Positions 1 to 64,000 of a stretch of 64,000 nt of DNA are shown in pieces. Below the pieces are notes generated by a model. It saw only the letters and a program-made list of their open reading frames with translations, ran no database searches and was not told the origin of the DNA. Position numbers and translations under genes: made by a program. The stretch spans positions 1 through 64,000 of the forward strand of contig JAJEFE010000021.1 in NCBI GenBank assembly GCA_022820625.1, written 5' to 3'. Numbering within the stretch: position 1 is the first letter of the stretch; each line of letters begins with the position of its first letter. The stretch comes from Gammaproteobacteria bacterium (GTDB lineage: Bacteria > Pseudomonadota > Gammaproteobacteria > Steroidobacterales > Rariloculaceae).

Positions 1-1
1 C

Positions 2-139
2 TATCGCCGGCGAACCGCCGTGCAAACCAAACGCCGCCGCGGGCGCGTCGCCACCAAGGCAACCCCGGTCAACACCGAGGTCAAGCTTCCCGGCAGCTCA
101 TCACCGAACAACGAAGCGCACGAGGAAGCCACGCAGTGA
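2..139 (+). CDS. C-terminal end of an unidentified protein (partial)
   Basis: The window opens inside a frame of 45 sense codons that ends at TGA 137-139. The visible part is basic at first (Arg and Lys rich) and then a polar Ser/Asn/Glu tail, as in a disordered C terminus. No domain can be named from so little, and the frame could be chance in GC-rich DNA. Confidence 0.3.
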   Translation, partial: YRRRTAVQTKRRRGRVATKATPVNTEVKLPGSSSPNNEAHEEATQ

Positions 140-229
140 CAAAACACCGAATCATCCCCAACCGCCGGCGTCATGAACGCCCGTTGCCTCGTCCACCGCC
201 GATACCGCATCATCAACGTCGCGACACCT

Positions 230-275
230 TCTCATCTTGATTGTCGCGCTCGTCTCATCCTGCTTGACGCGCTAC
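230..275. repeat. Two tandem 23-bp repeats upstream of the transposase
   Basis: The 23 bases at 230-252 are repeated with a few changes at 253-275; both copies begin TCTCATC, followed by TTG and CGCGC-like cores. They lie about 90 bp before the transposase start. Mu- and Tn7-like elements carry tandem transposase-binding sites at their ends, so these may be end sites. No matching copy was found at the other end, which the IS1380 insertion has disturbed. Confidence 0.3.
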
Positions 276-362
276 AGCCCCGTCCGCAGAGAGTGTCTCT
301 GACAAGTTCGGTTAGGGCGTGCACCATGGCTTCCATCGAGACATCGGACAGGGAGGCGGCAC

Positions 363-1689
363 ATGGGCGGCGGCGACGGAGCAAACACCCAGGAGCGGTG
401 GGCGCGGCTGCGCTTCGCGGTGGTCGGGCCGCTGCTGGCCTCGCCCCCGCCGCCGGGGCAACTCGGGGCGGAGCTTCGGCGGCTCGCCCAACGCGAGTGG
501 GAACACCCCACCCGGGGCGGACCGGTGCGCTTCTCGGTCTCCACCGTCGAGCGCTGGTACTACCAGGCGCGTTCGGCGCGGAACGACCCGGTCGGGGCGC
601 TGAAGCGCCGCCCGCGCGCCGACGCCGGGCGGGAACGCTCGATCTCCGCACTGCTGATGGAGGCGCTGCGCGATCAGTACCGGGCGCATCCGTCGTGGTC
701 GGCGCAGCTGCACCACGAGAACCTGGCCGCGCGGGTCGAGGCCGATCCGGCGCTCGGGCCGATGCCCTCCTACGCCACGCTGACCCGGGCGATGCGCAAT
801 CGCGGGCTGGTCCGAAAGCGCCGCCGCCGGCGCCGCGGGGACGGGGACACGGCGCCGGCGTCCACCCGCGAGGTGCTCAGCTACGAGGTCTCGCGCAGCC
901 ACGCGCTGTGGCACACCGACTTCCACCACGGCAAGCGCCGCGTGCTGATCCCCTCCGGGGAGTGGAAGACGCCCATCCTGCTGGGGTTCCTGGACGATCA
1001 CTCGCGGCTCGGCTGTCACCTGCAGTGGTACCTGGCCGAGACCGCGGAGGTGTTCGTGCACGGGCTGTGCCAGGCGTTCATGAAGCGCGGCCTGCCGCGC
1101 GCGCTGATGAGCGACAACGGTTCCCCGATGCTCGCCGGAGAGGTCCAGGAAGGGCTGCACCGGCTCGGTATCGTGCATGCCCGCACGCTGTCCCGGGCGC
1201 CGCACATGAACGGCAAGTGCGAGGTGTGGTGGGCGCTCGTGGAGGGCCGGCTGATGGCGATGCTGGAGAGCGTGGAGCCGCTCACGCTCAGGCGCCTCAA
1301 CGACGCCACGATCTCGTGGCTGGAGCAGGACTATCACCGGCGCGTGCACCGCGAGCTCGACGTCACGCCGCACCGGCGCCTGAGCGAGAGCGCCGACGCC
1401 TCCCGGCCCTGTCCGGACTCGGCCGAACTGCGCGACGCGTTCCGCATCGCCCGCGGCCGCACCGTGCGCCGCTCCGACGCCACCGTCTCGGTGGGCGGCG
1501 TGCGCTACCAGCTTCCGGCCCCGTGGCGGCACCTGCGCGAGGTGCGGGTGCGCTACGCGCGCTGGGATCTGTCCGCCGTCGATCTCGTGGATGATCGAAG
1601 CGGTGAGCGGATGTGCACGCTGTACCCGCTGGACAAGCGCGCCAACGCCTCGGCGGTGCGCCGCCGGACCGGAGGCGCCGAGGAAGATG
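363..1689 (+). CDS. DDE (rve-type) transposase with lost 3' end
   Basis: This is an integrase-fold transposase. An N-terminal HTH-like region (residues 1-150) is followed by a basic stretch (RKRRRRRR, about 151-158) and the catalytic core. The DDE residues are D186 (HTDF), D251 (SDNG) and E287 (CEVWW), with the D-35-E spacing of this superfamily. A Mu-type C-terminal beta domain follows to about residue 430. After YPLDKRANAS the family-like sequence stops near 1685. The frame stays open but reads the next gene (ExeA-like) out of frame, then enters the RepA-like gene in frame, giving one open frame up to 3191. I infer an internal deletion that removed the transposase end and the start of the ATPase gene. 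The true end cannot be fixed. Confidence 0.75.
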
Positions 1690-2196
1690 ACAACGGCGAA
1701 GGGGCTGCGCCACCGCTGGCTGCTGCACTTCGAGGACACGCGCACCCGCCCGATCCTGCTGGTGGACGAGGCGCAGGAGGTGCTCGGCGCCGTGTTGACC
1801 GAGATGCGCCTGCTCACTTCCACGGAGTTCGACTCCCGCGCCATCCTGAGCGTGGTGCTCGCCGGCGACGGCCGCCTGCTGGCCAGACTGCGGAACGTCG
1901 AGCTTCAGCCCATCGCCTCGCGCATCCGCCAGCGCCTGATCCTCACCCGGGCGGAACCGGCGGACCTGGCGAAGCTGCTCGATCACCTGCTGCGCGAGGC
2001 CGGCAACCCCGCGCTCATGACCGAGGCGCTGAAGGACACGCTCGTCGCGCACAGCGGGGGCAACCCCAGGACCCTGGCGATCCTGGCCGACGGGCTGCTG
2101 GCGGCGGCCGCGGAGCAGAACCGCGAGGTGCTGGACGAGAAGCTGTTCATCGAGACCGGCGGGCCCGGCGCCCGCGCCCGCAGGGCGCGCCGGTGA
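1687..2196 (+). pseudogene. ExeA/TniB-like AAA ATPase, N-terminally truncated
   Basis: In frame 1 the protein from ATG 1687 shows the second half of an ExeA-type transposition ATPase: Walker B with the DEAQ signature (ILLVDEAQEV), a sensor-like segment (VVLAGDGRL), an arginine-rich loop (ASRIRQRLIL) and the helical lid with GGNPRTL. The first 100 or so residues, including the Walker A loop, are absent. It therefore cannot bind ATP normally and is best called a remnant. Its TGA overlaps the GTG start of the next gene (GTGA at 2193-2196), so the original translational coupling survives. Such ATPases normally activate the DDE transposase encoded just upstream. Confidence 0.7.
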
Positions 2197-3191
2197 AGGG
2201 CTTCCCGACGCTCAGCCCGGCGGGCCTTGAGGTGCGCCCGCCCGCGCAACGGTGGCTGGTCGAGTCGCTGTGGAGCGAGCAGGGCGTGGGCATCGTCGGC
2301 GGCGAACCCAAGTGCGGCAAGTCGTTCCTGGCGCTGGACCTGGCCGTGGCGGTGGCCGCGGGCGTGCCCTGCCTGCGCCGTTACCGCCCCGGCGGGCGCG
2401 GCGCGGTGCTGCTGTTCGCCGCCGAGGACGCCGGACACATCGTGCGCGCGCGCCTGGAAGGCATCGCCGGCGCCGCCGATACCGCCTTCGAGGCGCTTAA
2501 CATCGCCGTCATCGACGTGCCCACGCTGCGGCTGGATCATCGCGCCGACCGGCAACGGCTGCTTCACACCGTGGAGCGCGTGCAGCCCCGCCTGCTGGTG
2601 CTCGATCCCCTGGTGCGGCTGCACGGCGTGGACGAGAACGCGGCCGGGGAAATCGCCCCGATCCTGGGGTTCCTGCGCGAGATCCAGCGCCGCCACGACA
2701 CCGCCGTGGTGCTCGTGCACCACGCGCGGAAGGGCGGTGCGGCGCGGCCGGGCCAGGCGCTGCGCGGCAGTTCCGAGCTGCACGCCTGGGGCGACTCCAA
2801 CCTCTACCTGCGGCGCCGGCGCAAGCGCATCCTGCTCACCGCCGAGCACCGTGCGGCGCCCGGGCGCAACGACATCGCGATCGAACTCACCGACGACGGC
2901 AAGGGGCTCGCCCTGCGCCTCAGCCAAGCCGGGGACGATGAGCCCATCGGGCACGACCCCGAAGAGCGCCTGCTTGAAGTCCTCGCCAAAGCCGACACCC
3001 CGCTCTCGCTGCGTCAACTGCGCGAGCGCGCTGCCTTGCGCACGGCCACCGTCGGCGCCGCGGTGCGCGCGCTACGCAGTCAACGGCGCATCCAGCGGGC
3101 CCCGCAGGGCGGCTACCGCCTCGCCGGCGAAGCGGCCGGGACCGCCAACGGCGAAGCGTTACCCGAAAGCGTTACCGGCCCCAAACCCTAG
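2193..3191 (+). CDS. RepA-like AAA ATPase with winged-helix tail
   Basis: A 332-residue RecA-fold ATPase of the RepA/AAA_25 type. Near the N terminus is Walker A (GGEPKCGKS), then FAAEDA, the Walker B strand RLLVLDPLVRLHG, and a VVLVHHARKG motif followed by RGSSELHAWGDSNLYL, all typical of plasmid RepA-like helicases. The last 70 residues look like a winged helix (SLRQLRERAALRTATVGAAVRAL). The GTG start at 2193 is chosen because it overlaps the stop of the preceding ATPase remnant. The upstream open frame continues into it without a stop, so an automatic caller may extend it back to 363. It probably served replication or mobilisation of the element. Confidence 0.7.
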   Translation: MKGFPTLSPAGLEVRPPAQRWLVESLWSEQGVGIVGGEPKCGKSFLALDLAVAVAAGVPCLRRYRPGGRGAVLLFAAEDAGHIVRARLEGIAGAADTAFEALNIAVIDVPTLRLDHRADRQRLLHTVERVQPRLLVLDPLVRLHGVDENAAGEIAPILGFLREIQRRHDTAVVLVHHARKGGAARPGQALRGSSELHAWGDSNLYLRRRRKRILLTAEHRAAPGRNDIAIELTDDGKGLALRLSQAGDDEPIGHDPEERLLEVLAKADTPLSLRQLRERAALRTATVGAAVRALRSQRRIQRAPQGGYRLAGEAAGTANGEALPESVTGPKP

Positions 3192-3263
3192 GCGTGGCGG
3201 GTAACGGTAACGGGTAACACGTCCCCCGGTCCGGCACCGGGCCACCACCACGGAGCAGCCCCC

Positions 3264-3734
3264 TTGAAACGCAACCATCGACCCGATCCGGCCACGACCT
3301 GGTCGCCCAGACGAAATGCCGGCGAGAAACGCCGCGCGCACTCCATCCGCTTCACCGAGGCGGAGTGGACGGGGATCGAACAGGCCGCCGCCCGGCATGG
3401 CCTTACGCCATCCGAGATCGTACGGGCGCGTGCCCTGGGGCTCCCCGACAAGCCGTTCCACGCGGATATGCCCGCTTCGTTCTCCCCAGGGCACGTCGCG
3501 CTGATCGAGGCCACCTACCGCGCCGTGCATCTGCTGGCCACCATGGCCACCCAGTCCATGCCGTACGAGGAAGTCGACGCCCTGCTGGGCGCAGCTCACC
3601 ATGCGCTGCTGGCGACCCTGGACGAAGAACCCACGGGGGCGGTTCCCGGCGAATCGCTGTCTGCCGGACAACGGCAACGCCCTGCAAACCGGGGCGCGTC
3701 CCCGAACTTCCTGCGGGGGCTGATCCCCATCTAG
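3264..3734 (+). CDS. MobC-like ribbon-helix-helix protein
   Basis: A 156-residue basic protein. Residues 22-52 (RRAHSIRFTEAEWTGIEQAA followed by RHGLTPSEIVRARALG) match the ribbon-helix-helix part of MobC-type relaxosome accessory proteins. The rest is helical with a polar tail. It follows the RepA-like gene by 72 bp, a combination common in mobilisable plasmids. Its TAG stop (3732-3734) lies in the CTAG next to the left end of the IS1380 element, so the present C terminus may have been set by that insertion. DNA binding at an origin of transfer is inferred from family resemblance; no relaxase is visible nearby. Confidence 0.5.
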   Translation: MKRNHRPDPATTWSPRRNAGEKRRAHSIRFTEAEWTGIEQAAARHGLTPSEIVRARALGLPDKPFHADMPASFSPGHVALIEATYRAVHLLATMATQSMPYEEVDALLGAAHHALLATLDEEPTGAVPGESLSAGQRQRPANRGASPNFLRGLIPI

Positions 3735-3748
3735 CCCGGATATTGCAT
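3735..3748. repeat. IS1380 terminal inverted repeat, left
   Basis: CCCGGATATTGCAT, matching the right end in 12 of 14 positions when reverse-complemented. Confidence 0.75.
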
Positions 3749-3954
3749 GAGTCGCCGATTTTAGCTTGAAGGCTGAGTGATTTTCGGGTTCGGGCGGATT
3801 CAGTGGGGTTCAGGGTGCGCTGGAGGCGGTCGAGGGCCTTGTTTCGGTTCGGATCCTGGTGTGGCGAGGTGGGTTGAGGCGGTTGGGCTGTGATTCGGCC
3901 ATGGCGGGGCCTGGCGTGTGCGTTTCACGCCCTCGGCAAGGAGGTGAGTGAGGC

Positions 3955-5268
3955 TTATCCGCCGGCCAGACGTCTGGCCACCAGGAAGTACAGGTCTTGG
4001 TTCGGACAGGAGCTGCTGAGCAGGAACCGCACGCGGCGGGTATTGATCAGGATCACCGCGCCGATCTTGAACAGCTTCAGGCGGATGGTACCGACATAGG
4101 CTCTCGCCAGCGCCGTGCCTTTGAGCCCGATGCGCCGGATGGTCTCGATCAGCGTGTAGGCCAGTGAGGCCAACAGCAGCCGGAACTGGTTCGGCCACCA
4201 CTGCTGACAGGACGTGCGGTCGGCGAACAGCTCCAGCTGGTTTTCCTTGATCCGGTTTTCCATGTCCCCTCGGGCGCAGTACAGCCGTTCGTACAACGCC
4301 TTCGGATCGCCCTTAAGCGAGGTGACGATGTAGCGCGGGTTCGCACCGCGCAGGGTGTGTTCGATCTTGGCAATCACCCGGCGGGACCGGTCCCAGCTGC
4401 GTGCCCCGTAGGTCAGCTCGACGAACCGGCGCACCTTCTTCCCGGTCGCCGCCACCTCGGCCGCGGCGGCTTCGCGGTGTTCGCCGGTGAGTGCGTTCAA
4501 CCGGTCGTTCTTCGCCAACCCCACGATGTAATCCACCCCATGGCGATCGCACCAGCGCAGCAGCTTCCAGCGGCAAAACCCCGAGTCGCCCCGGAACAGG
4601 ATCCGCACCCGTGGCCACCTCTGGCGCAGCCGCTTGACCAACAACGAGAGGATCGCCCAACTGTGCTTGGCCGCATCGATGTTCGACGGGCGAAGGTAGC
4701 TGACCAACAACTGATCCCCGCAGAACACGTACAGCGGCAAAAAACAGTAGCGGCGATAAAAGCCGTGGAAGAATCGACCCGCCTGCTCACCGTGCACCGG
4801 GTCGTCGGTGGCGTCGAAATCCAGGATCAGTCGCTTCGGCGGCCTCTTGAAGGAACCGATGAACCGCTCCACCAGCACCTCGTGGATCCGCCACGCCGTG
4901 GCCGCGTCGGCCCGGTTCTCGAACCGGCACAACGTCGAGGCACTGGCCAAGGGGCGGTTCCGCTCCACCGCCGTCTGAAGCCCCACCTCCCGGCGAAGCT
5001 CGTCGTGATCGTTCAGATCCTCGTACCCCAGCGCCACGGCGTACACGCGTTGACGCACCAACGCCTGCGCATCGTGGATGCAGCTCTTGCGACGGCGCCG
5101 GTCCGACAGCGCTCGGGCCACCGCCTCGGTCAAACCCAAATACCGGTCGGCCTGGCGCAGCAGCAGCGATCCGCCGTCGGAGGTGATCTCCCCACCGTCG
5201 AAACGCGCCTCAACGACACGCCGATGTACCCGTGGAAACTCGAACGCGTTCTGGTAACATTGTGTCAC
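3955..5268 (-). CDS. IS1380-family transposase
   Basis: A 437-residue transposase of the IS4-like DDE superfamily, IS1380 branch. It begins with the family-typical region containing DGGSLLLRQAD. The catalytic residues appear intact: Asp in LILDFDATDD (about 150-156), Asp228 in FRGDSGF and Glu337 in MENRIKE. No frameshift or stop is present and both inverted repeats are recognisable, so the element may still be active. The start lies 86 bp inside the right end. Confidence 0.9.
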   Translation of the reverse strand: MTQCYQNAFEFPRVHRRVVEARFDGGEITSDGGSLLLRQADRYLGLTEAVARALSDRRRRKSCIHDAQALVRQRVYAVALGYEDLNDHDELRREVGLQTAVERNRPLASASTLCRFENRADAATAWRIHEVLVERFIGSFKRPPKRLILDFDATDDPVHGEQAGRFFHGFYRRYCFLPLYVFCGDQLLVSYLRPSNIDAAKHSWAILSLLVKRLRQRWPRVRILFRGDSGFCRWKLLRWCDRHGVDYIVGLAKNDRLNALTGEHREAAAAEVAATGKKVRRFVELTYGARSWDRSRRVIAKIEHTLRGANPRYIVTSLKGDPKALYERLYCARGDMENRIKENQLELFADRTSCQQWWPNQFRLLLASLAYTLIETIRRIGLKGTALARAYVGTIRLKLFKIGAVILINTRRVRFLLSSSCPNQDLYFLVARRLAGG

Positions 5269-5340
5269 GGCAAGGTCTCCTTCGATATCAGCCTAAGTAA
5301 CTGAATTATATCGAACTATAGGAGCCTTGCCTCCTTATTG

Positions 5341-5354
5341 GTGCAATATTCGGG
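5341..5354. repeat. IS1380 terminal inverted repeat, right
   Basis: GTGCAATATTCGGG, the inverted partner of the left end, immediately followed by the native TTAG of the disrupted rhuM copy. Confidence 0.75.
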
Positions 5355-5755
5355 TTAGTTTTGATACCGCAGTCACCGCGATCGACACCTTCAGGCGCGA
5401 TCTTGCGGCGAAGGGCGAAGCCACATCGCTGTTCGGCAATCGGCGCGGCGAAACCCTGGAGGCTATTCTCGGCAACGTGGAGCAAACCATGTTCGGCGAA
5501 CCCCTTTACCGCAGCGGTGGGGAAAAGGCGGCCAACCTGCTCTATTTTCTGGTCAAGGACCACCCTTTCACCGACGGCAACAAGCGCATCGGCGCCCTGC
5601 TGTTCCTGCTCTATCTGACACAGGAGGGAATCGCGCACCGGCTCGACCCCCGGGGACTGACGGCGCTCACCCTGCTAATCGCCGAAAGCGCGCCGTCGAA
5701 CAAGGATCTCATGATTCGCCTCATCGTCAATCTTCTGGGCAAATCCGGCGAATGA
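5355..5755 (+). pseudogene. Truncated rhuM/Fic gene, C-terminal domain only
   Basis: This is the 3' part of a second copy of the rhuM/Fic gene found intact at 9660-10655, offset by exactly 4900 bp. It begins at residue 199 or so, directly at the right end of the IS1380 element, and runs to the natural stop. The Fic core is whole, including HPFTDGNKR, while the N-terminal RhuM DNA-binding half is missing. A TTG at 5327 inside the insertion sequence is in frame and could give a 142-residue fusion, but the nearby GGAG is too close to be a good ribosome site. Expression is uncertain. Confidence 0.8.
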
Positions 5756-5847
5756 GCCGTCTGGCGGAATCCGTCGCCGAGGACGGCGAGTCAACTGGTA
5801 AGGATTTCTGAATAGTTCGATCAGAAGGCCAACGAGCGGTCCGGCGC
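5355..5847. repeat. 493-bp direct repeat, left copy (rhuM 3' region)
   Basis: This stretch aligns without gaps to 10255-10747 at roughly 93-95% identity by eye. It covers the 3' half of rhuM plus about 90 bp beyond the stop. Similarity ends abruptly at both borders, on the left at the insertion sequence. Confidence 0.85.
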
Positions 5848-5885
5848 GAGGTCATGGGCCATGCGTGGCAAGAGGAACACAACAC

Positions 5886-6224
5886 ATGGCGAACGCACTG
5901 GGGAAACGGCTGGATTCCATCAAGGAGCATGGAGGCATCAAGGCCAGGGATATCGCCCAATTGATGGATACCACGCCAGAGACGGTTTCGAGGTGGAGTA
6001 GAGGCAAGGTCGATCCTCGGCCGGACCGGCTGAAGCGTCTGTTGACTTTGGAATGGGTAATGGACCAGTTGTCGCAACTCTACGAGCCTGACGAGGCGCG
6101 CCTTTGGTTGTTCTCACCTCACCGACTGCTTGACGGCAAGACACCGGCAGATCGCCTGCGTGAAGGCAATTTCGATGAGGTGATGACCATCATCGATCAC
6201 CTGAAGGATGGCGCATACGTCTAG
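5886..6224 (+). CDS. MbcA/ParS-type Xre antitoxin, without its RES toxin
   Basis: A 112-residue protein with an Xre-like helix-turn-helix in the first half (ARDIAQLMDTTPETVSRW) and the MbcA/ParS toxin-binding domain in the second (RLWLFSPHRLLDGKTP, then IDHLKDGAYV). The ATG at 5886 is chosen for AGAGGA placed 9 bases upstream. In this family the gene is followed directly by a RES-domain toxin that degrades or modifies NAD or a related substrate. Here only 177 bp without such a domain follow before the converging helicase gene, so the antitoxin is orphaned. Confidence 0.8.
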   Translation: MANALGKRLDSIKEHGGIKARDIAQLMDTTPETVSRWSRGKVDPRPDRLKRLLTLEWVMDQLSQLYEPDEARLWLFSPHRLLDGKTPADRLREGNFDEVMTIIDHLKDGAYV

Positions 6225-6401
6225 GCGGGAGTCGGCTGCATGCTGCCCGACGAGGAGCTTTGCGGACTATCGGCGCAGGTCGCAGAGCGCGAGGAACTGC
6301 GAAAGGACTGATCGGGTGATTGGTCCGACACCCAATTGCCCGCTGGCCAATGAGAACGTCCCTCCGCCAGCGTGAGGGGATCAGAAGTATCGGTCACGAT
6401 C
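6225..6401. other. Intergenic stretch, possible degraded toxin remnant
   Basis: A 23-codon frame at 6239-6310 follows the antitoxin in the same frame. It shows no recognisable domain. Nothing else can be supported here. Confidence 0.3.
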
Positions 6402-9377
6402 TCAGTTCCATCGCCGAGTTTTTTGCCCCTCTTTCGACGACTCCCCCAAGTCCCGCGTATACCCACACTCCGGCCAATTCGAACACCCCAAAAACCGCCC
6501 ATACCGCCCCATCCTCGTCTCCATCCAACCATCGCAGTCAGGACACGGCACCAGAATCTCACCGCAGTCGCGGCAGCGGTGATCGTCCCCCATCCTTTCC
6601 GTCAGCCCAACCCCGCAACTTGGACACGGCGGTCGAGTGAGGCTGCAATACGGGTAGTTGGAACAGCCGTAGAACGTACCTCCGCTCCTTGGATTTTCGC
6701 GGCGCTCCAGGCGTCCCTCCTTGCATTGCGGACAGGGCACGTCGGCTTGCGGCAGCCGGCCGAATACGTTCACGTCGTATCGTTCGTGCATCAGTTCGCG
6801 GGCGAACGATGACGGCGGTCCGCCTTCGGCCAGCAGGTAGACCTGGCGTCGTGCCCGGGTAATGGCGACGTAGAGCAGGCGCCGTTCTTCGGCATTCGGG
6901 TGCGCTTCGGGCGCGGCCAGCACCAGGTTGAGCAGTGGATCGTCGGTGATCTCGGAGGGGAAGCCGTGTTTGCCGGAACACAGGCCGAGTACCACGGCGT
7001 AGTCGGCCTCCATGCCCTTCGATCGGTGCACGGTCCTGTAGGCAAAGCGCAGTGCCGGATATCGCTGTGCCAGGCGGCCCATGTTTTGGGGCCTCAGGTG
7101 CCGGTATCGGCCCAGCAGCAGGACGCTGGCGGTTCCGTCGTGCCGGGCGGCATCCTCGGCAATCCGGTCGAGCGCTTCCATCAACAGGGAGGGGCCTTTC
7201 TGTTCCGGCAGGCCGAGATGCACGGCCGGGCGGTCCGACTTGCGCATCGGACGGACGTTCTTGCGGATCTGCGCGGGGTTGCGCAGGACGAAGTCGGTCG
7301 CCACCTCCGCAATGCGGTCGTCGGTCCGGAACATGGTTTCCAGGTCGATTCGCAGGTACTCGCCGAACCAGGTTTCGAACTCGCGCATGACGGCGATATT
7401 GGATCCGCCGAACCGGTAGATGGCCTGCCAGTCGTCGCCGACGGCGAAAAGCTGGGCGTCGGGGGCGTTGTCCAGCAACGCCTTGAGCAGCCTCGCCCGC
7501 GCCGGGGAGATGTCCTGGAACTCGTCGACCATGATGTATCCGAACGGACTGCGGTAGCGGCCCGACTCCACCAGGTCGGTGGCCCGGTTGATCATGTCGT
7601 GGAAATCGATGGTGCCGGCGCGGGTCAGCGATTCCTGATAGCGCTCGAAAACCGGCCGGAACACGGCCAGGAACGCTTCCGCCCGCTTGGGGTCGGCAAG
7701 GGATGCGGCGCGTTGGGAGACTTCTTCGAAGGACAGGCGGGCGCCCTTGAAGTGCTGCAGGAACGTGGCGAGCAGTCGCGTGAACGGGTCGATCCGGCCC
7801 TGTTGTTCGAGGACGCCGAACAGGTCGTCCCGGGGGATCGGCGAGAGGCCGACGCCATGGGCGCCGAGCTTTTTCGCCAGGTTGCGCAGCAGGTTGCCGT
7901 CGGTGTGCTCGTGGCTGAAGGTTTCGATCAGCACGGTGCCGTGCCCTTCATGGACCCGGCGCTTCCAGTCCATCTCGCGGTGGTACTTGTCGTTGTCGAC
8001 GAACGGCGCGGTCCTGCCCTCGGCGTCGAGCCCGAAGTGCTCGATATAGACGCCGTGATCGGGGAGATGGAAGTCGGGTTGGTACTGGCGCTTGTCGGGC
8101 GTGGCGGTATCGTGCTCGTAGGATGCTTCGTATTCGTAGGCGATGCCGTTGAGATACAGGTAGTTGGCGATCTCGCATTCCTCGTAGCTCTTGACCTTCT
8201 CGCCCTTCAGGGAGCGGATGTCGTGGCGGCGGATGTAGTTCCAGTATTCGCCCCAGTTCCTGAATTCGTGCTCGCTCTTGTAGGGGGCGAACTGGTCGCG
8301 GAACCATTCCAGCAGGGTTCCCGACAGGCCGCCGTCGGCGAGCAGGTCGGCGACGATGTCTTTCAGGAGTTCGAAGAGTGCGCGGTCGCTCTCGGCGGAG
8401 GGTGCGAGCGCGGGGCGCTTGCCTTCGGCCTGGCCGATGATGGACAGGCCCAGGCTGGGGAAGGTGCGCACCGTCACGCCGCGCGCAGCGGCTGGGCCGA
8501 GGCGTTTGCGGATCCGCTGCTGCATCTCGTGGCGGGCGTCGCGTGCGAAGGCCAGGAGCAGCAGTTCCGACGGGCGCCGGTAGCCCCGCTTGATGAGCCA
8601 GCCGGCCTTGGCCACGATGACCGAGGTCTTGCCGCTGCCGGCAGCGGCGACGACCAGGTTGCGGTGGTCGTCAAGGACGACGGCGTGGCGCTGTTCCTCG
8701 GTGAGGGGCATGGCTTCGATAGTGTCGAAGAAGGTACGGGAGCGGGTTAGTTCGTTGGCGATGTGTGCCTTGTTTGCGTTCTCGCGGGCGCGGTCCGGGG
8801 CTTTCAGGAAATCCAGGATGTCCTTGAGCATCTGAATTTCCGGGGTGTCGGAAAGTGATGGCGGCCATTGGCCTGCCAGGCCGGCAGCGGCTGCCTTTGC
8901 GTCTCGTGTGAGGTCGCGGAGGTCGGCGATTCGGACGTAGTTTGGGGGATCGGCGAGCTGCTTCAGGCAGTCGTGGGTGGAGCGTATCCTTCCGAGCTGT
9001 GGCGCCAGGGCACGGCGCCACCAGCGGGTCCGTGCGTTTTCCAGTGAGTCGCTGAGTGCTTGTGCATCTGCTCGCGTCAGCCCTGACACGGTTGCCATGC
9101 CCTCGGCGTGACGGATTGATACGCTCGCCCAACGGAAACGGTGCTTGACGCTTACGGCTTGCAGATCGCCGATGGAGACGTCCGTTGACCGAAATGCAAA
9201 GCCCAGTCTCAAGGCGTCCGCGTCCACCGCGGCCGCCCTGGCAGCACGCGGCTGCAGGACAGCAAACAGCAAGGACGCCAGTCCCGTTCGTTTTGCCTTG
9301 AAGGTGTCGACTTCCGGCGAAGGACCTTCGTGACGACTATGCGTGGCGTGCGGTGGTGTTTCGCGTTTGGCGGTCAA
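6402..9377 (-). CDS. helD: HelD-like superfamily 1 helicase with C-terminal zinc ribbons
   Basis: A 991-residue UvrD/Rep-family helicase resembling DNA helicase IV. Walker A is GSGKT (247-251), motif II is VDEFQD (617-622), motif III GDDWQAIYRFGG (647-658), motif V around HRSKGMEAD (784-792) and motif VI in YVAITRARR. Between motifs Ia and II is the helicase-IV insertion with QPDF (433-436) and YIEHFG (444-449), which resembles a PD-(D/E)xK nuclease fold. The last 110 residues add topoisomerase-type zinc ribbons: CPQC/GCSNYPYC, CPSC with C935/C938, and CPDC/GCSNWPEC. It is longer than E. coli HelD (about 680 residues). The only start consistent with the length is TTG, with no clear ribosome site, so the N terminus is uncertain. 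Its island setting suggests a defence or repair role. Confidence 0.85.
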   Translation of the reverse strand: MTAKRETPPHATHSRHEGPSPEVDTFKAKRTGLASLLFAVLQPRAARAAAVDADALRLGFAFRSTDVSIGDLQAVSVKHRFRWASVSIRHAEGMATVSGLTRADAQALSDSLENARTRWWRRALAPQLGRIRSTHDCLKQLADPPNYVRIADLRDLTRDAKAAAAGLAGQWPPSLSDTPEIQMLKDILDFLKAPDRARENANKAHIANELTRSRTFFDTIEAMPLTEEQRHAVVLDDHRNLVVAAAGSGKTSVIVAKAGWLIKRGYRRPSELLLLAFARDARHEMQQRIRKRLGPAAARGVTVRTFPSLGLSIIGQAEGKRPALAPSAESDRALFELLKDIVADLLADGGLSGTLLEWFRDQFAPYKSEHEFRNWGEYWNYIRRHDIRSLKGEKVKSYEECEIANYLYLNGIAYEYEASYEHDTATPDKRQYQPDFHLPDHGVYIEHFGLDAEGRTAPFVDNDKYHREMDWKRRVHEGHGTVLIETFSHEHTDGNLLRNLAKKLGAHGVGLSPIPRDDLFGVLEQQGRIDPFTRLLATFLQHFKGARLSFEEVSQRAASLADPKRAEAFLAVFRPVFERYQESLTRAGTIDFHDMINRATDLVESGRYRSPFGYIMVDEFQDISPARARLLKALLDNAPDAQLFAVGDDWQAIYRFGGSNIAVMREFETWFGEYLRIDLETMFRTDDRIAEVATDFVLRNPAQIRKNVRPMRKSDRPAVHLGLPEQKGPSLLMEALDRIAEDAARHDGTASVLLLGRYRHLRPQNMGRLAQRYPALRFAYRTVHRSKGMEADYAVVLGLCSGKHGFPSEITDDPLLNLVLAAPEAHPNAEERRLLYVAITRARRQVYLLAEGGPPSSFARELMHERYDVNVFGRLPQADVPCPQCKEGRLERRENPRSGGTFYGCSNYPYCSLTRPPCPSCGVGLTERMGDDHRCRDCGEILVPCPDCDGWMETRMGRYGRFLGCSNWPECGYTRDLGESSKEGQKTRRWN

Positions 9378-9659
9378 TGGTTAGTGGCCTGGGCACGATT
9401 TTGTGAGTCGGAAGACGGCGGCGCGTTACGGACAAGAGGATATTGCATATCGCTCGACGCCTGATCGACCTCAACCACCATTCGCACATCGGTCAAATCG
9501 AAAAGGCACTTCATGCGCCCGGGCGCGGCTGATGATCATTACGCAAGCTGAATACGCTCGAAACAGCTCATTTCTTGTCAAACAGGCAAGAAGTTCGGGT
9601 CGACGGAGCCTCGTGAGCGATCCGATGATTGAGCTTCTCGGTTTTTCGGCTCGACAGTC
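9378..9659. other. Intergenic region upstream of rhuM
   Basis: This divergent promoter region between helD and rhuM has no credible gene. It contains one copy of a 14-bp direct repeat (9457-9470) and, at 9560-9590, a small imperfect hairpin with TTCTTG and CAAGAA arms. Confidence 0.4.
9457..9470. repeat. 14-bp direct repeat flanking rhuM, left
   Basis: ACGCCTGATCGACC occurs here and again at 10744-10757. The pair brackets the rhuM gene at a distance of 1,287 bp. Confidence 0.6.
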
Positions 9660-10655
9660 ATGTCTCAACCATTCCCCGGCGGCGAAGTCACCGTTTACGA
9701 GTCTGACGACGGCGAGGCGCGTGTGGACGTGCGCTTCGACAAGGAGACGGTCTGGCTGACCCGGCTGCAGATGGCGGAGCTGTTTGGGCGGGATCGTTCC
9801 GTCGTCACCCGGCACATCGACAACGCCTACCGTGAAAAAGAGCTGGACCCAAAGGCAACTTGTGCAAATTTTGCACAAGTTCGATTCGAGGGCGGGCGAA
9901 CGATATCCAGAGAGGTGGATCACTACAACCTCGACATGATCATCTCGGTCGGCTACAGGGTGAAGTCCCTGCGCGGAACACAGTTCCGTATCTGGGCCAC
10001 CCGCACATTGCGCGAGCATCTCGTCAGCGGCTACACAATGAACGAGCGGCGGCTTGCCGAGCGGGGCCTCGACGAGGCGCGCCAAACCCTGCAATTGCTC
10101 GCCCGGACACTCAGGAACCAGGCGCTCGTCGACGAAACCGGCCAGTCCGTGCTGGACCTGATCACAAGGTACGCCGACACCTGGCGCCTGCTGCTCGAAT
10201 ACGACGAGGACCGCCTCAAAACGCCGACGGGAGCGAAGCCGGGAACCAGCGCCCTTAGCTTCGATACCGCAGTCACCGCGATCGACACTTTCAGGCGCGA
10301 CCTTGCGGCGAAGGGCGAAGCCACATCGCTGTTCGGCAACCGGCGCGGCGAAACCCTGGAGGCCATTCTCGGCAATGTGGAGCAAACCATGTTCGGCGAG
10401 CCCCTTTACCGCAGCGGCGCGGAAAAGGCGGCCAACCTACTCTACTTTCTGGTCAAGGACCACCCTTTCACCGACGGCAACAAGCGCATCGGCGCCCTGC
10501 TGTTCCTGCTCTATCTGACACAGGAGGGAATTGCGCACCGACTCGACCCCCGGGGACTAACCGCGCTCACCCTGCTGATCGCCGAAAGCGCGCCGTCGAA
10601 CAAGGATCTTATGATTCGCCTCATCGTCAATCTTCTGGGCAAATCCGGCGTATGA
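9660..10655 (+). CDS. rhuM: RhuM-family protein with C-terminal Fic/Doc domain
   Basis: A 331-residue protein in two parts. Residues 1-125 match the RhuM virulence-protein region (VWLTRLQMAELFGRDRSVV, then SREVDHYNLDMIISVGYRV), which looks DNA binding. A helical linker follows. From about 200 there is a Fic domain with HPFTDGNKR (268-276). The NKR ending resembles Doc-type Fic proteins rather than the NGR of AMP-transferases, so the modification could be a phosphotransfer; this is inferred from the motif only. No separate antitoxin lies beside it. Its 3' half is duplicated at 5355-5847 and it is bracketed by 14-bp direct repeats, which suggests a mobile cassette. Confidence 0.85.
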   Translation: MSQPFPGGEVTVYESDDGEARVDVRFDKETVWLTRLQMAELFGRDRSVVTRHIDNAYREKELDPKATCANFAQVRFEGGRTISREVDHYNLDMIISVGYRVKSLRGTQFRIWATRTLREHLVSGYTMNERRLAERGLDEARQTLQLLARTLRNQALVDETGQSVLDLITRYADTWRLLLEYDEDRLKTPTGAKPGTSALSFDTAVTAIDTFRRDLAAKGEATSLFGNRRGETLEAILGNVEQTMFGEPLYRSGAEKAANLLYFLVKDHPFTDGNKRIGALLFLLYLTQEGIAHRLDPRGLTALTLLIAESAPSNKDLMIRLIVNLLGKSGV

Positions 10656-10747
10656 GCCGTCTGGCAGAATCCGTCGTCGAGGACGCCGAGTCAACTAGTA
10701 AGGATTTCTTAGTAGTTCGATCGGAGGGCCAACGAACAGTCCAACGC
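10255..10747. repeat. 493-bp direct repeat, right copy
   Basis: Gap-free match to 5355-5847. The right border falls inside the 14-bp repeat at 10744-10757 and close to the point where vapC is cut off. Confidence 0.85.
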
Positions 10748-10757
10748 CTGATCGACC
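10744..10757. repeat. 14-bp direct repeat flanking rhuM, right
   Basis: Second copy of ACGCCTGATCGACC. The copy sits exactly where the rhuM-linked repeat ends. Confidence 0.6.
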
Positions 10758-10778
10758 ATTACAGGCCGTCGGCGGAAA

Positions 10779-10835
10779 TCAGGCAAAGGCGATAAACGCC
10801 GAGGTGTCGACATACGCCTCAGCGCTCTGTGCCAT
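10779..10835 (-). pseudogene. VapC-like PIN toxin reduced to its first 18 codons
   Basis: An ATG at 10835-10833 overlaps the end of the preceding antitoxin gene in another frame, as in vapBC operons. The reading gives MAQSAEAYVDTSAFIAFA and then a stop. YVDTSAFIAF is the classic opening of a PIN domain with its first metal-binding Asp. All later PIN residues are gone and the sequence changes into the border of the rhuM repeat. This is a toxin removed by recombination. Confidence 0.7.
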
Positions 10836-11043
10836 ACACAACCTCGTCGACGCGCGTGCTGGACTGCGAGTCGTCGGACTCTATCATGCCGGCGTAGCGC
10901 ATCCAGGGCTTTGATTGGTCAACCGGGAGCACGCCACGCAACGCCCGCCGCAACAATTCCGCCAGCGAGATCCCGAGCCGAGCCGCTTCGGCTTTGGCTG
11001 CGTGGTACTCGGCCTCCGTCAGACTGATTTGAGCCCTGATCAT
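10819..11043 (-). CDS. Ribbon-helix-helix antitoxin (VapB-like)
   Basis: A 74-residue protein. The N-terminal half (MIRAQISLTEAEYHAAKAEA followed by ARLGISLAELLRRALRG) is a ribbon-helix-helix DNA-binding domain. The C-terminal half is acidic and probably disordered, as in toxin-wrapping antitoxin tails. Its end overlaps the start of the 18-codon vapC remnant, which identifies the lost partner as a PIN toxin. It now has no toxin to neutralise in this locus. Confidence 0.75.
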   Translation of the reverse strand: MIRAQISLTEAEYHAAKAEAARLGISLAELLRRALRGVLPVDQSKPWMRYAGMIESDDSQSSTRVDEVVYGTER

Positions 11044-11120
11044 GACAACAGCGTGCCCGTGCGTGTTATCAAAGGCAAGGCGGACCCGAGTCTACACCAA
11101 GCGATGCACTCGGCTCGTTC

Positions 11121-12293
11121 TCAATCCACCGGATACAGTCGTGGAAACCAGCGCTCGACGACATCGAGCGGAAATCCGAGGCGTACCGGTGCTCGGGGTC
11201 CTTTTGACACCAGCAGCCCTTTCTTCAGAAGCGTTGAGAGAATCTCGCGTGCTCGGCGCTCCCGGTAGCCCGTAATTTCCGGCGCCCGACCGCGCGCGAC
11301 CTCGCCAATCAACAATGCCTCACGCAGCAGCGCCATGGAACGGGGCGGAAGCCGGCCGGCAGCCTGTTCGTCATCGATGTACAACTTCATGCGACGCAAT
11401 AGTTCACCGGGTTGCAGCAGCGATCCCATGAACTTGACTTGATCTGTACTTACGCGCAGGAAGAACGCACAGAATTCCTCGAGTTGCGTAGCGGACAGCG
11501 CCCCCCTTCCGTCCAGGTCACCCTGCCTGGGCGCGTCCGCGTTGGCGAGCCTGGCCCTGTACTCGCTCGAAATGCGCTCAAGTCCCCGGGCTACCGACCA
11601 GATGCTGCTGCCTACCCCACGACGCAGGAACAAGGCATGGGCCATGAGCCGCGCTACTCGGCCATTGCCGTCGTAGAACGGATGTATCCACAAGAAGCGA
11701 TGGTGCGCAACCGCAATGGCAATGATGGCTCGCGGCACCGACAGCCGTTCGTCGTCATACACAGCCTGGAATCGATCGAGAAAACGCGGCAGATCCGCAG
11801 CCGGCGGTGGCAAGTGAGACCCTACCTGCACTTCTCCGTCGCGAAATTCACCCGGCACGACCCGAACGCGTGCACCGGTATCCGGATTCTCAACCCAAAG
11901 CAATTCTTCCGGCAACCGCCGACAAAACTCCTCGTGAATCCATTGGATGTACGGCGTCGAGTATGGAGACGCTACCGGATCTTCGCCGTAGTCGATCAGG
12001 CGCTGAACTTCAATGTGCGCCCGTGCTTCCAGTTGCAGGACGCGCCTTTTCGGATCCCGGGAATAGTTGCCCGCCAAAGCAGCATCGATGTCGCGCGGGT
12101 GAGTGTTGTGCCCCTCGATGAGATTCGAGTAGTAGCAATTCATCGAGCGCACGAGATCGCCGATGCTCTCTCGAACCGGCTCCTGAATCTGCCCCGACAG
12201 GTGGCTGGCATTCGCGATGAGGTCGACCGCAAGATCGGTCAACGCGGCGTTTCCATCGCGGGGAAACATCGGTTCCATGGCAGACGGGATCAT
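11121..12293 (-). CDS. fic: Fic-domain protein, class II (self-inhibited)
   Basis: A 390-residue Fic protein, probable AMP-transferase. The complete catalytic motif HPFYDGNGRVAR is at 204-215. An inhibitory-helix motif (S/T)xxxE(G/N) is present as SNLIEG at 56-61, N-terminal to the Fic core, which defines class II proteins that inhibit themselves until released. The C-terminal 90 residues look like a winged helix (ITGYRERRAREILSTLLKKG), a common addition that may bind DNA or mediate target choice. A start at Met6 is also possible. Repeats at 12303-12404 just upstream may be its operator. Confidence 0.9.
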   Translation of the reverse strand: MIPSAMEPMFPRDGNAALTDLAVDLIANASHLSGQIQEPVRESIGDLVRSMNCYYSNLIEGHNTHPRDIDAALAGNYSRDPKRRVLQLEARAHIEVQRLIDYGEDPVASPYSTPYIQWIHEEFCRRLPEELLWVENPDTGARVRVVPGEFRDGEVQVGSHLPPPAADLPRFLDRFQAVYDDERLSVPRAIIAIAVAHHRFLWIHPFYDGNGRVARLMAHALFLRRGVGSSIWSVARGLERISSEYRARLANADAPRQGDLDGRGALSATQLEEFCAFFLRVSTDQVKFMGSLLQPGELLRRMKLYIDDEQAAGRLPPRSMALLREALLIGEVARGRAPEITGYRERRAREILSTLLKKGLLVSKGPRAPVRLGFPLDVVERWFPRLYPVD

Positions 12294-12302
12294 GACGCCG
12301 CC

Positions 12303-12404
12303 AATAATGCCGCTTATAGTGCCGGATTACAATCCTTATAAATCAGTATCTTAAATAACATATGAGCGTCTCATACAGCCATATAGTGCCGGTTTTATTG
12401 CCGG
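12303..12404. promoter_or_regulatory. Repeated TATAGTGCCGG sites upstream of fic
   Basis: TATAGTGCCGG occurs at 12315-12325 and 12382-12392. Weaker relatives are AATAATGCCG at 12303-12312 and TTATTGCCGG ending at 12404. The stretch between is AT-rich (TAAATCAGTATCTTAAATAA) and a good place for a promoter. The direct repeats look like operator sites, perhaps for autoregulation by the Fic winged helix. Confidence 0.4.
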
Positions 12405-12444
12405 ATAGAAGCCCGACTGTTTACGTTCGATGTGTTTGCCCGCA

Positions 12445-12552
12445 TCAGCAAAGCAAGAACGCGTAAGTCCTTTTCTTCAAGATTCCGCCGTCGGGCGATC
12501 CTTCCCCCAGGGCGTGATGCGCTCGGCGATTGATGAACCCGCTTCCATCTCG
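12445..12552. repeat. 108-bp repeat, copy A (brnA tail plus higA 3' end)
   Basis: Matches 15067-15174 without gaps at about 85%. In this copy the higA end belongs to a whole gene. The first 22 bases are the last codons and TAA of a brnA gene that is otherwise absent here. Confidence 0.75.
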
Positions 12553-12800
12553 GCTCGACGCAGTTCCCATGTCTTCTGCAGGTTCAACCAAAGCTGCGGC
12601 GTGGTCCCGAAATATCTCGCGAGTCGCAGTGCCGTGTCGGCGCTCACACCGCGCTGGCCGTTCAGGATCATTGTGATCCTGTTCACCGGCACGCCCAGTT
12701 CCTTCGACAACGCGCTGGCAGACAGTCCGATCGTATTGAGTTCTTCGCGAAGAATCTCGCCCGGATGCACTGACGGCATCCCATTTTTCGCATTCATCAT
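12477..12800 (-). CDS. higA: HigA-family antitoxin, without HigB
   Basis: A 107-residue Xre-family protein of the HigA/VapI type. It contains VHPGEILREELNTIGLSASA, an HTH with GVPVNRITMILNGQRGVSAD, and RLARYFGTTPQLWLNLQ. The ATG at 12800 is chosen because AAGGAG lies 6 bases upstream. In this family higB normally precedes higA. Here the upstream DNA leads directly to the divergent HIT gene and no HigB is present. Its last 25 codons are repeated as a fragment at 15,109-15,174. Confidence 0.85.
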   Translation of the reverse strand: MMNAKNGMPSVHPGEILREELNTIGLSASALSKELGVPVNRITMILNGQRGVSADTALRLARYFGTTPQLWLNLQKTWELRRAEMEAGSSIAERITPWGKDRPTAES

Positions 12801-12919
12801 TTGATCTCCTTCAGTAATGCTACTGACTTGCTTGAGCCAGAAAATCAGACCTGCCAAGACTTTCGGTGGCTGCCTCCGTAGTATTCAGCCCTCCTTGCGC
12901 CGCTCCCGGGGACACAGCC

Positions 12920-13378
12920 ATGCCGTTTCCTGTTGCTCCTTACGAATCCTGTAGCTTCTGCCTTGATCTATCCGGTGACAGGGAGTGCGCCTTCGTCGCC
13001 GAGAACGAGTTCGCTGCAGCCGAGGTGAACGAAAGGCAGTACGAACAGGGCGCTATGTTAATCATTCCGAAGAATCATAGGGAGACCATATTGGATATGA
13101 AAGAGCACGAAGTCGATGCGGTTTACCGATTGGCCAGGCATATGACATCGGCTGCCGAGCGAGCGTACGGCGCTGTCGGCGCCAACATCTATCAGAACAA
13201 TGGATTGGCAGCCTCTCAGCACGAACCGCACGTTCATGTTCACGTCGTACCGAAATACGAAAACAGCGAAAGGGAGAAGCTCTTTCTGCAAAGGGACTAC
13301 GCTGTGATCCCCATTGAAGAACAGAGAAAAATCGCACAAGAGCTGCGAGCCGCATCCGAATGGCGTTATCGAGGATGA
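12920..13378 (+). CDS. HIT-family nucleotide-binding protein
   Basis: A 152-residue histidine-triad protein. CSFC near the N terminus resembles the zinc-binding CxxC of Hint/HIT proteins, and the active-site triad is HVHVHVVP near residue 121. Such proteins hydrolyse or transfer nucleoside phosphoramidates or dinucleotides. The ATG at 12920 starts at MPFPVAPYESC, the usual beginning; longer starts add no conserved sequence. It ends 4 bp before the ExoIII-like gene, so the two are almost certainly co-translated. That pairing and the location in a TA/defence island suggest a shared nucleotide or nucleic-acid role. Confidence 0.85.
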   Translation: MPFPVAPYESCSFCLDLSGDRECAFVAENEFAAAEVNERQYEQGAMLIIPKNHRETILDMKEHEVDAVYRLARHMTSAAERAYGAVGANIYQNNGLAASQHEPHVHVHVVPKYENSEREKLFLQRDYAVIPIEEQRKIAQELRAASEWRYRG

Positions 13379-13382
13379 TCAG

Positions 13383-14165
13383 ATGAGGGTCGCGACCTGG
13401 TGCATCGGTGGCATCCGAGGGCATTTGAAAGTCTTGTGTCACTGGCTTGAACGACGGCAGCCCAATGTCGTGGCGCTTCAAAAGATCCGCGTCTCGGAAG
13501 ACAAGTTTCCGAGGGGTGAGCTACTTGGTGCCGGTTACCGCTCCGAACCCCTTCGCAGGGGGTCCCTGTATGGCGTTGCCGTGCTAACCCGTATCGTAGG
13601 GCCGGAGCCCGAAGTTCTGGACAGAGGATTGGCGGGCGGCGATGGCCGGGACGATGGTTTGCTGACTGTCCGTGTCGGCGATCTGCTTGTCTGCTGCGTG
13701 TACGCGCCCTACGGCAATCCAGGCAAGCGCGGGATTGACGGAGCCTTGGCGCACAAGATCGCCTGGCTGGACCGCCTAAACGCGCACCTTGAAGAGCGGC
13801 GGACAGCCTCGGAGCGTTCCCTGCTGTGCGGCGATTTCAATATCCTGCCGGACGTTCTCGCGAAACAGGGCGTCCTGAATTGCACGTTGGAGGAAAAGAA
13901 GCAATACAAAGGGCTGCTCAATACCGGATTCGTGGACCTTCATGTACGAGTCAACCCGCCTTCGGACCACGGGCTGAACTACGGATTCAATCCGCAGCAG
14001 CCGCCGACCACGAGGCTACAACTGATTCTTGGCAGCGAGAGCGTCGCGAAGTCCGTGGCCTCCGTGCGGGCTGATCTGGAGTATCGAGCTCCAATCAACC
14101 AACTCGTCGGCCGGACATGGCCCGCCAGCGCCCCGGTCATCGCGGATCTTGCGGACCCAGCGTAA
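13383..14165 (+). CDS. ExoIII-like (EEP superfamily) protein with lost catalytic residues
   Basis: A 260-residue homologue of exodeoxyribonuclease III. The fold landmarks are clear: MRVATWCIGGIRGHL, PNVVALQKIRV, VCCVYAPYGNPG, SLLCGDFNILPD, and a C terminus ending APVIADL. Several catalytic positions differ from the family. WNxNG reads WCIGG (metal-site Asn to Cys), LQE reads LQK (metal-binding Glu to Lys), RIDxIL reads RLQLIL (catalytic Asp to Gln), and the terminal SDHAPV reads PASAPV, which removes the catalytic His. The GDFN Asp and Asn remain. It is thus probably not an active nuclease; it may bind DNA or regulate. ATG 13383 is 4 bp after the HIT gene. Confidence 0.85.
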   Translation: MRVATWCIGGIRGHLKVLCHWLERRQPNVVALQKIRVSEDKFPRGELLGAGYRSEPLRRGSLYGVAVLTRIVGPEPEVLDRGLAGGDGRDDGLLTVRVGDLLVCCVYAPYGNPGKRGIDGALAHKIAWLDRLNAHLEERRTASERSLLCGDFNILPDVLAKQGVLNCTLEEKKQYKGLLNTGFVDLHVRVNPPSDHGLNYGFNPQQPPTTRLQLILGSESVAKSVASVRADLEYRAPINQLVGRTWPASAPVIADLADPA

Positions 14166-14541
14166 CGGCCAGTGAGCGCAGGTGAGACTCAGCTTCGAGA
14201 GCTGTCTTGGAATGTTCGTGGTCGTACGCCTCCATCGTGTGCGCATTCAGCTTCTAGCTGTCGTGATCGGAAACAGTGCTGATTAAGCCCAAAGTGTCAA
14301 GCAGGCCAAAGCATATCCGAATGAAATGTTGAGAAACCTCGATTGCGCTGATTCATTCGGGTAGTGGATGCTTGGATTCGTGACATCGAATGGACGGCCT
14401 TTCCCCCAAATTGGCAAGCGGCAGATTTGTGCCGTTTTGGGAACACGCCAGTCCGTGAAACATCAATGCAGACGCCGCCGATTCAACTTGACCGGGGCGG
14501 CATCTGTAACTACAGTTTAGAAACTACGGGAATTTTCATCA
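14166..14541. other. Non-coding stretch, 376 bp
   Basis: No supported gene. The stretch from about 14270 to 14540 is less GC-rich than its surroundings and presumably holds the brnTA promoter. No clear operator or hairpin was found. Confidence 0.5.
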
Positions 14542-14820
14542 TTGCGCTGGACATGGGACGAGGGCAAGAGCCTCATCAACAGGAGAAAGCACGGTCTGGG
14601 TTTCGAGACTGCCCAGGTCGTGTTCGATGATTTGCTGGCGGTCTCGCGTCAGGAACCGCATCCGGACGAAGAGCGATGGCAAACAATCGGCATTATCGGC
14701 AACGTTATCGTGATCGTGGCTCACACTTTGCCGCGGACCGATGATGAGTCCGGACGAATTATCAGCGCTCGCAAAGCCACACCGCGCGAAAGGAGACTCT
14801 ATGAAGACGGCGACTTCTAA
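14542..14820 (+). CDS. brnT: BrnT ribonuclease toxin
   Basis: A 92-residue BrnT-type RelE-fold ribonuclease: RWTWDEGKSLINRRKHGLGF, FETAQVVFDD, a middle IIGNVIVIVAHT strand, then RIISARKATPRERRLYE, the conserved C-terminal motif. Only a TTG start fits, since a stop lies 27 bases upstream in frame and there is no ATG before the conserved Trp region. It overlaps brnA by 20 bp. Length and motifs appear complete, so the toxin should be functional. Confidence 0.9.
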   Translation: MRWTWDEGKSLINRRKHGLGFETAQVVFDDLLAVSRQEPHPDEERWQTIGIIGNVIVIVAHTLPRTDDESGRIISARKATPRERRLYEDGDF

Positions 14821-15088
14821 GCCATTGACCAAAGAGCAGAAGGCGGATTTGGCTACGCTGGAAGCTCTTCCTGATGCTCAGATAGATACGGGCGACATCC
14901 CCGAGGCCGTGAATTGGCCGGACGCCCAGCGGGGCCTCTTCTACCGTCCCGTCAAGAAGCAGATCACTCTGCGCCTAGACGCTGACGTGCTTGCCTGGTT
15001 CAAGCGAAACGCACCGGGCGGGCGGGGATATCAGACCGAAATCAATCGCGCCTTGCGGCAGCACGTTCAGCAAAGCGAGAAAGCGTAA
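14801..15088 (+). CDS. brnA: BrnA antitoxin
   Basis: A 95-residue antitoxin with the typical order of an N-terminal toxin-binding part and a C-terminal ribbon-helix-helix: KKQITLRLDADVLAWFKRNA, then GYQTEINRALRQHV. ATG 14801 follows AGGAG by 5 bases and overlaps the end of brnT. With brnT it is the only complete TA pair left in the left island. The last bases are repeated at 12,445. Confidence 0.9.
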   Translation: MKTATSKPLTKEQKADLATLEALPDAQIDTGDIPEAVNWPDAQRGLFYRPVKKQITLRLDADVLAWFKRNAPGGRGYQTEINRALRQHVQQSEKA

Positions 15089-15174
15089 GCCCCTTTCATC
15101 TAGATTCCGCCGTCTGGCAATCTTTCCCCCAGGGCGTAATGCGCTCGGCGATTGACGAACCCGCTTCTATTTCG
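15067..15174. repeat. 108-bp repeat, copy B (brnA end plus higA fragment)
   Basis: Here brnA is whole and the higA part is a fragment encoding EAGSSIAERITPWGK in minus orientation. The fragment is joined to the 3' end of parD. Together the two copies show that a brnA/higA convergent junction once existed as a unit. Confidence 0.75.
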
Positions 15175-15409
15175 TGCCGGCGAACGGCTCGTAGGCTTGG
15201 GGATCGAATCGCTCGAACTCTCCGGCCTCTGCATCTCGCACAGCTTGCTCCAGACTCGCTTTCAGCAGGTAGTATTGGCGCGCGCCGTCTCGTTCCATCA
15301 GCATCCGAATTCCTGCCCGAACCACTTCGCTCACGTTGGCGTAGGCGCCAGACTGGATCTGGCTGTCAACGTAGGCTCGCATCTGCTCGGAAAGGTGTAC
15401 GTTTGGCAT
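15167..15409 (-). CDS. parD: ParD-family antitoxin, without ParE
   Basis: An 80-residue protein of the ParD (CC2985) family: MPNVHLSEQMRAYVDSQI, then GAYANVSEVVRAGIRMLMER as the ribbon-helix-helix, and an acidic C-terminal tail that in the family wraps ParE. The gene for ParE should follow on the same strand. Instead the higA fragment starts within a few bases of the stop, showing a deletion junction. Confidence 0.85.
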   Translation of the reverse strand: MPNVHLSEQMRAYVDSQIQSGAYANVSEVVRAGIRMLMERDGARQYYLLKASLEQAVRDAEAGEFERFDPQAYEPFAGTK

Positions 15410-15461
15410 GCGGATACCTCGAATTGACGCAAGTCATCGAATCTGGTCGGATGCTGACATT

Positions 15462-15758
15462 ATGAAACAAAACCTCGCTTGGCCGGTGAACCTGCAACGG
15501 CAGGAAGACGGCGCGATTCTTGTCTCGTTTCCGGATATTCCTGAGGCATTGACGGAGGGTGCCACGGAAGCCGACGCGCTCGAGCAAGCTCAGGACTGCC
15601 TGATCGCCGCGCTTGAGGGCTACGTCGGGGCGCGGCGCCCGATCCCCAGCCCGTCCCGGGCGCGCGGACGGGCGTCAGTGGCGCTGCCGGTACTGATGTC
15701 CGCCAAAATCGCGCTTTACGGAGCAATGCGCGCGCAGGGTGTCAGCAATACGGAGTGA
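15462..15758 (+). CDS. hicB: HicB-like antitoxin, C-terminally truncated
   Basis: A 98-residue protein. Residues 5-60 are the HicB partial RNase H fold (WPVNLQRQEDGAILVSFPDI, PEALTEGATEADALEQAQD), and SAKIALYGAMRAQGVSN begins the C-terminal helix-turn-helix. The protein then stops, whereas homologues continue about 25 residues through the recognition helix. No hicA lies on either side. ATG 15462 is 52 bp from the divergent parD start. Truncation probably abolishes DNA binding but not toxin binding. Confidence 0.8.
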   Translation: MKQNLAWPVNLQRQEDGAILVSFPDIPEALTEGATEADALEQAQDCLIAALEGYVGARRPIPSPSRARGRASVALPVLMSAKIALYGAMRAQGVSNTE

Positions 15759-15769
15759 AGGAAGCCGCC

Positions 15770-17149
15770 TTAAATCTCGGAAGCAGTCTGCTCGATGCTG
15801 GTGCGCAGTATTGCGAAGAGGGTGTCGACTTGTGTTCTGGTCATTACCAGCGGCGGTGACAGCACTGTTTGGTTGCCTATTGGGCGGACAATCAAGCCCT
15901 GATCGCGGCAGGCCTCAAACACCTTTTCAGCGACGCGCGCGCTGGGCTCGAAGGGCGTTTTTCGTTCCTTGTCGGCGACGTACTCGATTCCGACCATGAA
16001 TTGACTGCCGCGGACATCCCCAACGATTGGCAAGTCCCCCAACGTCAGCGCCTGTTCGAAGAAATACGACCCAACATCCCGCACCTGGGCGCAGGTGTCC
16101 TCCCGTTCGATGATCTCAATATTTTTGAGAGCGGCGGCGCAAGCAATCGGATGGCCTGAGTACGTGAATCCCATCGTCAACAACCCTCCCTCGCACTGGG
16201 GCCGGCTGATGACGTCGTAGATTTCCTCGGAGAAGATCGCCGCGCCGAGGGGGACGTAGCCCGAGTTGATTCCCTTGGCGAGCACCAAAATGTCCGGGAC
16301 GTAGCCGTAGACTTCTTCGGAGGCGAACCAGGCGCCCAGCCGGCCGAACCCGGTGACGACTTCGTCGGCGATGTAGAGCACGTCGTTCTCCCGGCAGATC
16401 TCCCACATCTTGCGGTGGTACCCGCGCGGCGCCACGAGCACGCCCCCTGCTCCCATGATGGGTTCGGCGATGAAGGCGGCTACGTTGTCCGCGCCGAGCT
16501 GGGCGATTCGGTTGCGGAATTCGGAGGCCAGAAACTCGCAATATGCTGCCTCCTCAAGGTGCTCGGCACCGGCAGGCCGCCGGTACATGTTTGCAGCCGA
16601 GACGTGGGTGATCCAGTCGTCTGCGATGCGGTCGAAACCGTGCTTCGTCGCGTGAATGCCCGTGAGGCTTGCAGTCACGTAGGTGGCGCCGTGATATGCC
16701 CCCAGCCGCGAGATGATCCACTTCTTGCGCGGCTTGCCCCGCAGGTTGTTGTAGTAGTGCACGAGGCGGATGGCGGCGTCGTTGGCGGTGGAGCCGCCGG
16801 TGGTATAGAAGACGTGATTGAGACTGCCCGGTGTCAACTCGGCCAGTTTGACGGAGAGCATGGCGGCTGGCTCGTTGCCGCTGTGGCCGAACGGGTTGTA
16901 GTACTGCATCCGCGCGGCCTGTTCGGCGATGCATTCCGCCATTTCGCGCCGGCCGTGGCCGATGTTCACGCACCAGAGCCCGGCCATGCCGTCGAGCAGG
17001 CGGTTGCCGCGCGAGTCGATCACGTGCACGCCCTCGGCGGCGCTGATGATCTGGCTGCCCTGCTCCCTGAAGGTGGAGAAATCCGTGTAGGGATGGATGA
17101 AGTGGTCCCGATCCATCCGCCAGAGTGTCTTCCAGTCCGGTTGGCTCAT
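15770..17149 (-). CDS. Class III aminotransferase, probable polyamine:pyruvate type
   Basis: A 459-residue PLP-dependent omega-aminotransferase. The PLP lysine is K292 (LVLAKGINSGY), with D262 in ADEVVTGFGR binding the cofactor nitrogen. LLDGMAGLWCVNIGHGR and NHVFYTTGGSTAND are close to SpuC-like putrescine:pyruvate and beta-alanine:pyruvate enzymes. It would convert putrescine to 4-aminobutanal. It is the last gene of a minus-strand set with an antiporter and agmatine deiminase upstream, which supports a polyamine substrate. Substrate choice is inferred from context and similarity. Confidence 0.85.
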   Translation of the reverse strand: MSQPDWKTLWRMDRDHFIHPYTDFSTFREQGSQIISAAEGVHVIDSRGNRLLDGMAGLWCVNIGHGRREMAECIAEQAARMQYYNPFGHSGNEPAAMLSVKLAELTPGSLNHVFYTTGGSTANDAAIRLVHYYNNLRGKPRKKWIISRLGAYHGATYVTASLTGIHATKHGFDRIADDWITHVSAANMYRRPAGAEHLEEAAYCEFLASEFRNRIAQLGADNVAAFIAEPIMGAGGVLVAPRGYHRKMWEICRENDVLYIADEVVTGFGRLGAWFASEEVYGYVPDILVLAKGINSGYVPLGAAIFSEEIYDVISRPQCEGGLLTMGFTYSGHPIACAAALKNIEIIEREDTCAQVRDVGSYFFEQALTLGDLPIVGDVRGSQFMVGIEYVADKERKTPFEPSARVAEKVFEACRDQGLIVRPIGNQTVLSPPLVMTRTQVDTLFAILRTSIEQTASEI

Positions 17150-17264
17150 GCTTTCTGTCCTGCGGTGTTCAATCGCTTTGTTCGGTCGGATATCGACGGC
17201 TTCCTTCGCCCCAGTATCGGACGATTGCTGCGCTTCGGGTTCAACCGACTTCTTCGTGCGGTGT

Positions 17265-18764
17265 TCAGCCGAGGGCGTAGCCCGCGATGACGAACGCGAC
17301 GGAGGCGGCGCCGGCCGCGAGCAGCGCGTACGGGAGTTGTGTGAGCGCGTGGTCGATTGCCCCGCAACCGCTGCCGTGGGCGGAGAGCACCGTGGAGTCG
17401 CCGTAGAAGCAGGTGTGGCTGCCGAAGGCGCTGGCGGAGATCAGGGCGCCGATCACCAGCGAGAGATCGGCGTTCACGGCCTCGGCCAGCGGGATGACGA
17501 TGGGCATGGCCACCACGATGATGCCCCAGAAGGATCCGCTGGCGAAGGCGATCAGTGCAATGGTGAGGAAGGTGACCAGGGGAAGGAACTCGGGCGTCAT
17601 TAGCGGCTGGACGACGCCGATGACGTAGGGCGCGAGCCCGAGTTCATCGTTGACTTCCTTCAGCATGAAGCCGGCCACGACCGTTCCCAGCGGCAGCAGC
17701 ATCGACTTGAACCCCTCCAGGATCGTGTCGAAGAGTTCGGTGACGCTAAGCAGGCGCTGCACGGCGATCAGCACGATGGTCAGGGCCAGCGCCACCGTAA
17801 CGCCCTTGAGAATGTCCGCGCCAAGATACCAGGTAAAGCCGATCAGCGCCAGGATGGGAAGGAGGAAGTTGAGGATAGCGCCACGGAAGAGGTTGCGCGG
17901 TGATTCCACACCGTCGGCCGGCTGATCGGCGTGACTCGAAGGAGTGCCACCGGCGGCGGGATCGGGTTCACCGCGTTCGGCCATACCGGGACCGGACCCA
18001 ACCCGACCAGCCACATCAGCCCCAGGCTCACCATGTCTGAACTCATCGTGCCCGGACTCACCGCGCCCAAACTCACCGAGCTGTTCCACTACCGGCACCC
18101 GTCTCTCAGCCGTTTTCATGGGCCCGAGCAACGGAATCGCCCCGATGATCACCAGCGGCACGATGGCCACGGCGGCCCAAGCATAGAACATGTACGGGAT
18201 CGCGCCGATGTAGACGGAGAGCCCGCGCCCGGTTTCAGCGGCGGCGCTGTCCTCCAGCACCGCGGCGAAGAACACCGTCCACGTGGACAACGGGACCAGC
18301 ACGCAGATCGGCGCCGCGGTCGAGTCGACCACATAGGCCAGCATCTCGCGCGAGACCCGAAAGCGATCGGTCAGTCGCTTCATCGACGAACTGATCGCGA
18401 GCGCATTGAGATAGTCGTCGATGAAGACGGCGAGGCCGAGCAGCCACGTGGCCAGCAGCGCGCTGGCCCGGGTCCTGACCCGACGGCTGGCAAGCTGGCC
18501 GAAGGCTGAAGCGCCACCGATGCGCGCCAGCAGCGCGATCAGCCCGCCCATCAGCCCGCAGACCATGATCACCCAGCCGATGGTCTCGTCCTGCATGACC
18601 GTGAGGATGACGTCGGTGAAGTTGGTCAGCAGTTCCGAGGGCGCGAGCATGGCGAGCCCCACCACCGTGCCGCCCACCAGCGGCTCGATGGTGCGCTTGG
18701 AGAGCACGGCGAGCACGAGCACGACCAGCGTCGGAATCAGAACCGGGAATCCTTCAATGGTCAT
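17265..18764 (-). CDS. NhaC-family antiporter or amine transporter
   Basis: A 499-residue polytopic membrane protein of the NhaC/ArsB-like superfamily with about 11-12 hydrophobic segments. Characteristic parts are GLAVFIDDYLNAL, TAAPICVLVPLSTW and FGSHTCFYGDSTVLSAHGSG. The start at 18764 (MTIEGFPVLIPT) puts the first membrane helix at residue 8. Residues of about 225-290 form a hydrophilic loop made partly of five-residue repeats (GEFGR, GESGH, DEFRH, GEPGA). Members exchange Na+ for H+, arginine or other amines. Between the aminotransferase and agmatine deiminase genes, uptake or exchange of agmatine or putrescine is a reasonable inference. Confidence 0.8.
   Translation of the reverse strand: MTIEGFPVLIPTLVVLVLAVLSKRTIEPLVGGTVVGLAMLAPSELLTNFTDVILTVMQDETIGWVIMVCGLMGGLIALLARIGGASAFGQLASRRVRTRASALLATWLLGLAVFIDDYLNALAISSSMKRLTDRFRVSREMLAYVVDSTAAPICVLVPLSTWTVFFAAVLEDSAAAETGRGLSVYIGAIPYMFYAWAAVAIVPLVIIGAIPLLGPMKTAERRVPVVEQLGEFGRGESGHDEFRHGEPGADVAGRVGSGPGMAERGEPDPAAGGTPSSHADQPADGVESPRNLFRGAILNFLLPILALIGFTWYLGADILKGVTVALALTIVLIAVQRLLSVTELFDTILEGFKSMLLPLGTVVAGFMLKEVNDELGLAPYVIGVVQPLMTPEFLPLVTFLTIALIAFASGSFWGIIVVAMPIVIPLAEAVNADLSLVIGALISASAFGSHTCFYGDSTVLSAHGSGCGAIDHALTQLPYALLAAGAASVAFVIAGYALG
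18021..18080. repeat. 15-bp tandem repeat, 4 copies, inside the antiporter gene
   Basis: Four in-frame units (CCCAGGCTCACCATG and variants) encode the five-residue repeats in the cytoplasmic loop of the antiporter. Units differ at several positions, so the array is old rather than freshly slipped. Confidence 0.75.
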
Positions 18765-18770
18765 GGGTAC

Positions 18771-18896
18771 AGGCCTTTGGCAGCGCATGGCGAACGTCCA
18801 GCGTCACACCGAGACCGGCCAGCGGCGCGTGGCAAAAGTCGCGGGTCGAGCCTGGACCGGCCAGCAGCCCGTGGCAGGAGCACCACGTCGCCCCGG
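18771..18896. repeat. 42-bp imperfect repeat, about 3 copies, intergenic
   Basis: Units centred on GGCCAGCGGCGCGTGGCAAA recur every 42 bp between the antiporter and agmatine deiminase genes. The clearest pair is 18813-18854 and 18855-18896; the third, upstream, is more diverged. The array fills nearly all of the 138-bp gap. Confidence 0.55.
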
Positions 18897-18902
18897 TTCC
18901 GG

Positions 18903-20279
18903 CTACGCACCGACCGGCTGTTGTTGCGTGACACAGTGAATTCCGCCTCCGACGTAGTTGATGGGCGTTGGGTCGATCTGCACGACGTCGCGATCGTAGG
19001 CCGCCTGCAGAATGCGGGCGACCGCGTCGTCCTTCTCCGCGTTTCCGTAGCGGGGCGCAATGACCACTCCGTTGGTCGCCAGGTAATTGACGTAGCTTGC
19101 GCACTTGACGATGTGCACGGGCTTGCCCTCGGGAAACTCTTCGGATCGGCCCACGCCGCACATGCGCGCCAGGAATTCCGAGTACATCGGCTCGCCCGGC
19201 CCGACGCCCATGTAGTCGATGTCGGGCACGGGAAGGCGCACCACCTCGAAGGGCCTGCCGCGGGCGTCGGTCTCCTCGCGCAGCGTGCGAACCACTTCTT
19301 CGAGCCGGGCGTAGTTGGCCGCCATGATGGGATCGCCGGCGGCCTCCCGTTCGGTCACCTCGGCCAGCACGATGCGGTTGGGGCCGGCGAACTGGCAGAA
19401 CTCGTCCGCGTGGCCGCCGGTGCTCTGGGCGCCGTATAGGCGGATGATCTCGTCGGCGTGGAAATAGGGTATCGGCGCCTCCCTGTTAGCCTGCAGGTCC
19501 TCGCGCAGGCCGCCGTTCAGGCCGATGACCCGGCTCACGCCAAGGCTGCGCCGGTGGGCGGCCTCGATCTCCTTCCACGGGGTGCCGGGGTTGCGCTGCA
19601 TCTCGAGGGTCCGGTTGACGAGCAGCACGCCGTCGCCATTGCAGATTCGGTTGCCGCCCTCGCTGACGATCTCCGTGCGCATTACCCGGTCGTTGCTGAG
19701 GTACCTGGCCACGCGATCGGGCAGTTCGGTCATCCGCACCGATAGCGGATCGTCGACCGTCGAGTAGCCCCACTGGTTCTGCCGATAGGAAACGATGGCG
19801 AGCCTGCCGGTGGCGGGGTCCTTGAGGAAGATCGGTCCGTAGTCGCGGATCCAGATATCGTCGGCAGGGATCGGCACCAGGTCCACGCCGGGACCGACCG
19901 GGTAGCCGTTTCGGGCCAGCCATTGCCGCGCGGCCTGGACCTCGCGCTCGTTCTCGCACATGAGCTTCGCGGGAACACCCCGGTCCGCCAATATCTGCAG
20001 GATCTCCGCCACCGTCCGCCGTGTGTCCAATTCCGGCGCGGAGAACCACTGGAATGTAGGCCAGGCCAGCCAGACCGCGGCGTGGGGCTCATACTCGCCG
20101 GGAATGGCGTAGCCGGCGTGGCGCGTTTCAGCGTCAGCGGAGACCGTACCAGCGGAAGTGGTCCCAGCGGATGGCGCCTGGGCGGATGTCTCCCCCGCGG
20201 AAGTCGTACCAGCGGAAGCCGCCCCCGCGGACGTCCCGCCGGCAGAAGCCACCCCGGCCAACTCCATTGGGTGAGCCAT
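18903..20279 (-). CDS. aguA: Agmatine deiminase
   Basis: A 458-residue PAD-porph/agmatine deiminase. It hydrolyses agmatine to N-carbamoylputrescine and ammonia. The core begins IPGEYEPHAAVWLAWP; DDIWIRDYGPIF carries the substrate Asp residues, GGHADEF the catalytic His and GGGIHCVTQQQP the nucleophile Cys449. The core is a normal 370-400 residues, but it is preceded by about 50 residues of Ser/Ala/Gly/Thr repeats encoded by a 15-bp tandem array. Neither a signal peptide nor an obvious ribosome site was seen, so a start inside or after the repeat region is possible. Confidence 0.9.
   Translation of the reverse strand: MAHPMELAGVASAGGTSAGAASAGTTSAGETSAQAPSAGTTSAGTVSADAETRHAGYAIPGEYEPHAAVWLAWPTFQWFSAPELDTRRTVAEILQILADRGVPAKLMCENEREVQAARQWLARNGYPVGPGVDLVPIPADDIWIRDYGPIFLKDPATGRLAIVSYRQNQWGYSTVDDPLSVRMTELPDRVARYLSNDRVMRTEIVSEGGNRICNGDGVLLVNRTLEMQRNPGTPWKEIEAAHRRSLGVSRVIGLNGGLREDLQANREAPIPYFHADEIIRLYGAQSTGGHADEFCQFAGPNRIVLAEVTEREAAGDPIMAANYARLEEVVRTLREETDARGRPFEVVRLPVPDIDYMGVGPGEPMYSEFLARMCGVGRSEEFPEGKPVHIVKCASYVNYLATNGVVIAPRYGNAEKDDAVARILQAAYDRDVVQIDPTPINYVGGGIHCVTQQQPVGA
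20131..20250. repeat. 15-bp tandem repeat, 8 copies, in the agmatine deiminase N terminus
   Basis: Eight consecutive 15-bp units (type GTACCAGCGGAAGTG) encode SAGTT-like pentapeptides in the N-terminal extension. The period keeps the frame, so copy-number change would alter protein length without frameshift. Confidence 0.8.
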
Positions 20280-20298
20280 CAGCAGGCGGTCATCCGCC

Positions 20299-22608
20299 TC
20301 AGAATCGCAGTGAAAAGTCCACTCCGTACGTTCGCGGTAGTCCGGGCGTGGTGAGGATCGAGCCGAGCGACGACAGGTCGTTCACATACTGAGTATAGCG
20401 TTCGTCCGCGAGGTTCTTCGCCCATACGTTGACCGACCATGTACCGTCCTGCGGTTCCACTCCCAGCCTCACGTTATACAGCGTATAGCCTTCGAGCAAC
20501 GTGAGCGGCGCATTGGTGGCTTCCCCGAAGTAGTCGGAGCGGGCGGTGAAGTCGAATTGGGCGAACCCCAGCCGGCCGTTCGATACGGGTCTCTCGTAGC
20601 GGACCAACCCGTTGGCGCTGAAGCCTGGCGCGTACGGCAATTCACTGCCGTCGAGCAGTTCCGATACCCTGAACGGGCTGGTCGGGATCGACTCCTGTTC
20701 GGTGTTCAGCCAGGTGGCCCCGAGCTTGATGTCCACGAAGTCGCTCGGCGCCCACCAGATTTCCGATTCCAGGCCCGAGACGTCGGCGTTGGCGCCGTTC
20801 TCGTTGATGAGGAAGGTGTCGAGTTCCAGCTCGCCGGTGTCGGTGAGGGTCAGCGCCAGGATGATGTCCTCGTAGTCGTAGAAGAACAGCGAACTGTTCC
20901 AGCGCAGGGCCGCACCCAGGAGATCGGTCTTGATGCCGATCTCGTAGGCGGTGAGGGTCTCGGCGTCGTAGGGCTCGTTCAGTATCGGCTGCAGCGTGAT
21001 ATCCCCGACGAAACCGCCGCTCTTGAACCCGTTGGAAACGGTGCCGTAGACCATGGTCGAATCGCTCGTGTCAACGCTGAGGCCGATCGTCCAGGAAGTC
21101 TTGCTGAAGCCGATCTCGTCGTCCACGAACGCTTCGTCGAACACCGCGGGATCGCTGAAATTGCCGGGCAGAGGGCCGGGGGAGGCCACGAAGTCGCCGT
21201 CCCCGGTGGGGCCCTGACCCGCTGCGACGTTGATCGTGCCGCCGATGAAGGATCGCGTTTCGTCGGTAAAGCGAAGCCCCCCGATCAACGAGACGGTGTC
21301 GCTGAGCAGGTATTCGTTGTGCCAGAACAGCGCGAACGAATCGGTGGCGAGTTCGTAGGCGTGGTTCTGGCGGAATCCGTCGAAGAGGTCCGCCAGATCG
21401 GTCTCGGTGCGCGGGGTCACGAGGTCGTCCGTGGAATAGAAGAGTCCGAGGGTCCAGGTCCAGGCGTCGTCGCCAGGCGAAGTCAGCCGCAATTCCTCGG
21501 TGAACTGCGAAAAATCGGTTTCGTAGCCCACGTCGATATTCCGCTCGACGGAGCCGTCGGCGTCTTCCTGGGACTTGCGGTCCAGCGTGTTGTAGCCGGT
21601 GATGGAGGCGAATGTGCCGAAACCGAGGTCGCGCTCGATCTTCAGCACGGCGCCGAACGCGTCGATGGCGTCCCGGTTGACCACGCCGTTCTGCAGTGTG
21701 AACGGATCGTCGTCGGTGGCGATCGAGCGGCCGAACCCGTCGAACGAGCAGTCCGGGGAAGCACGCAGGCTGCCCGCGTCAACGGACGGGCAGATCTCGA
21801 AACTGCCGTCGTTGGTGTAGGAGGCGATGCCGTGGTACTGGTTGCCGTCGGAATCGTCGCTGCCGCCGAATACCGTCAGGCTGACGGTCGTGTCCTCCGA
21901 CCCGTCCCAGAGTAGCTGGCCGCGGAACGCTTGCTTGCTCGTCTGACCGATCTCGCCCAGCATCGGGTGCTCGAAAGGACCGCCGCCCTGGTTGACAGCG
22001 TGGAAGGCGAACCGGCCGCTGACGCCCTCGCCCAGCGCCCCGCCCACGAATCCTTCGACGGACCGGGATGAGTAGTTGCCGATCCCCAGATCCAGCCCCG
22101 CCTCGAAGTCCCGTGTCGGCTGGTTGGCGAAGAAATTGACCGAACCCCCGGTGGAGTTGCGCCCGTAGAGGGTTCCCTGCGGTCCCTTGAGCACCTCGAC
22201 GCGCTCGATGTCGAACAGCAGGAAGTTCAGCATGGTGGAGTTGCCGTAGTAGACCTCGTCCACGTGAACGGCGACGGGGGAACTCTGGATGGCGGTGAAG
22301 TCGTTGAGGCCGACACCGCGCAGCACGAAGTTGGGAATGGCGTTGGTGGAGGAGTAGGAGACGATAAGTCCGGGGGTCTGGTATTGCACGTCCGCGGCGG
22401 TTTCGAAACCCAGGTCGGTGATTTCCTCGCCGGTGAGCGTCGTCATCGTGATGGGCACGTCCTGGGCGTTCTGGACCCGCTTCTGGGCCGTGACGATGAC
22501 TTCTTCGAGGGTGCCCTGGGCGTACGTTTCGCCGGTTGCGAGGGTGGTCGCGATGGCGGCGGCCATAGCCGCCAACCTCTTGAATTCGTTCCGTTTGCCA
22601 GTGCTCAT
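20299..22608 (-). CDS. TonB-dependent outer-membrane receptor
   Basis: A 769-residue TonB-dependent receptor. A signal peptide (to about residue 30, cleaving after TYAQ) precedes a TonB box/plug beginning EEVIVTAQKR. The plug has VEVLKGPQGTLYGRNSTGG, typical of this family, and the barrel ends in Phe (GVDFSLRF). ATG 22608 is used because GGAG lies just upstream; an open frame runs further up without conserved content. Set between the carbamoylase and agmatine deiminase genes, it is likely to import the locus's substrate, for example a guanidino or carbamoyl compound. That assignment is inference. Confidence 0.9.
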   Translation of the reverse strand: MSTGKRNEFKRLAAMAAAIATTLATGETYAQGTLEEVIVTAQKRVQNAQDVPITMTTLTGEEITDLGFETAADVQYQTPGLIVSYSSTNAIPNFVLRGVGLNDFTAIQSSPVAVHVDEVYYGNSTMLNFLLFDIERVEVLKGPQGTLYGRNSTGGSVNFFANQPTRDFEAGLDLGIGNYSSRSVEGFVGGALGEGVSGRFAFHAVNQGGGPFEHPMLGEIGQTSKQAFRGQLLWDGSEDTTVSLTVFGGSDDSDGNQYHGIASYTNDGSFEICPSVDAGSLRASPDCSFDGFGRSIATDDDPFTLQNGVVNRDAIDAFGAVLKIERDLGFGTFASITGYNTLDRKSQEDADGSVERNIDVGYETDFSQFTEELRLTSPGDDAWTWTLGLFYSTDDLVTPRTETDLADLFDGFRQNHAYELATDSFALFWHNEYLLSDTVSLIGGLRFTDETRSFIGGTINVAAGQGPTGDGDFVASPGPLPGNFSDPAVFDEAFVDDEIGFSKTSWTIGLSVDTSDSTMVYGTVSNGFKSGGFVGDITLQPILNEPYDAETLTAYEIGIKTDLLGAALRWNSSLFFYDYEDIILALTLTDTGELELDTFLINENGANADVSGLESEIWWAPSDFVDIKLGATWLNTEQESIPTSPFRVSELLDGSELPYAPGFSANGLVRYERPVSNGRLGFAQFDFTARSDYFGEATNAPLTLLEGYTLYNVRLGVEPQDGTWSVNVWAKNLADERYTQYVNDLSSLGSILTTPGLPRTYGVDFSLRF

Positions 22609-22763
22609 TTCACTCCCCACGCGCATGGTGACTGCGAACTTTCGCGTTTCTATTCTGGAGGGGAGCCGAGGGCGTTCGTAAGCCCACAAATGGGGGGTAT
22701 CCGCACCTCCGACGTGTGCATGATGGCGTAAGAGGCGCCTTGGATGACGCCAGGTGGGGAAAG

Positions 22764-23993
22764 TCAGCTCGCCATTTGCATCACGGCGTGGAGCAAGACG
22801 TTGGCACCGGCTTCCAGGTCCTCCCGCTTCGCGCTCTCGGCCTCGTTGTGGGAGATGCCGTTCTCGCACGGCACGAAGATCATTGATGTCGGCGCCACGC
22901 CGGCGACGTACACCGAGTCGTGTCCCGCACCGCTGGCCATTTCCATGGCGCCGTAGCCCAGGCGCCGCGTGGCCTGCCACACCGCGTCGATACAGGCCGG
23001 ATCGAATCGGGTCACGGGCATGTGCCAGCGTTCCTCGACCGTGCCCGTCAGTCCGCGTTTGTCGCATTCCCTGGCGACGGCCTGGCGCAGCAACGCGTCC
23101 ATCTCGTCCAGAATGCCCGCATCGGCGTGGCGAATATCCAGGTGGACAAGCAGCTTTTCGGGCACGGTATTGCGCGACCCCGGTACCGCCTGGATGTCGC
23201 CGAAAGTCACCCTGGACCATGGTGCGAATCGATCCGCCAGCCCGTAGCATTCCTCGATGATGGGCGCCAGCGCGGTAAAGGGATCGCGCCGGCGTTCCAT
23301 CGGTGTCGGTCCGGCGTGACAGGCTTCCCCTTCGATGGCCACGTCGTACCAGCGAAGCCCCTGAACGCCGGTCACCACACCAATCTGTAATCCCTCCTGC
23401 TCGAGGATCGGCCCCTGCTCGATGTGCACCTCGAAAGCAGCTTCGACGGGCGCCGGCCGTGCCGGTGTGCTGCCCTTGAACCCGATGCGTTCGAGTTCAT
23501 CCGAGACCGCGGCGCCGTTCTTGTCCGTGGTCCGGTACATCTCCTTCAGATCGAACGCGCCGCTCCAGACCCCTGAACCCATCAGGGCCGGCGGGAACCT
23601 CGCGCCCTCTTCATTGGTCCACGAAACGACTTCCACCGCCCGCCGGGTCCCGACTCCGTTCCCCTCCAGCGTCCGCAGCACTTCCACGCCGGCCAGCACC
23701 CCGTAGACCCCGTCGAACCGCCCACCTGTCGGCTGCGTATCAAGGTGGCTGCCGATGAGGACGGGAGGCAGTTCGGGGTAGCTCCCCTCCCGCCTGCAGA
23801 AGATGTTCCCGATTCCGTCGATCCGGACGTCGCAACCGATCGCCCTGCACCAGCGGATGAACAGCTCGCGTCCGCGCCTGTCCTCGTCGGTCAGCGCCTG
23901 GCGGTTACAGCCGCCCCTGGGCGTCGCCCCGATCAGCGCCATCTCCATGAGACTGTCCCACAGGCGGTCGGGCTGGATACGCAGGTCACGCAC
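22764..23993 (-). CDS. M20-family N-carbamoyl amidohydrolase
   Basis: A 409-residue metal-dependent hydrolase of the N-carbamoyl-L-amino acid hydrolase/beta-ureidopropionase group. Metal ligands are visible in IGSHLDTQPTGGRFDGVYG (His and Asp), TNEEGARFPP (Glu), the HIEQGP region (His) and GISHNEAE (His). GVQGLRWYDVAIEGEACHAG is the dimerisation-domain start. It cleaves a carbamoyl group to ammonia and CO2. It is the first gene of the minus-strand set opposite the LuxR-type regulator. The usual enzyme after agmatine deiminase is the nitrilase-type AguB, which is not in the window, so this may fill that step or act on hydantoin-derived substrates. Confidence 0.85.
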   Translation of the reverse strand: MRDLRIQPDRLWDSLMEMALIGATPRGGCNRQALTDEDRRGRELFIRWCRAIGCDVRIDGIGNIFCRREGSYPELPPVLIGSHLDTQPTGGRFDGVYGVLAGVEVLRTLEGNGVGTRRAVEVVSWTNEEGARFPPALMGSGVWSGAFDLKEMYRTTDKNGAAVSDELERIGFKGSTPARPAPVEAAFEVHIEQGPILEQEGLQIGVVTGVQGLRWYDVAIEGEACHAGPTPMERRRDPFTALAPIIEECYGLADRFAPWSRVTFGDIQAVPGSRNTVPEKLLVHLDIRHADAGILDEMDALLRQAVARECDKRGLTGTVEERWHMPVTRFDPACIDAVWQATRRLGYGAMEMASGAGHDSVYVAGVAPTSMIFVPCENGISHNEAESAKREDLEAGANVLLHAVMQMAS

Positions 23994-24187
23994 AACGAAG
24001 ACGCTCGGAATGAATACTGAGCTGACGCATACCAGTGCTTGAGGTGTATGAGTTCACACTACATTGTCGACGGATGGGACGAGCGCAGACTACCCGCAGA
24101 TGGGGGTATCAAGCTCGATACGGCGTTGCTACAGTAGTCCTCACCATCAGGGGTTGCGCGAACGTCGCCCCAACCCCGGCAGCGCGT
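23994..24187. promoter_or_regulatory. Divergent promoter region of the polyamine locus
   Basis: This 194-bp gap separates the carbamoylase gene (minus) and the LuxR-type regulator (plus). It must hold at least one promoter for the five-gene set. No confident -35/-10 pair or palindrome was recognised. Confidence 0.45.
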
Positions 24188-25018
24188 ATGATTTGGCAGC
24201 ACAAGCTTGCGGCATTGATCGAAGCCCTGAACCGGCCGGAGTTCCCGGCGCTGTTCCTGAAGACGATGCGCTCGGTGGCCGATTTCGACAGCTCGGTCAT
24301 CATGGCCTACGGCGTGGGTCCACGGCCTGAAATCCTCCACGACGAGTTGTCCCGGGAGTTTCGGGACGCTTTCTACGAGCGCTATCTTTCGCAGGCTGCG
24401 TTCGTACTCAGTCCGCTCTACCAGACGTTTCGGGCCGGCAAACAGGGGTTCTTCCACGTCAACACGCTGGCGCCGGACGGATTCTTCGAGAGCAGATACT
24501 ACAAGGCCTACTACCGCTACAGCGGATTGCTCGACCAGGTCTTCTACCTGAGCCGCCTGCGCAATGATCTCGCCGTGGTCGTTTCCATGGCGCGCACGAA
24601 AAAATTCAACGACTTCGACCGCTCCGTGATCGGAGACTTCAATTCCATTGAATCCATTGCACTCTCGCTCCTGACAAAGCACTGGGAACACCTCGGAAGC
24701 GCGGAACCGACGTTCACCGACTATCTCTACACCGCGTTCCAGCAATTCGGCAACTCCGAGCTGACGAAGCGCGAGAAGGACGTCGTCGACCACATCTTGC
24801 GGGGGTGCTCCTCGAAGTCGGCCGCCTCGATCATCGGAATCACCCCGGAAACGGAAAGATCGTACAGAAAGATCGTCTACAGAAAACTGAACGTCGGCTC
24901 GCACGCAGAGCTGTACAACCTGTTTTTTCGGGCGCTTGAGTTTGCAGACAGCGCGGGGGAGCGGGACCCGCTTGAAATGCTCAGGGAGTCGGAGAGACAA
25001 AGCGTCGCGGTGGTGTGA
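24188..25018 (+). CDS. LuxR-family transcriptional regulator
   Basis: A 276-residue regulator. The C-terminal LuxR helix-turn-helix is clear at about residues 195-255 (LTKREKDVVDHILRGCSSKS, then GITPETERSYRKIVYRKLNV). The first 190 residues are a ligand-sensing domain of unknown specificity without the classical acyl-homoserine-lactone residues being evident. ATG 24188 is chosen because upstream sequence looks non-coding. Divergent placement suggests it controls the carbamoylase-receptor-deiminase-antiporter-aminotransferase set. Confidence 0.85.
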   Translation: MIWQHKLAALIEALNRPEFPALFLKTMRSVADFDSSVIMAYGVGPRPEILHDELSREFRDAFYERYLSQAAFVLSPLYQTFRAGKQGFFHVNTLAPDGFFESRYYKAYYRYSGLLDQVFYLSRLRNDLAVVVSMARTKKFNDFDRSVIGDFNSIESIALSLLTKHWEHLGSAEPTFTDYLYTAFQQFGNSELTKREKDVVDHILRGCSSKSAASIIGITPETERSYRKIVYRKLNVGSHAELYNLFFRALEFADSAGERDPLEMLRESERQSVAVV

Positions 25019-25097
25019 GCCGGGGCCGCGTACGCCGGCGGCTACCAGAAGCTGAGGATCGTACTGTCGCGAAGGATCTTGCCCGAACGGGAGGAGC

Positions 25098-27338
25098 TCA
25101 GAACCGAAACGTATAGTTCAGCTTGGCCGTCATGTCCGAAGCCGTCGAGCGGAAGCGATTGTCGCGGTCGTGGTCCTCGACGTTGTGATTGATGACGAAA
25201 TAGACTTCGCGGCCGGCTTCCGGAATCCAGTGGAACCGCATGTTGATGCCCGCGGTTTCGGTGACGTTGTCGTACTGGATCAGGTTGACCCAGGACAGGG
25301 TCGGCGTGAACATGAAATCGATGCCGGCGGCGACAAGGCGAGTCTCGAAGCTGCCCTGCGGCAGATCGATCTCGCTGTAGCGGTAGTTCACGTTGCCGCG
25401 AAAACGCGCCGACGGGCGCCACGTGAGTTCCCCGGTCCAGTCGGTGCGGTCGCCGCCGAAGTAGGAGCCTCTGTAGAAACGCACCAGGACCAGGTTGGCA
25501 GCCAGCCTGCGGTGTGCACTGGTCAGGAAACGAATGCCCCAGTCCTCGAGCTTGTATCGTCCGGTCGGGATGACGATGCCGGAAGAGATCTCGAACGGAT
25601 TTTCGATGTTCTCTGTGAAGGTGCGATAGGCGAAGGAGAACTCGTCGCCGGTCCGGTTGCGCACCACCAGGGGGCGCCACCTCAACCCATGCGTTTGCAA
25701 CGCGCCCGTATCGAGCCGGTCGACGTGCTGCACATGCACCACCGTGAGCAACGATTGCGCGTAACCTCCGGCAGGGCGCAGCATGTAACCGAGACTGGCC
25801 TCGGCATTGGAAATGTTGCTGCGATTGACGAAGCCGAGCGCCGGATTGAAATTGGCCTGGTATTCCCGGTATTCGAGCGCGCCCCTGAAGCCCTCGTTCG
25901 TCGGCAGGCGCACACCGACACCGGCAGCCGCCTGATCGGAGTCGACGCCTTCGGTATCGCTTTGCTGGTACCAGACGTCAGCCTCGAGCGCCCTGCCGCC
26001 CGGCAGCCGCGTGTTGCGGTACAGGAAATCGACCCCCGCCAGCGAGTTGCCGGCATTCGCTCCGGGATTGCCCTGCGTCACGATGACGCCGAGATTCGAC
26101 TCCCTCAGGACACCGGCCTTCGTGCGTATGACGGACAGGTTTCCGGCATCGATGTCGCCGAACGCGTCCTGGCGGATCGACAGGGCGCCGAGTTCGAAAC
26201 GGCCGATGCGCCCGCTGATCTTGCCGCCCGCCTGAAGATCGATCGGCACTCCGGCCGGACTCAGGCCGATACGGCGGGAGAAGAACGGGCGGCCGTTCTG
26301 GGCCAGCGCGCCGAGCCCCGGGATGTCCGACTGGCGCTCACCGCCGATCCCGCCGAAGTCGAAGATATCGGATTCGCGCAGGAAGAAATCGCGCTTCTCG
26401 GGAAAGAACAGCCCGAAGCGATCGAGGTTGACCTGGCGGTCGTCGACCTCCGTCGAAGAGAAATCGGTGTTGACCGTCAGTGAGGCGTTGAGCTGGGGCG
26501 TCAGCTTGTAGAAAACGTCGAGGCTCGGTTCGAGCCTCGTGTCCGAGCGGCCGTCCGCGAGGGGGTCTTGCGGGAAAGTGCGTTCACCGATGACGCTGGC
26601 CGACGGCACGACGTCGAGCCCGAGCCCCTGTTCGAGCCCCTCGAAACCGATGGCGAGTCCCGAGATCGACGGGTCGTATGCCCGGTCGCGGGATACCCAG
26701 GCGAGGTTCTCGCCGCGGCGCACGATGCCGCGCGAGAAGTTCATTCCCCAGGTGTCGGTGGTGGGATCGAAGGAGATCGACTTGAAGGGAATCTCGTACT
26801 CGGCCGTCCAACCCCCCTCGAAACGGCCTGCCGCGACGTCGAAGATGCTGTTCCAGTCCCGATAGGCCTGACTGATGTTGCGATAGAGGCCGTCGTTGCG
26901 CACGCCGTTGGGATTGACGCCGAAGTAATATCCACTGCGCCGCTCGTTGAATGGATCGATCATCACGAAGAAGCGATCGTCATCCCACACCTGATCGTTC
27001 TGGCGCATGTTGTTGGCGGTGATGAGATCCGGCTCCGCGTCATGCAGGCGTACGCCCACGTACAGGGCATCGTCGTCGTAGAGAATGTAGATTTCGGTAC
27101 GCTCGGACGGCTCTGCGTACTCGACAGGCAACGTCTGATGCAGATCGTCGACGTACGCGGCGTGCGCCCAGACCGCGTCGCCGAGGTCGCCATCGATGAC
27201 GGGCGGGGTGTCGGTGCGCACGACGCGCACGCTTTTCTGACCCGGATCGGTCAGTGCCGGCTGCGCCCCCAGCGGCGCGGCGAGCAGGGCGAGCGACACA
27301 ACCGAAAGCGAAGCGCACATTGAAGCGGGGGGAAGCAT
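25098..27338 (-). CDS. DUF5916/CBM9-like outer-membrane barrel protein
   Basis: A 746-residue protein. A signal peptide ending around GAQP precedes a CBM9-like domain at about 30-225 (PPVIDGDLGDAVWAHAA, DDDALYVGVRLHD, then GWTAEYEIPFKSISF). The rest matches the DUF5916 beta-barrel region (FFPEKRDFFLRESDIFDFGG) and ends in Phe after LNYTF, as barrel proteins do. These proteins are common in Gram-negatives with many TonB receptors, but substrate and role are unknown. The gene stands alone between a converging regulator and a divergent small gene. Confidence 0.8.
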   Translation of the reverse strand: MLPPASMCASLSVVSLALLAAPLGAQPALTDPGQKSVRVVRTDTPPVIDGDLGDAVWAHAAYVDDLHQTLPVEYAEPSERTEIYILYDDDALYVGVRLHDAEPDLITANNMRQNDQVWDDDRFFVMIDPFNERRSGYYFGVNPNGVRNDGLYRNISQAYRDWNSIFDVAAGRFEGGWTAEYEIPFKSISFDPTTDTWGMNFSRGIVRRGENLAWVSRDRAYDPSISGLAIGFEGLEQGLGLDVVPSASVIGERTFPQDPLADGRSDTRLEPSLDVFYKLTPQLNASLTVNTDFSSTEVDDRQVNLDRFGLFFPEKRDFFLRESDIFDFGGIGGERQSDIPGLGALAQNGRPFFSRRIGLSPAGVPIDLQAGGKISGRIGRFELGALSIRQDAFGDIDAGNLSVIRTKAGVLRESNLGVIVTQGNPGANAGNSLAGVDFLYRNTRLPGGRALEADVWYQQSDTEGVDSDQAAAGVGVRLPTNEGFRGALEYREYQANFNPALGFVNRSNISNAEASLGYMLRPAGGYAQSLLTVVHVQHVDRLDTGALQTHGLRWRPLVVRNRTGDEFSFAYRTFTENIENPFEISSGIVIPTGRYKLEDWGIRFLTSAHRRLAANLVLVRFYRGSYFGGDRTDWTGELTWRPSARFRGNVNYRYSEIDLPQGSFETRLVAAGIDFMFTPTLSWVNLIQYDNVTETAGINMRFHWIPEAGREVYFVINHNVEDHDRDNRFRSTASDMTAKLNYTFRF

Positions 27339-27481
27339 CGCCGATCCGTAGCACTGGCCATTCACGCGCGGATCATACCCAAATCGGTGGCGCGGTACCC
27401 TGCGTCCATTTCGATGGCCGGACACGCGCATGCCCATGTGGTAGTATCGCCGACGCCAAATCAAGGCGTGTCGAAATCCCA
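27339..27481. promoter_or_regulatory. Divergent intergenic region
   Basis: 143 bp between the DUF5916-type gene and the small His/Cys protein. It presumably contains promoters for both. No clear operator is seen. Confidence 0.35.
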
Positions 27482-27781
27482 GTGAACCGGATTCGCAAAC
27501 TACTCGCCAGGAAACGATCGGCCCTGAGCCTGATCGCCTTCCTTCTGCTGGCCGGGCAAACCATTGCGGCGGCGCACAGTCACGAGGATGCGCCGCTGCA
27601 CTTCGTCGACGAGAACTGTCTCGTATGCCAGTTCGGTTCCAGCCTCGACGATGCGGTCGCTTCTATAGACGCCAATGTTACGGCGGCCCCATCAGCCCAA
27701 TCCCCTGCCTGCCGGGAACTGCACCGTTTCGGTTACGGACCTCGCCAGGCCCCCAACGCCCGCGCTCCACCCACGGCCTGA
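27482..27781 (+). CDS. Small exported His/Cys-containing protein (DUF2946-like)
   Basis: A 99-residue protein from a GTG start. A basic N terminus and hydrophobic stretch (ALSLIAFLLLAGQTIAAA) form a signal peptide or anchor. Then comes AHSHEDAPLHFVDENCLVCQ, with three His and a CxxC, resembling DUF2946-type proteins linked to metal uptake. A proline/alanine-rich tail follows. It lies just before a TonB receptor and ABC genes, and the three may work together in metal or metallophore handling. Its stop sits in the first unit of a 20-bp repeat array. Confidence 0.55.
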   Translation: MNRIRKLLARKRSALSLIAFLLLAGQTIAAAHSHEDAPLHFVDENCLVCQFGSSLDDAVASIDANVTAAPSAQSPACRELHRFGYGPRQAPNARAPPTA

Positions 27782-27880
27782 TCCCATCAGGCGCCGCCCG
27801 GTCCCAAAGGGCGCTGCTTGATTCCGTGAGGCGTTGCGTGACTCCGTGAGGCGTTGCGTAACCCCGTCAGGCGCCGCCTG
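27781..27880. repeat. 20-bp tandem repeat, 5 copies
   Basis: Five consecutive 20-bp units, for example ATTCCGTGAGGCGTTGCGTG and ACTCCGTGAGGCGTTGCGTA, fill the space before the receptor gene. Units 3 and 4 are nearly identical and the outer ones diverged. The last unit contains the palindrome GTCAGGCG-C-CGCCTGAC (27866-27882), which could form a short hairpin; there is no T-tract. Confidence 0.8.
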
Positions 27881-27968
27881 ACAACCCCAACTCATATTGG
27901 ATCGACCTTTTTATTCTCGGGCGCAACCTGTAGCGCGCCCGGGTAACCAGTTACTCAGGAGTGCTCAA

Positions 27969-30179
27969 ATGAACCACCCAGTGACCAGACACACATCCAG
28001 GCGGGCGGCGCTCGCATTCGCCGCCGCACTCACACTTCCATGCGCGCTGCCCGTTGCGGCACAAACCACTCAGGCTGACGACGAGGATGTCGTGGAGGAG
28101 GTGTTCGTATTGGGCGAGCGCCGCGCGTATCGGGGAAATTTCGACAATCTCGAAAGACCCTCGGCAGACCAGACAATCGATGCAGACCTGCTTCGCGAAG
28201 CCGGTGCGATAAACCTCAATCAGGCGCTGGATCTATCGGCATCCGTTGCACGCCAGAACAACTTTGGCGGATTGTGGAACAGCTTTTCGATTCGCGGCTT
28301 CTACGGAGACATCAATCTGCCAAGCGGATTTCTGGTTAACGGATTCAATGCAGGCCGCGGGTTCGCCGGCCCACGGGACCTGGTAGGCATCGAGTCCGTG
28401 GAAGTGCTCAAGGGGCCGCGCTCGGCGCTGTTCGGACGTGGCGAGCCTGGCGGCACGGTCAACCTTGTGACCAAGCGCCCGCAATTCGAGACGTTGGGGG
28501 ACTTCCGCGCCACCTTCGGGAGCTGGAATCAAAGGCGTTTCGAAGGGGATTTCCAGACCACGGCCGGGGCCGACGAGGAGTTCGGGCTGCGCATTGTGGG
28601 GTTCCAGGAGAATGCGGAGAGCTTCAGGGAAACGGTCGAGACTGCGCGTACAGGTTTTTATCCGTCGATCGCCTGGGCTATCTCCGATGCAACCAGCGTG
28701 ACTTACGAAATGGAGTACACCGTGCAGGAGATACCCTTCGATCGGGGTGTCGCCTATTCGGAAACCTATGGTTTCACGCCGCGAGAAACTTTTGTCGGCG
28801 AGCCCGGTGACGGGCCCATCGAGACCGAGGTCCTGGGTCATCAGATCGAAGCCCAGCACAACTTCTCCGATAACTGGAGTCTACTTGCCGGTCTCGGGTA
28901 CAGAGATACTTCCTTTGAAGGCAACGCATCCGAAACAAACTTCGGCGGACGCCAGACCTACTTCCTCGATGGCCGAACCCTGTCGCGGTTCTTCCGCTAT
29001 CGAAACTTCGAGTCGGAGCATTTCGTAGCCCGGGCTGAAGTTGCCGGTGAGTTCAATTCAGGCTCGGTTCGTCACAGACTGCTTGTGGGCGCCGACTATG
29101 ACCGTTTCGACCTTAACTGGTTTATCCAGCGTTACCGGCCAAGGTGGTTTCCGGGGTCGACGGATATCAACACTCTCGACCCGGCAGCCTATCTTTTTCT
29201 GGACGTTTTCAACCCAGTCTACGGTCAGTCTCCGCAACCGGTGCCCGGACCAAACACGAACCGGGACGAAAACCTGGATGGATTCGGCTTCTACATACAG
29301 GACCAGATCGACCTGACGGATCGGCTGCAGGTTCGCCTGGGCTTGCGCTGGGATGACTTCGAGCAGGATTTGACCAATCTTCTCAGGACGCCCGCGACTA
29401 CGAGTACCACATCGGACAGTCGCGTCTCACCGCAGTTTGGCGCGGTTTATGCGGTCAACGACGGGGCCAGCCTCTACGCTTCCTACGGTGAAGGCTTCCG
29501 CCAACAACCGGGGTCTGACTACCAAGGCAACCAATTCAATCCCAACCTCACCGAGTCCGCGGAGTTCGGGCTTAAACTGGATATGGCGCAATTTTCCCAG
29601 GCGGTGTCCGGCTCGCTTACGTTTGCGCTGTTCTCGGTGGACCAAAGCAACATTCTGGTGAACGACGATCGGCCGGAGGCCCAGGCACTGGGTTGGTTTT
29701 CTCATGATGCAGGTAAAGCACGCAGCCGCGGGTTTGAAATTGACGCGGACCTTGCCTTCCAGAGCGGCGCCAGGCTGTGGTTATCCTACGCCTACGCCGA
29801 CGCGGTATTCACCACCAACAGTCTCGAAGCCGACTGGGGCGCGGCAATAGAAGCCGGCGACCCGCTCATCAACTCGCCGGAACACCAGGCGAACGTGCAG
29901 TTCAGCCAGAGTTTCGAGGTGGGAGGCATGCCGGCGCAGGTGGGCGCCGGTGTTCAATATACCGGCGAGCGGCTCGGGTTTACCGCCTTTGACTTCTACT
30001 TGCCCGGCTATACCACCGCGCGGTTCTTTGGCCAGATCGCACCCATGGAGCGTTTCATGATTCGCTTCGACATGGACAACGCATTCGACGAGGTTTACTA
30101 CACCAACTCCTATGCGGACGTCTGGGTCGAGCCGGGCGCACCGCGACACTACCACGTCACGGCGGCCTATTCGTTCTAG
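27969..30179 (+). CDS. TonB-dependent siderophore-type receptor
   Basis: A 736-residue receptor. The signal peptide ends near ALPVAAQ. A TonB box-like segment (EEVFVLGER) and a plug with VEVLKGPRSALFGRGEPGGTVNLV follow, as in FhuA-like siderophore receptors. The barrel ends AAYSF. ATG 27969 follows AGGAG by 6-7 bases. It is the first large gene of a plus-strand set with an ABC ATPase and two permeases, separated from them by a strong hairpin. The ligand could be a siderophore, another metallophore or a modified peptide. Confidence 0.9.
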   Translation: MNHPVTRHTSRRAALAFAAALTLPCALPVAAQTTQADDEDVVEEVFVLGERRAYRGNFDNLERPSADQTIDADLLREAGAINLNQALDLSASVARQNNFGGLWNSFSIRGFYGDINLPSGFLVNGFNAGRGFAGPRDLVGIESVEVLKGPRSALFGRGEPGGTVNLVTKRPQFETLGDFRATFGSWNQRRFEGDFQTTAGADEEFGLRIVGFQENAESFRETVETARTGFYPSIAWAISDATSVTYEMEYTVQEIPFDRGVAYSETYGFTPRETFVGEPGDGPIETEVLGHQIEAQHNFSDNWSLLAGLGYRDTSFEGNASETNFGGRQTYFLDGRTLSRFFRYRNFESEHFVARAEVAGEFNSGSVRHRLLVGADYDRFDLNWFIQRYRPRWFPGSTDINTLDPAAYLFLDVFNPVYGQSPQPVPGPNTNRDENLDGFGFYIQDQIDLTDRLQVRLGLRWDDFEQDLTNLLRTPATTSTTSDSRVSPQFGAVYAVNDGASLYASYGEGFRQQPGSDYQGNQFNPNLTESAEFGLKLDMAQFSQAVSGSLTFALFSVDQSNILVNDDRPEAQALGWFSHDAGKARSRGFEIDADLAFQSGARLWLSYAYADAVFTTNSLEADWGAAIEAGDPLINSPEHQANVQFSQSFEVGGMPAQVGAGVQYTGERLGFTAFDFYLPGYTTARFFGQIAPMERFMIRFDMDNAFDEVYYTNSYADVWVEPGAPRHYHVTAAYSF

Positions 30180-30188
30180 CCGGCCTGA

Positions 30189-30221
30189 GTCCATGGCGCA
30201 ACAACCGGTTGCGCCATGGAC
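30189..30221. promoter_or_regulatory. Perfect 14-bp inverted repeat between receptor and ABC genes
   Basis: GTCCATGGCGCAAC and its exact complement are separated by the 5-base loop AACCG. The stem begins 10 bp after the receptor stop and 40 bp before the ATPase start. No T-run follows, so it is less likely a terminator than an RNA-processing or stability hairpin that sets different receptor and transporter levels. Confidence 0.7.
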
Positions 30222-30260
30222 TGCCAGGCGCGCGGTACCGCCCTTGATTCCGGAGTTCAA

Positions 30261-30983
30261 ATGATGTCCATGCTCTTAGCTCAGGCGCTCAGCGTAGTGC
30301 GGTCCGGCCAGCAAGTGCTGAAGGATGTCTCCTTCAGCATCGCGCAAGGCGAAGTTCATGCCCTGCTGGGCGGTAACGGCGCCGGCAAGTCGACCACCTT
30401 GCTGACCTTTCTCGGCTTCCTCGAGCCCGTGTCGGGAAGCGTGCATGTTCAGGGCCGCTACGTCAGCGAAAATGTAAGCGCCGCCCGGCAGGCCATCGCC
30501 TACCTGCCCGAGGCGGCGACCCTGTATGGCCACCTGAATGCCTACGAGAATCTCCGCTATTTCCTGTCACTTGCCGGGACGGACACGAACCGGCGCGCGC
30601 TCGATGAAGCCCTGGACCGCGTGGCCCTGCAGGCCGTGGCCCGCGGAATGCGGATGCATACCTATTCGAAGGGCATGCGCCAGAAGGTGGCGATTGCCAT
30701 GGCCATCCTGAGAGAGGCGCCTATCCTGCTCCTGGACGAGCCGACGTCGGGTCTCGACCCTGTGGCGATCGACGAATTCAACCGGCTGGTCCGGGACCTT
30801 GCCGAGGCCGGCCGGACCATCTTGCTGGTGACCCACGATGTCTACGGCGCCTGCCATGTGGCCGACCGCATCGACCTCCTGCACAAGGGCGAACTCGTCG
30901 GCGCCTTCGACCGGCCGCCCGGCATGGATCGGATCGATACCGAGGCGGTGCATGGCGCCTTTGCGAAATACGCTGGAGCATGA
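30261..30983 (+). CDS. ABC transporter ATPase
   Basis: A 240-residue ABC ATPase. Walker A is GGNGAGKST, the signature loop is a modified YSKGMRQKV, Walker B is ILLLDEPTSGLDP and the switch His is in VTHD. It resembles NosF/CcmA-like ATPases for export-type systems. ATG 30261 has GGAG nearby and the gene ends in an ATGA overlap with the next one, so it is co-translated with its permeases. Confidence 0.9.
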   Translation: MMSMLLAQALSVVRSGQQVLKDVSFSIAQGEVHALLGGNGAGKSTTLLTFLGFLEPVSGSVHVQGRYVSENVSAARQAIAYLPEAATLYGHLNAYENLRYFLSLAGTDTNRRALDEALDRVALQAVARGMRMHTYSKGMRQKVAIAMAILREAPILLLDEPTSGLDPVAIDEFNRLVRDLAEAGRTILLVTHDVYGACHVADRIDLLHKGELVGAFDRPPGMDRIDTEAVHGAFAKYAGA

Positions 30984-32422
30984 AGATGAACAGAATATTT
31001 GCAATTGCGCGGGAAGAGTCGCGGCTGTGGCTGAGATCAAGGCTTGCTCAATGCACATTGCTGATCTTCGCTCTGCTGCTGGCAGCCGTCAGCATCTCAA
31101 CCTCGCTCAGGATGAGCGAAGAGCATCGGGAACGCTCCGAACAGCAGGCACTGGCGGAAGAGACCTTTCTGTCCCAACCGGACCGTCATCCGCACAGAAT
31201 GGTGCATTACGGGCATTACGTTTTCCGTCCGCCTCCGCCGCTTGCAATGATCGACCCCGGCGTCGACGCGGTCACCGGGCAATCGATATTTCTGGAAGGC
31301 CACCGGCAGAACACGGCCATGTTCGCCGATGCGAGGGCGAGCGCCGATCTCGGCGGCTTCGAGGGGCTGACCGCGGCACTGGTGTATCAATTGTTCGTGC
31401 CTCTGCTGCTGATCGCCATCGGCCATGGCGTGTTCATTCGCGAGCGCGAAGAAAACACGCTCGCGCCGCTGCTGGCCCAGGGCGTGACGGGAATTCAGCT
31501 GTACGCGGGCAAATGGATGGCCCTGGCGGGAGTCGCGCTGGCGCTGTTATTGCCACTGGCGATGGTTTCGGCTGCGGCTATCGTCAGGGGCGAGACGCTG
31601 CTGGCGAGCCTTGGCGTCATCGGCCTCTACGCGATCTATCTGTTCGTCTGGTGCGGGCTGATCCTGCTCGTATCGGCCAGGGTCCGGTCGCGCGCACTCT
31701 CGCTCGGCGTTCTGGCGCTATTTTGGCTCGCATCCGCTCTGATCGTTCCGCGCATGGCGGTTGAGTCCGCCAGTGCGACCATGCCCGCACCGGGAAAACT
31801 CGAGACCGACCTGCGCATGCAGGCAGAACTGCGGGAAGTCGGCGATGGCCACTATGCCGGCGCACCGCAGTTCCTGCAGCTTCAGGCGAATCTGCTGGCC
31901 CTATACGATGTGGAACGCGTGGAAGACCTGCCGGTCAACTTCCGCGGCGTCGTCGCGGAGGCTGCGGAAGCCGATCTGACCGAGGTCATGAACCGGTTTG
32001 CCGAAGAGCGCATGGACCTTGAAGCGCGGCAGGCGCGGTTTGCCGAATCTTTCGGCTGGCTTTCGCCGGTGGTGGCGGTTTCCGCGGGCTCCCGCGCGCT
32101 GTCGGGAACCGATCTCGCGACGCACCATCGCTTCCTGCGCGAAGCCGAGGACGTGCGCTTCGATTTCATCCAGGGCCTCAACCGCGTCCATGTCGAGCAA
32201 CTGGACTATATCGACGACATGAATCGCAGCGTCGATGCCGAATCCGAACGGCGCACCCGCATGTCGGCCGAGAACTGGAACGTCCTCGATGGATTTTCCT
32301 TCCAACCCGCCGCGGCCGATGAGCGCCTGGCTCGCGCCGGCGCGCCCCTGGCCATGCTGTTCGCCTGGTTCCTGCTGGTGACGGCCGGCGGCATCCACGC
32401 CGCGCGAAGGATGCAGCCATGA
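30980..32422 (+). CDS. ABC permease with DUF3526-like architecture (1)
   Basis: A 480-residue membrane protein. The first helix is at about residues 22-42. A large periplasmic region follows, then a helix group with IAIGHGVFIREREENTLAPL, which is typical of NosY/ABC-2 permeases. A second large loop comes next and the last helix is near the end. This TM1-loop-TM pattern matches DUF3526 permeases. It overlaps the ATPase and the next permease by 4 bp each (ATGA), so the three form one complex. Its substrate is unknown. Confidence 0.75.
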   Translation: MKMNRIFAIAREESRLWLRSRLAQCTLLIFALLLAAVSISTSLRMSEEHRERSEQQALAEETFLSQPDRHPHRMVHYGHYVFRPPPPLAMIDPGVDAVTGQSIFLEGHRQNTAMFADARASADLGGFEGLTAALVYQLFVPLLLIAIGHGVFIREREENTLAPLLAQGVTGIQLYAGKWMALAGVALALLLPLAMVSAAAIVRGETLLASLGVIGLYAIYLFVWCGLILLVSARVRSRALSLGVLALFWLASALIVPRMAVESASATMPAPGKLETDLRMQAELREVGDGHYAGAPQFLQLQANLLALYDVERVEDLPVNFRGVVAEAAEADLTEVMNRFAEERMDLEARQARFAESFGWLSPVVAVSAGSRALSGTDLATHHRFLREAEDVRFDFIQGLNRVHVEQLDYIDDMNRSVDAESERRTRMSAENWNVLDGFSFQPAAADERLARAGAPLAMLFAWFLLVTAGGIHAARRMQP

Positions 32423-33669
32423 CCGGACTGATCCGGGAAATCCGCTTTCTCGCGAGTGACCGGGCGGCTTTGCTCTGGCTGGGAATCGCGCTGCTCGTCG
32501 CTTGTATGTCGGTATTCCTCGGCCTGCGCGAAATCGCCGCACAACGCGCGGAACTGAACGAACTGATCGAAATCGATCGCACGGAACGGGAAGTGGTCGA
32601 TGCGCTGTACCAGGACTGGGGCGAGGTGGCGTACTACACATTCCACCTCACCTGGGATTCGCCGTCGGACTTTGCTTTCGCCGCGCTGGGCCAACGCGAC
32701 ACTTCCCCCTGGAAGCACCATATCCGCGCACTGGCGCTGGAAGGGCAGATCTACGAGACCGACGCGGAGAATCCCGACTTTGCCCTGATCGGCCGCTTCG
32801 ACTTCGCATTCGCCGCGAATCTGCTCGCCCCGCTCTTGCTGATCCTCCTGTTGCATGACCTGCGTTCCGCCGAGCGCACCGCGGGTCGCTATGAATGGCT
32901 CAGCGCGACAGCGGCAAGCCGGGGGAGCCCCTGGTTCGCGCGGGCGGTCTTGCGCGTGGGCGCGTTGGCGCTCTGCCTGATCGTTCCGCTCTGGGCCGGC
33001 GGTCTGCCTGGCGGGGCCGGCGCATCGACCCTGGTCGCGGCAAGCCTCGTTGTGGTCTTGCACATCGCGTTCTGGTGGGGCGTGTGCGCCCTGGTCGACC
33101 GTTTCGGCTGGAGCAGCCCGGTCAACCTGACCGCGCTGGTCGGCGCCTGGCTGGCGCTGGCCGTGATCGTCCCGGCGGCAATCAGGATCTCGGTGGAGGC
33201 CGCCGTACCGTTGCCGGATGGAGGCGACATCCTGTTAACCCAGAGAGAGGCGGTGAACGACGCCTGGGATCTGCCCAAGTCCGCGACGATGGACCCTTTC
33301 GTCGAGCGCCATCCCGAGTGGGCGGACTACACGGAAATCAGTCAGTCTTTCGAATGGAAATGGTATTACGCCTTCCAGCAGGTCGGCGACCAGACCGTCG
33401 AGCCACTGTCGCGGGCCTATCGCGAAGGGCGCATCGGGCGCGACCGGCTGGCTGGAAGGCTCGCCTGGCTTTCGCCGCCCGCACTCGCCGAGCGCGCCCT
33501 GCAAGCCATTGCGGGCACGAACATGGCGGCGTCGCTCGCCTATGAACAACGGGTGCGCGACTATCATGCCGCCCTCAGGACCTACTACTATCCCAGGCTG
33601 TTTCGCGACGAAGCTGTCTCGGATGCGAGCATCGGGCAGCGGCCTGAATTTCACGCAATGGGTGATTGA
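32419..33669 (+). CDS. ABC permease with DUF3526-like architecture (2)
   Basis: A 416-residue partner permease. It has one helix at residues 13-33, a periplasmic stretch with FHLTWDSPSDFAFAALGQRD, and helices around 120-240 with LLHDLRSAERTAGRYEWLSA, the cytosolic coupling region. It resembles permease 1 in plan but not closely in sequence. Together with the receptor upstream the set may move a peptide- or metallophore-like molecule; direction cannot be told from sequence. Confidence 0.75.
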   Translation: MTGLIREIRFLASDRAALLWLGIALLVACMSVFLGLREIAAQRAELNELIEIDRTEREVVDALYQDWGEVAYYTFHLTWDSPSDFAFAALGQRDTSPWKHHIRALALEGQIYETDAENPDFALIGRFDFAFAANLLAPLLLILLLHDLRSAERTAGRYEWLSATAASRGSPWFARAVLRVGALALCLIVPLWAGGLPGGAGASTLVAASLVVVLHIAFWWGVCALVDRFGWSSPVNLTALVGAWLALAVIVPAAIRISVEAAVPLPDGGDILLTQREAVNDAWDLPKSATMDPFVERHPEWADYTEISQSFEWKWYYAFQQVGDQTVEPLSRAYREGRIGRDRLAGRLAWLSPPALAERALQAIAGTNMAASLAYEQRVRDYHAALRTYYYPRLFRDEAVSDASIGQRPEFHAMGD

Positions 33670-33672
33670 TTC

Positions 33673-33726
33673 GCCGCGCGGGATCGCTTCCTAACCGGCG
33701 CCCGTGCTTGCGATGATCCGCGCGGC
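33673..33726. terminator. Long imperfect hairpin between converging genes
   Basis: GCCGCGCGGGATCGC pairs with GCGATGATCCGCGCGGC across about 22 bases, with one or two mismatches. It lies right after the second permease stop and before the end of the converging gene, a position for a bidirectional terminator. No T-tract is present on either strand. Confidence 0.4.
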
Positions 33727-33763
33727 CATCCCGAACTGGCCCGCAGGTCAAGTCTGGAATCTC

Positions 33764-34171
33764 TCAAGTCGCGTCCGAGCGCGGCTGGCGACGGCCTCCC
33801 TGGACAGTGAATTGGTTCAGGAAGCGTACGATTGCCTCCCGTTGCACCGGTCTTGCACGGACATGGCGGGCGAGCGCCTGCGGTCTCACCCCACATCGGG
33901 TCACCAGCAAGACGCACTCATGCGGCGCGATGCTCGACAGCATCCAGTGCGCCGCGCCGGCCTCATCGTTCGAGTCCGGGTCCGCATTGAGCGATTTCAG
34001 TATCGTCGCTCCATCCACCTGGCCCTGGCGTCCCGCACAGTGCTTGCGCGCGATGACCTGCGCGACGTCTTCGGCGTCGGGCTCGCGTCGCTGTGCGACG
34101 TAACTGACCGCGTATCTGGCGAAGTCCTCGTCGGGGCGGAGCGCCGTCGGCGTTTCGGTGCGGCGGTTCAC
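33764..34171 (-). CDS. Uncharacterised partner of the AbiEii-like protein
   Basis: A 135-residue protein I do not recognise. It starts at GTG 34171, overlapping the stop of the upstream nucleotidyltransferase gene (GTGA), so expression is coupled. It is mostly helical and basic near the end, with two Cys, and has no membrane segment. In AbiE systems the partner is an HTH antitoxin encoded first; here the second gene shows no clear HTH. It may be a binding partner or antitoxin of a different type. Confidence 0.5.
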   Translation of the reverse strand: MNRRTETPTALRPDEDFARYAVSYVAQRREPDAEDVAQVIARKHCAGRQGQVDGATILKSLNADPDSNDEAGAAHWMLSSIAPHECVLLVTRCGVRPQALARHVRARPVQREAIVRFLNQFTVQGGRRQPRSDAT

Positions 34172-34872
34172 TGTCCGGCCGCCTCCCCGCTATGTTGGGA
34201 AGGCTCTGTTCGAATCGCCTCGATCAACCGTTCCCGCAACTCCCCTTCCGACCACCGGTGCTGCGGTTCGATCAGGGCCTTCGTGTCGTTGGCGGACCAC
34301 CCATCCGGCAGCGCGTTGACAATGGTCCGCACGGTCTCAAGTACACGCGGACTCGTGTGCTCGCGAGCCAGCGCGAGCGCCGACGGGTCGTGGAGGGCCG
34401 AAGCGGCCAGATCATAGGCGTCGCGCACCGCGATTTCCCCGGACTGGTACATCCGCCTGGCAATTTTCGCGTAGAGGATTTGTGCGTTGCCCTGAAGCGC
34501 GAGATCCGTTCCGGCGAGACGGGTGGGCGCGTCCGGTTCAATTGCAACACTCCTTGGGAGCACCGTCGCTTCGATTTGACCGATTTCGGTGTAGGTGGCG
34601 ATGTCCTCGCACCATGTCCGCTCCTGTGAGCAATCTTCGATCTGCCTGATCGCGCGTTCAATCTGGGCGCGTTCTCGCGGGCTGAGCCTGCCGTAAACGG
34701 TCGGCTCGCAGAACAGGTCTACGTCGTACGACTGCCGATGGTTCCACCGGGCGGCAAGCACGGTGCCCCCGCCGAATGAGAGATGGCGCCCTTCAATGAA
34801 CGGGATCAGCGCCTGAAACAACGCCGCCGCGACATCGCTTTGTGGAGCCGGGATGTGTTCGGTCCGGGGCAT
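34168..34872 (-). CDS. AbiEii/MenT-like nucleotidyltransferase
   Basis: A 234-residue protein with the nucleotidyltransferase motif FGGGTVLAARWNHRQSYDVD, ending DVDLF, the metal-binding DxD of the AbiEii/MenT group. GNAQILYAKIARRMYQSGEI and VRDAYDLAASA are the second conserved block (KLxAxxxR, RDxxDL in the family). Such proteins add nucleotides to tRNA ends or modify other targets as TA toxins or phage-defence effectors. ATG 34872 is used. It is followed at once by the small unknown gene 33764-34171. Confidence 0.75.
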   Translation of the reverse strand: MPRTEHIPAPQSDVAAALFQALIPFIEGRHLSFGGGTVLAARWNHRQSYDVDLFCEPTVYGRLSPRERAQIERAIRQIEDCSQERTWCEDIATYTEIGQIEATVLPRSVAIEPDAPTRLAGTDLALQGNAQILYAKIARRMYQSGEIAVRDAYDLAASALHDPSALALAREHTSPRVLETVRTIVNALPDGWSANDTKALIEPQHRWSEGELRERLIEAIRTEPSQHSGEAAGQ

Positions 34873-34901
34873 ATCGCGAGAGTAACATGCCCGCATTGGG
34901 G

Positions 34902-35696
34902 TCAGCCGGCCGCCTTCCGAACCAGCGCCCGTGCCTTGCTGGCAATGGGGATCATCCGGTAAACCCCGTTCATGACCGGCCGCTTCGAATACGTCTGCCA
35001 GATGAGGAGTTCGAATCCGGTTTCGCGTAGCAGGTACCGGAATGTCCGGCGACAGAACTCGTTGCAGTGGCCCGGTCGCCAGTCAGGCGGGTATTTGCCG
35101 CGCTGCAGTCCCCAGTTCTTGCGGAGACGCTTGTACACGTAGCTCAGGGAGCGCGTATTCGGAAACTCCAGCAGCGCCAGACCGTTCTCCGTGAGCAGGC
35201 TGTCGATCTTGCGCATTGCCCGGATGGGGTCCGGCAGATGCTCCAGGACATGGCGCAGCACCACGACGTCGTACACGTCGCTGTCGGGATTGTCGTAGTC
35301 GAGAAAGTCGCCGACGATGACGTCGATGCCCTGGTCCTCGGCAATGTCGCGCGCAGCCTTCTCCGTCAGTTCCATGCCGCGCACCCGCCACCCTTCCTTG
35401 CGGGCCAGATAGAGCAGGCCGCCATTCCCGCAACCGATGTCCAGGATCGCGCCTGGATCGCCGGCGTGCCTCCGCAGAAACGCCCAGCTTTCCCGGATGT
35501 CCTTGTTGGTCTTGTGATGCAGGTTCTCGGGACTGACGTAGGTTTCCACGTACTGGACCTGGTCCACGCCACAGTCGATATCGTAGTTCCACAGTCCGCA
35601 ACGGCCGCAGCGGTAGTAGTCGAGGTCGCGGTTGGGTCCTTCCCGCATCCACAGCGTGAGTTTATCGCTCCGGCAAAGCCGACATGCCTGCAACAT
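34902..35696 (-). CDS. Class I SAM methyltransferase with N-terminal zinc finger
   Basis: A 264-residue protein. Two CxxC pairs (CRLC, CGRC) in the first 35 residues probably bind zinc. The Rossmann methyltransferase follows with GAILDIGCGNGGLLYLA as motif I and VVVLRHVLEHLPDP later. The C terminus is a helical cap as in methyltransferases acting on sugars or lipids. The substrate is unknown. It lies 30 bp upstream of the AbiEii-like start on the same strand and may share a transcript, though a functional link is not evident. Confidence 0.8.
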   Translation of the reverse strand: MLQACRLCRSDKLTLWMREGPNRDLDYYRCGRCGLWNYDIDCGVDQVQYVETYVSPENLHHKTNKDIRESWAFLRRHAGDPGAILDIGCGNGGLLYLARKEGWRVRGMELTEKAARDIAEDQGIDVIVGDFLDYDNPDSDVYDVVVLRHVLEHLPDPIRAMRKIDSLLTENGLALLEFPNTRSLSYVYKRLRKNWGLQRGKYPPDWRPGHCNEFCRRTFRYLLRETGFELLIWQTYSKRPVMNGVYRMIPIASKARALVRKAAG

Positions 35697-35781
35697 CGTT
35701 GGTTACTCGTCCGCTGGGGTTATCTTGCGCTGGCTTCCGGCTCGTGTGCCTGTGAATCGATTCGTTGACGACGTCTGATCG

Positions 35782-37437
35782 TCAGCCGGCGCCTCCGGGC
35801 AATTCCTCCGTCCACGCCTCATCCCATTCCACGACCTCATAGCGGTCGGTTACCGGAAAACCGGGTGGACGCGCCTCCCCCAGGCGCGGATCGAACTCGA
35901 GCCGCGTGCGAAACCGAGGCTCCGTCGCCGAGAGGCTGCCGGCCGCGACACTGCCGAACACGTGGAGCGTACCGGCCCTTCGCGAGGAGTAGTTGCGAAC
36001 GAGAAAACGACGTTTCGCCAGGATGGCCGCGTGCACGGTCAAATCGCCAGGTCCCGTAATCCGGGGCTCGGCGACCGCCACGTTTCGATCCGCGACCAAT
36101 CCGATGAAGTCGTCGCTGTCGGGATCGATGCGCGGATCGCCAGCGTACAGCAGATCGTCCCCTATGACGATATCGTTTGGCGCGTACACCAGCACCTTGC
36201 CGTTAACGCTGCCGCTCACGCGCAGAGAGACGCCCCTGTCGCCGAGCAGGTAGTGGGGATCGTCGGACAGCCGGACGCGGTGACCCGACATTTCGCCCTT
36301 GAGGTACGCCCACGAAAAGCTCCCGTCGTCATGAAAGCGGATCTCTGCGTCGGCCGCGAAGCGATGCACGCGCTCGCCGGGGACGTCGTCGATTTCGTCG
36401 AGCGCCACGAACTGCTGCGGCAACCGGATTCGCTTCACCCGTGTCTCGAGCCCGCCGAGAAACACCTCCTCGCGCCGCACGAAACGCTCGGAATTGGACG
36501 TATTGACCCGGCGTGCCGTCGTCACCTTGCCGTGGAAGGTCGGCTGAACGCCCCCGCTCCTGGAGATGAAGACCTCGGAGTTTGAATGGAAGCGGCCGTC
36601 GATCACATCGTCGTGGATCTGCACGTTCGGGTCCCACCGATCGACGAATTGGGCGAAGCTCGAGAACGCGAGCCGCTGCATGCGCATTTGCGTGGACCAG
36701 CGCCGGCCGTCCCGTTCCGTGCTGACCTCGACGATCATCTGGTCCATGCCCATGTTGTCGCCGGCCTCATTGCGGGTGATCCTGGCGCTGTAGGTACGCC
36801 CGTCGTGTTCCCAGGAAAGCGACTCGGCAGTTAGGACATCGATGTCGTTCGACCACTCCGCCAGTTTGCCGTCGAGCATCCGGTGCTCGTCCGTTTCGAG
36901 AGCGGCGATGTCGGGCTCCCTGAAGCTCGCAAAGTCGGGTAATGGCGCAGGCACGGCAGCTACTAGGTCCGCTTCGCGTAACAGTGCTGAGGGCTCGATG
37001 CGCAGCGGGGGCTCCGGCGCGAACGACGGCTCGTGAAGTTGCGGCGGCTCTGGTGTTGGCGCGCCATCCTGCCCGAACTGCGAGAGCGATCTGTCCATCG
37101 CCTCGAATGCGTTCGGCAACTCATTATCGGTGCCCGGCTCAACCGGTACGCTCGTTGCCAGCATCTCGTCGCCATGGCCCGCCATGGGCTCGGGCTCATC
37201 GGCCACGGGCTCGGCATCCTGCACTCGCCCGCCGTCGCCTTCAGCGTCTTCGATCAGGACGAACTCGGCCATGACGATGCCCGAGGAGGTTGCCGATGAC
37301 GGCTCAATCCGGGGATACAGCGTCACGAGCCCCGCCAGCACCAGCAAATGCAGCCCGACGGATCCGAGGAGAGCGAGGCATCTCACCCTGCCCCGCTCGT
37401 CGAATCGCCAAATCTCTGTTCTTATGCTCTTGACCAT
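35782..37437 (-). CDS. Single-pass anchored periplasmic protein, unknown function
   Basis: A 551-residue protein from ATG 37437. A cytoplasmic stub and one membrane helix (LLGSVGLHLLVLAGLVTLYP, about 24-43) are followed by an acidic, proline-rich linker to about residue 190, as in TonB-like or pilus-anchor proteins. The rest is beta-rich and includes GSVNGKVLVYAPNDIVIGDD and TGPGDLTVHAAILA, which resemble bactofilin or DUF4900-like repeats seen in PilX-associated proteins. Its gene diverges from the first DUF6152-type gene. A role in the cell envelope is likely; nothing more specific can be said. Confidence 0.55.
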   Translation of the reverse strand: MVKSIRTEIWRFDERGRVRCLALLGSVGLHLLVLAGLVTLYPRIEPSSATSSGIVMAEFVLIEDAEGDGGRVQDAEPVADEPEPMAGHGDEMLATSVPVEPGTDNELPNAFEAMDRSLSQFGQDGAPTPEPPQLHEPSFAPEPPLRIEPSALLREADLVAAVPAPLPDFASFREPDIAALETDEHRMLDGKLAEWSNDIDVLTAESLSWEHDGRTYSARITRNEAGDNMGMDQMIVEVSTERDGRRWSTQMRMQRLAFSSFAQFVDRWDPNVQIHDDVIDGRFHSNSEVFISRSGGVQPTFHGKVTTARRVNTSNSERFVRREEVFLGGLETRVKRIRLPQQFVALDEIDDVPGERVHRFAADAEIRFHDDGSFSWAYLKGEMSGHRVRLSDDPHYLLGDRGVSLRVSGSVNGKVLVYAPNDIVIGDDLLYAGDPRIDPDSDDFIGLVADRNVAVAEPRITGPGDLTVHAAILAKRRFLVRNYSSRRAGTLHVFGSVAAGSLSATEPRFRTRLEFDPRLGEARPPGFPVTDRYEVVEWDEAWTEELPGGAG

Positions 37438-37632
37438 AGGCGTATGTACGACGATAACGCTCGCCGATCCTGTCGTCCAGATATCGCCAAGCGCAATTAA
37501 CGCAGCAACAAACGGTTTGCGCTCCCGGACACCGGGGAAGCAGCCGCCCGACGCTTGGGCGACCAACGATGGATGGTATGTCAAACTAATGGCCCTGAAT
37601 CGGCGCCAGGAAAAAAAACGGAGGGAAACGCC
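37438..37632. promoter_or_regulatory. Divergent intergenic region
   Basis: 195 bp between the anchored protein gene and the first DUF6152-type gene. An A-rich run just before 37633 includes GGAGGG, a good ribosome site for the latter. No further signal was identified. Confidence 0.4.
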
Positions 37633-38649
37633 ATGAGATACACGAAGTCCTTCGCCCTGAGCATCGTGCTCGCCTCTCCGGCCTTCGGTCATCACAGCGA
37701 TGCGGGTCTCGACATGGAATCAGTGGTCACATTCGACGGCACCGTCACGGAATTCGCCTGGCGCAACCCGCATGTCTACACGACCGTCGAGACGACGAAC
37801 GAGCGCGGCGAATCGGTCGAGTGGGCGCTGCAAATGGGTTCGGCGCTGGTCATGGGACGCAGGGGCTGGTCGCGCGACGCATTGGAGGTCGGCGACCGCG
37901 TGACGGTGCACGCCCATCCCTCTGTGGACGGGCGGCCGTACGGCATATTGGACTCGATCGAGAAGGAGGGAGGCATCACCCTTTCCACGGCTCCCTCTCC
38001 GCCTGAAGCTACTGCCGTTGCCTCCACCCTGGCAGGCATCTGGCTGGCGGACGGTTCGCAGCTTGCCAGCTACCCGGGCGGGTACGACGGTTTCTTCACG
38101 GCTAACCTCGTACTCACTGAAGCGGGCAGAGCCGCCCGGGACGAGTACGATCCAATGTCCGCCGACAATCCCGAATCGACCTGCGTCGGACGCCCGACGC
38201 CGGGGATGATCGTCTCCAGCGGTCTCTACCCGCTGGAAATCCGGATCGGCGAGGACGAGGAAATCATCGAAATCCGCACCGAATACTGGGACGAGCGGCG
38301 CACGGTGTACATGGATGGGCGGTCGCATCCGCCGACGGAAGAACGATTCGATTCAGGTTTTTCTATCGGGTCGTGGGAAGACGATACGCTTGTGGTCGAT
38401 GTCCGAAATTTCTCGGACCATCGCTCGCCGTACCAGATTGGCGTTCCCTCGGGAGGTCAGAAGCGCGTCGTGGAAAGATATCGCCTGCTCGAGGACGGCA
38501 CCCGAATCTCGCTGGAATTCACGGTGGAAGATCCCGAGTACCTCGCAGAACCCATGTCCGCCACCTGGGAACTGATCTATTCCCCGCACCTGCAGCTCTC
38601 GACATTCGATTGCGATCCCGAAGCCACGAGGCGCTTCCTGCCTGAATAG
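37633..38649 (+). CDS. Exported DUF6152-type protein, paralogue A
   Basis: A 338-residue secreted protein. The signal peptide ends ASPAFG, giving a mature N terminus starting H20-H21. The DUF6152 domain spans about 20-125: FAWRNPHV with H47, LVMGRRGW, and VGDRVTVHAHPSVDGRPYG. The C-terminal 200 residues contain TCVGRPTPG, GSWEDDTLVVDVRNFSDH and end FDCDPEATRRF; the two Cys may form a disulfide. The family has no known function. GGAGGG precedes the ATG by 6 bases. It resembles paralogue C most (both have SPYQIGVPSG). Confidence 0.8.
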   Translation: MRYTKSFALSIVLASPAFGHHSDAGLDMESVVTFDGTVTEFAWRNPHVYTTVETTNERGESVEWALQMGSALVMGRRGWSRDALEVGDRVTVHAHPSVDGRPYGILDSIEKEGGITLSTAPSPPEATAVASTLAGIWLADGSQLASYPGGYDGFFTANLVLTEAGRAARDEYDPMSADNPESTCVGRPTPGMIVSSGLYPLEIRIGEDEEIIEIRTEYWDERRTVYMDGRSHPPTEERFDSGFSIGSWEDDTLVVDVRNFSDHRSPYQIGVPSGGQKRVVERYRLLEDGTRISLEFTVEDPEYLAEPMSATWELIYSPHLQLSTFDCDPEATRRFLPE

Positions 38650-38843
38650 TTCTACCTGTCCGTCGCTGTCGGCAGGCGAGCGTTAGAAATCGTTTCGAAT
38701 CTTATGAAACGACTCCGCTGCGAGTCAGGCCCCGGCTGGCTGCTCGGCGCTTGTGCCAGCCGGTGACTTGGCTGCAACTTGGTAGTGGTGTAAGAAGCAT
38801 TCTGTTAGTTTGCTCGCACCCGAAACCGACTCACTGTCTCCCC
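38650..38843. promoter_or_regulatory. Intergenic region with CGTTTC-N9-GAAACG palindrome
   Basis: The palindrome at 38691-38711 (CGTTTC, nine bases, GAAACG) lies before the acyltransferase gene. The same arms and spacing occur after that gene at 40219-40239. It could be an operator. No T-tract follows this copy. Confidence 0.45.
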
Positions 38844-40202
38844 ATGTTCTACCGCGCGCTCGTTCGATTCATGAGTCTGGTTGCCCGGACGTTCTACAAG
38901 AGAATCGAGGTGGTGGGCCTTGCGAATGTCCCCACCGACGGCGCCGTGATTCTTGCCGGCAATCACCCCAACGCGTTGATCGACGGGGTGCTGCTGATGT
39001 GTCATGCGGGCCGCACGCCCGTGCACTTTCTCGGCAACGCGAAACTCTGGAAGATCCCTCTGCTCGCCCGGCTGCTGAATGCACTCGGCGCCGTGCCCGT
39101 GCAACGCCGCGAAGAACACGGCCCCGGCGCGGATAACCGGGACGCCTTCGATCGCGTCGACGAGGTTTTGGCTCGCGGGGGCTGCGTGGCCATTTTCCCG
39201 GAGGGCATCAGCCACACGGACAGCCAGCTCTCGAGGCTCAAGACCGGCACTGCGAGGATAGCCCTGCGCGCCGCAGCACGCCGGGAGGCCGAGGTTGCGA
39301 TCATTCCTTTCGGCCTGACCTACTTCGATCGCCATCGTTTCAGAAGCCAGGTCCTGCTGCACTTCGGACCACCGATGCACATCGATGGGCACCGTCTGGC
39401 GGCTTACGCGAACGACAAGTTGGGGGCCGTGCGACACCTCACCGAGAAACTGCGCGAGCGGCTCTCGCGCGTCACCCTCAATGCGCCGGACTGGGCGACA
39501 TTGCGGTTCATTCACGCCGCACGGCGCTTGTACAAGCCGATGTCCGCGAAACTCACGCCATCGATCTACGTCGACCTCAGCCGCCGCTTCGTGGAGCACT
39601 ACACGCGGTTCGCCGGCGAGCCCGACATTCAACGGCTGCGTGCCGAGATCGAGGCGTACCAGACCCGGTTGGAGCTGCTGGGACTGAAGGACCATCAGCT
39701 CAATCACCCCGTCAGTGCGCGCATCGCCATGACGAGGATCGTCTGGCGCACGGCCCTGGTCATCCTGCTGTTGCCGCTTGCGCTGCCGGGGGCGATCATC
39801 GTGCTGCCGATCGCCTGGCTCGCCGCAACGGTGAGCTCGTGGTACAGCTATGACGTTGACGACATCGCCACCCTGAAAGTCACGACGGCCGTTCCGATTC
39901 TGTTGGCCGCCTATACGCTGGTCACGGTCTGGGTCGGGCTGGCCTTCGGGTGGGCCTGGGCAATTCTGGCCGTGCTCTTGATACCGGTCAGTTTGTTCGC
40001 CACTTTGTTCGTGCTGGAAAAACAGGCCCAGCTACTGATCTCGATTCGCAGCGTCTTTCGGCTCGCCTGGCTGCGCAGCGACATCGAAGCGCTGGGTGAC
40101 GATAGGAAAAAACTGGTGAGGGCGGTGCGAACAGCCGTCGACCGCTACGCGGACCCCCGCATTCGGCGGATCTTCGATGCCTCGGACTTCAGCGGACAGT
40201 AA
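38844..40202 (+). CDS. PlsC-like 1-acylglycerol-3-phosphate acyltransferase
   Basis: A 452-residue acyltransferase. Motif I is NHPNALID, motif III FPEGISHT, with FGLTYFDR as motif IV. The first 230 residues are a PlsC domain; a helical linker and two to three membrane helices (about 300-395) make it longer than PlsC itself (about 245). This fusion type is found in many bacteria as glycerol acyltransferases. It would act on the cytoplasmic face of the inner membrane in phospholipid synthesis. ATG 38844 begins at MFYRALVRF; no good ribosome site is evident. Confidence 0.85.
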   Translation: MFYRALVRFMSLVARTFYKRIEVVGLANVPTDGAVILAGNHPNALIDGVLLMCHAGRTPVHFLGNAKLWKIPLLARLLNALGAVPVQRREEHGPGADNRDAFDRVDEVLARGGCVAIFPEGISHTDSQLSRLKTGTARIALRAAARREAEVAIIPFGLTYFDRHRFRSQVLLHFGPPMHIDGHRLAAYANDKLGAVRHLTEKLRERLSRVTLNAPDWATLRFIHAARRLYKPMSAKLTPSIYVDLSRRFVEHYTRFAGEPDIQRLRAEIEAYQTRLELLGLKDHQLNHPVSARIAMTRIVWRTALVILLLPLALPGAIIVLPIAWLAATVSSWYSYDVDDIATLKVTTAVPILLAAYTLVTVWVGLAFGWAWAILAVLLIPVSLFATLFVLEKQAQLLISIRSVFRLAWLRSDIEALGDDRKKLVRAVRTAVDRYADPRIRRIFDASDFSGQ

Positions 40203-40215
40203 ATAATCGAGCCGA

Positions 40216-40248
40216 ATCGTTTCAATTCCAATGAAACGATTCTTTTTC
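40216..40248 (+). terminator. Probable rho-independent terminator after the acyltransferase
   Basis: AATCGTTTCA and TGAAACGATT form a perfect 10-bp stem with a 7-base loop, followed by CTTTTT. It starts 14 bp after the stop. The stem contains the CGTTTC-N9-GAAACG palindrome also found upstream of the gene. More TCGTTTCA half-sites follow to about 40312. Confidence 0.6.
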
Positions 40249-40362
40249 GTTTCGTAAAAACTTTTATAAATCAAGCATATAATCGTTTCACGGCTTTGAA
40301 TATTCGTTTCATTCCGCGCACCGAGACGGTCATACTCGATTCCATCGCTGCGCCTCCTCTGC

Positions 40363-41376
40363 CTAATAAACCTCGCAGTCGTAAGGCTCGATCTCCTCGC
40401 CCAGCGCCAGCCAGTGCCCGGCAATCGTCGCAGGTTCGGTGAAGACAACAGGGTCGACGGTGGTGATGTGGTAATCGATGCGGCTCTGGTCGTCGCTCAG
40501 GGTGAAGCGCTCGGTGACCTCGGCGGCGTCGCTTTGGGGCGTGCCGCGGGTGTCGTAGTAATTCCAGTCGATATGCGTGGTTTCCACCACCAGCGTATTG
40601 TCTTCCCAATGGCCGATCGAGTAGCCAAGCCGTGAGGGAACCACGTCTTCGGGAGGCGTCGATTGATCCAAGTGAATCGTCCGAACGAGGTCGTACATCT
40701 CCAATCGAAGCAATATCCAGTCGCCCTCATCCACGAATTCATAAGGGTGCGGATACCACATGAGCCGCGGCATGCCGGCCGGTTCGCACCGAACCGAAAA
40801 GTTGTCGAGTGGATCGAACGCTTCTCTCTCCGCGATGGCGAACTCCGTCAGCGGCGTGTGCATTTCGCGCCTGTTGACCTGCGGAATGCTCCAGACCCGA
40901 AAGATCCCCCTGTCCTCGACAACCGTATCCTCCAGCACGTCCTCGAACTGGCTGGTCACGCCGTCCCTGATCAGCAGGACGCGGTCCCCGTCGGCGAGCA
41001 CCATCTCGGCGGCCAGGAAATCCGCGCCTTCGATCATCGATTCGTGACCGCCCACCACGACGCGATCTCCGACCTGAATGCGGTCCCGCGTAAAACCCGC
41101 CCGGACCAGGTAGTAGATCGAGTTGGTTTCGACCCCCACAAGCTCTTCTTCGCCCGCGTCATTCTCCATCCGCAAGGAAAACTTCACGTGCGGATTCCGC
41201 CACTGCAATTCGACAATTTCACCCTCCATCTCAGTGAACTCGTCAGAGAAATAGGCCTGGGAATGATGGCCGTGCGCGACGCCCGGCAGGAAAAACGCCA
41301 CCGAGAGAAGAACTGGCCAGACTGATTTCCCTGTGGTCGCTGCAGGAAAACTTGATTGGCGGTTGCGATGGTGCAT
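40363..41376 (-). CDS. Exported DUF6152-type protein, paralogue B
   Basis: A 337-residue protein. After a long n-region the signal peptide ends GVAHG and the mature protein starts H37-H38. The NPH histidine is H63 (LQWRNPHVKF). The W-type motif is LVRAGF. The C-terminal part has RCEPAGMPRLMWYPHPYEFV, a middle Cys region, GHWEDNTLVVETTHIDW, and ends EPYDCEVY with the conserved Cys 3 residues from the end. It shares the E/G type of C-terminal domain. It is last in the minus-strand set. Confidence 0.8.
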   Translation of the reverse strand: MHHRNRQSSFPAATTGKSVWPVLLSVAFFLPGVAHGHHSQAYFSDEFTEMEGEIVELQWRNPHVKFSLRMENDAGEEELVGVETNSIYYLVRAGFTRDRIQVGDRVVVGGHESMIEGADFLAAEMVLADGDRVLLIRDGVTSQFEDVLEDTVVEDRGIFRVWSIPQVNRREMHTPLTEFAIAEREAFDPLDNFSVRCEPAGMPRLMWYPHPYEFVDEGDWILLRLEMYDLVRTIHLDQSTPPEDVVPSRLGYSIGHWEDNTLVVETTHIDWNYYDTRGTPQSDAAEVTERFTLSDDQSRIDYHITTVDPVVFTEPATIAGHWLALGEEIEPYDCEVY

Positions 41377-41442
41377 GGCGCTGATTCTCCTGCCGGGAAG
41401 GAATGTGGAATTGGAGCCTTGAGACGGTGCCTTGAAAAACTT

Positions 41443-42462
41443 TCAGCGTACGAAACGACCCGCCGCTTCCGGGTCGCAGTTGTGACGGAACATTTCTTCG
41501 TGGGGCGAGTAAACCAGTTCTCTGCTGTGTACGAGCGGTTCTGCGATGTACTCGGGGTCTTCCAGCATGAACTCCGCTGCCATGCGCGTGCCGTTTTCGA
41601 TCAGCCGGTAGCGCTCGATGACATGCTTCTGCGGTCCCGAGGGAACGCCGATCTGGTACGGGGAGCGATGATCCGTGAAGTTCGTGGTGTCGATGACGAG
41701 GGTGTCGTCTTCCCACCGGCCGATCGAGTGGCCCGTGGCAAAGCGCTCGTCGGCGCCGGGATGCTCTCGGCCATCCAGATAGATTGTTCGCTCTTCGTCG
41801 AAATACTCCGACCGGATGAACAGAATCTCGCTGTCTTCGTCGAGCTCGAATTCCAGCAGATAACCCGCGCTGGAGACGAACGCAGACGGTGTGGGACGGC
41901 CGATGCAGGTGGACTCGGGGTTCTCGGCGGACAGCGGGTCGTACGCAGCCTGGGCCGCCAGGCCCTGTTCGGTCAACTTGAGCTGGGCGTGGAAAAAACC
42001 GTCGAACCCGCCCGGATAGGAGATGAGCATGGATCGGTCCGCCCGCCATTTGCCCGTCAGGCTCGTGGCCGCTGCGTCGGCCGGTCCATCCGGCGCTCCG
42101 GCGGCGGGCGTCAGCCCCAACCCGCCTTCCTTTTCGATGGACTCCAGCAAACCGTAAGGCCGGCCATCCTCTGCGGGGTGGAGACGAACCGCGACCTGAT
42201 CGCCGGCCGTGAGGGTGTCCGCCCTCCAGCCTCGGCGCGACAGCCCATTGACGCCGCCCATCTGCAGAGTCCACTCCATGCTCTCGCCGTTAGCGGCCGT
42301 GGTTTCCACGAGGACGTAAGCATGCGGATTCCGGAAGGCAAACTCGGTAACGGACCCTTCGATGGCGACGATGGAGTCCACATCCATTCCCGCATCGCTG
42401 TGATGGCCGGCAATGGGCATCGCCGCCAGGTAAACCGCCGCAAGTAACGCGTATCGTCTCAT
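41443..42462 (-). CDS. Exported DUF6152-type protein, paralogue C
   Basis: A 339-residue protein starting at ATG 42462, 7 bases after AGGAG. The signal peptide ends AMPIAG; mature start H20-H21, NPH at H47 (FAFRNPHAYV), and LSRRGW. The C-terminal domain has TCIGRPTPS and GRWEDDTLVIDTTNFTDH. It ends with HNCDPEAAGRF, so the usual aromatic-Asp-Cys reads His-Asn-Cys. It is a close relative of paralogue A, 5 kb away and in the opposite orientation, so the two look like an inverted duplication. Confidence 0.8.
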   Translation of the reverse strand: MRRYALLAAVYLAAMPIAGHHSDAGMDVDSIVAIEGSVTEFAFRNPHAYVLVETTAANGESMEWTLQMGGVNGLSRRGWRADTLTAGDQVAVRLHPAEDGRPYGLLESIEKEGGLGLTPAAGAPDGPADAAATSLTGKWRADRSMLISYPGGFDGFFHAQLKLTEQGLAAQAAYDPLSAENPESTCIGRPTPSAFVSSAGYLLEFELDEDSEILFIRSEYFDEERTIYLDGREHPGADERFATGHSIGRWEDDTLVIDTTNFTDHRSPYQIGVPSGPQKHVIERYRLIENGTRMAAEFMLEDPEYIAEPLVHSRELVYSPHEEMFRHNCDPEAAGRFVR

Positions 42463-42486
42463 TGCCGATCTCCTCTGCGGGGGCAT

Positions 42487-43413
42487 TCAATCAAGATTGA
42501 CCCTCACTCTCGAATGGTCCGGCTGCAGGTCATAGCGAATGCGCCTGCCCTCTTCATCCAGAATCGTCAGGGATTGCTGAAACACACCCTGGGGCGGGGT
42601 ATCCGCCGTGACGGTTGCCTCCAGAATGTAGAGCCGGTCCGCGTGCCTGTAGATGCCGGCGTAGGTGCGGGTCTGGTCGGGGTTCGTGAGGAAAAGCTGG
42701 TGCCCGCCGATGAAGTCGACGTGGTGCCAGGCATCGTAGGTGACTTCGCCATCGCGCAGTCGAAACTGCTGGGCGGCATAGGCAATTGCGCCCATCTGCG
42801 TGTAGAGCCAGAAATTGCCGGCTCCGGAAACATTGATCTCGTCCGCCAGTTGATCATAGACATTCCTGGCATCAGAGAAGTCCACCACGGTGACCGAGTA
42901 GTAGTTGTCGCCATCGTATGATTCGTAGATAGTCGAGGGGAACGTGCCACCGTATTCGGAAAGATATGGCGCCTCGCTGATCTCGGGTTCGCTCGGGAAG
43001 TTGGCCGAAAAGAGCTGATCCGGATAGGCGAGATTGGTCCAGCCGGAGGCACCTTCAACGGCCGGATTCGACGCTCGGATCTCTATGTCCGTAATGAAGC
43101 AGCCATTATCGCCGTCACGCGTCGGGGTGCAGATGACCGAAAGGTGGTCTCCCTCTGCGATGGCATCCCATCCCGCTCTACTGAAACTGCCGGTTCCCCC
43201 GCCCTCCAGCGCCCAGCGCTCGGTCTCGCCGTTCTCGTTTTCCACATCCATGAAGACCCACACATGCGGATTGGCGAAATGGAATTCAGTCACTACGCCC
43301 TGAAACTGAATTTCCCGGCCGATTTCGTAGTTGCCGTGGGAATGGTGTGCGAGCGTAGCGCTTGCGAAGGCGAGAATTCCTGCAATTGCCGCAGTTACCA
43401 GTGTTTTTGTCAT
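42487..43413 (-). CDS. Exported DUF6152-type protein, paralogue D, different C-terminal domain
   Basis: A 308-residue protein from ATG 43413, with GGGAGG 5 bases upstream, starting 1 bp from the end of the dehydrogenase gene. The signal peptide ends ATLA; mature start H23-H24 followed by SHG, so three His lie in the first four residues. NPH is H50 (FHFANPHVWV) and the aromatic motif is FSRAGW. From about residue 115 the sequence differs from the other paralogues: YLSEYGGTFPSTIYESYDGD, then a beta-rich region, without the WEDxTLVV and terminal Cys motifs. Coupling to the dehydrogenase gene suggests a joint function. Confidence 0.75.
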   Translation of the reverse strand: MTKTLVTAAIAGILAFASATLAHHSHGNYEIGREIQFQGVVTEFHFANPHVWVFMDVENENGETERWALEGGGTGSFSRAGWDAIAEGDHLSVICTPTRDGDNGCFITDIEIRASNPAVEGASGWTNLAYPDQLFSANFPSEPEISEAPYLSEYGGTFPSTIYESYDGDNYYSVTVVDFSDARNVYDQLADEINVSGAGNFWLYTQMGAIAYAAQQFRLRDGEVTYDAWHHVDFIGGHQLFLTNPDQTRTYAGIYRHADRLYILEATVTADTPPQGVFQQSLTILDEEGRRIRYDLQPDHSRVRVNLD

Positions 43414-43414
43414 C

Positions 43415-44950
43415 TCAGCCTCCCTGAGGCGATCCAAGGCGAAGGATTCTTGAGCCGCTGGCGTGTTCGATCAGCAGGAGTAGGTCGCCCTCCGCGTCGA
43501 CGGCCACGTCCCGAATTCGGCCGATCCCGTCCACGAGCATCTCCTGTTCGACCGAACCGTCGCCGCCGATCGAGAAGCGAAACAGTGCGTTGGCCTTCAG
43601 CGACCCCGCGATCAGGTCGCCGTCCCAGCCGGGGAATGTGTCTCCCCGATAGACTACAACGGCCGAAAGCGCAGGTGACGGAATCAGGTCCACCACGGCC
43701 GATCGCATCCCGCTCCCGTCGAACTCGACCTCGAACAAGTCCACGATCGACGACCCATCATAATGCACACCGCTCGTCACCAGCGGCCACCCGTAATTCC
43801 CGCCCCCTACAATCAGATTGATCTCGTCGCCGCCACGGGCACCGTGTTCGGTGCTCCAGAGCCTGTCGGTTACCGGATCGTATTCCAGCCCCTGGGGAAC
43901 GCGATGCCCGAGCGTCCAGATCGATTCGATGGCGCCTTCAACGCCGACGAACGGGTTGTCCGGTGGAATGCTCCCGTCTTCGGAGACGCGGAAGATCTTT
44001 CCCCATGGTCTGCCCAGGTCCTGGATTCCCAGATCATAGAAGCCGTTCTTCGCGCCGACCGAGAAATATACGTGGCCGTCGCGGTCCAGGGCAATTCGTC
44101 CACCCAACGAAAGATCGGTGCCCGGCGTGTAGTGCTCGTAGGCGCTGCCCCAGATCGTCTCTTCGTCGATCCACGCGCCATCGCGGATTCGGCCGCGAAC
44201 GATGCGGGTCATGGAAACCGGGACGTTTCTCTCGCGGCTGACCTCGTTACAATCTTCGCAGCGGTCACCGTAGTAGAGGTATATCCAGCCATTCTCCTCG
44301 TAGTCCGGATGCAACGCGGCCTCGTGCATCCAGCCCATTCCCCGATCCAGTGCACGGGGACCTTCGGGAATCGTGCTGTCACCGTAGACCCTCGGCGTGC
44401 CGGAGACCACCTCGGATTGATGTCCGTCGGCGGAGATGAAGCTCAGGCCGCGTTTCTTTTCGGTGAGCAGTAGCCGACCGTCGGGAAGGGGCGCGATCGA
44501 ATACGGAAGAGGCGCCAGATCCTCGATCAGCGGAACCAGAACAAAGTCATGATGCTCGCTGTTCTGAACACCACCCGGTATCCCGATCTGCGCCCGGACG
44601 CCGTAGTGATCGTAGGTGTAGCCCTGGCGCTGTTCGAGAATGTAGATGGCGAGGCTCTGGATCTGGTCCGGCGCAAGGACACCTTCGTAGGCGGGCATTT
44701 CCGCCTCAGTATTGCCGACGCGAATACTCGTCTGCAGCGCCTCGGTCGAAGCACCGCCCGGGAGTTCCGCACCGACCAGCGGGGTACCGAGCGCCGTGCC
44801 TTCCAACGCCGCGCCGTGACAGGCGGAGCAGACATCCTGGTACAGGTCGCCCACGGCACCGTATCTCGGCTGCGCGAGCGCCGCGGTACCGGTCATCAGG
44901 GAAGCCGCTACGATGGCGGTCAAAAAACTACGGAGCCCCCTATTCGTCAT
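43415..44950 (-). CDS. Cytochrome c-PQQ sugar dehydrogenase fusion
   Basis: A 511-residue exported protein. The signal peptide ends near ALAQ. A c-type haem domain has CSACH (about 41-45), with the Met ligand probably in EMPAYEG. From about 130 a six-bladed PQQ-dependent soluble sugar dehydrogenase (Asd/YliI-like) follows: SIAPLPDGRLLLTEKKRG, MHEAALHPDYEENGWIYLYY, LGHRVPQGLEYDP, STEHGARGGDEINLI, NYGWP. It would oxidise an aldose or related alcohol in the periplasm and pass electrons to its own haem. ATG 44950 is chosen over two upstream TTG codons. First gene of the minus-strand set with DUF6152 paralogues D, C and B. Confidence 0.85.
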   Translation of the reverse strand: MTNRGLRSFLTAIVAASLMTGTAALAQPRYGAVGDLYQDVCSACHGAALEGTALGTPLVGAELPGGASTEALQTSIRVGNTEAEMPAYEGVLAPDQIQSLAIYILEQRQGYTYDHYGVRAQIGIPGGVQNSEHHDFVLVPLIEDLAPLPYSIAPLPDGRLLLTEKKRGLSFISADGHQSEVVSGTPRVYGDSTIPEGPRALDRGMGWMHEAALHPDYEENGWIYLYYGDRCEDCNEVSRERNVPVSMTRIVRGRIRDGAWIDEETIWGSAYEHYTPGTDLSLGGRIALDRDGHVYFSVGAKNGFYDLGIQDLGRPWGKIFRVSEDGSIPPDNPFVGVEGAIESIWTLGHRVPQGLEYDPVTDRLWSTEHGARGGDEINLIVGGGNYGWPLVTSGVHYDGSSIVDLFEVEFDGSGMRSAVVDLIPSPALSAVVVYRGDTFPGWDGDLIAGSLKANALFRFSIGGDGSVEQEMLVDGIGRIRDVAVDAEGDLLLLIEHASGSRILRLGSPQGG

Positions 44951-45114
44951 TGACAACAATGCGCTCTCCGTTCGAATTTCGCATCAAGCACGCTTTCGTT
45001 CCCAATATTGCCTTCCCAACCGTCATACAGACAAATGGCGCTGGGGCGCAGCTTCCAATTGAGGGGCCGGCAAGGCACCATCGAATAGCATAATGTGAAC
45101 AGAGGAACAGAAAT
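44951..45114. promoter_or_regulatory. Central divergent promoter region of the DUF6152 locus
   Basis: This 164-bp gap separates the dehydrogenase/D/C/B set from the E/SnoaL/F/G set. It contains an AT-rich CATAAT near 45090 upstream of paralogue E and AGAGGAA as its ribosome site. Shared control of both sets from here is likely. No palindrome was recognised. Confidence 0.5.
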
Positions 45115-46134
45115 ATGAAAAGAAGTAGGGGAGTCCTTTTTTTTCTGAGCAGCACGCTTGTGTGCTCCCACGTGCTGGCTCATCACGCGTTCGTGGAGTT
45201 CGATCGGAGTCAGGTTGTCGAAGTCGAGGGCGAAGTGGTCAGTGTGCTGTGGGCCAACCCTCACATTCGCTTCTCGATACGATCAACCGACGAGAGCGGC
45301 ACGGAAACTGTCTGGAGTGTCGAAGGATCGTCGCTCAGCATCATGAGCCGGATCGGCATCACCGAGGATGTCATTACCCCGGGCGAGTACGTCAGGGTGG
45401 CCGGCTCGCCGGCCAGGAACGGCGACCCGCGCATGACCGTCAGCAACGCGCTCGTTTCGGGCCAGGAATTTGTCCTTGGATCCCGCACCGCTCCACGCTG
45501 GGAGGAGACAGCGGTGGGTACGGATCACAACTTGATGGCGGGTGGGACGGTATCGGAAGACGCCACAATATTCCGTGTCTGGAGCACGGATGGAGACGAC
45601 CCGCACAGTAATACACCTGGCTTCTGGCCGGATGACTATCCGCTGACGGAAGCCGCTCGAGTTGCCCGGTCCCAGTGGGTGCCCATAGCCGGTTCCGAGT
45701 GCGAGACCAAGGGAATGCCGACGATCATGGAGCAGCCATATCCGATCCAGTTTGTTCAGGAGGGCGCCGACATCGTTCTGCGAATGGAGGAATACGATAC
45801 GGTTCGAACGATTCGCATGGACGACACGGAAGCGGCCGAAGCGCCTGCAAGGTCACTCCTGGGATACTCGAAGGGACACTGGAAGAACTCCACGCTGGTC
45901 GTCGAAACGTCGGCTATCGACTGGGCCTACTTCGACAAGGAAGGCATCCCTCAGGGGGACGCCATGAGCATCGTCGAGCAATTCACGCCCAGCGAGGACG
46001 GCAGCCGACTCGAATACACGATAACGGTCACGGACAGCGAAGTCTTCACCGAACCCGTGACGCTCGAGCGGCATTGGGTCTGGCGTCCCGGCGAAGAAAT
46101 CAGACCGTATGACTGTACGTGGGGAGAAGGTTAG
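45115..46134 (+). CDS. Exported DUF6152-type protein, paralogue E
   Basis: A 339-residue protein. The signal peptide ends SHVLA; mature start H23-H24, NPH at H50 (VLWANPHIRF). The aromatic motif is degenerate (IMSRIGI). The C-terminal domain has SECETKGMPTIMEQPYPIQF, GHWKNSTLVVETSAIDWAYF and ends RPYDCTWGEG. It is close to paralogue B. First gene of the plus-strand set. Confidence 0.8.
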   Translation: MKRSRGVLFFLSSTLVCSHVLAHHAFVEFDRSQVVEVEGEVVSVLWANPHIRFSIRSTDESGTETVWSVEGSSLSIMSRIGITEDVITPGEYVRVAGSPARNGDPRMTVSNALVSGQEFVLGSRTAPRWEETAVGTDHNLMAGGTVSEDATIFRVWSTDGDDPHSNTPGFWPDDYPLTEAARVARSQWVPIAGSECETKGMPTIMEQPYPIQFVQEGADIVLRMEEYDTVRTIRMDDTEAAEAPARSLLGYSKGHWKNSTLVVETSAIDWAYFDKEGIPQGDAMSIVEQFTPSEDGSRLEYTITVTDSEVFTEPVTLERHWVWRPGEEIRPYDCTWGEG

Positions 46135-46207
46135 GATAGGTATGCCAGGCGCGAACAGGCAGCAATGGCACACTAACAGCGAAAAACGGGACAAGAGGGA
46201 AAGAATC

Positions 46208-47251
46208 ATGGCCACGAGACGCAAATTTCTGAAGAACAGTCTGACGGCAGGTGCTTACATTGGCCTGGGCCTGCCCGGCGTGCGCCTGGCCTCCGCGCAG
46301 GACACCACGGATGAGGAGGCCCGCAACAAGGCCGTTGTCAGGCGCTTCAAGGAATCCCAGGGAACCGACGAGTACGAGCAGGTGCTTGCCGAGGTGATGT
46401 CACCGGACTTCCAAAGGCTTCGAGGCGGATTCGAGAACCTGGCGACGAACGCGGCGGGGTCGGAACTGGCGGAAGCGGCTCAACCAGTGCGCACGGCGTT
46501 TCCCGATCGCACGGATACGATCGACCTGATGATCGCAGACGGGGACAGGGTGGGCATGCGGTTCCGCGTCCAGGGGACGCACGAAGGCAACTTCTTCGGT
46601 ATTCCGGCAACCGGAAAGACCATCGACATTACGGAAGTCGGCGCGTTCAGGCTCGAGGACGGCAAGATCGTCGAAGCCTGGTTCATGGCGGACGAGGTTG
46701 AACTGCTCAAGCAGTTGGGCGTGGGACTGCCCGCACGGCAGGACGGCCAGCGAATCGTTCCGGTACCGGCCAGGCAGTCGCGCCCCGGCCAGGCCACCCT
46801 TGAGGAAATCCTGGCGGCGCCGGTGGACTCGCAAACCTACCGCAACAAGGTGGTGGTGTCCGCCTACAAGTCGGAATTTCCTCCTCCGGGCGTCTTGCCC
46901 GATCGGCCCGGCCGGCCCTACGACGTGTATCTGCGCGGCGGATTCAAGCACTTCGTCGACTACGGAAATGCAAACAGCCTGAGCGACCAGGGCATCGGAC
47001 AGGCGTTTCCGGACCGCCAGGACAAGGTCGATTTCGTGCTCGCCGAGGGCGACACCGTTTGGATCCAGTTCAGGCTGAGCGGCACGCACGGTCGCAGTCT
47101 GTTTGGTATCCCGCCGACCAATCGCCATATCGAGGCCGCGGAGGTGGGCATCATGACGTTCGACGGCGCCCGCTGGGACACGGGCTGGTTCTTCGGAGAC
47201 GACCTGGGGATGGCGCTACAGCTCGGCGTTCCGGACCTCTTCAATTCATGA
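46208..47251 (+). CDS. Tat-exported protein with two SnoaL-like domains
   Basis: A 347-residue protein. TRRKFLKNSL followed by GAYIGLGLPGVRLASAQ is a twin-arginine signal, so it is folded before export, perhaps with a cofactor. Residues of about 50-190 and 215-345 are each SnoaL/polyketide-cyclase-like: FPDRTDTIDLMIADGDRV and FPDRQDKVDFVLAEGDTV are equivalent, as are GTHEGNFFGIPATGKTI and GTHGRSLFGIPPTNRHI. SnoaL folds bind small hydrophobic ligands, and some catalyse aldol or ester cyclisation. It lies between DUF6152 paralogues E and F, 73 and 49 bp apart. GAGGGA lies upstream of the ATG. Confidence 0.8.
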   Translation: MATRRKFLKNSLTAGAYIGLGLPGVRLASAQDTTDEEARNKAVVRRFKESQGTDEYEQVLAEVMSPDFQRLRGGFENLATNAAGSELAEAAQPVRTAFPDRTDTIDLMIADGDRVGMRFRVQGTHEGNFFGIPATGKTIDITEVGAFRLEDGKIVEAWFMADEVELLKQLGVGLPARQDGQRIVPVPARQSRPGQATLEEILAAPVDSQTYRNKVVVSAYKSEFPPPGVLPDRPGRPYDVYLRGGFKHFVDYGNANSLSDQGIGQAFPDRQDKVDFVLAEGDTVWIQFRLSGTHGRSLFGIPPTNRHIEAAEVGIMTFDGARWDTGWFFGDDLGMALQLGVPDLFNS

Positions 47252-47300
47252 CCGGCACGGGGTAGCAGTCAAACCACACAAGTACGGTTGGGTAGGAAAT

Positions 47301-48362
47301 TTGATACGAATACGCGCATGTGCTGCGGCGATGACGGTGCTGCTCGGCACTTCGTCGCCGCTGCGTGCGCATCATGGCTCGGCGCCCCACTTCGACCCCG
47401 ACGACCAGGTCAGGCTGGATGGCATCGTCACGGAATTCAGGTTCGTCAACCCCCATGCCTTCGTCTATTTCGATGCCACTGACGCCAATGGCGAGAGCGT
47501 CCCATGGCGTTGCGAACTCTCCGGAGCAACGCTCCTCGGACGGCAGGGCTGGACGCCGGAATCGCTGGTTCCCGGACAAAGGATCGAAATTGTAGGCAAC
47601 AGGGCGCGGCGCGAAGAAAACGCTTGCGGCATGCGGTCGATCACTGCCGGCGACGGCCGCGCCATCGGCAACGAGGACACCGGGCAAGCGGACGTCAGAC
47701 CCGTCGCCGATCCGGGCAGCGCGGCGTCGCGCCCACGATACCTTGAGAACGGGCAGCCCAACATCAGCGGGACGTGGGTCTCGCGCCAGGGAGGAGGCGC
47801 CGGCGGAATCCTGACCAACGGTCCGCCCGAGCGAACGGAGGCGGGACTGGCCGCCTCGAATGCCTTCGACGTCAGATTCGACAACCCGGTGATCAACTGC
47901 GAGAGTGGAAACATCATCACCGACTGGTATCGGCAATCGCATGTGAACGACATTCGGCAGAGCGACGACCGGGTCGTCATCCGCTACGGCTACCTGGAGA
48001 TGGTTCGAACGGTGTTCCTGGACGCCGAGCACCCGGATAACGTCGCGCCGAGTGTCGCTGGCCATTCCGTCGGCCGGTGGGAGGATGATGTCCTGGTTGT
48101 GGATACCATCCGGCTCTCGGAAAGGGCGCTGATACCGTTGTCGGCAGTGATGATGAGCGATCAGGCGCACGTCGTGGAACGCATTCACTATGACGAGGAG
48201 AGCCAGACGTTGATCCGCGACTACACGGTACAAGACCCGCTCTATCTGGCAAAGCCCTACAGCGGCCGCAACGTATCGGATATCGCCGCCGAACCCTATC
48301 GGCCGTTCGACTGCGTCAACCTGAGCGGCGAGAACAATCAACGACCCGAGTCAGGCGAATAA
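47301..48362 (+). CDS. Exported DUF6152-type protein, paralogue F
   Basis: A 353-residue protein with a TTG start; GGAA lies 4 bases before. The signal peptide ends SSPLRA; mature start H24-H25, NPH at H52 (FRFVNPHAFV), LLGRQGW. An insertion of about 40 residues (124-165) links the domains. The C-terminal domain has INCESGNIIT, GRWEDDVLVVDTIRLSE and RPFDCVNLSG near the end. It is more diverged than A-C but keeps both His sites and both Cys. Confidence 0.75.
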   Translation: MIRIRACAAAMTVLLGTSSPLRAHHGSAPHFDPDDQVRLDGIVTEFRFVNPHAFVYFDATDANGESVPWRCELSGATLLGRQGWTPESLVPGQRIEIVGNRARREENACGMRSITAGDGRAIGNEDTGQADVRPVADPGSAASRPRYLENGQPNISGTWVSRQGGGAGGILTNGPPERTEAGLAASNAFDVRFDNPVINCESGNIITDWYRQSHVNDIRQSDDRVVIRYGYLEMVRTVFLDAEHPDNVAPSVAGHSVGRWEDDVLVVDTIRLSERALIPLSAVMMSDQAHVVERIHYDEESQTLIRDYTVQDPLYLAKPYSGRNVSDIAAEPYRPFDCVNLSGENNQRPESGE

Positions 48363-48400
48363 AGCCCACCACAAGAGCGGTGTTCGCAAGGAGCCTATTG

Positions 48401-49378
48401 ATGAAGATTACAAGACTGCTAATTGCATCAAGCCTGCTGCTGACGGCGAATCACGCCTCGGCACACCACAACTGGTCGGCAATCTACGACGTGGAATCCG
48501 ACATAGAAATCGAAGGCGTGATCAGCTCGATTCAGTGGAGAAACCCGCACGTTCGGGTCAGCTTCACCGTCAACGAGGGCACGGCAGAGGAAATGGTCTA
48601 TACCACGGAGAGCAACTCGGTCTCCTCCCTGACTCGCATGAATGTGACCGAGGACGTACTCACCGTCGGCACGAGAGTGCGGGTGGCCGGTTACCGGTCA
48701 CGCAGCCGCGATGACGATATCTTCATGAATCACCTGCTGCTGCCGGACAACCGCGAAGTCATCTTCCTGCGCACGGCCGAGCCCCGCTGGCCGGACGCCA
48801 CCCGCATCGGCAACACCGACCGGTTGCATGGTCGGGTGGTTGAAGAGGATTTTGCCAAGCGGCCAACCTCGATCTTTGCGGTCTGGAACACGGTTTACGG
48901 TGCTCAAGGCAGCCATCAGGCTCTGCGATTCCCGGGGGGAGAGTACACGATCGATTACGGGACGGAGCGGGGTACGGGCGGCTGCGCCTCCAAGGATGTG
49001 TGGGCACAGATGGGGGCGCCGTACCCCATCCAGCTCATCGACAATGGCGACACGGTCATCATCCACGCAGAAGAATTCGACACCATACGCGAAGTTCACA
49101 TGGGCATCGATCACGACGACCCGGGCACCCACACGAACAATCTCGGTTATTCGACCGGCCGCATGGACGGCAACAGGCTCCTTGTGACCACCACATTCGA
49201 AGGCAGCGACTCGCCAATCCAGCTCTACGAAACCTTTCAGCTCAGCGCAGACCACAGCCGACTGCTCTACACGTCCACCCTGGTCGACCCGACTTCGAAC
49301 AACGCACCGACGGTAGCCAGCAAGTGGTGGGAATATCAGCCCGGCGCCTTCGTGCAGCCGTTCGACTGCAGTCCGTAG
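48401..49378 (+). CDS. Exported DUF6152-type protein, paralogue G
   Basis: A 325-residue protein. AAGGAG precedes ATG 48401 by 7 bases. The signal peptide ends NHASA; mature start H22-H23, NPH at H50 (IQWRNPHVRV). The aromatic motif is degenerate (LTRMNV). The C-terminal domain has GGCASKDVWAQMGAPYPIQL, GRMDGNRLLVTTTFEGSD in place of the WED motif, and ends QPFDCSP. Last gene of the plus-strand set; it relates to B and E. Confidence 0.8.
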   Translation: MKITRLLIASSLLLTANHASAHHNWSAIYDVESDIEIEGVISSIQWRNPHVRVSFTVNEGTAEEMVYTTESNSVSSLTRMNVTEDVLTVGTRVRVAGYRSRSRDDDIFMNHLLLPDNREVIFLRTAEPRWPDATRIGNTDRLHGRVVEEDFAKRPTSIFAVWNTVYGAQGSHQALRFPGGEYTIDYGTERGTGGCASKDVWAQMGAPYPIQLIDNGDTVIIHAEEFDTIREVHMGIDHDDPGTHTNNLGYSTGRMDGNRLLVTTTFEGSDSPIQLYETFQLSADHSRLLYTSTLVDPTSNNAPTVASKWWEYQPGAFVQPFDCSP

Positions 49379-49487
49379 CTCGAACTTGAGCTGACGCGAA
49401 TGGCAGCAGAGTTCACGCTGCCGCCCGGGTGCATCGCGACTCCGTGAAGCGGCTTGAGGGCTCCGCTAACGGAACGGAAGTGTGGGA

Positions 49488-49826
49488 CTACAGACTCAAG
49501 ACCAAGCGTATACCGTCTTCAACCTGTCGCAACACGGCGTCAGATGCACGACCAGCTCGTTCAGTGAGGAAACGCCTGTCCAACGTGACGATCTGCGACA
49601 CGTTGATGACTGACTGCCGCAGCAGGCCTGATCCGCGTCTGGGCAGGGAAACGTTTCCCGGTGCTGCAGACAACTTCAGGTTGGAGGTGATGGCAACGCC
49701 AAGAATGGTGCGAATCCGGCTGCGATTAAAGTCGTCAGACTGAACTATCAGAATCGGCCGGCGGAAACCGGGTTCGGAGCCCGCCGGTTCACGCAACTGG
49801 GCCCACCAAATCTCGCCGCGCTTCAC
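49488..49826 (-). CDS. mazF: MazF/PemK endoribonuclease toxin
   Basis: A 112-residue PemK/MazF toxin. It starts KRGEIWWAQLREPAGSEPGF, with RRPILIVQSDDFNRS, TILGVAITSN, LRQSVINVSQIVTLDRRFL and a C-terminal helix, the full family pattern. It cleaves mRNA at short sequences. The GTG start overlaps the antitoxin stop (GTGA), and both appear intact. Confidence 0.9.
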   Translation of the reverse strand: MKRGEIWWAQLREPAGSEPGFRRPILIVQSDDFNRSRIRTILGVAITSNLKLSAAPGNVSLPRRGSGLLRQSVINVSQIVTLDRRFLTERAGRASDAVLRQVEDGIRLVLSL

Positions 49827-50068
49827 TTCCAGTCTTCGATAGGCAGGGAGCGAACCTGAAGTGCCTGCAACTCTTCGTCGAGCGCCGAATCGGAGCCGTC
49901 CGCACCGTAGACCTCATTTAACCTTTCGGTGACACGTCGCCTGAAATGCCGGGAGACAAATTCCCTGACGGCCGTGGAATAGAGTTCGCTGCGCGACATA
50001 CCCAGTGAACGAGCCAGGCCCTCTGCTGCCTCGAAGATATCGTCTCGAATGGAGATTGCGGTTTTCAC
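49823..50068 (-). CDS. Ribbon-helix-helix antitoxin of MazF
   Basis: An 81-residue protein from GTG 50068. VKTAISIRDDIFEAAEGLAR followed by SLGMSRSELYSTAVREFVSR is a ribbon-helix-helix. The acidic tail (SDSALDEELQALQVRSLPIEDWK region) should bind MazF. A longer start (50104) would place the upstream palindrome inside the gene and is less likely. Confidence 0.85.
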   Translation of the reverse strand: MKTAISIRDDIFEAAEGLARSLGMSRSELYSTAVREFVSRHFRRRVTERLNEVYGADGSDSALDEELQALQVRSLPIEDWK

Positions 50069-50083
50069 AACCGGGAGTATGAC

Positions 50084-50098
50084 TGGGGTTATACCCCA
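50084..50098. promoter_or_regulatory. Palindromic operator of the MazF module
   Basis: TGGGGTTATACCCCA is a perfect inverted repeat (TGGGGT, TAT, ACCCCA) 16 bp upstream of the antitoxin start. Its position over the expected promoter fits autorepression by the antitoxin. Confidence 0.65.
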
Positions 50099-50136
50099 AA
50101 GCAACCCGTTGGATGGCTATACAAGACGTGCCTGGT

Positions 50137-53103
50137 CTATTGGGATGCGGATGCGCCGCTATACGTTACGCGCAGGTACCCGACTCGCCCGGGCAGGTCG
50201 TGCACTACGAGGCTCATGCCGTTGACTCCGCAGGGGAAGCATACGGGTGGGTCTTCGTTGAAGAGGTTGTTGAAGCCCAGTGAAATCGTCCACGCGTCGC
50301 CGGCCGCCGGTGGGATGTAGCTCAGGCGCAGGTCGGAGAACAGGGCCGAGTCCATTTGTGCGCCGCCGTCGAGGGTCATTTCGTCGGTCCAGCGCAGGCT
50401 GAATGCCGCGGCCCACCGGACCCTGATCCAGTCCAGTGTCGTCGCCCACCGCAGCTTGGGGAACGCGCGCTGGAACGTTTCGTCGGTGTGAATGCCGGTG
50501 CGGTCGGTGACGCTCTCGGTGCCGTCGACGTTTGCAGTGCGCTCGGTATACGACTGCAGGAACGTGGCGTTGAGCGTTGCGTCCAGCCGGCCGTAGCGCC
50601 GTTCCGGACCGCTGTACGCCAGGGCGACATCGAACCCGCTCGCCTCGATGCCACCAATGTTTTGCAGGCGATTGTCGACGACGTCCAGCACGCCGTTTTG
50701 CAGTCGCGGCGCGAGGTCGCAGAACAGCGGGTCCAGCGTATCGGCGCAGGCGGTGATGACATCGCCGGGGCTGCGTCCCTGAATGGCGTCGTCGATGCGC
50801 AGGTCGTAGTAGTCCACCGACGCCGTGAATCGCTCGATCCATTCAGCATCCGGCTGCGTGCTCCAGACGAATCCAGCCGTGAAGTACTCGGAGGTCTCCG
50901 GCGACAACGAGGCGTTTCCGGCGGAAACGGCGGACAGTTGCGGATTGGCCTGTACCAGCGATGTCGGCACGCCGAGGCTGGCGCAGTTGGCGGCGATGGC
51001 CTGCGGTTGCGGCGTATCGCGCCCGCCGTTGGCGGAGCCGTACTGCCCCAGGACGTCGGCGCACGGATCAAGAAACAGGAAATCCTCGCGCGCGGCGCCG
51101 CCGAACAGTTCGCCGATCCCCGGGGCGCGGAACCCGGTGGAGAACGACCCGCGCAGAGTCACCGATTCCACGGGCGTGAACAGCGTATTGACCTTGTAGG
51201 TGGCTTCGGATCCGAAGGTGCTGTAGTCGGAGTTGCGGGCCGCCAGATTCAGCTCCCAGTAGCGCGCCCCGGCGGCCAGCAGCGGCAGGCTGAGTTCGCC
51301 GTAGTATTCGGTGACGCTGAATCCGCCCCGGGTGGCTCCCGAGGGGATGCCCGCCGTCTCGCCGCGTTCGGCGATGGGGTCGGGGCGGAATGAACCATCG
51401 TGGTCCCGATACTCGATCCCCGCCGCGATGCCCGCCTCGCCCGCGGGCATCGAAAACAGGTCGCCGGTGACGTTGAAGGCGGTGTTGCCCAGGGTCTGGT
51501 CGCTGAAATCCCGCTGGGTGTAGATGATGAAATCGAGCATTTCCCGGGTAAATGAACCCGTCCCGTCCGGTCCCTGCCCGCCGAAGAAATTGAACGGCAC
51601 GCAGCCTGGAGTGGCCTCGCAGACCGCCGGATCGCCCAGCGCCACCTGCAGCCTGGCGGCGTTGTGGGAGTTGTATTTCTCCTGGAACCCCTGGTTCTTG
51701 CCGTAACTGCCGTACGCCTCCCAGAAGAGGTCGCGACCGCCCAGGGACCAGGCGCCCTCGACGCCCAACGTGCCGAAATAGGTATCCACATCCTGGTAGA
51801 ACAGACGAGGACCCGATTCCAGCGGACGGCGGCCAAAGAAAGCCAATGTCCCGGCCGCCGGCGACAGGTCGACGCCAAAGGGGTTGTAGGGATTGTCCGC
51901 GGAGATGAAGAACCGGTCGGTGATCCGACTACCGCAGCCCGGCCCCAGGCAGAGCGGTTCGGGCGCTGCCTTGGTCGCCGACGTGCGGTTGGTATACGAC
52001 ACCGTGGCGAACAGTTCCGTGTGCGCCCCGATCCCGTGCCGCGCACTGGCGAACAGGTTGACCCGTTCGTTGGGCGTACGCAGATAGTTGAAGCCGGGGC
52101 CGTTGTAGTTGAAGCGGTCGGCAGCCGTAAACGCGTGGAAGTCGCCCGAATACGGATCGGCGGGATCGAATTCGGGGATATTCGCCCCACCGTCGTTGAG
52201 GACACCGTCGTTCAGGGTCACGCTGGCGCCGCCGGCGTAGTTGGGCCCGAATACGAACCGCCCCTGGGGCGTGAACGACGAGCACAGCGTGCCGGGCACG
52301 TCGCAACTGGTGGCGTCGGGATTGGGGAAGGCGGATCGTGCGCGGGCGGCCGTCTCGATGCCGCCTTCGTCGCGGTAACTGGCGCTCAGAACCAGGTGGG
52401 TGGTCCCGTTGCCCGCTCCCCACTTCAGTCCGGCCTCGGTGGACTCACCGTCACCCTCCCCGAGATACCCGCCGGTCTGAAGGTCGAACCGCAAGCCGCT
52501 GAAAGCCCCGTCCGTGATGATGTTGACCACCCCGCCGATGGCGTCGGAGCCGTAGATGGCCGAGGCGCCGTCCTGCAGGATCTCGACCCGCTCAATGACA
52601 TTGTCGGGGATCGTGTTCAGGTCCACGTGGCTGGGCACGCCCGAGGCCGACGCACCGGCCACCCAGCGTCGGCCGTCCACAAGCACCAGCGTGCGCTTGG
52701 CCTCCACGTTGCGCAGCGACACCTGCACCGAACCCGCGCCGATGCCGGCGCCGTCCTGGGGAAAGCCGGAATTGCCCGGCACGTTGAACTGCGAGTTGGG
52801 TGCGGACCCTGTAATGGGCAGGTTCTGAAGCGCGTCGCCCAGGTTGGTCAGCCCGGTGCGCTCGAGTTCGTCCCGGCCGAGCGCCGTAATCGGCGCCCGT
52901 TCGGTCAGAGGGTTGCGGCGCAGGCGCGAACCGGTGACGACGACTTCCTCGATGGCGACCGAGGACTGCGCCCGCACGTCGTCCAGCGGAAACACGGCGA
53001 GGATTCCGGCAACGGGCAGTGCAAGGCTTCGGCGCGCAAGAGTCTGGCTGGAGCAAGCCCCTCGCACCCGGTGTCCCAAGCCAAATGAAATGAGTCGTCT
53101 CAA
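50137..53103 (-). CDS. Large TonB-dependent receptor
   Basis: A 988-residue receptor. A signal region ending DDVRAQ leads to a plug starting IEEVVVTGSRLRRNPLTERA, with LVLVDGRRWV, VERVEILQDGASAIYGSDAI and GGVVNIIT. This is the pattern of the large receptors common in Xanthomonas-like and marine proteobacteria. The barrel carries paired Cys loops (CDVPGTLC, CLGPGCG, CEATPGC, CFPC). The TTG at 53103 is preferred because GGAAG lies 7 bases upstream; the frame continues to an ATG at 53184 without features of a signal peptide. Ligand unknown. Confidence 0.85.
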   Translation of the reverse strand: MRRLISFGLGHRVRGACSSQTLARRSLALPVAGILAVFPLDDVRAQSSVAIEEVVVTGSRLRRNPLTERAPITALGRDELERTGLTNLGDALQNLPITGSAPNSQFNVPGNSGFPQDGAGIGAGSVQVSLRNVEAKRTLVLVDGRRWVAGASASGVPSHVDLNTIPDNVIERVEILQDGASAIYGSDAIGGVVNIITDGAFSGLRFDLQTGGYLGEGDGESTEAGLKWGAGNGTTHLVLSASYRDEGGIETAARARSAFPNPDATSCDVPGTLCSSFTPQGRFVFGPNYAGGASVTLNDGVLNDGGANIPEFDPADPYSGDFHAFTAADRFNYNGPGFNYLRTPNERVNLFASARHGIGAHTELFATVSYTNRTSATKAAPEPLCLGPGCGSRITDRFFISADNPYNPFGVDLSPAAGTLAFFGRRPLESGPRLFYQDVDTYFGTLGVEGAWSLGGRDLFWEAYGSYGKNQGFQEKYNSHNAARLQVALGDPAVCEATPGCVPFNFFGGQGPDGTGSFTREMLDFIIYTQRDFSDQTLGNTAFNVTGDLFSMPAGEAGIAAGIEYRDHDGSFRPDPIAERGETAGIPSGATRGGFSVTEYYGELSLPLLAAGARYWELNLAARNSDYSTFGSEATYKVNTLFTPVESVTLRGSFSTGFRAPGIGELFGGAAREDFLFLDPCADVLGQYGSANGGRDTPQPQAIAANCASLGVPTSLVQANPQLSAVSAGNASLSPETSEYFTAGFVWSTQPDAEWIERFTASVDYYDLRIDDAIQGRSPGDVITACADTLDPLFCDLAPRLQNGVLDVVDNRLQNIGGIEASGFDVALAYSGPERRYGRLDATLNATFLQSYTERTANVDGTESVTDRTGIHTDETFQRAFPKLRWATTLDWIRVRWAAAFSLRWTDEMTLDGGAQMDSALFSDLRLSYIPPAAGDAWTISLGFNNLFNEDPPVCFPCGVNGMSLVVHDLPGRVGYLRVTYSGASASQ

Positions 53104-53244
53104 GGGAATACTTCCATCTGCGCAAACAGCTTCGGTGCGTAATCCATTGCGTACGCGCCAAACCGCGTTCGAATACGAAACCACGCAGGCAAAGCGCGAT
53201 ACAGATCCATCGCGCTACAACCGAGTTCCCCGGTAGCTGTGGCG

Positions 53245-54525
53245 CTACAACGAATATCCGACCATGAACCAGACCTTGGTCGTATCCGTGTCATAGCCGT
53301 CTGCGTCGTACCTGGCGAACTTCAGCTCCAGGCCCACCCGGTTCGGCAGCGTGTAGGTGACGTCGAAACCGAGTTCCGAACCGTAGCTCCGTCCGCCCTC
53401 GTGGGCGCTGAAGTCGTGGTAGACCCCGATGAGCCTGGCGCCGCCGAGATTGCCGGCGATGCTGAACCAGGCGTCCCGGACGCCGTCCGGCGGCGCGATG
53501 AGGAACTTGTCGGTCCATCCCTGGCGGGCGTGCATGGTTGCCAGGGGCGTCCGCACCGACCTGCGGCCGTCGTCGCTGCCGAGCACTTCGTAGCCGAACG
53601 TCAGGACCGTCTCCCCGCCCAACGGGAAATCGCTCCGGAACGTGTATAACGGCGCGTCGTAGGTCAAGGGATTTTCGGCCCACTCGGATTGCCGGGAAAG
53701 GGTGACGTCCACGGTCGCCAGGTCGAATTCGCCGCGGTACGAAATGCCGTAGGTGGCGTTGGAATTGTCCGGGCCGTTGTCGTTGCTCAAGTCGAACAGG
53801 TACGCGAATGCAACGATTTCCTGGTCCGGCGCCGTCTGCAGGGATCCGCGCAGGAGGTGGGTATCGCCGTACCAGTCCCCGGGTTGCAGTCCGTCGCCCG
53901 GACCGAAAATCCGGTTGGTATTGTTCACGTAGCTGTAATCCAGCATCGCATCGCCGCGGGACAACTGAACCCGCAGGGCATCGTAGGTCTGCTCGTTCTG
54001 CCGGAACGCCACGCCGCCCACGAAGCGCTGTGTGCCCAGGTTGATGCGCTGCCGGCCGGCCGTGACGGTCATCCCTTCACCGGTGTACTTGAGGAAGGCC
54101 TGGTTGAGATCGCCGCCCTCGGGGTCGGCGATGATGGGAAATTGCGACTTGCCGTTGGTGGTGGAATTGAAGTCTTCGATGCCGGCCACGAAGATGTAGT
54201 CGCCTTCCAGGCCGAAAGTCCACGGATTGTCCTGATCCGAATTCCAGGTCCAGCGCCCCAGCGCCGTGGACGCCAGCGCCTGCTCGTCGAAGCTGGCCTG
54301 GTCCACGTGCTCCAGCCGGTAGCGTACGCGGAGCGAAGTCGTCCCGTTGGCGACCATTTCCCGCAGCCCCGACGCCGCCGACTGAGCCTGGGCAAGGGGT
54401 GCGGACAAGGTCAGGGCGAAGCCCCCGGACACGGCCAGGACAACGAACGCGGACAAGGTCCGAACAACGGCCGCAAATGCGGTCCGGGCCCGGACGTCAG
54501 CGGTACCGCAACTTCGCCTGCTCAT
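53245..54525 (-). CDS. Alginate-export/porin-like outer-membrane barrel
   Basis: A 426-residue protein. The signal peptide ends APLAQAQS after a long n-region. The mature part alternates beta strands typical of a 16-18-strand porin: SLRVRYRLEHVDQASFDEQA, GLEGDYIFVAGIEDFNS, GRQRINLGTQRFVGGVAFRQ. It ends in a hydrophobic strand KVWFMVGYSL. The GRQRINL pattern is common in alginate-export-like porins. Substrate unknown. It sits between the large receptor and the signalling operon. Confidence 0.75.
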   Translation of the reverse strand: MSRRSCGTADVRARTAFAAVVRTLSAFVVLAVSGGFALTLSAPLAQAQSAASGLREMVANGTTSLRVRYRLEHVDQASFDEQALASTALGRWTWNSDQDNPWTFGLEGDYIFVAGIEDFNSTTNGKSQFPIIADPEGGDLNQAFLKYTGEGMTVTAGRQRINLGTQRFVGGVAFRQNEQTYDALRVQLSRGDAMLDYSYVNNTNRIFGPGDGLQPGDWYGDTHLLRGSLQTAPDQEIVAFAYLFDLSNDNGPDNSNATYGISYRGEFDLATVDVTLSRQSEWAENPLTYDAPLYTFRSDFPLGGETVLTFGYEVLGSDDGRRSVRTPLATMHARQGWTDKFLIAPPDGVRDAWFSIAGNLGGARLIGVYHDFSAHEGGRSYGSELGFDVTYTLPNRVGLELKFARYDADGYDTDTTKVWFMVGYSL

Positions 54526-54657
54526 CCTGTTCGCCCGATCATCATGGTCGCCTGTTCATTGGATAACACTTCCCGTGGCCGCGTTTCCAACGCGCGCCAT
54601 TATGCAACAAACCGGTCAAGTGCCCACCCCAGCCGGTTTCTGCGGCGGTTCCACCGG

Positions 54658-56808
54658 TCAGGCGTCCTCCTCCGCCTGCTTGAGCGGCGGTTCCAGCGGA
54701 AGCTCGATGATCATCTCCGTGAACTCGCCGGGCTCGGTTTCCACCTGGATGGTGCCGCCGTGCTCGCGCACGATGTCGCTGGACATGGCAAGACCCAGGC
54801 CGGTGCCCTCGCCGGTGGGTTTGGTGGTGAAAAAGGGGTTGAATATCTTTTCCACGACATGGGGCGGCATCCCGCTGCCGTTGTCCCTGATGCGGATCTC
54901 GATTTTCTCCTCGCCGCGCCGGGTCTTGAGCGAGATGGTGGGCTCGTATCCGTCGACTTCCCCGGCCTTGCGCTTCTCGTCGGTGGCGTAACACGCGTTG
55001 CCGACCATATTGAGAAAGACGCGGCCGAGATCCTGGGGAATCACGTCCACATCCCCCATTTCCGGATCGAGATCCCGCAGGATGTCGAGCTGGAATTCGG
55101 AGTCGCTGGCCCGGGCGCTGTGGTAGGCGAGCCGCGCGTATTCGTCCAACAGGCCGTTGATGTCGGCGGGTTGCAGATCGCCCGAGCCCCGGCCCATCTG
55201 CAACATGTCGTGGACGATGCGGTTGGCGCGCTCGCCGTGGGAGCGAATGCGCTGCAGGTTGCCGGTGAGGTCGCCGGTGATTTCGTCGAGGTAGGAACGA
55301 TCGTCCTCCGGAATCTGCTCGGTGACATCCTCGAGCGCTTCCTTGAGTTCGTCGATCAGTTCCTCCGATACCTCGGAGAAGTTCTTCACGAAGTTCAGCG
55401 GGTTCTTGATCTCGTGAGCAACCCCGGCGGTGAGTTCGCCCAGTGCGGCGAGTTTTTCCCGCATGACGATCTGATCCTGCGCCTGCCGCAAGTCCTCCAG
55501 CACGGATTCCAGTTGCTCGTTCTTGCCCTTGAGTTCGTCCGCCAGCTTCTCCACCAGGTTCAGGCGTTGCACTTCCAGCGCGTGGCGGCGGAACACCTCG
55601 AGCGCCGCCGCCATGTCGGCCACTTCGTCGTTGCCGCCGATGTCCACGGTGGTTTCCAGGTCGCCGCCCGCCATGCGCCGCATCCAGCGGGACAATTGCT
55701 CCAGCCGGAACAGCAGCACGCGGCCGACGAACAGCCAGGCGATGAGCAGCGCGCTGCCCACGCTGACGGCGCTGATGGCCAACAGCAGATTGCGTCCGGT
55801 GAGGATCGCATTCTCCGAAGCCATGGTGGCGTCCTCGGTGTTTGCCTGCGCCGTGTTCACCAGGCCGTCGACTTCGGCGACCAGGTCGATGGCGATGGCC
55901 TGGTTGCCCTCGAGCAGTTCGAGCTGGCGTTCGCCCAGTTGCAGTTCCTGAACCAGCAGGTTGAAGCCGCTCGCCTCGCCCAGCCCCAACTCGATGAGCC
56001 GGGCGAAGACGGGCGCCAGCTCGTCGTGCAGCGGGGTTGCTTGAAGGTCCGACAGGTTGCGCTCGATGCGGCTGGCCACGGCCTCGAAGCGCTCCCGCAG
56101 GGGTTCTACAAGCGACGCCTCGGTGAGCGTGAACGCGCTCGCCAGCAGTTGCGTGGACAACGTCGCATCGGCCTGAAGTTCGGCCAGGTACCGATAGCGT
56201 CCGAACTCGTTCTCCGAGAAATGCTCCGACCGGGGTTCCGGCGGACTGCCCAGATCCCGGTAGCCGGTCATGGTGTAGAAGAGCTGGTCGTCGATGGCCG
56301 GAACCATGATGACGTCGAGCCGCACCCGCAACTCTTCCAGTTCCAGCCGCAGGGCCTCCCTGCGCGCCGTCAATTCAAACGATGCGGCCACCTCCTCGCG
56401 CAGCAGGTCGATATTCGAGATCAGCGTGTCGGAATGCTCCCGGATACGATTGAACGGCGCTTGACCCGCCTCCATGACCTCGAGTACGGCCAGTTGCTCT
56501 TCGAACGCCACGTGAGACCCGCTGATGTCGACCATGACCTCGCGGAAATCGTCCGGCGTTGCCGCGGACGCCAGGCGGGGCGCGGCCGCGACCAGCGCAC
56601 TGCTGTACTGCGCCACGCCGAATGCCGCCGCAAGCTCCGGCACGCTGCCTTCGTTGACGGCCTGCTGAACCTCGCCCACCCGGTTGAGCAGGAACCAGCC
56701 CACCAGGCTGGCCGAGACCGTCAGGACCACGGCGCCGCCGATGGTGAGATAGAGCTGGGTGGAGATCCGCGAGCGAATCCTGTTGATGGCCTGCAACCAG
56801 TTCTTCAT
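54658..56808 (-). CDS. Sensor histidine kinase
   Basis: A 716-residue membrane kinase. A first helix at about 20-42, a helical periplasmic domain of about 310 residues, and a second helix at about 355-378 lead to a HAMP domain and a coiled coil (KGKNEQLESVLEDLRQAQDQ). The H-box is GVAHEIKNPLNFVKN. The ATPase boxes are N (VGNACYA), G1 (DNGSGMPP), F (FNPFFTTKPTGEGTGLGLA). ATG 56808 overlaps the binding-protein stop (ATGA), so the kinase is translationally coupled to a periplasmic binding lipoprotein. Confidence 0.9.
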   Translation of the reverse strand: MKNWLQAINRIRSRISTQLYLTIGGAVVLTVSASLVGWFLLNRVGEVQQAVNEGSVPELAAAFGVAQYSSALVAAAPRLASAATPDDFREVMVDISGSHVAFEEQLAVLEVMEAGQAPFNRIREHSDTLISNIDLLREEVAASFELTARREALRLELEELRVRLDVIMVPAIDDQLFYTMTGYRDLGSPPEPRSEHFSENEFGRYRYLAELQADATLSTQLLASAFTLTEASLVEPLRERFEAVASRIERNLSDLQATPLHDELAPVFARLIELGLGEASGFNLLVQELQLGERQLELLEGNQAIAIDLVAEVDGLVNTAQANTEDATMASENAILTGRNLLLAISAVSVGSALLIAWLFVGRVLLFRLEQLSRWMRRMAGGDLETTVDIGGNDEVADMAAALEVFRRHALEVQRLNLVEKLADELKGKNEQLESVLEDLRQAQDQIVMREKLAALGELTAGVAHEIKNPLNFVKNFSEVSEELIDELKEALEDVTEQIPEDDRSYLDEITGDLTGNLQRIRSHGERANRIVHDMLQMGRGSGDLQPADINGLLDEYARLAYHSARASDSEFQLDILRDLDPEMGDVDVIPQDLGRVFLNMVGNACYATDEKRKAGEVDGYEPTISLKTRRGEEKIEIRIRDNGSGMPPHVVEKIFNPFFTTKPTGEGTGLGLAMSSDIVREHGGTIQVETEPGEFTEMIIELPLEPPLKQAEEDA

Positions 56809-58079
56809 TGCGACATCGTCTGCATCGTCGCCACGGGGTAATAGGCGCCGTCGTCGCCGAGAGCCGTCATGAAGACCTCGTCGGAGCCCTGGCTGTCGCC
56901 ATCGCCGTAGCGCAGTTCGAAGCCGTCGATGTCCACCGTCCCGGCAATGCGAAGGCTGTCTAGGAAGCAGTCCCGATTGAGTTCGACGCCGCACCGCTGA
57001 AGCCCCTCGATGGCGAGGCGCCCGGCCAGGTAGCCCTCCAGGGAGACGAAGCCGGGAATGGCGTCGGGTGCCTGGGCGGACAGCGCGTCCTGGTAGGAGG
57101 CCACCACAGGCAGCGAATCGTTGGTCGGGAACGGCACCACCTGGGTCACCACCACGTCCGCGCCCGTTTCTCCCAGCGCCTGCGCCAGCGCGTTGCTGCC
57201 GACGAAGGACACCGTCAGGAACACCGCGTCCATGCCGGTGTGCCGTGCCCAGCTGATCAGCGTCGACACGGGCTGATACGCGCCGATCATGATCACCGCC
57301 TGCGGATCGCCCTGGCGAAGGTCCAGCAGGGCCGTCTTCACCGCCGCGGTGTTGCGCGGGTACAGGCCGATCGCCACGGGCTCCATGCCCCGCCGCTCAA
57401 GCGCCAGGCGCACGCCCTGGTAACCGTCGCGGCCGAATGAATCGTCCTGGTACATGACCGCGATGCGATCGATGCCCAGGTCGCCGGTCAGGCGGGCGAC
57501 CATTTCCTCGGTCTCCTGCTGGTAGGAGGCCCGCAGGTTGATGATGTTGTTCCAGGCCGGATCGCGGAGAAATGCGGCGCCCGTAAAGGGCGCGATGTAG
57601 GGCACGTCGGCCTCGGCGGCGACCGGCGTGGCGGAGCGCGACGTCGGCGTGCCCACCGCACCGATCAGTGCGAAGACCTGTTCTTCCTCGATCAGATGCA
57701 GCGTATTGACGACCGCGGCTTCCGGCTCGTAGGCATCGTCCAGCGACACCAGCTCGAGCATTCGACCGTGGACCCCGCCGCCGTCGTTGGCTTCCTGAAA
57801 GGCTGCCTGGATGCCGAGCTGCATGCCCAGGCCGAGTTCCTGGGCGGGACCTGTGAAAGCCGCCGACTGCCCGAACAGAACGCGTTCGCCGGTAACGCCC
57901 GGAGTCGCCTCGACTGTGGCGGCGGGTCCGGTAGCGGAAACCTCCGACTCAAGCGCGGAATCCGCGGGCGCGGTAGTCTCTTCCGCGGTTTCCGGGGTAC
58001 AGGAAACGGCGCCCGGCAACGCTGCCGCAAGGATCAGCCGGATCCAAAGCGGTCGGAACGATCGGCTCATTTCGCTCAA
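56805..58079 (-). CDS. Periplasmic binding lipoprotein (Leu/Ile/Val-type)
   Basis: A 424-residue substrate-binding lipoprotein. The lipobox is PGAVSC with lipidated C27, followed by a Thr/Glu-rich linker and a type I periplasmic-binding fold from about 62: LFGQSAAFTGPAQELGLGMQ, GAVGTPTSRSATPVAAEADV, DDSFGRDGYQG. The TTG at 58079 has AGGTG 5 bases upstream; ATG 58070 is the alternative. No ABC permease is nearby, and the gene is coupled to the kinase, so it probably serves as a sensor subunit rather than for transport. Confidence 0.85.
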   Translation of the reverse strand: MSEMSRSFRPLWIRLILAAALPGAVSCTPETAEETTAPADSALESEVSATGPAATVEATPGVTGERVLFGQSAAFTGPAQELGLGMQLGIQAAFQEANDGGGVHGRMLELVSLDDAYEPEAAVVNTLHLIEEEQVFALIGAVGTPTSRSATPVAAEADVPYIAPFTGAAFLRDPAWNNIINLRASYQQETEEMVARLTGDLGIDRIAVMYQDDSFGRDGYQGVRLALERRGMEPVAIGLYPRNTAAVKTALLDLRQGDPQAVIMIGAYQPVSTLISWARHTGMDAVFLTVSFVGSNALAQALGETGADVVVTQVVPFPTNDSLPVVASYQDALSAQAPDAIPGFVSLEGYLAGRLAIEGLQRCGVELNRDCFLDSLRIAGTVDIDGFELRYGDGDSQGSDEVFMTALGDDGAYYPVATMQTMSQ

Positions 58080-58108
58080 CGGATCACCTCGCTTCGGACG
58101 CGGTGCGC

Positions 58109-59284
58109 TCAGTTACCGTTGCCTCCGCGGCGCATCACCAGACAGGTTATATCGTCGGATTGGGGGGTGTCCTGGGCAAACCGATGCACTGCGTCGAATA
58201 CCGCCTTGTTGGCGCCTTCGGAACTGCCTGGAGGGGTGCCCGCGAACATCTCGCGCAGGTCGTCGAGGCCATATTGCTCGCCCTCGGCATTCATCGCCTC
58301 GGTGACGCCATCGGTATACAGGATGACCGTATCGCCCGGTTCGAGCGTGACGGACTGCTGGTTGTAGGTCAGCCCGGGCATCACCCCCAGCGCGATACCC
58401 CTGGTCAACGGCAATAGTGTGGAACTGCCGTCCGCGTGGATGATGAGGGGGCTGTCGTGCCCGCCGTTGGAATAGGTGAGTTTCCTCGTCTGCGGATCGT
58501 AGACCGCGTACAGCACGGTAACGAACATCTCCGCATCGTTTTCCTCGCAGAGCTGGTCGTTGACTTCGCGCAGCACGTCGCCGGGATCATGGCCGCCGAT
58601 CGCGGTACCCTTCAGCAGCGTTCGCGTGGACATCATGAACAGCGCCGCCGGTACGCCCTTGTCCGAAACGTCAGCGATCGCAAGGCCAATGCGATCGTAC
58701 TCCAGGCGCAGTACGTCGAAGAAGTCCCCGCCCACGTTGCGTGCGGCCTCCATGTGCCCGAAGACCTCGAACTCGTCGCCGCTGGGGAAATGCGTCGGAA
58801 GGATGGATTGCTGGATCTTGGTGGCGACGTCGAGTTCGTTCTGCAGGGTGATCAGCTTGTCGCGGGATGCGATCGCCTCGCGCCACTCGGCCAGGTGACT
58901 GAGCGTTCGGTCGATGGTGACGCGCAGGTCGTCGAAGTCGATCGGCTTGGTGACGAAATCGAAGGCGCCCCGGTTCATGGCGGTGCGGATATTCTTCATG
59001 TCGCCGTAGGCGGAAATGATGACCGAGCGCAGGTTGGGAGCCACCTTGGCGATCTGCGACAACAGCGCGAGGCCGTCCATGCGCGGCATGTTGATGTCGG
59101 ACAGCACCATGTCGATGGCGGGATCCTGCTCCAGCACCTCGAGCGCTTCCAGGCCATTGTGTGCAAAGCGAAACTGGTAGCGACCCTTGCGAATGTCCCG
59201 GCGCATGCGCTGCAACATGAGCGGCTCGAGGTCCGGCTCGTCGTCCACTACGAGGATCTTGGGTGTTGCTGCCATGAAGCTCAT
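58109..59284 (-). CDS. Response regulator with PP2C-type phosphatase output
   Basis: A 391-residue protein. The receiver domain (6-125) has acidic pocket D14-D15, phosphoacceptor D63 (VLSDINMP) and K113 (VTKPI). After a short coiled coil (LQNELDVATKIQQSILP) comes an SpoIIE/RsbU-like PP2C phosphatase with GGDFFDV, IADVSDKGVPAALFM, SNGGHDSPL, LYTDGVTEA and SDDITCLV. Such proteins dephosphorylate an anti-sigma-factor antagonist. First gene of the operon with the binding lipoprotein and the kinase, which probably phosphorylates it. No antagonist gene is in the window. Confidence 0.9.
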   Translation of the reverse strand: MSFMAATPKILVVDDEPDLEPLMLQRMRRDIRKGRYQFRFAHNGLEALEVLEQDPAIDMVLSDINMPRMDGLALLSQIAKVAPNLRSVIISAYGDMKNIRTAMNRGAFDFVTKPIDFDDLRVTIDRTLSHLAEWREAIASRDKLITLQNELDVATKIQQSILPTHFPSGDEFEVFGHMEAARNVGGDFFDVLRLEYDRIGLAIADVSDKGVPAALFMMSTRTLLKGTAIGGHDPGDVLREVNDQLCEENDAEMFVTVLYAVYDPQTRKLTYSNGGHDSPLIIHADGSSTLLPLTRGIALGVMPGLTYNQQSVTLEPGDTVILYTDGVTEAMNAEGEQYGLDDLREMFAGTPPGSSEGANKAVFDAVHRFAQDTPQSDDITCLVMRRGGNGN

Positions 59285-59553
59285 TCAGGAAGTCCTGTGA
59301 GGGCTGGGTTTAATGGGTGCAAAGCGGTGTAAAGGGTAATCGTGCCTGATCGCGTGCGACCGGACACAGAGCATAGTGGATGAAGCCGCCGCGCGTCCAT
59401 TTCAACCGCGCTCGGGCCCACAGTGGCATCCGCAACCGCACTCGGGCATTGTTCCGTTCCGTAACCTGAATCTGCTCCCGACCTGTTTATCGTCGACGCC
59501 TATTTTAACCGCTGGAAGCCTGCGCCACAGGAAATCGCGAAATTAACGTTGCC
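59285..59553. promoter_or_regulatory. Divergent intergenic region
   Basis: 269 bp between the response regulator gene and the penicillin-acylase-family gene. No gene or clear signal was found; promoters for both should lie here. Confidence 0.4.
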
Positions 59554-62025
59554 ATGTCGAAACGACGGACACTGATCCTGGGCCTGACGGGCCTGATGTT
59601 CCTCATGCTTGTCGGTGGGACGGTTGCGCTTTACCGGGCCGCCACCGGCAGCCTTCCGAAGCTGGATGGCGAAATTCGGATGGCGGGCCTGTCGGGGCCG
59701 GTGACCATCGAGCGCGACCGCTACGGCGTGCCGACCCTGCGCGGCGGCAGCCGGGAGGATGTCGCCCGTGCAACCGGCTTCGTCCACGGCCAGGATCGCT
59801 TCTTCCAGATGGACCTGCTGCGCCGCTCCACGGCGGGCGAGTTGGCGGAGCTTTTCGGTTCGGCAGCGGCGGACTTTGACCGGCAGCGGCGTGTTCACCG
59901 GCTGCGCGTGCTGGCGCGAGCGGTTGTGGAGCGGGCCGCGTCCGGCGAACGGGCGCTGCTCGAGGCGTATGCAGACGGCGTGAACGCAGGTCTTGAGGCA
60001 CTCTCGGTTGCGCCGTTCGAGTACCTCGTCCTCCGCGCCGAGCCCGAACCCTGGCGGCCCGAGGACATCGTGCTCGGCAACCTCGCGATGTTCTTCGAAC
60101 TGACCGACTACGACGCCAGCCGGGAGTCCGGCTACACCCGGCTACTCGACGGCATCCCGGAATTGCTCGGGCAGTTCGTCTTCGCGCCTGGAAACCGCTG
60201 GGACGCGCCCCTGGTGGGCGACGCCTGGGAGGTGCCGCCGGTTCCCGGGCCGGAGGTATGCGATCTGCGCGGAACGACGTCTTTGGCGACCGGGTCCGGG
60301 CCGCAACCGGATGTTCGAGCTGATCTGCCGAAGGCAGGAATCGGGCTCGACCTCCCGGCGGCGGTCAGCCGATTCAGCCAACAATCGGACTCTCAATTCG
60401 ACCTCCCGGTGGCGGGCAGCAATTCCTGGGCCGTTACCGGCCAACGAACCTCGACCGGGCAGGCCATGGTCGCCAACGACATGCACCTGGGCCTGAACCT
60501 GCCCAACATCTGGTACCGGGTACGGCTCATCGTGACTGGCAACGAGCCCGGCGCGCCCCCGAAGCTGGATGCGGCCGGCGTCACCCTTCCCGGTACGCCG
60601 CTCGTCGTCGCCGGCAGCAACGGATCCATCGCCTGGGGATTCACCAACAGCCGCGGGGACTGGTCCGACCTGGTGCTGATCGAAACGGACCCGGCCAACC
60701 CGGGCGCCTATCTCACGCCCGAGGGATATGTGCCGTTCGACGAATACGAGGAAATCATCGAAATCAAGGGCGGTGAGCCTGAGGCGGTCGTTTTTCGCTG
60801 GACCCGCTGGGGCCCGGTGGTCGGCGCGGATCACAGGGGGCGGTTGCAGACGCTGCGCTGGCTGGCTCACGTGCCCGAAGCCGTGAATCTCGGAATTTCC
60901 GAACTCGAGACTGCCACCAGCGTAACCGAAGCGTTGGCGTTGGCTCCGCGCGTGGGCATCCCGCCCCAGAACTTCGTGGTGGCCGACGCGCAGGGCTCGA
61001 TCGCCTGGACCATCATGGGACGGATTCCCCGGCGTGTCGGCTACAACTCGTCGCTTCCCTCGTCCTGGGTCGACGGGAGCGCGGGCTGGCGCGGCTGGCT
61101 CACCCCGGACGAATATCCGCGGGTCGTCGATCCCGAATCCGGCTTGATCTGGACAGCCAACAACCGCATCGTCGATGGTGGCATATTGACCCACCTGGGC
61201 GCGACCGGTTACTGGCTGGGGGCACGCGCCCGGCAAATCAGGGATGCCCTTGTTGCCGTGGAGCGGCCGGGAATCGAGGACATGCTGGCCATCCAGCTCG
61301 ATGACCGGGCGTTGCTCCTGCAGGAGTGGCGGAACGTGTTGCTCGAGGCGCTGACCGCCGAGGCCACCGCACCCTATCCCTGGGCGGACGATCTGAAGGC
61401 ATTCCTCCAGCGATGGGATGGCCGCGCCGGGACCGGTTCGGTAAGCTACCGCATCGTCCGCGAGTTTCGGCGCCAGGTAGTGGAGGAAGTGCTGCGGGGG
61501 ATCCTGAACAGCTGTGGCGACTTCGATGGCCCCGTTCGGCTGGCGGCGACCAACCAGGTAGAAGGCCCCATCTGGCAATTGATCACGGAGCAGCCGGATC
61601 ACCTGCTGCCCCCTCCACACGCGTCCTGGAACGGGCTGCTGATGAGCGCGGCCGATTCCGCCGTGTCCTCTTGCGGCGCCGGCCCGTTGTCCGAGTGCAC
61701 CTGGGGGAGTATGAATCAGCTCGATATCCGGCATCCGCTGGCCGGGTTTCTCGGTTTGCTCCGTCCATGGCTGACGATTCGCAGCGGACCGCTGCCGGGC
61801 GGCGATCACATGCCGCGGATTCAGCAACCCGATTACGGCGCATCGGAACGGTTCGCCGTGGCGCCGGGCGACGAAGCCAACGGATACTTCCACATGCCCG
61901 GCGGCCAGAGCGGGCATCCGCTGTCCCCCTTCTTCGCCGCCGGACACGATGCCTGGGCGCAGGGCGAACCGCTGCCGTTCCTGCCGGGGCCGGCGTTGCA
62001 CCGCCTGACGCTGGCGCCGGAGTAG
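59554..62025 (+). CDS. Penicillin acylase-family (Ntn) hydrolase
   Basis: An 823-residue periplasmic amidase precursor. A hydrophobic N-terminal segment (8-29) is a signal or anchor. The alpha-chain part has VTIERDRYGVPTLRG and GFVHGQDRFFQMDLLRRSTA. Self-cleavage would occur before nucleophile S289 in AGSNSWAV, followed by ANDMHLGLNLPNIWY, WGFTNSRGDWSDLV and the C-terminal GGQSGHPLSPFF. These are all family hallmarks. Members cleave beta-lactam side chains, acyl-homoserine lactones or other amides. A linker of about 40 residues rich in Leu-Pro repeats lies just before the nucleophile. Confidence 0.9.
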   Translation: MSKRRTLILGLTGLMFLMLVGGTVALYRAATGSLPKLDGEIRMAGLSGPVTIERDRYGVPTLRGGSREDVARATGFVHGQDRFFQMDLLRRSTAGELAELFGSAAADFDRQRRVHRLRVLARAVVERAASGERALLEAYADGVNAGLEALSVAPFEYLVLRAEPEPWRPEDIVLGNLAMFFELTDYDASRESGYTRLLDGIPELLGQFVFAPGNRWDAPLVGDAWEVPPVPGPEVCDLRGTTSLATGSGPQPDVRADLPKAGIGLDLPAAVSRFSQQSDSQFDLPVAGSNSWAVTGQRTSTGQAMVANDMHLGLNLPNIWYRVRLIVTGNEPGAPPKLDAAGVTLPGTPLVVAGSNGSIAWGFTNSRGDWSDLVLIETDPANPGAYLTPEGYVPFDEYEEIIEIKGGEPEAVVFRWTRWGPVVGADHRGRLQTLRWLAHVPEAVNLGISELETATSVTEALALAPRVGIPPQNFVVADAQGSIAWTIMGRIPRRVGYNSSLPSSWVDGSAGWRGWLTPDEYPRVVDPESGLIWTANNRIVDGGILTHLGATGYWLGARARQIRDALVAVERPGIEDMLAIQLDDRALLLQEWRNVLLEALTAEATAPYPWADDLKAFLQRWDGRAGTGSVSYRIVREFRRQVVEEVLRGILNSCGDFDGPVRLAATNQVEGPIWQLITEQPDHLLPPPHASWNGLLMSAADSAVSSCGAGPLSECTWGSMNQLDIRHPLAGFLGLLRPWLTIRSGPLPGGDHMPRIQQPDYGASERFAVAPGDEANGYFHMPGGQSGHPLSPFFAAGHDAWAQGEPLPFLPGPALHRLTLAPE

Positions 62026-62080
62026 CGCGACCTGGCAGCTGTTCCGGAGTTGCATCACCCGACCCTGTCGCCTGATTGGC

Positions 62081-63214
62081 ATGAGCTTGCGCGTGCGTCT
62101 TGGTAGCATTCGCAAGAATCCTTCCGCCTGTCCATTTGTTGCCGTGAACGACCGCATCGGAGAATTGCTTTCAACCCTCGTCGAAACCGGCGCCACGCCG
62201 GGTGCGGTGGTCGTGGCCGGTACGCACCAGGCCGTCCTTGCCGAGTGCGCCGCAGGCCGTCTGAGCTACGCGGCCGACGCCGGCCCGGTGACGCCCGACA
62301 CGATTTACGATCTGGCGTCTCTCACCAAGGTCATCGTGACCGTGCCGCTGGTCATGCGGGCGTACGAGGCCGGAAGGCTCGATCTGGACGCACCTGTCAG
62401 GCAGTTCGTTCCGGAGTTTGCCGGCGGCGCAAGAAACCGCGTCACTGTCGCGGATCTGTTGGCGCACTGCGGCGGGCTGCTTTGGTGGACCGATCTCTAC
62501 CGGCAGGCGCGGGATCTGCCGGCTGCCGAAGCGATGGGCTTCTACCTCAGGCGAATCTGCGCGCTGCCGCTGGACTATGAACCTCGCTCTCGCACGGTCT
62601 ATTCCGACCTGGGATTCATCTTGCTGGGAGCCGTGCTGGACGACGTGACCGGCGCCCCGCTGGATCGGCTCGCCGAGAATGAAATCTTCGCGCCGCTGGG
62701 TATGCACGATATCCGCTACAACCCCCCGGTAGCGCTTCGAAGCCGGATTGCGCCTACCGAGGACGACCCGGAGCGGGGCGGCGTCCTCACGGGCCTGGTG
62801 CACGACGAGAACGCCTGTGGCCTGGGCGGCGTTGCGCCCCACGCGGGCCTGTTCGCAACCGCGCGAAGCCTCGTGCCATTCGCGCAGATGTGGCTCGGGG
62901 AAGGCGTCACAGGCGCCAGGCGCGTATTCGACCGCGCCACGATCCGCCGCTTCAGCCGCCGCGCCCGCCTGGTGGATGACAGCAATCGGGCGCTGGGTTG
63001 GGATACACCCGCGCCGGGCAGCTCCTGCGGCAATTGTTTCTCGCAGGCTTCCTATGGACACACCGGCTTTACCGGTACGTCTCTCTGGATCGACCCGGAG
63101 CAGGACCTGTTCGTCGTCTTGCTGAGCAACCGCGTACATCCGACCCGGGACAACACCAGGCTGGCGGAGTTGCGGCCGGAGTTTCATGACGCATTGGCCG
63201 ATGTTCTGACCTGA
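62081..63214 (+). CDS. Serine hydrolase of the beta-lactamase/DD-peptidase fold
   Basis: A 377-residue class C beta-lactamase-like enzyme. The nucleophile motif is S80-L-T-K83, the second motif is YSDLG (about 173-177) and the third is HTGFTG. There is no evident signal peptide, so it may be cytoplasmic; a GTG at 62144 is an alternative start. It follows the acylase gene by 55 bp on the same strand. EstB-type esterases share the fold, so activity on esters rather than beta-lactams is likely. Confidence 0.85.
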   Translation: MSLRVRLGSIRKNPSACPFVAVNDRIGELLSTLVETGATPGAVVVAGTHQAVLAECAAGRLSYAADAGPVTPDTIYDLASLTKVIVTVPLVMRAYEAGRLDLDAPVRQFVPEFAGGARNRVTVADLLAHCGGLLWWTDLYRQARDLPAAEAMGFYLRRICALPLDYEPRSRTVYSDLGFILLGAVLDDVTGAPLDRLAENEIFAPLGMHDIRYNPPVALRSRIAPTEDDPERGGVLTGLVHDENACGLGGVAPHAGLFATARSLVPFAQMWLGEGVTGARRVFDRATIRRFSRRARLVDDSNRALGWDTPAPGSSCGNCFSQASYGHTGFTGTSLWIDPEQDLFVVLLSNRVHPTRDNTRLAELRPEFHDALADVLT

Positions 63215-63360
63215 AGGCTGCGGACGTTCGCCTGGCAGCCCGTGGCAATAGTCCCGCGGCATGGGCCGTACCGGCTGGCCGAAGACGGCCGATCGACCGG
63301 CGATGCGTCCCGGGATCGGGGTAACAGACGATCTGGTTTTTTCGTGTCCGGTCGGGCACG

Positions 63361-64000
63361 ATGGGTGAAACAGCCGGAAAACACCGATTGCCGATGGCAT
63401 CTGGGAAGGAATGGGGAACAACGCGCGCCGGCGTGCTCGCGAGCGTTGCGTGCGTCCTGGTCACAAGTTGCGGCGGCGCATCGTCCGGCCCCGGCACTCC
63501 GCCGGAACCACCCCCGCCTCCTCCCCCGCCGCTGTCCATGGCCGAGGCGTATCGTTTCCTCAATCAGGCCACCTTCGGCGCCACTCAAGCGGATGCACAA
63601 CAGGTCATCGACATCGGAATGGAAGACTGGATCGATCAGCAGATCGCTCAACCGGCATCGCTCCAACTGTCCTACCTGAACACGCTGCCGGTACCGGAGC
63701 GTGCGCCGCAACTGCAACCCGACCGGGTCGACAGCTGGTTCCGCAACGTGGTCGACGGACCGGATCAGCTGCGCCAGCGAGTCGCATTTGCACTGTCGCA
63801 GATCATGGTGGTCTCCGAAGTCGGCGCATTGAGGCAGGCGCCGTACGGGCTGGCCGGCTACTACGACATGCTGGTGGAGAACGCATTCGCCAATTTTCGC
63901 GACCTCCTCGAAGACGTCACGCTGCATCCCTCCATGGGCGTCTACCTGAGCATGCTCGGCAACCAGCGCGCGGACCCGGAGCGCAACATCAGCCCCGACG
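63361..64000 (+). CDS. DUF1800-family lipoprotein, 5' part (runs off the window)
   Basis: The start of a DUF1800 protein, 213 codons visible. A signal segment (AGVLASVACVLVTSCGG) has a lipobox-like Cys. A polyproline linker of nine Pro in a row follows. The DUF1800 opening is AEAYRFLNQATFGAT, then WIDQQI, RQRVAFALSQIMVVSE and YYDMLVENAFANFRDLLEDV. These proteins usually precede a DUF1501 gene; both are often Tat- or Sec-exported with unknown roles. ATG 63361 is the first start after an in-frame stop; ATG 63394 is also possible. Confidence 0.85.
   Translation, partial: MGETAGKHRLPMASGKEWGTTRAGVLASVACVLVTSCGGASSGPGTPPEPPPPPPPPLSMAEAYRFLNQATFGATQADAQQVIDIGMEDWIDQQIAQPASLQLSYLNTLPVPERAPQLQPDRVDSWFRNVVDGPDQLRQRVAFALSQIMVVSEVGALRQAPYGLAGYYDMLVENAFANFRDLLEDVTLHPSMGVYLSMLGNQRADPERNISPD

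Follow-up and report, generated by a model that had tools for sequence, protein, structure and literature searches.

Copper-binding proteins often begin with a histidine, and CopC passes its metal to the membrane protein CopD. The DUF6152 family (PF19649), to which all seven paralogues of the locus described here belong, is uncharacterised, and CopC-CopD (and YcnJ) copper acquisition is among its closest described counterparts. In both, a small secreted β protein with an expected N-terminal histidine is found beside a CopD-like protein with several transmembrane segments. DUF6152 differs in its predicted OB-fold, which replaces the CopC fold, in its barrel partner domain, in its more than 100 copies, and in that most of the copies in the genome studied here lack the membrane partner. 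The CopC profile (PF04234) has no match anywhere in this genome, so the DUF6152 genes do not match it. A second counterpart is the mono-histidine-brace protein YcnI/DUF1775, which was suspected from its N-terminal histidine and its linkage to CopD and was then shown to bind Cu(II) (PMC8424229). It shares with DUF6152 a conserved histidine after the signal peptide and CopD or CopD-like neighbours (PMC8424229). However, YcnI uses one histidine with a glutamate and a nearby tryptophan, whereas DUF6152 has three histidines, and YcnI is not known to be expanded; we claim no relation between the two. In LPMOs and other histidine-brace copper enzymes, the motif that DUF6152 would share is an N-terminal histidine combined with a second histidine (PMC10952591). 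The histidine-brace families listed in the same source include AA9-AA17 and Bim1, and DUF6152 is not among them (PMC10952591). Large expansions also occur among them, some fungi having as many as 60 genes (PMC10354095). Unlike LPMOs, DUF6152 is predicted to be built on OB-fold and calycin scaffolds, and no activity on polysaccharides is known for it.

We propose, with moderate confidence, that DUF6152 proteins are secreted metal proteins with an N-terminal histidine, that the metal is probably copper, and that they resemble CopC-CopD but have been expanded and joined to ligand-binding domains.

The DUF6152 locus

The locus lies at 37.6-49.4 kb of the window, the whole 64,000-nucleotide stretch of DNA that was analysed. 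Its features are as follows.

37633..38649, + strand: paralogue A, long form (DUF6152 OB domain and barrel domain), PF19649 87 bits
40363..41376, - strand: paralogue D, long form, PF19649 53 bits
41443..42486, - strand: paralogue C, long form, PF19649 78 bits
42487..43437, - strand: paralogue B, DUF6152 OB domain fused to a PsbP/Mog1/DcrB-like domain, PF19649 84 bits
about 42490-43044, - strand: PsbP/Mog1/DcrB-like domain of B
43415..44959, - strand: secreted cytochrome c and GSDH-type (glucose/sorbosone) PQQ dehydrogenase, PF07995 5e-85, PF13442 1.8e-9
45115..46134, + strand: paralogue E, long form, structure modelled, PF19649 73 bits
45181..45186, + strand: His1-His2 codons, predicted mature N-terminus of E
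45262..45264, + strand: His28 codon of E (NPH motif, in a loop between strands 1 and 2 of the model)
46205..47251, + strand: Tat-exported protein with two SnoaL-like domains, PF07366 3.6e-37 in two stretches, TIGR01409, start inferred at the Tat motif
47301..48362, + strand: paralogue F, long form, PF19649 72 bits
48401..49378, + strand: paralogue G, long form, PF19649 54 bits, start by codon model

Independent gene calling with a codon model reproduced the open reading frames and strands, and together with Pfam it bears out the layout of the original prediction, in which two divergent gene sets carry six paralogues and the seventh, A, lies nearby. All seven score 53-87 bits against a PF19649 cut-off of 27, as expected for DUF6152-type proteins. 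The predicted PQQ dehydrogenase, SnoaL-like protein and Tat substrate are likewise recovered by PF07995, PF07366 and TIGR01409. The dehydrogenase consists of an N-terminal cytochrome c (Cytochrome_CBB3) and a GSDH domain. The SnoaL protein scores 19.5 bits for the Tat signal (cut-off 16.7); its open reading frame was first listed as 46109-47251, and the true start is probably the Tat motif at 46205. The proteins carry predicted signal peptides, in agreement with the periplasmic setting that had been suggested, and we found no mention of DUF6152 or DUF6644 in the papers searched, in keeping with the view that this composition was undescribed.

The description of the seven as paralogues of one type holds for the N-terminal domain, which is present in all of them, but not for the C-terminal half: six share a barrel-type domain, and B carries a different one. 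The copies are diverged, as had been stated. Apart from the pair A and C (60% identity) and two kin outside the locus (C63 and C9), the best full-length matches in the genome are ~33-48%. Local tandem duplication was ruled out as the origin of the seven, given that their full-length identities are 33-60% and that copies at other places in the genome match them as well or better.

Invariant histidines and predicted domains

The host genome, a draft assembly of 4.56 Mb in 169 contigs with about 5% contamination, holds 148 DUF6152 domains by profile search. In 147 of them a pair of adjacent histidines stands after the hydrophobic signal segment; the remaining copy is truncated. Nearly all copies have this pair at a site of the A-x-A type, and the residue preceding H1 is A, G or S in 142/147. 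In the alignment of the 147 paralogues, complete invariance within the N-terminal domain is confined to H1, H2 and H28; the invariance of H1-H2 is partly set by anchoring the alignment on this pair, that of H28 is not. Judged by the alignment, H2 and H28 could each serve as the second conserved histidine ligand. The HH...PH pattern also recurs in all 20 homologues taken from further families of the phylum, mostly single-copy and down to 43 bits. Signal cleavage was judged with a rough home-made rule, not a trained predictor, which cut exactly before H1 in 85/145 copies, by far the modal position, and in 77/145 when the pair was masked; the best site lay elsewhere, mostly upstream, in the other 60. 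Since this cut is modal but not universal, the mature protein likely, although not provably, starts at H1.

In our proposal, H1, H2, H28 and the free N-terminal amine would bind one metal ion in a site like the histidine brace, and this ion would most likely be Cu(II). We favour a copper site because of the three invariant histidines, two of them at the likely N-terminus, and the CopD-like partner, a pattern as in YcnI/DUF1775. If copper is bound, the OB-fold would be an addition to the known scaffolds of the histidine brace.

The fold assignment comes from an AlphaFold2 model of mature E (87-sequence alignment, pLDDT 90.8, pTM 0.89). Its residues 10-94 form a five-stranded OB-fold that matches PriB with Z 9.6 (2.3 Å over 81 residues) and single-stranded DNA-binding proteins with Z about 9. 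A sequence comparison of the long form with the PDB gave only PriB and phage ORF34 (E 0.07-1), which agree with the OB-fold and say nothing on function. The C-terminal domain is modelled as a barrel that resembles those of calycins and fatty-acid-binding proteins, with Z up to 8.7 (3.5 Å over 115 residues), a match at Z 8.5 (2.4 Å over 105 residues) and several that fit at 2.4 Å over 105 residues, values just above the background for models without relatives. C174 (82/82) and C312 (81/82) of the barrel are conserved and may form a disulphide, and R209 and E266 are also conserved. The C-terminal domain of B is unlike that of the other 84 long forms. Its AlphaFold2 model, built from three sequences with pLDDT 67, resembles the PsbP/Mog1/DcrB fold (Z up to 10.9), and domains of this type are also found as separate genes.

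The likeness of the barrel to fatty-acid-binding proteins suggests another explanation. DUF6152 proteins could be metal-free periplasmic receptors or chaperones whose barrels bind small hydrophobic molecules, each copy a different ligand, while the histidines would be structural or bind a proton or an anion. This would fit the conserved cysteines and R209/E266 of the barrel as well as the large number of diverged copies, whose neighbouring enzymes vary, and expanded families of solute-binding proteins offer an analogy. However, it leaves unexplained why three histidines, likely at the N-terminus and in a loop, are invariant and are kept in short forms that have no barrel and in distant homologues, and it does not account for the CopD-like partner. 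TonB receptors, moreover, are not enriched nearby (15/83, p=0.76). We regard this explanation as unlikely.

The copper-site proposal could also make use of the barrel. The small ligand that meets the metal site would differ from copy to copy and would probably be hydrophobic, and the outcome would be metal-assisted binding or oxidation of that ligand in the periplasm. An extension that we consider improbable would make DUF6152-barrel proteins copper-dependent oxidases or peroxygenases of a new class, which would act on small hydrophobic molecules through a histidine brace set on an OB-fold; a single uncultured family of Gammaproteobacteria would then hold more than 100 copies per genome, each specialised for its substrate.

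Partner genes of DUF6152

With a barrel-domain profile, 51 separate barrel genes were detected in the DUF6152 loci, whereas 16 background stretches with 264 genes gave none. These barrel genes accompany the short form of DUF6152: in the host genome a separate barrel gene lies beside 31/62 short copies versus 2/85 long ones (p=2e-12), the pairing was replicated in other genomes (17/26 versus 8/91, p=1e-8), and it holds in distant lineages too. The pair thus occurs both fused and split, which argues for joint action of the two domains.

In other lineages the gene after DUF6152 encodes DUF6644, a protein with 4-5 transmembrane segments. DUF6152 is present in all 31 genomes that carry DUF6644 (hypergeometric 1e-35, which overstates independence because the genomes are related), within 300 bp of it in 21 and within 5 kb in 29. 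Two of 21 DUF6644 members match the CopD profile (best 6.8e-9), 11 of the 21 match DUF2214 weakly, and one transmembrane histidine is invariant. The host genome has only three DUF6644 matches against 148 DUF6152 domains, so the expanded copies cannot depend one-to-one on DUF6644. At one of the few sites in the genome that retain this membrane partner (L064:5452-6445), two DUF6644 genes adjoin DUF6152 and two separate barrel genes.

These linkages would allow the following course of events. In a probable ancestral form, DUF6152 would supply its CopD-like neighbour DUF6644 with a metal or with electrons. In the host family, DUF6152 would then have multiplied to more than 100 copies while the linked DUF6644 was mostly lost, and the expanded copies would have acquired the calycin barrel, or less often the PsbP/Mog1-like domain, either fused to them or encoded next to them. 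On the sequence evidence, a nameless pair of DUFs becomes a metal-handling module that can be tested, its residues and partners being named.

The original prediction also tied the paralogues to an electron-transfer enzyme. This stands as a modest link to PQQ enzymes, 8/14 of whose PF01011 genes lie within 5 kb of DUF6152 (p=0.003, on 14 genes only), but not for GSDH enzymes: a general linkage to them was rejected, with 1/5 of the GSDH genes of the genome near DUF6152. Electron transfer could itself be the function, in which case the histidines would hold haem or copper and DUF6152 would be an electron relay that connects dehydrogenases, of the PQQ type or others, with DUF6644, possibly a b-haem protein. 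The PQQ enrichment, the cytochrome c dehydrogenase of the window and the invariant transmembrane histidine of DUF6644 speak for such a relay, as do a PQQ-type enzyme grouped with barrel and DUF6152 genes, with or without DUF6644, at two loci in distant families (L189 and L191, the latter enzyme named by eye) and a cytochrome b561 beside DUF6152 at a third (L188). It is rather unlikely, however, given the small number of PQQ genes, the GSDH result, and the absence of a redox partner near most copies.

A general linkage to TonB receptors was rejected as well, with 15 of 83 within 5 kb. The genome has about 85 TonB receptor barrel matches in its 4.56 Mb, a large set in its own right. A TonB receptor, PQQ dehydrogenase or cytochrome b561 adjoins DUF6152 and barrel genes at L188-L193 in the distant families. 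The enzymes neighbouring DUF6152 copies are varied; a raw Pfam tally of operon neighbours, made without a background set and from which no enrichment is claimed, includes sulfatases and metallo-beta-lactamases.

Family-wide expansion and the cluster in relatives

DUF6152 occurs in 22/22 genomes of the host family, with 4 to at least 140 copies each, the highest count being a lower bound. It was found in 0/11 genomes that represent 11 further families of the host's order, in 5 others of a class sample of 230 genomes, with one copy each, and in 45 of 396 other genomes of the phylum, with at most 8 copies; phylum members outside the host family that have it are usually single-copy. By a rough estimate, about 1/30 of the genes of the host genome belong to one uncharacterised secreted family, a scale of copy number that, to our knowledge, few protein families reach in bacteria. 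The best within-genome identity is 40-50% for 102 copies, which indicates that nearly all copies are old. They are clustered above chance (64 have another within 3 kb versus 26 expected), and the largest group comprises 13 copies in ~25 kb (contig C127, 6443-30953; L059-L061). This group is rich in separate barrel-domain genes.

The seven window paralogues are part of the 148, and chance is excluded. The cluster has a core that is conserved in part, and the modules around this core change between genomes. Dehydrogenase orthologues with 90-93% identity are found in two genomes of the same genus, G001 and G005. In G005 the dehydrogenase (93%) and SnoaL (96%) genes stand head to head with E absent between them, D is absent between an acyltransferase and C, and C is conserved; on another contig, F, G and a TonB receptor follow in succession. 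In G001, A is missing at the corresponding site, the E orthologue (80%) is followed by a P450-like gene (by eye; L101:1283-2449) instead of SnoaL, a small SnoaL_4 protein comes after B, and SnoaL, F and G are conserved together. Farther away, in G009, no DUF6152 or SnoaL gene was found within the 20 kb read around a dehydrogenase homologue (49%).

That the six or seven paralogues, the dehydrogenase and the SnoaL protein form one conserved multi-component pathway, as first suggested, is thus largely refuted and very improbable: the spacing is close, the arrangement is divergent, and parts of C-B-dehydrogenase and of SnoaL-F-G are kept among genomes of the genus, but A, D and E come and go, the E-SnoaL linkage is broken, the distant dehydrogenase homologue stands alone, and single copies are the rule, as 104/123 DUF6152 transcription units hold one copy, the scattering named beforehand as contrary to a shared pathway. 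The window cluster would instead be several DUF6152 modules gathered around one dehydrogenase operon. As a whole the earlier interpretation is partly supported, and the interesting feature is the family-wide expansion with its recurrent partner domains rather than the local cluster as a pathway.

The interval between G and the TonB receptor differs within the genus. The stretch that is missing there in G005, and has no match in G001, holds in the window, at 49488-50104 on the - strand, a small pair that resembles, by eye, a toxin of the MazF/PemK type and a ribbon-helix-helix antitoxin.
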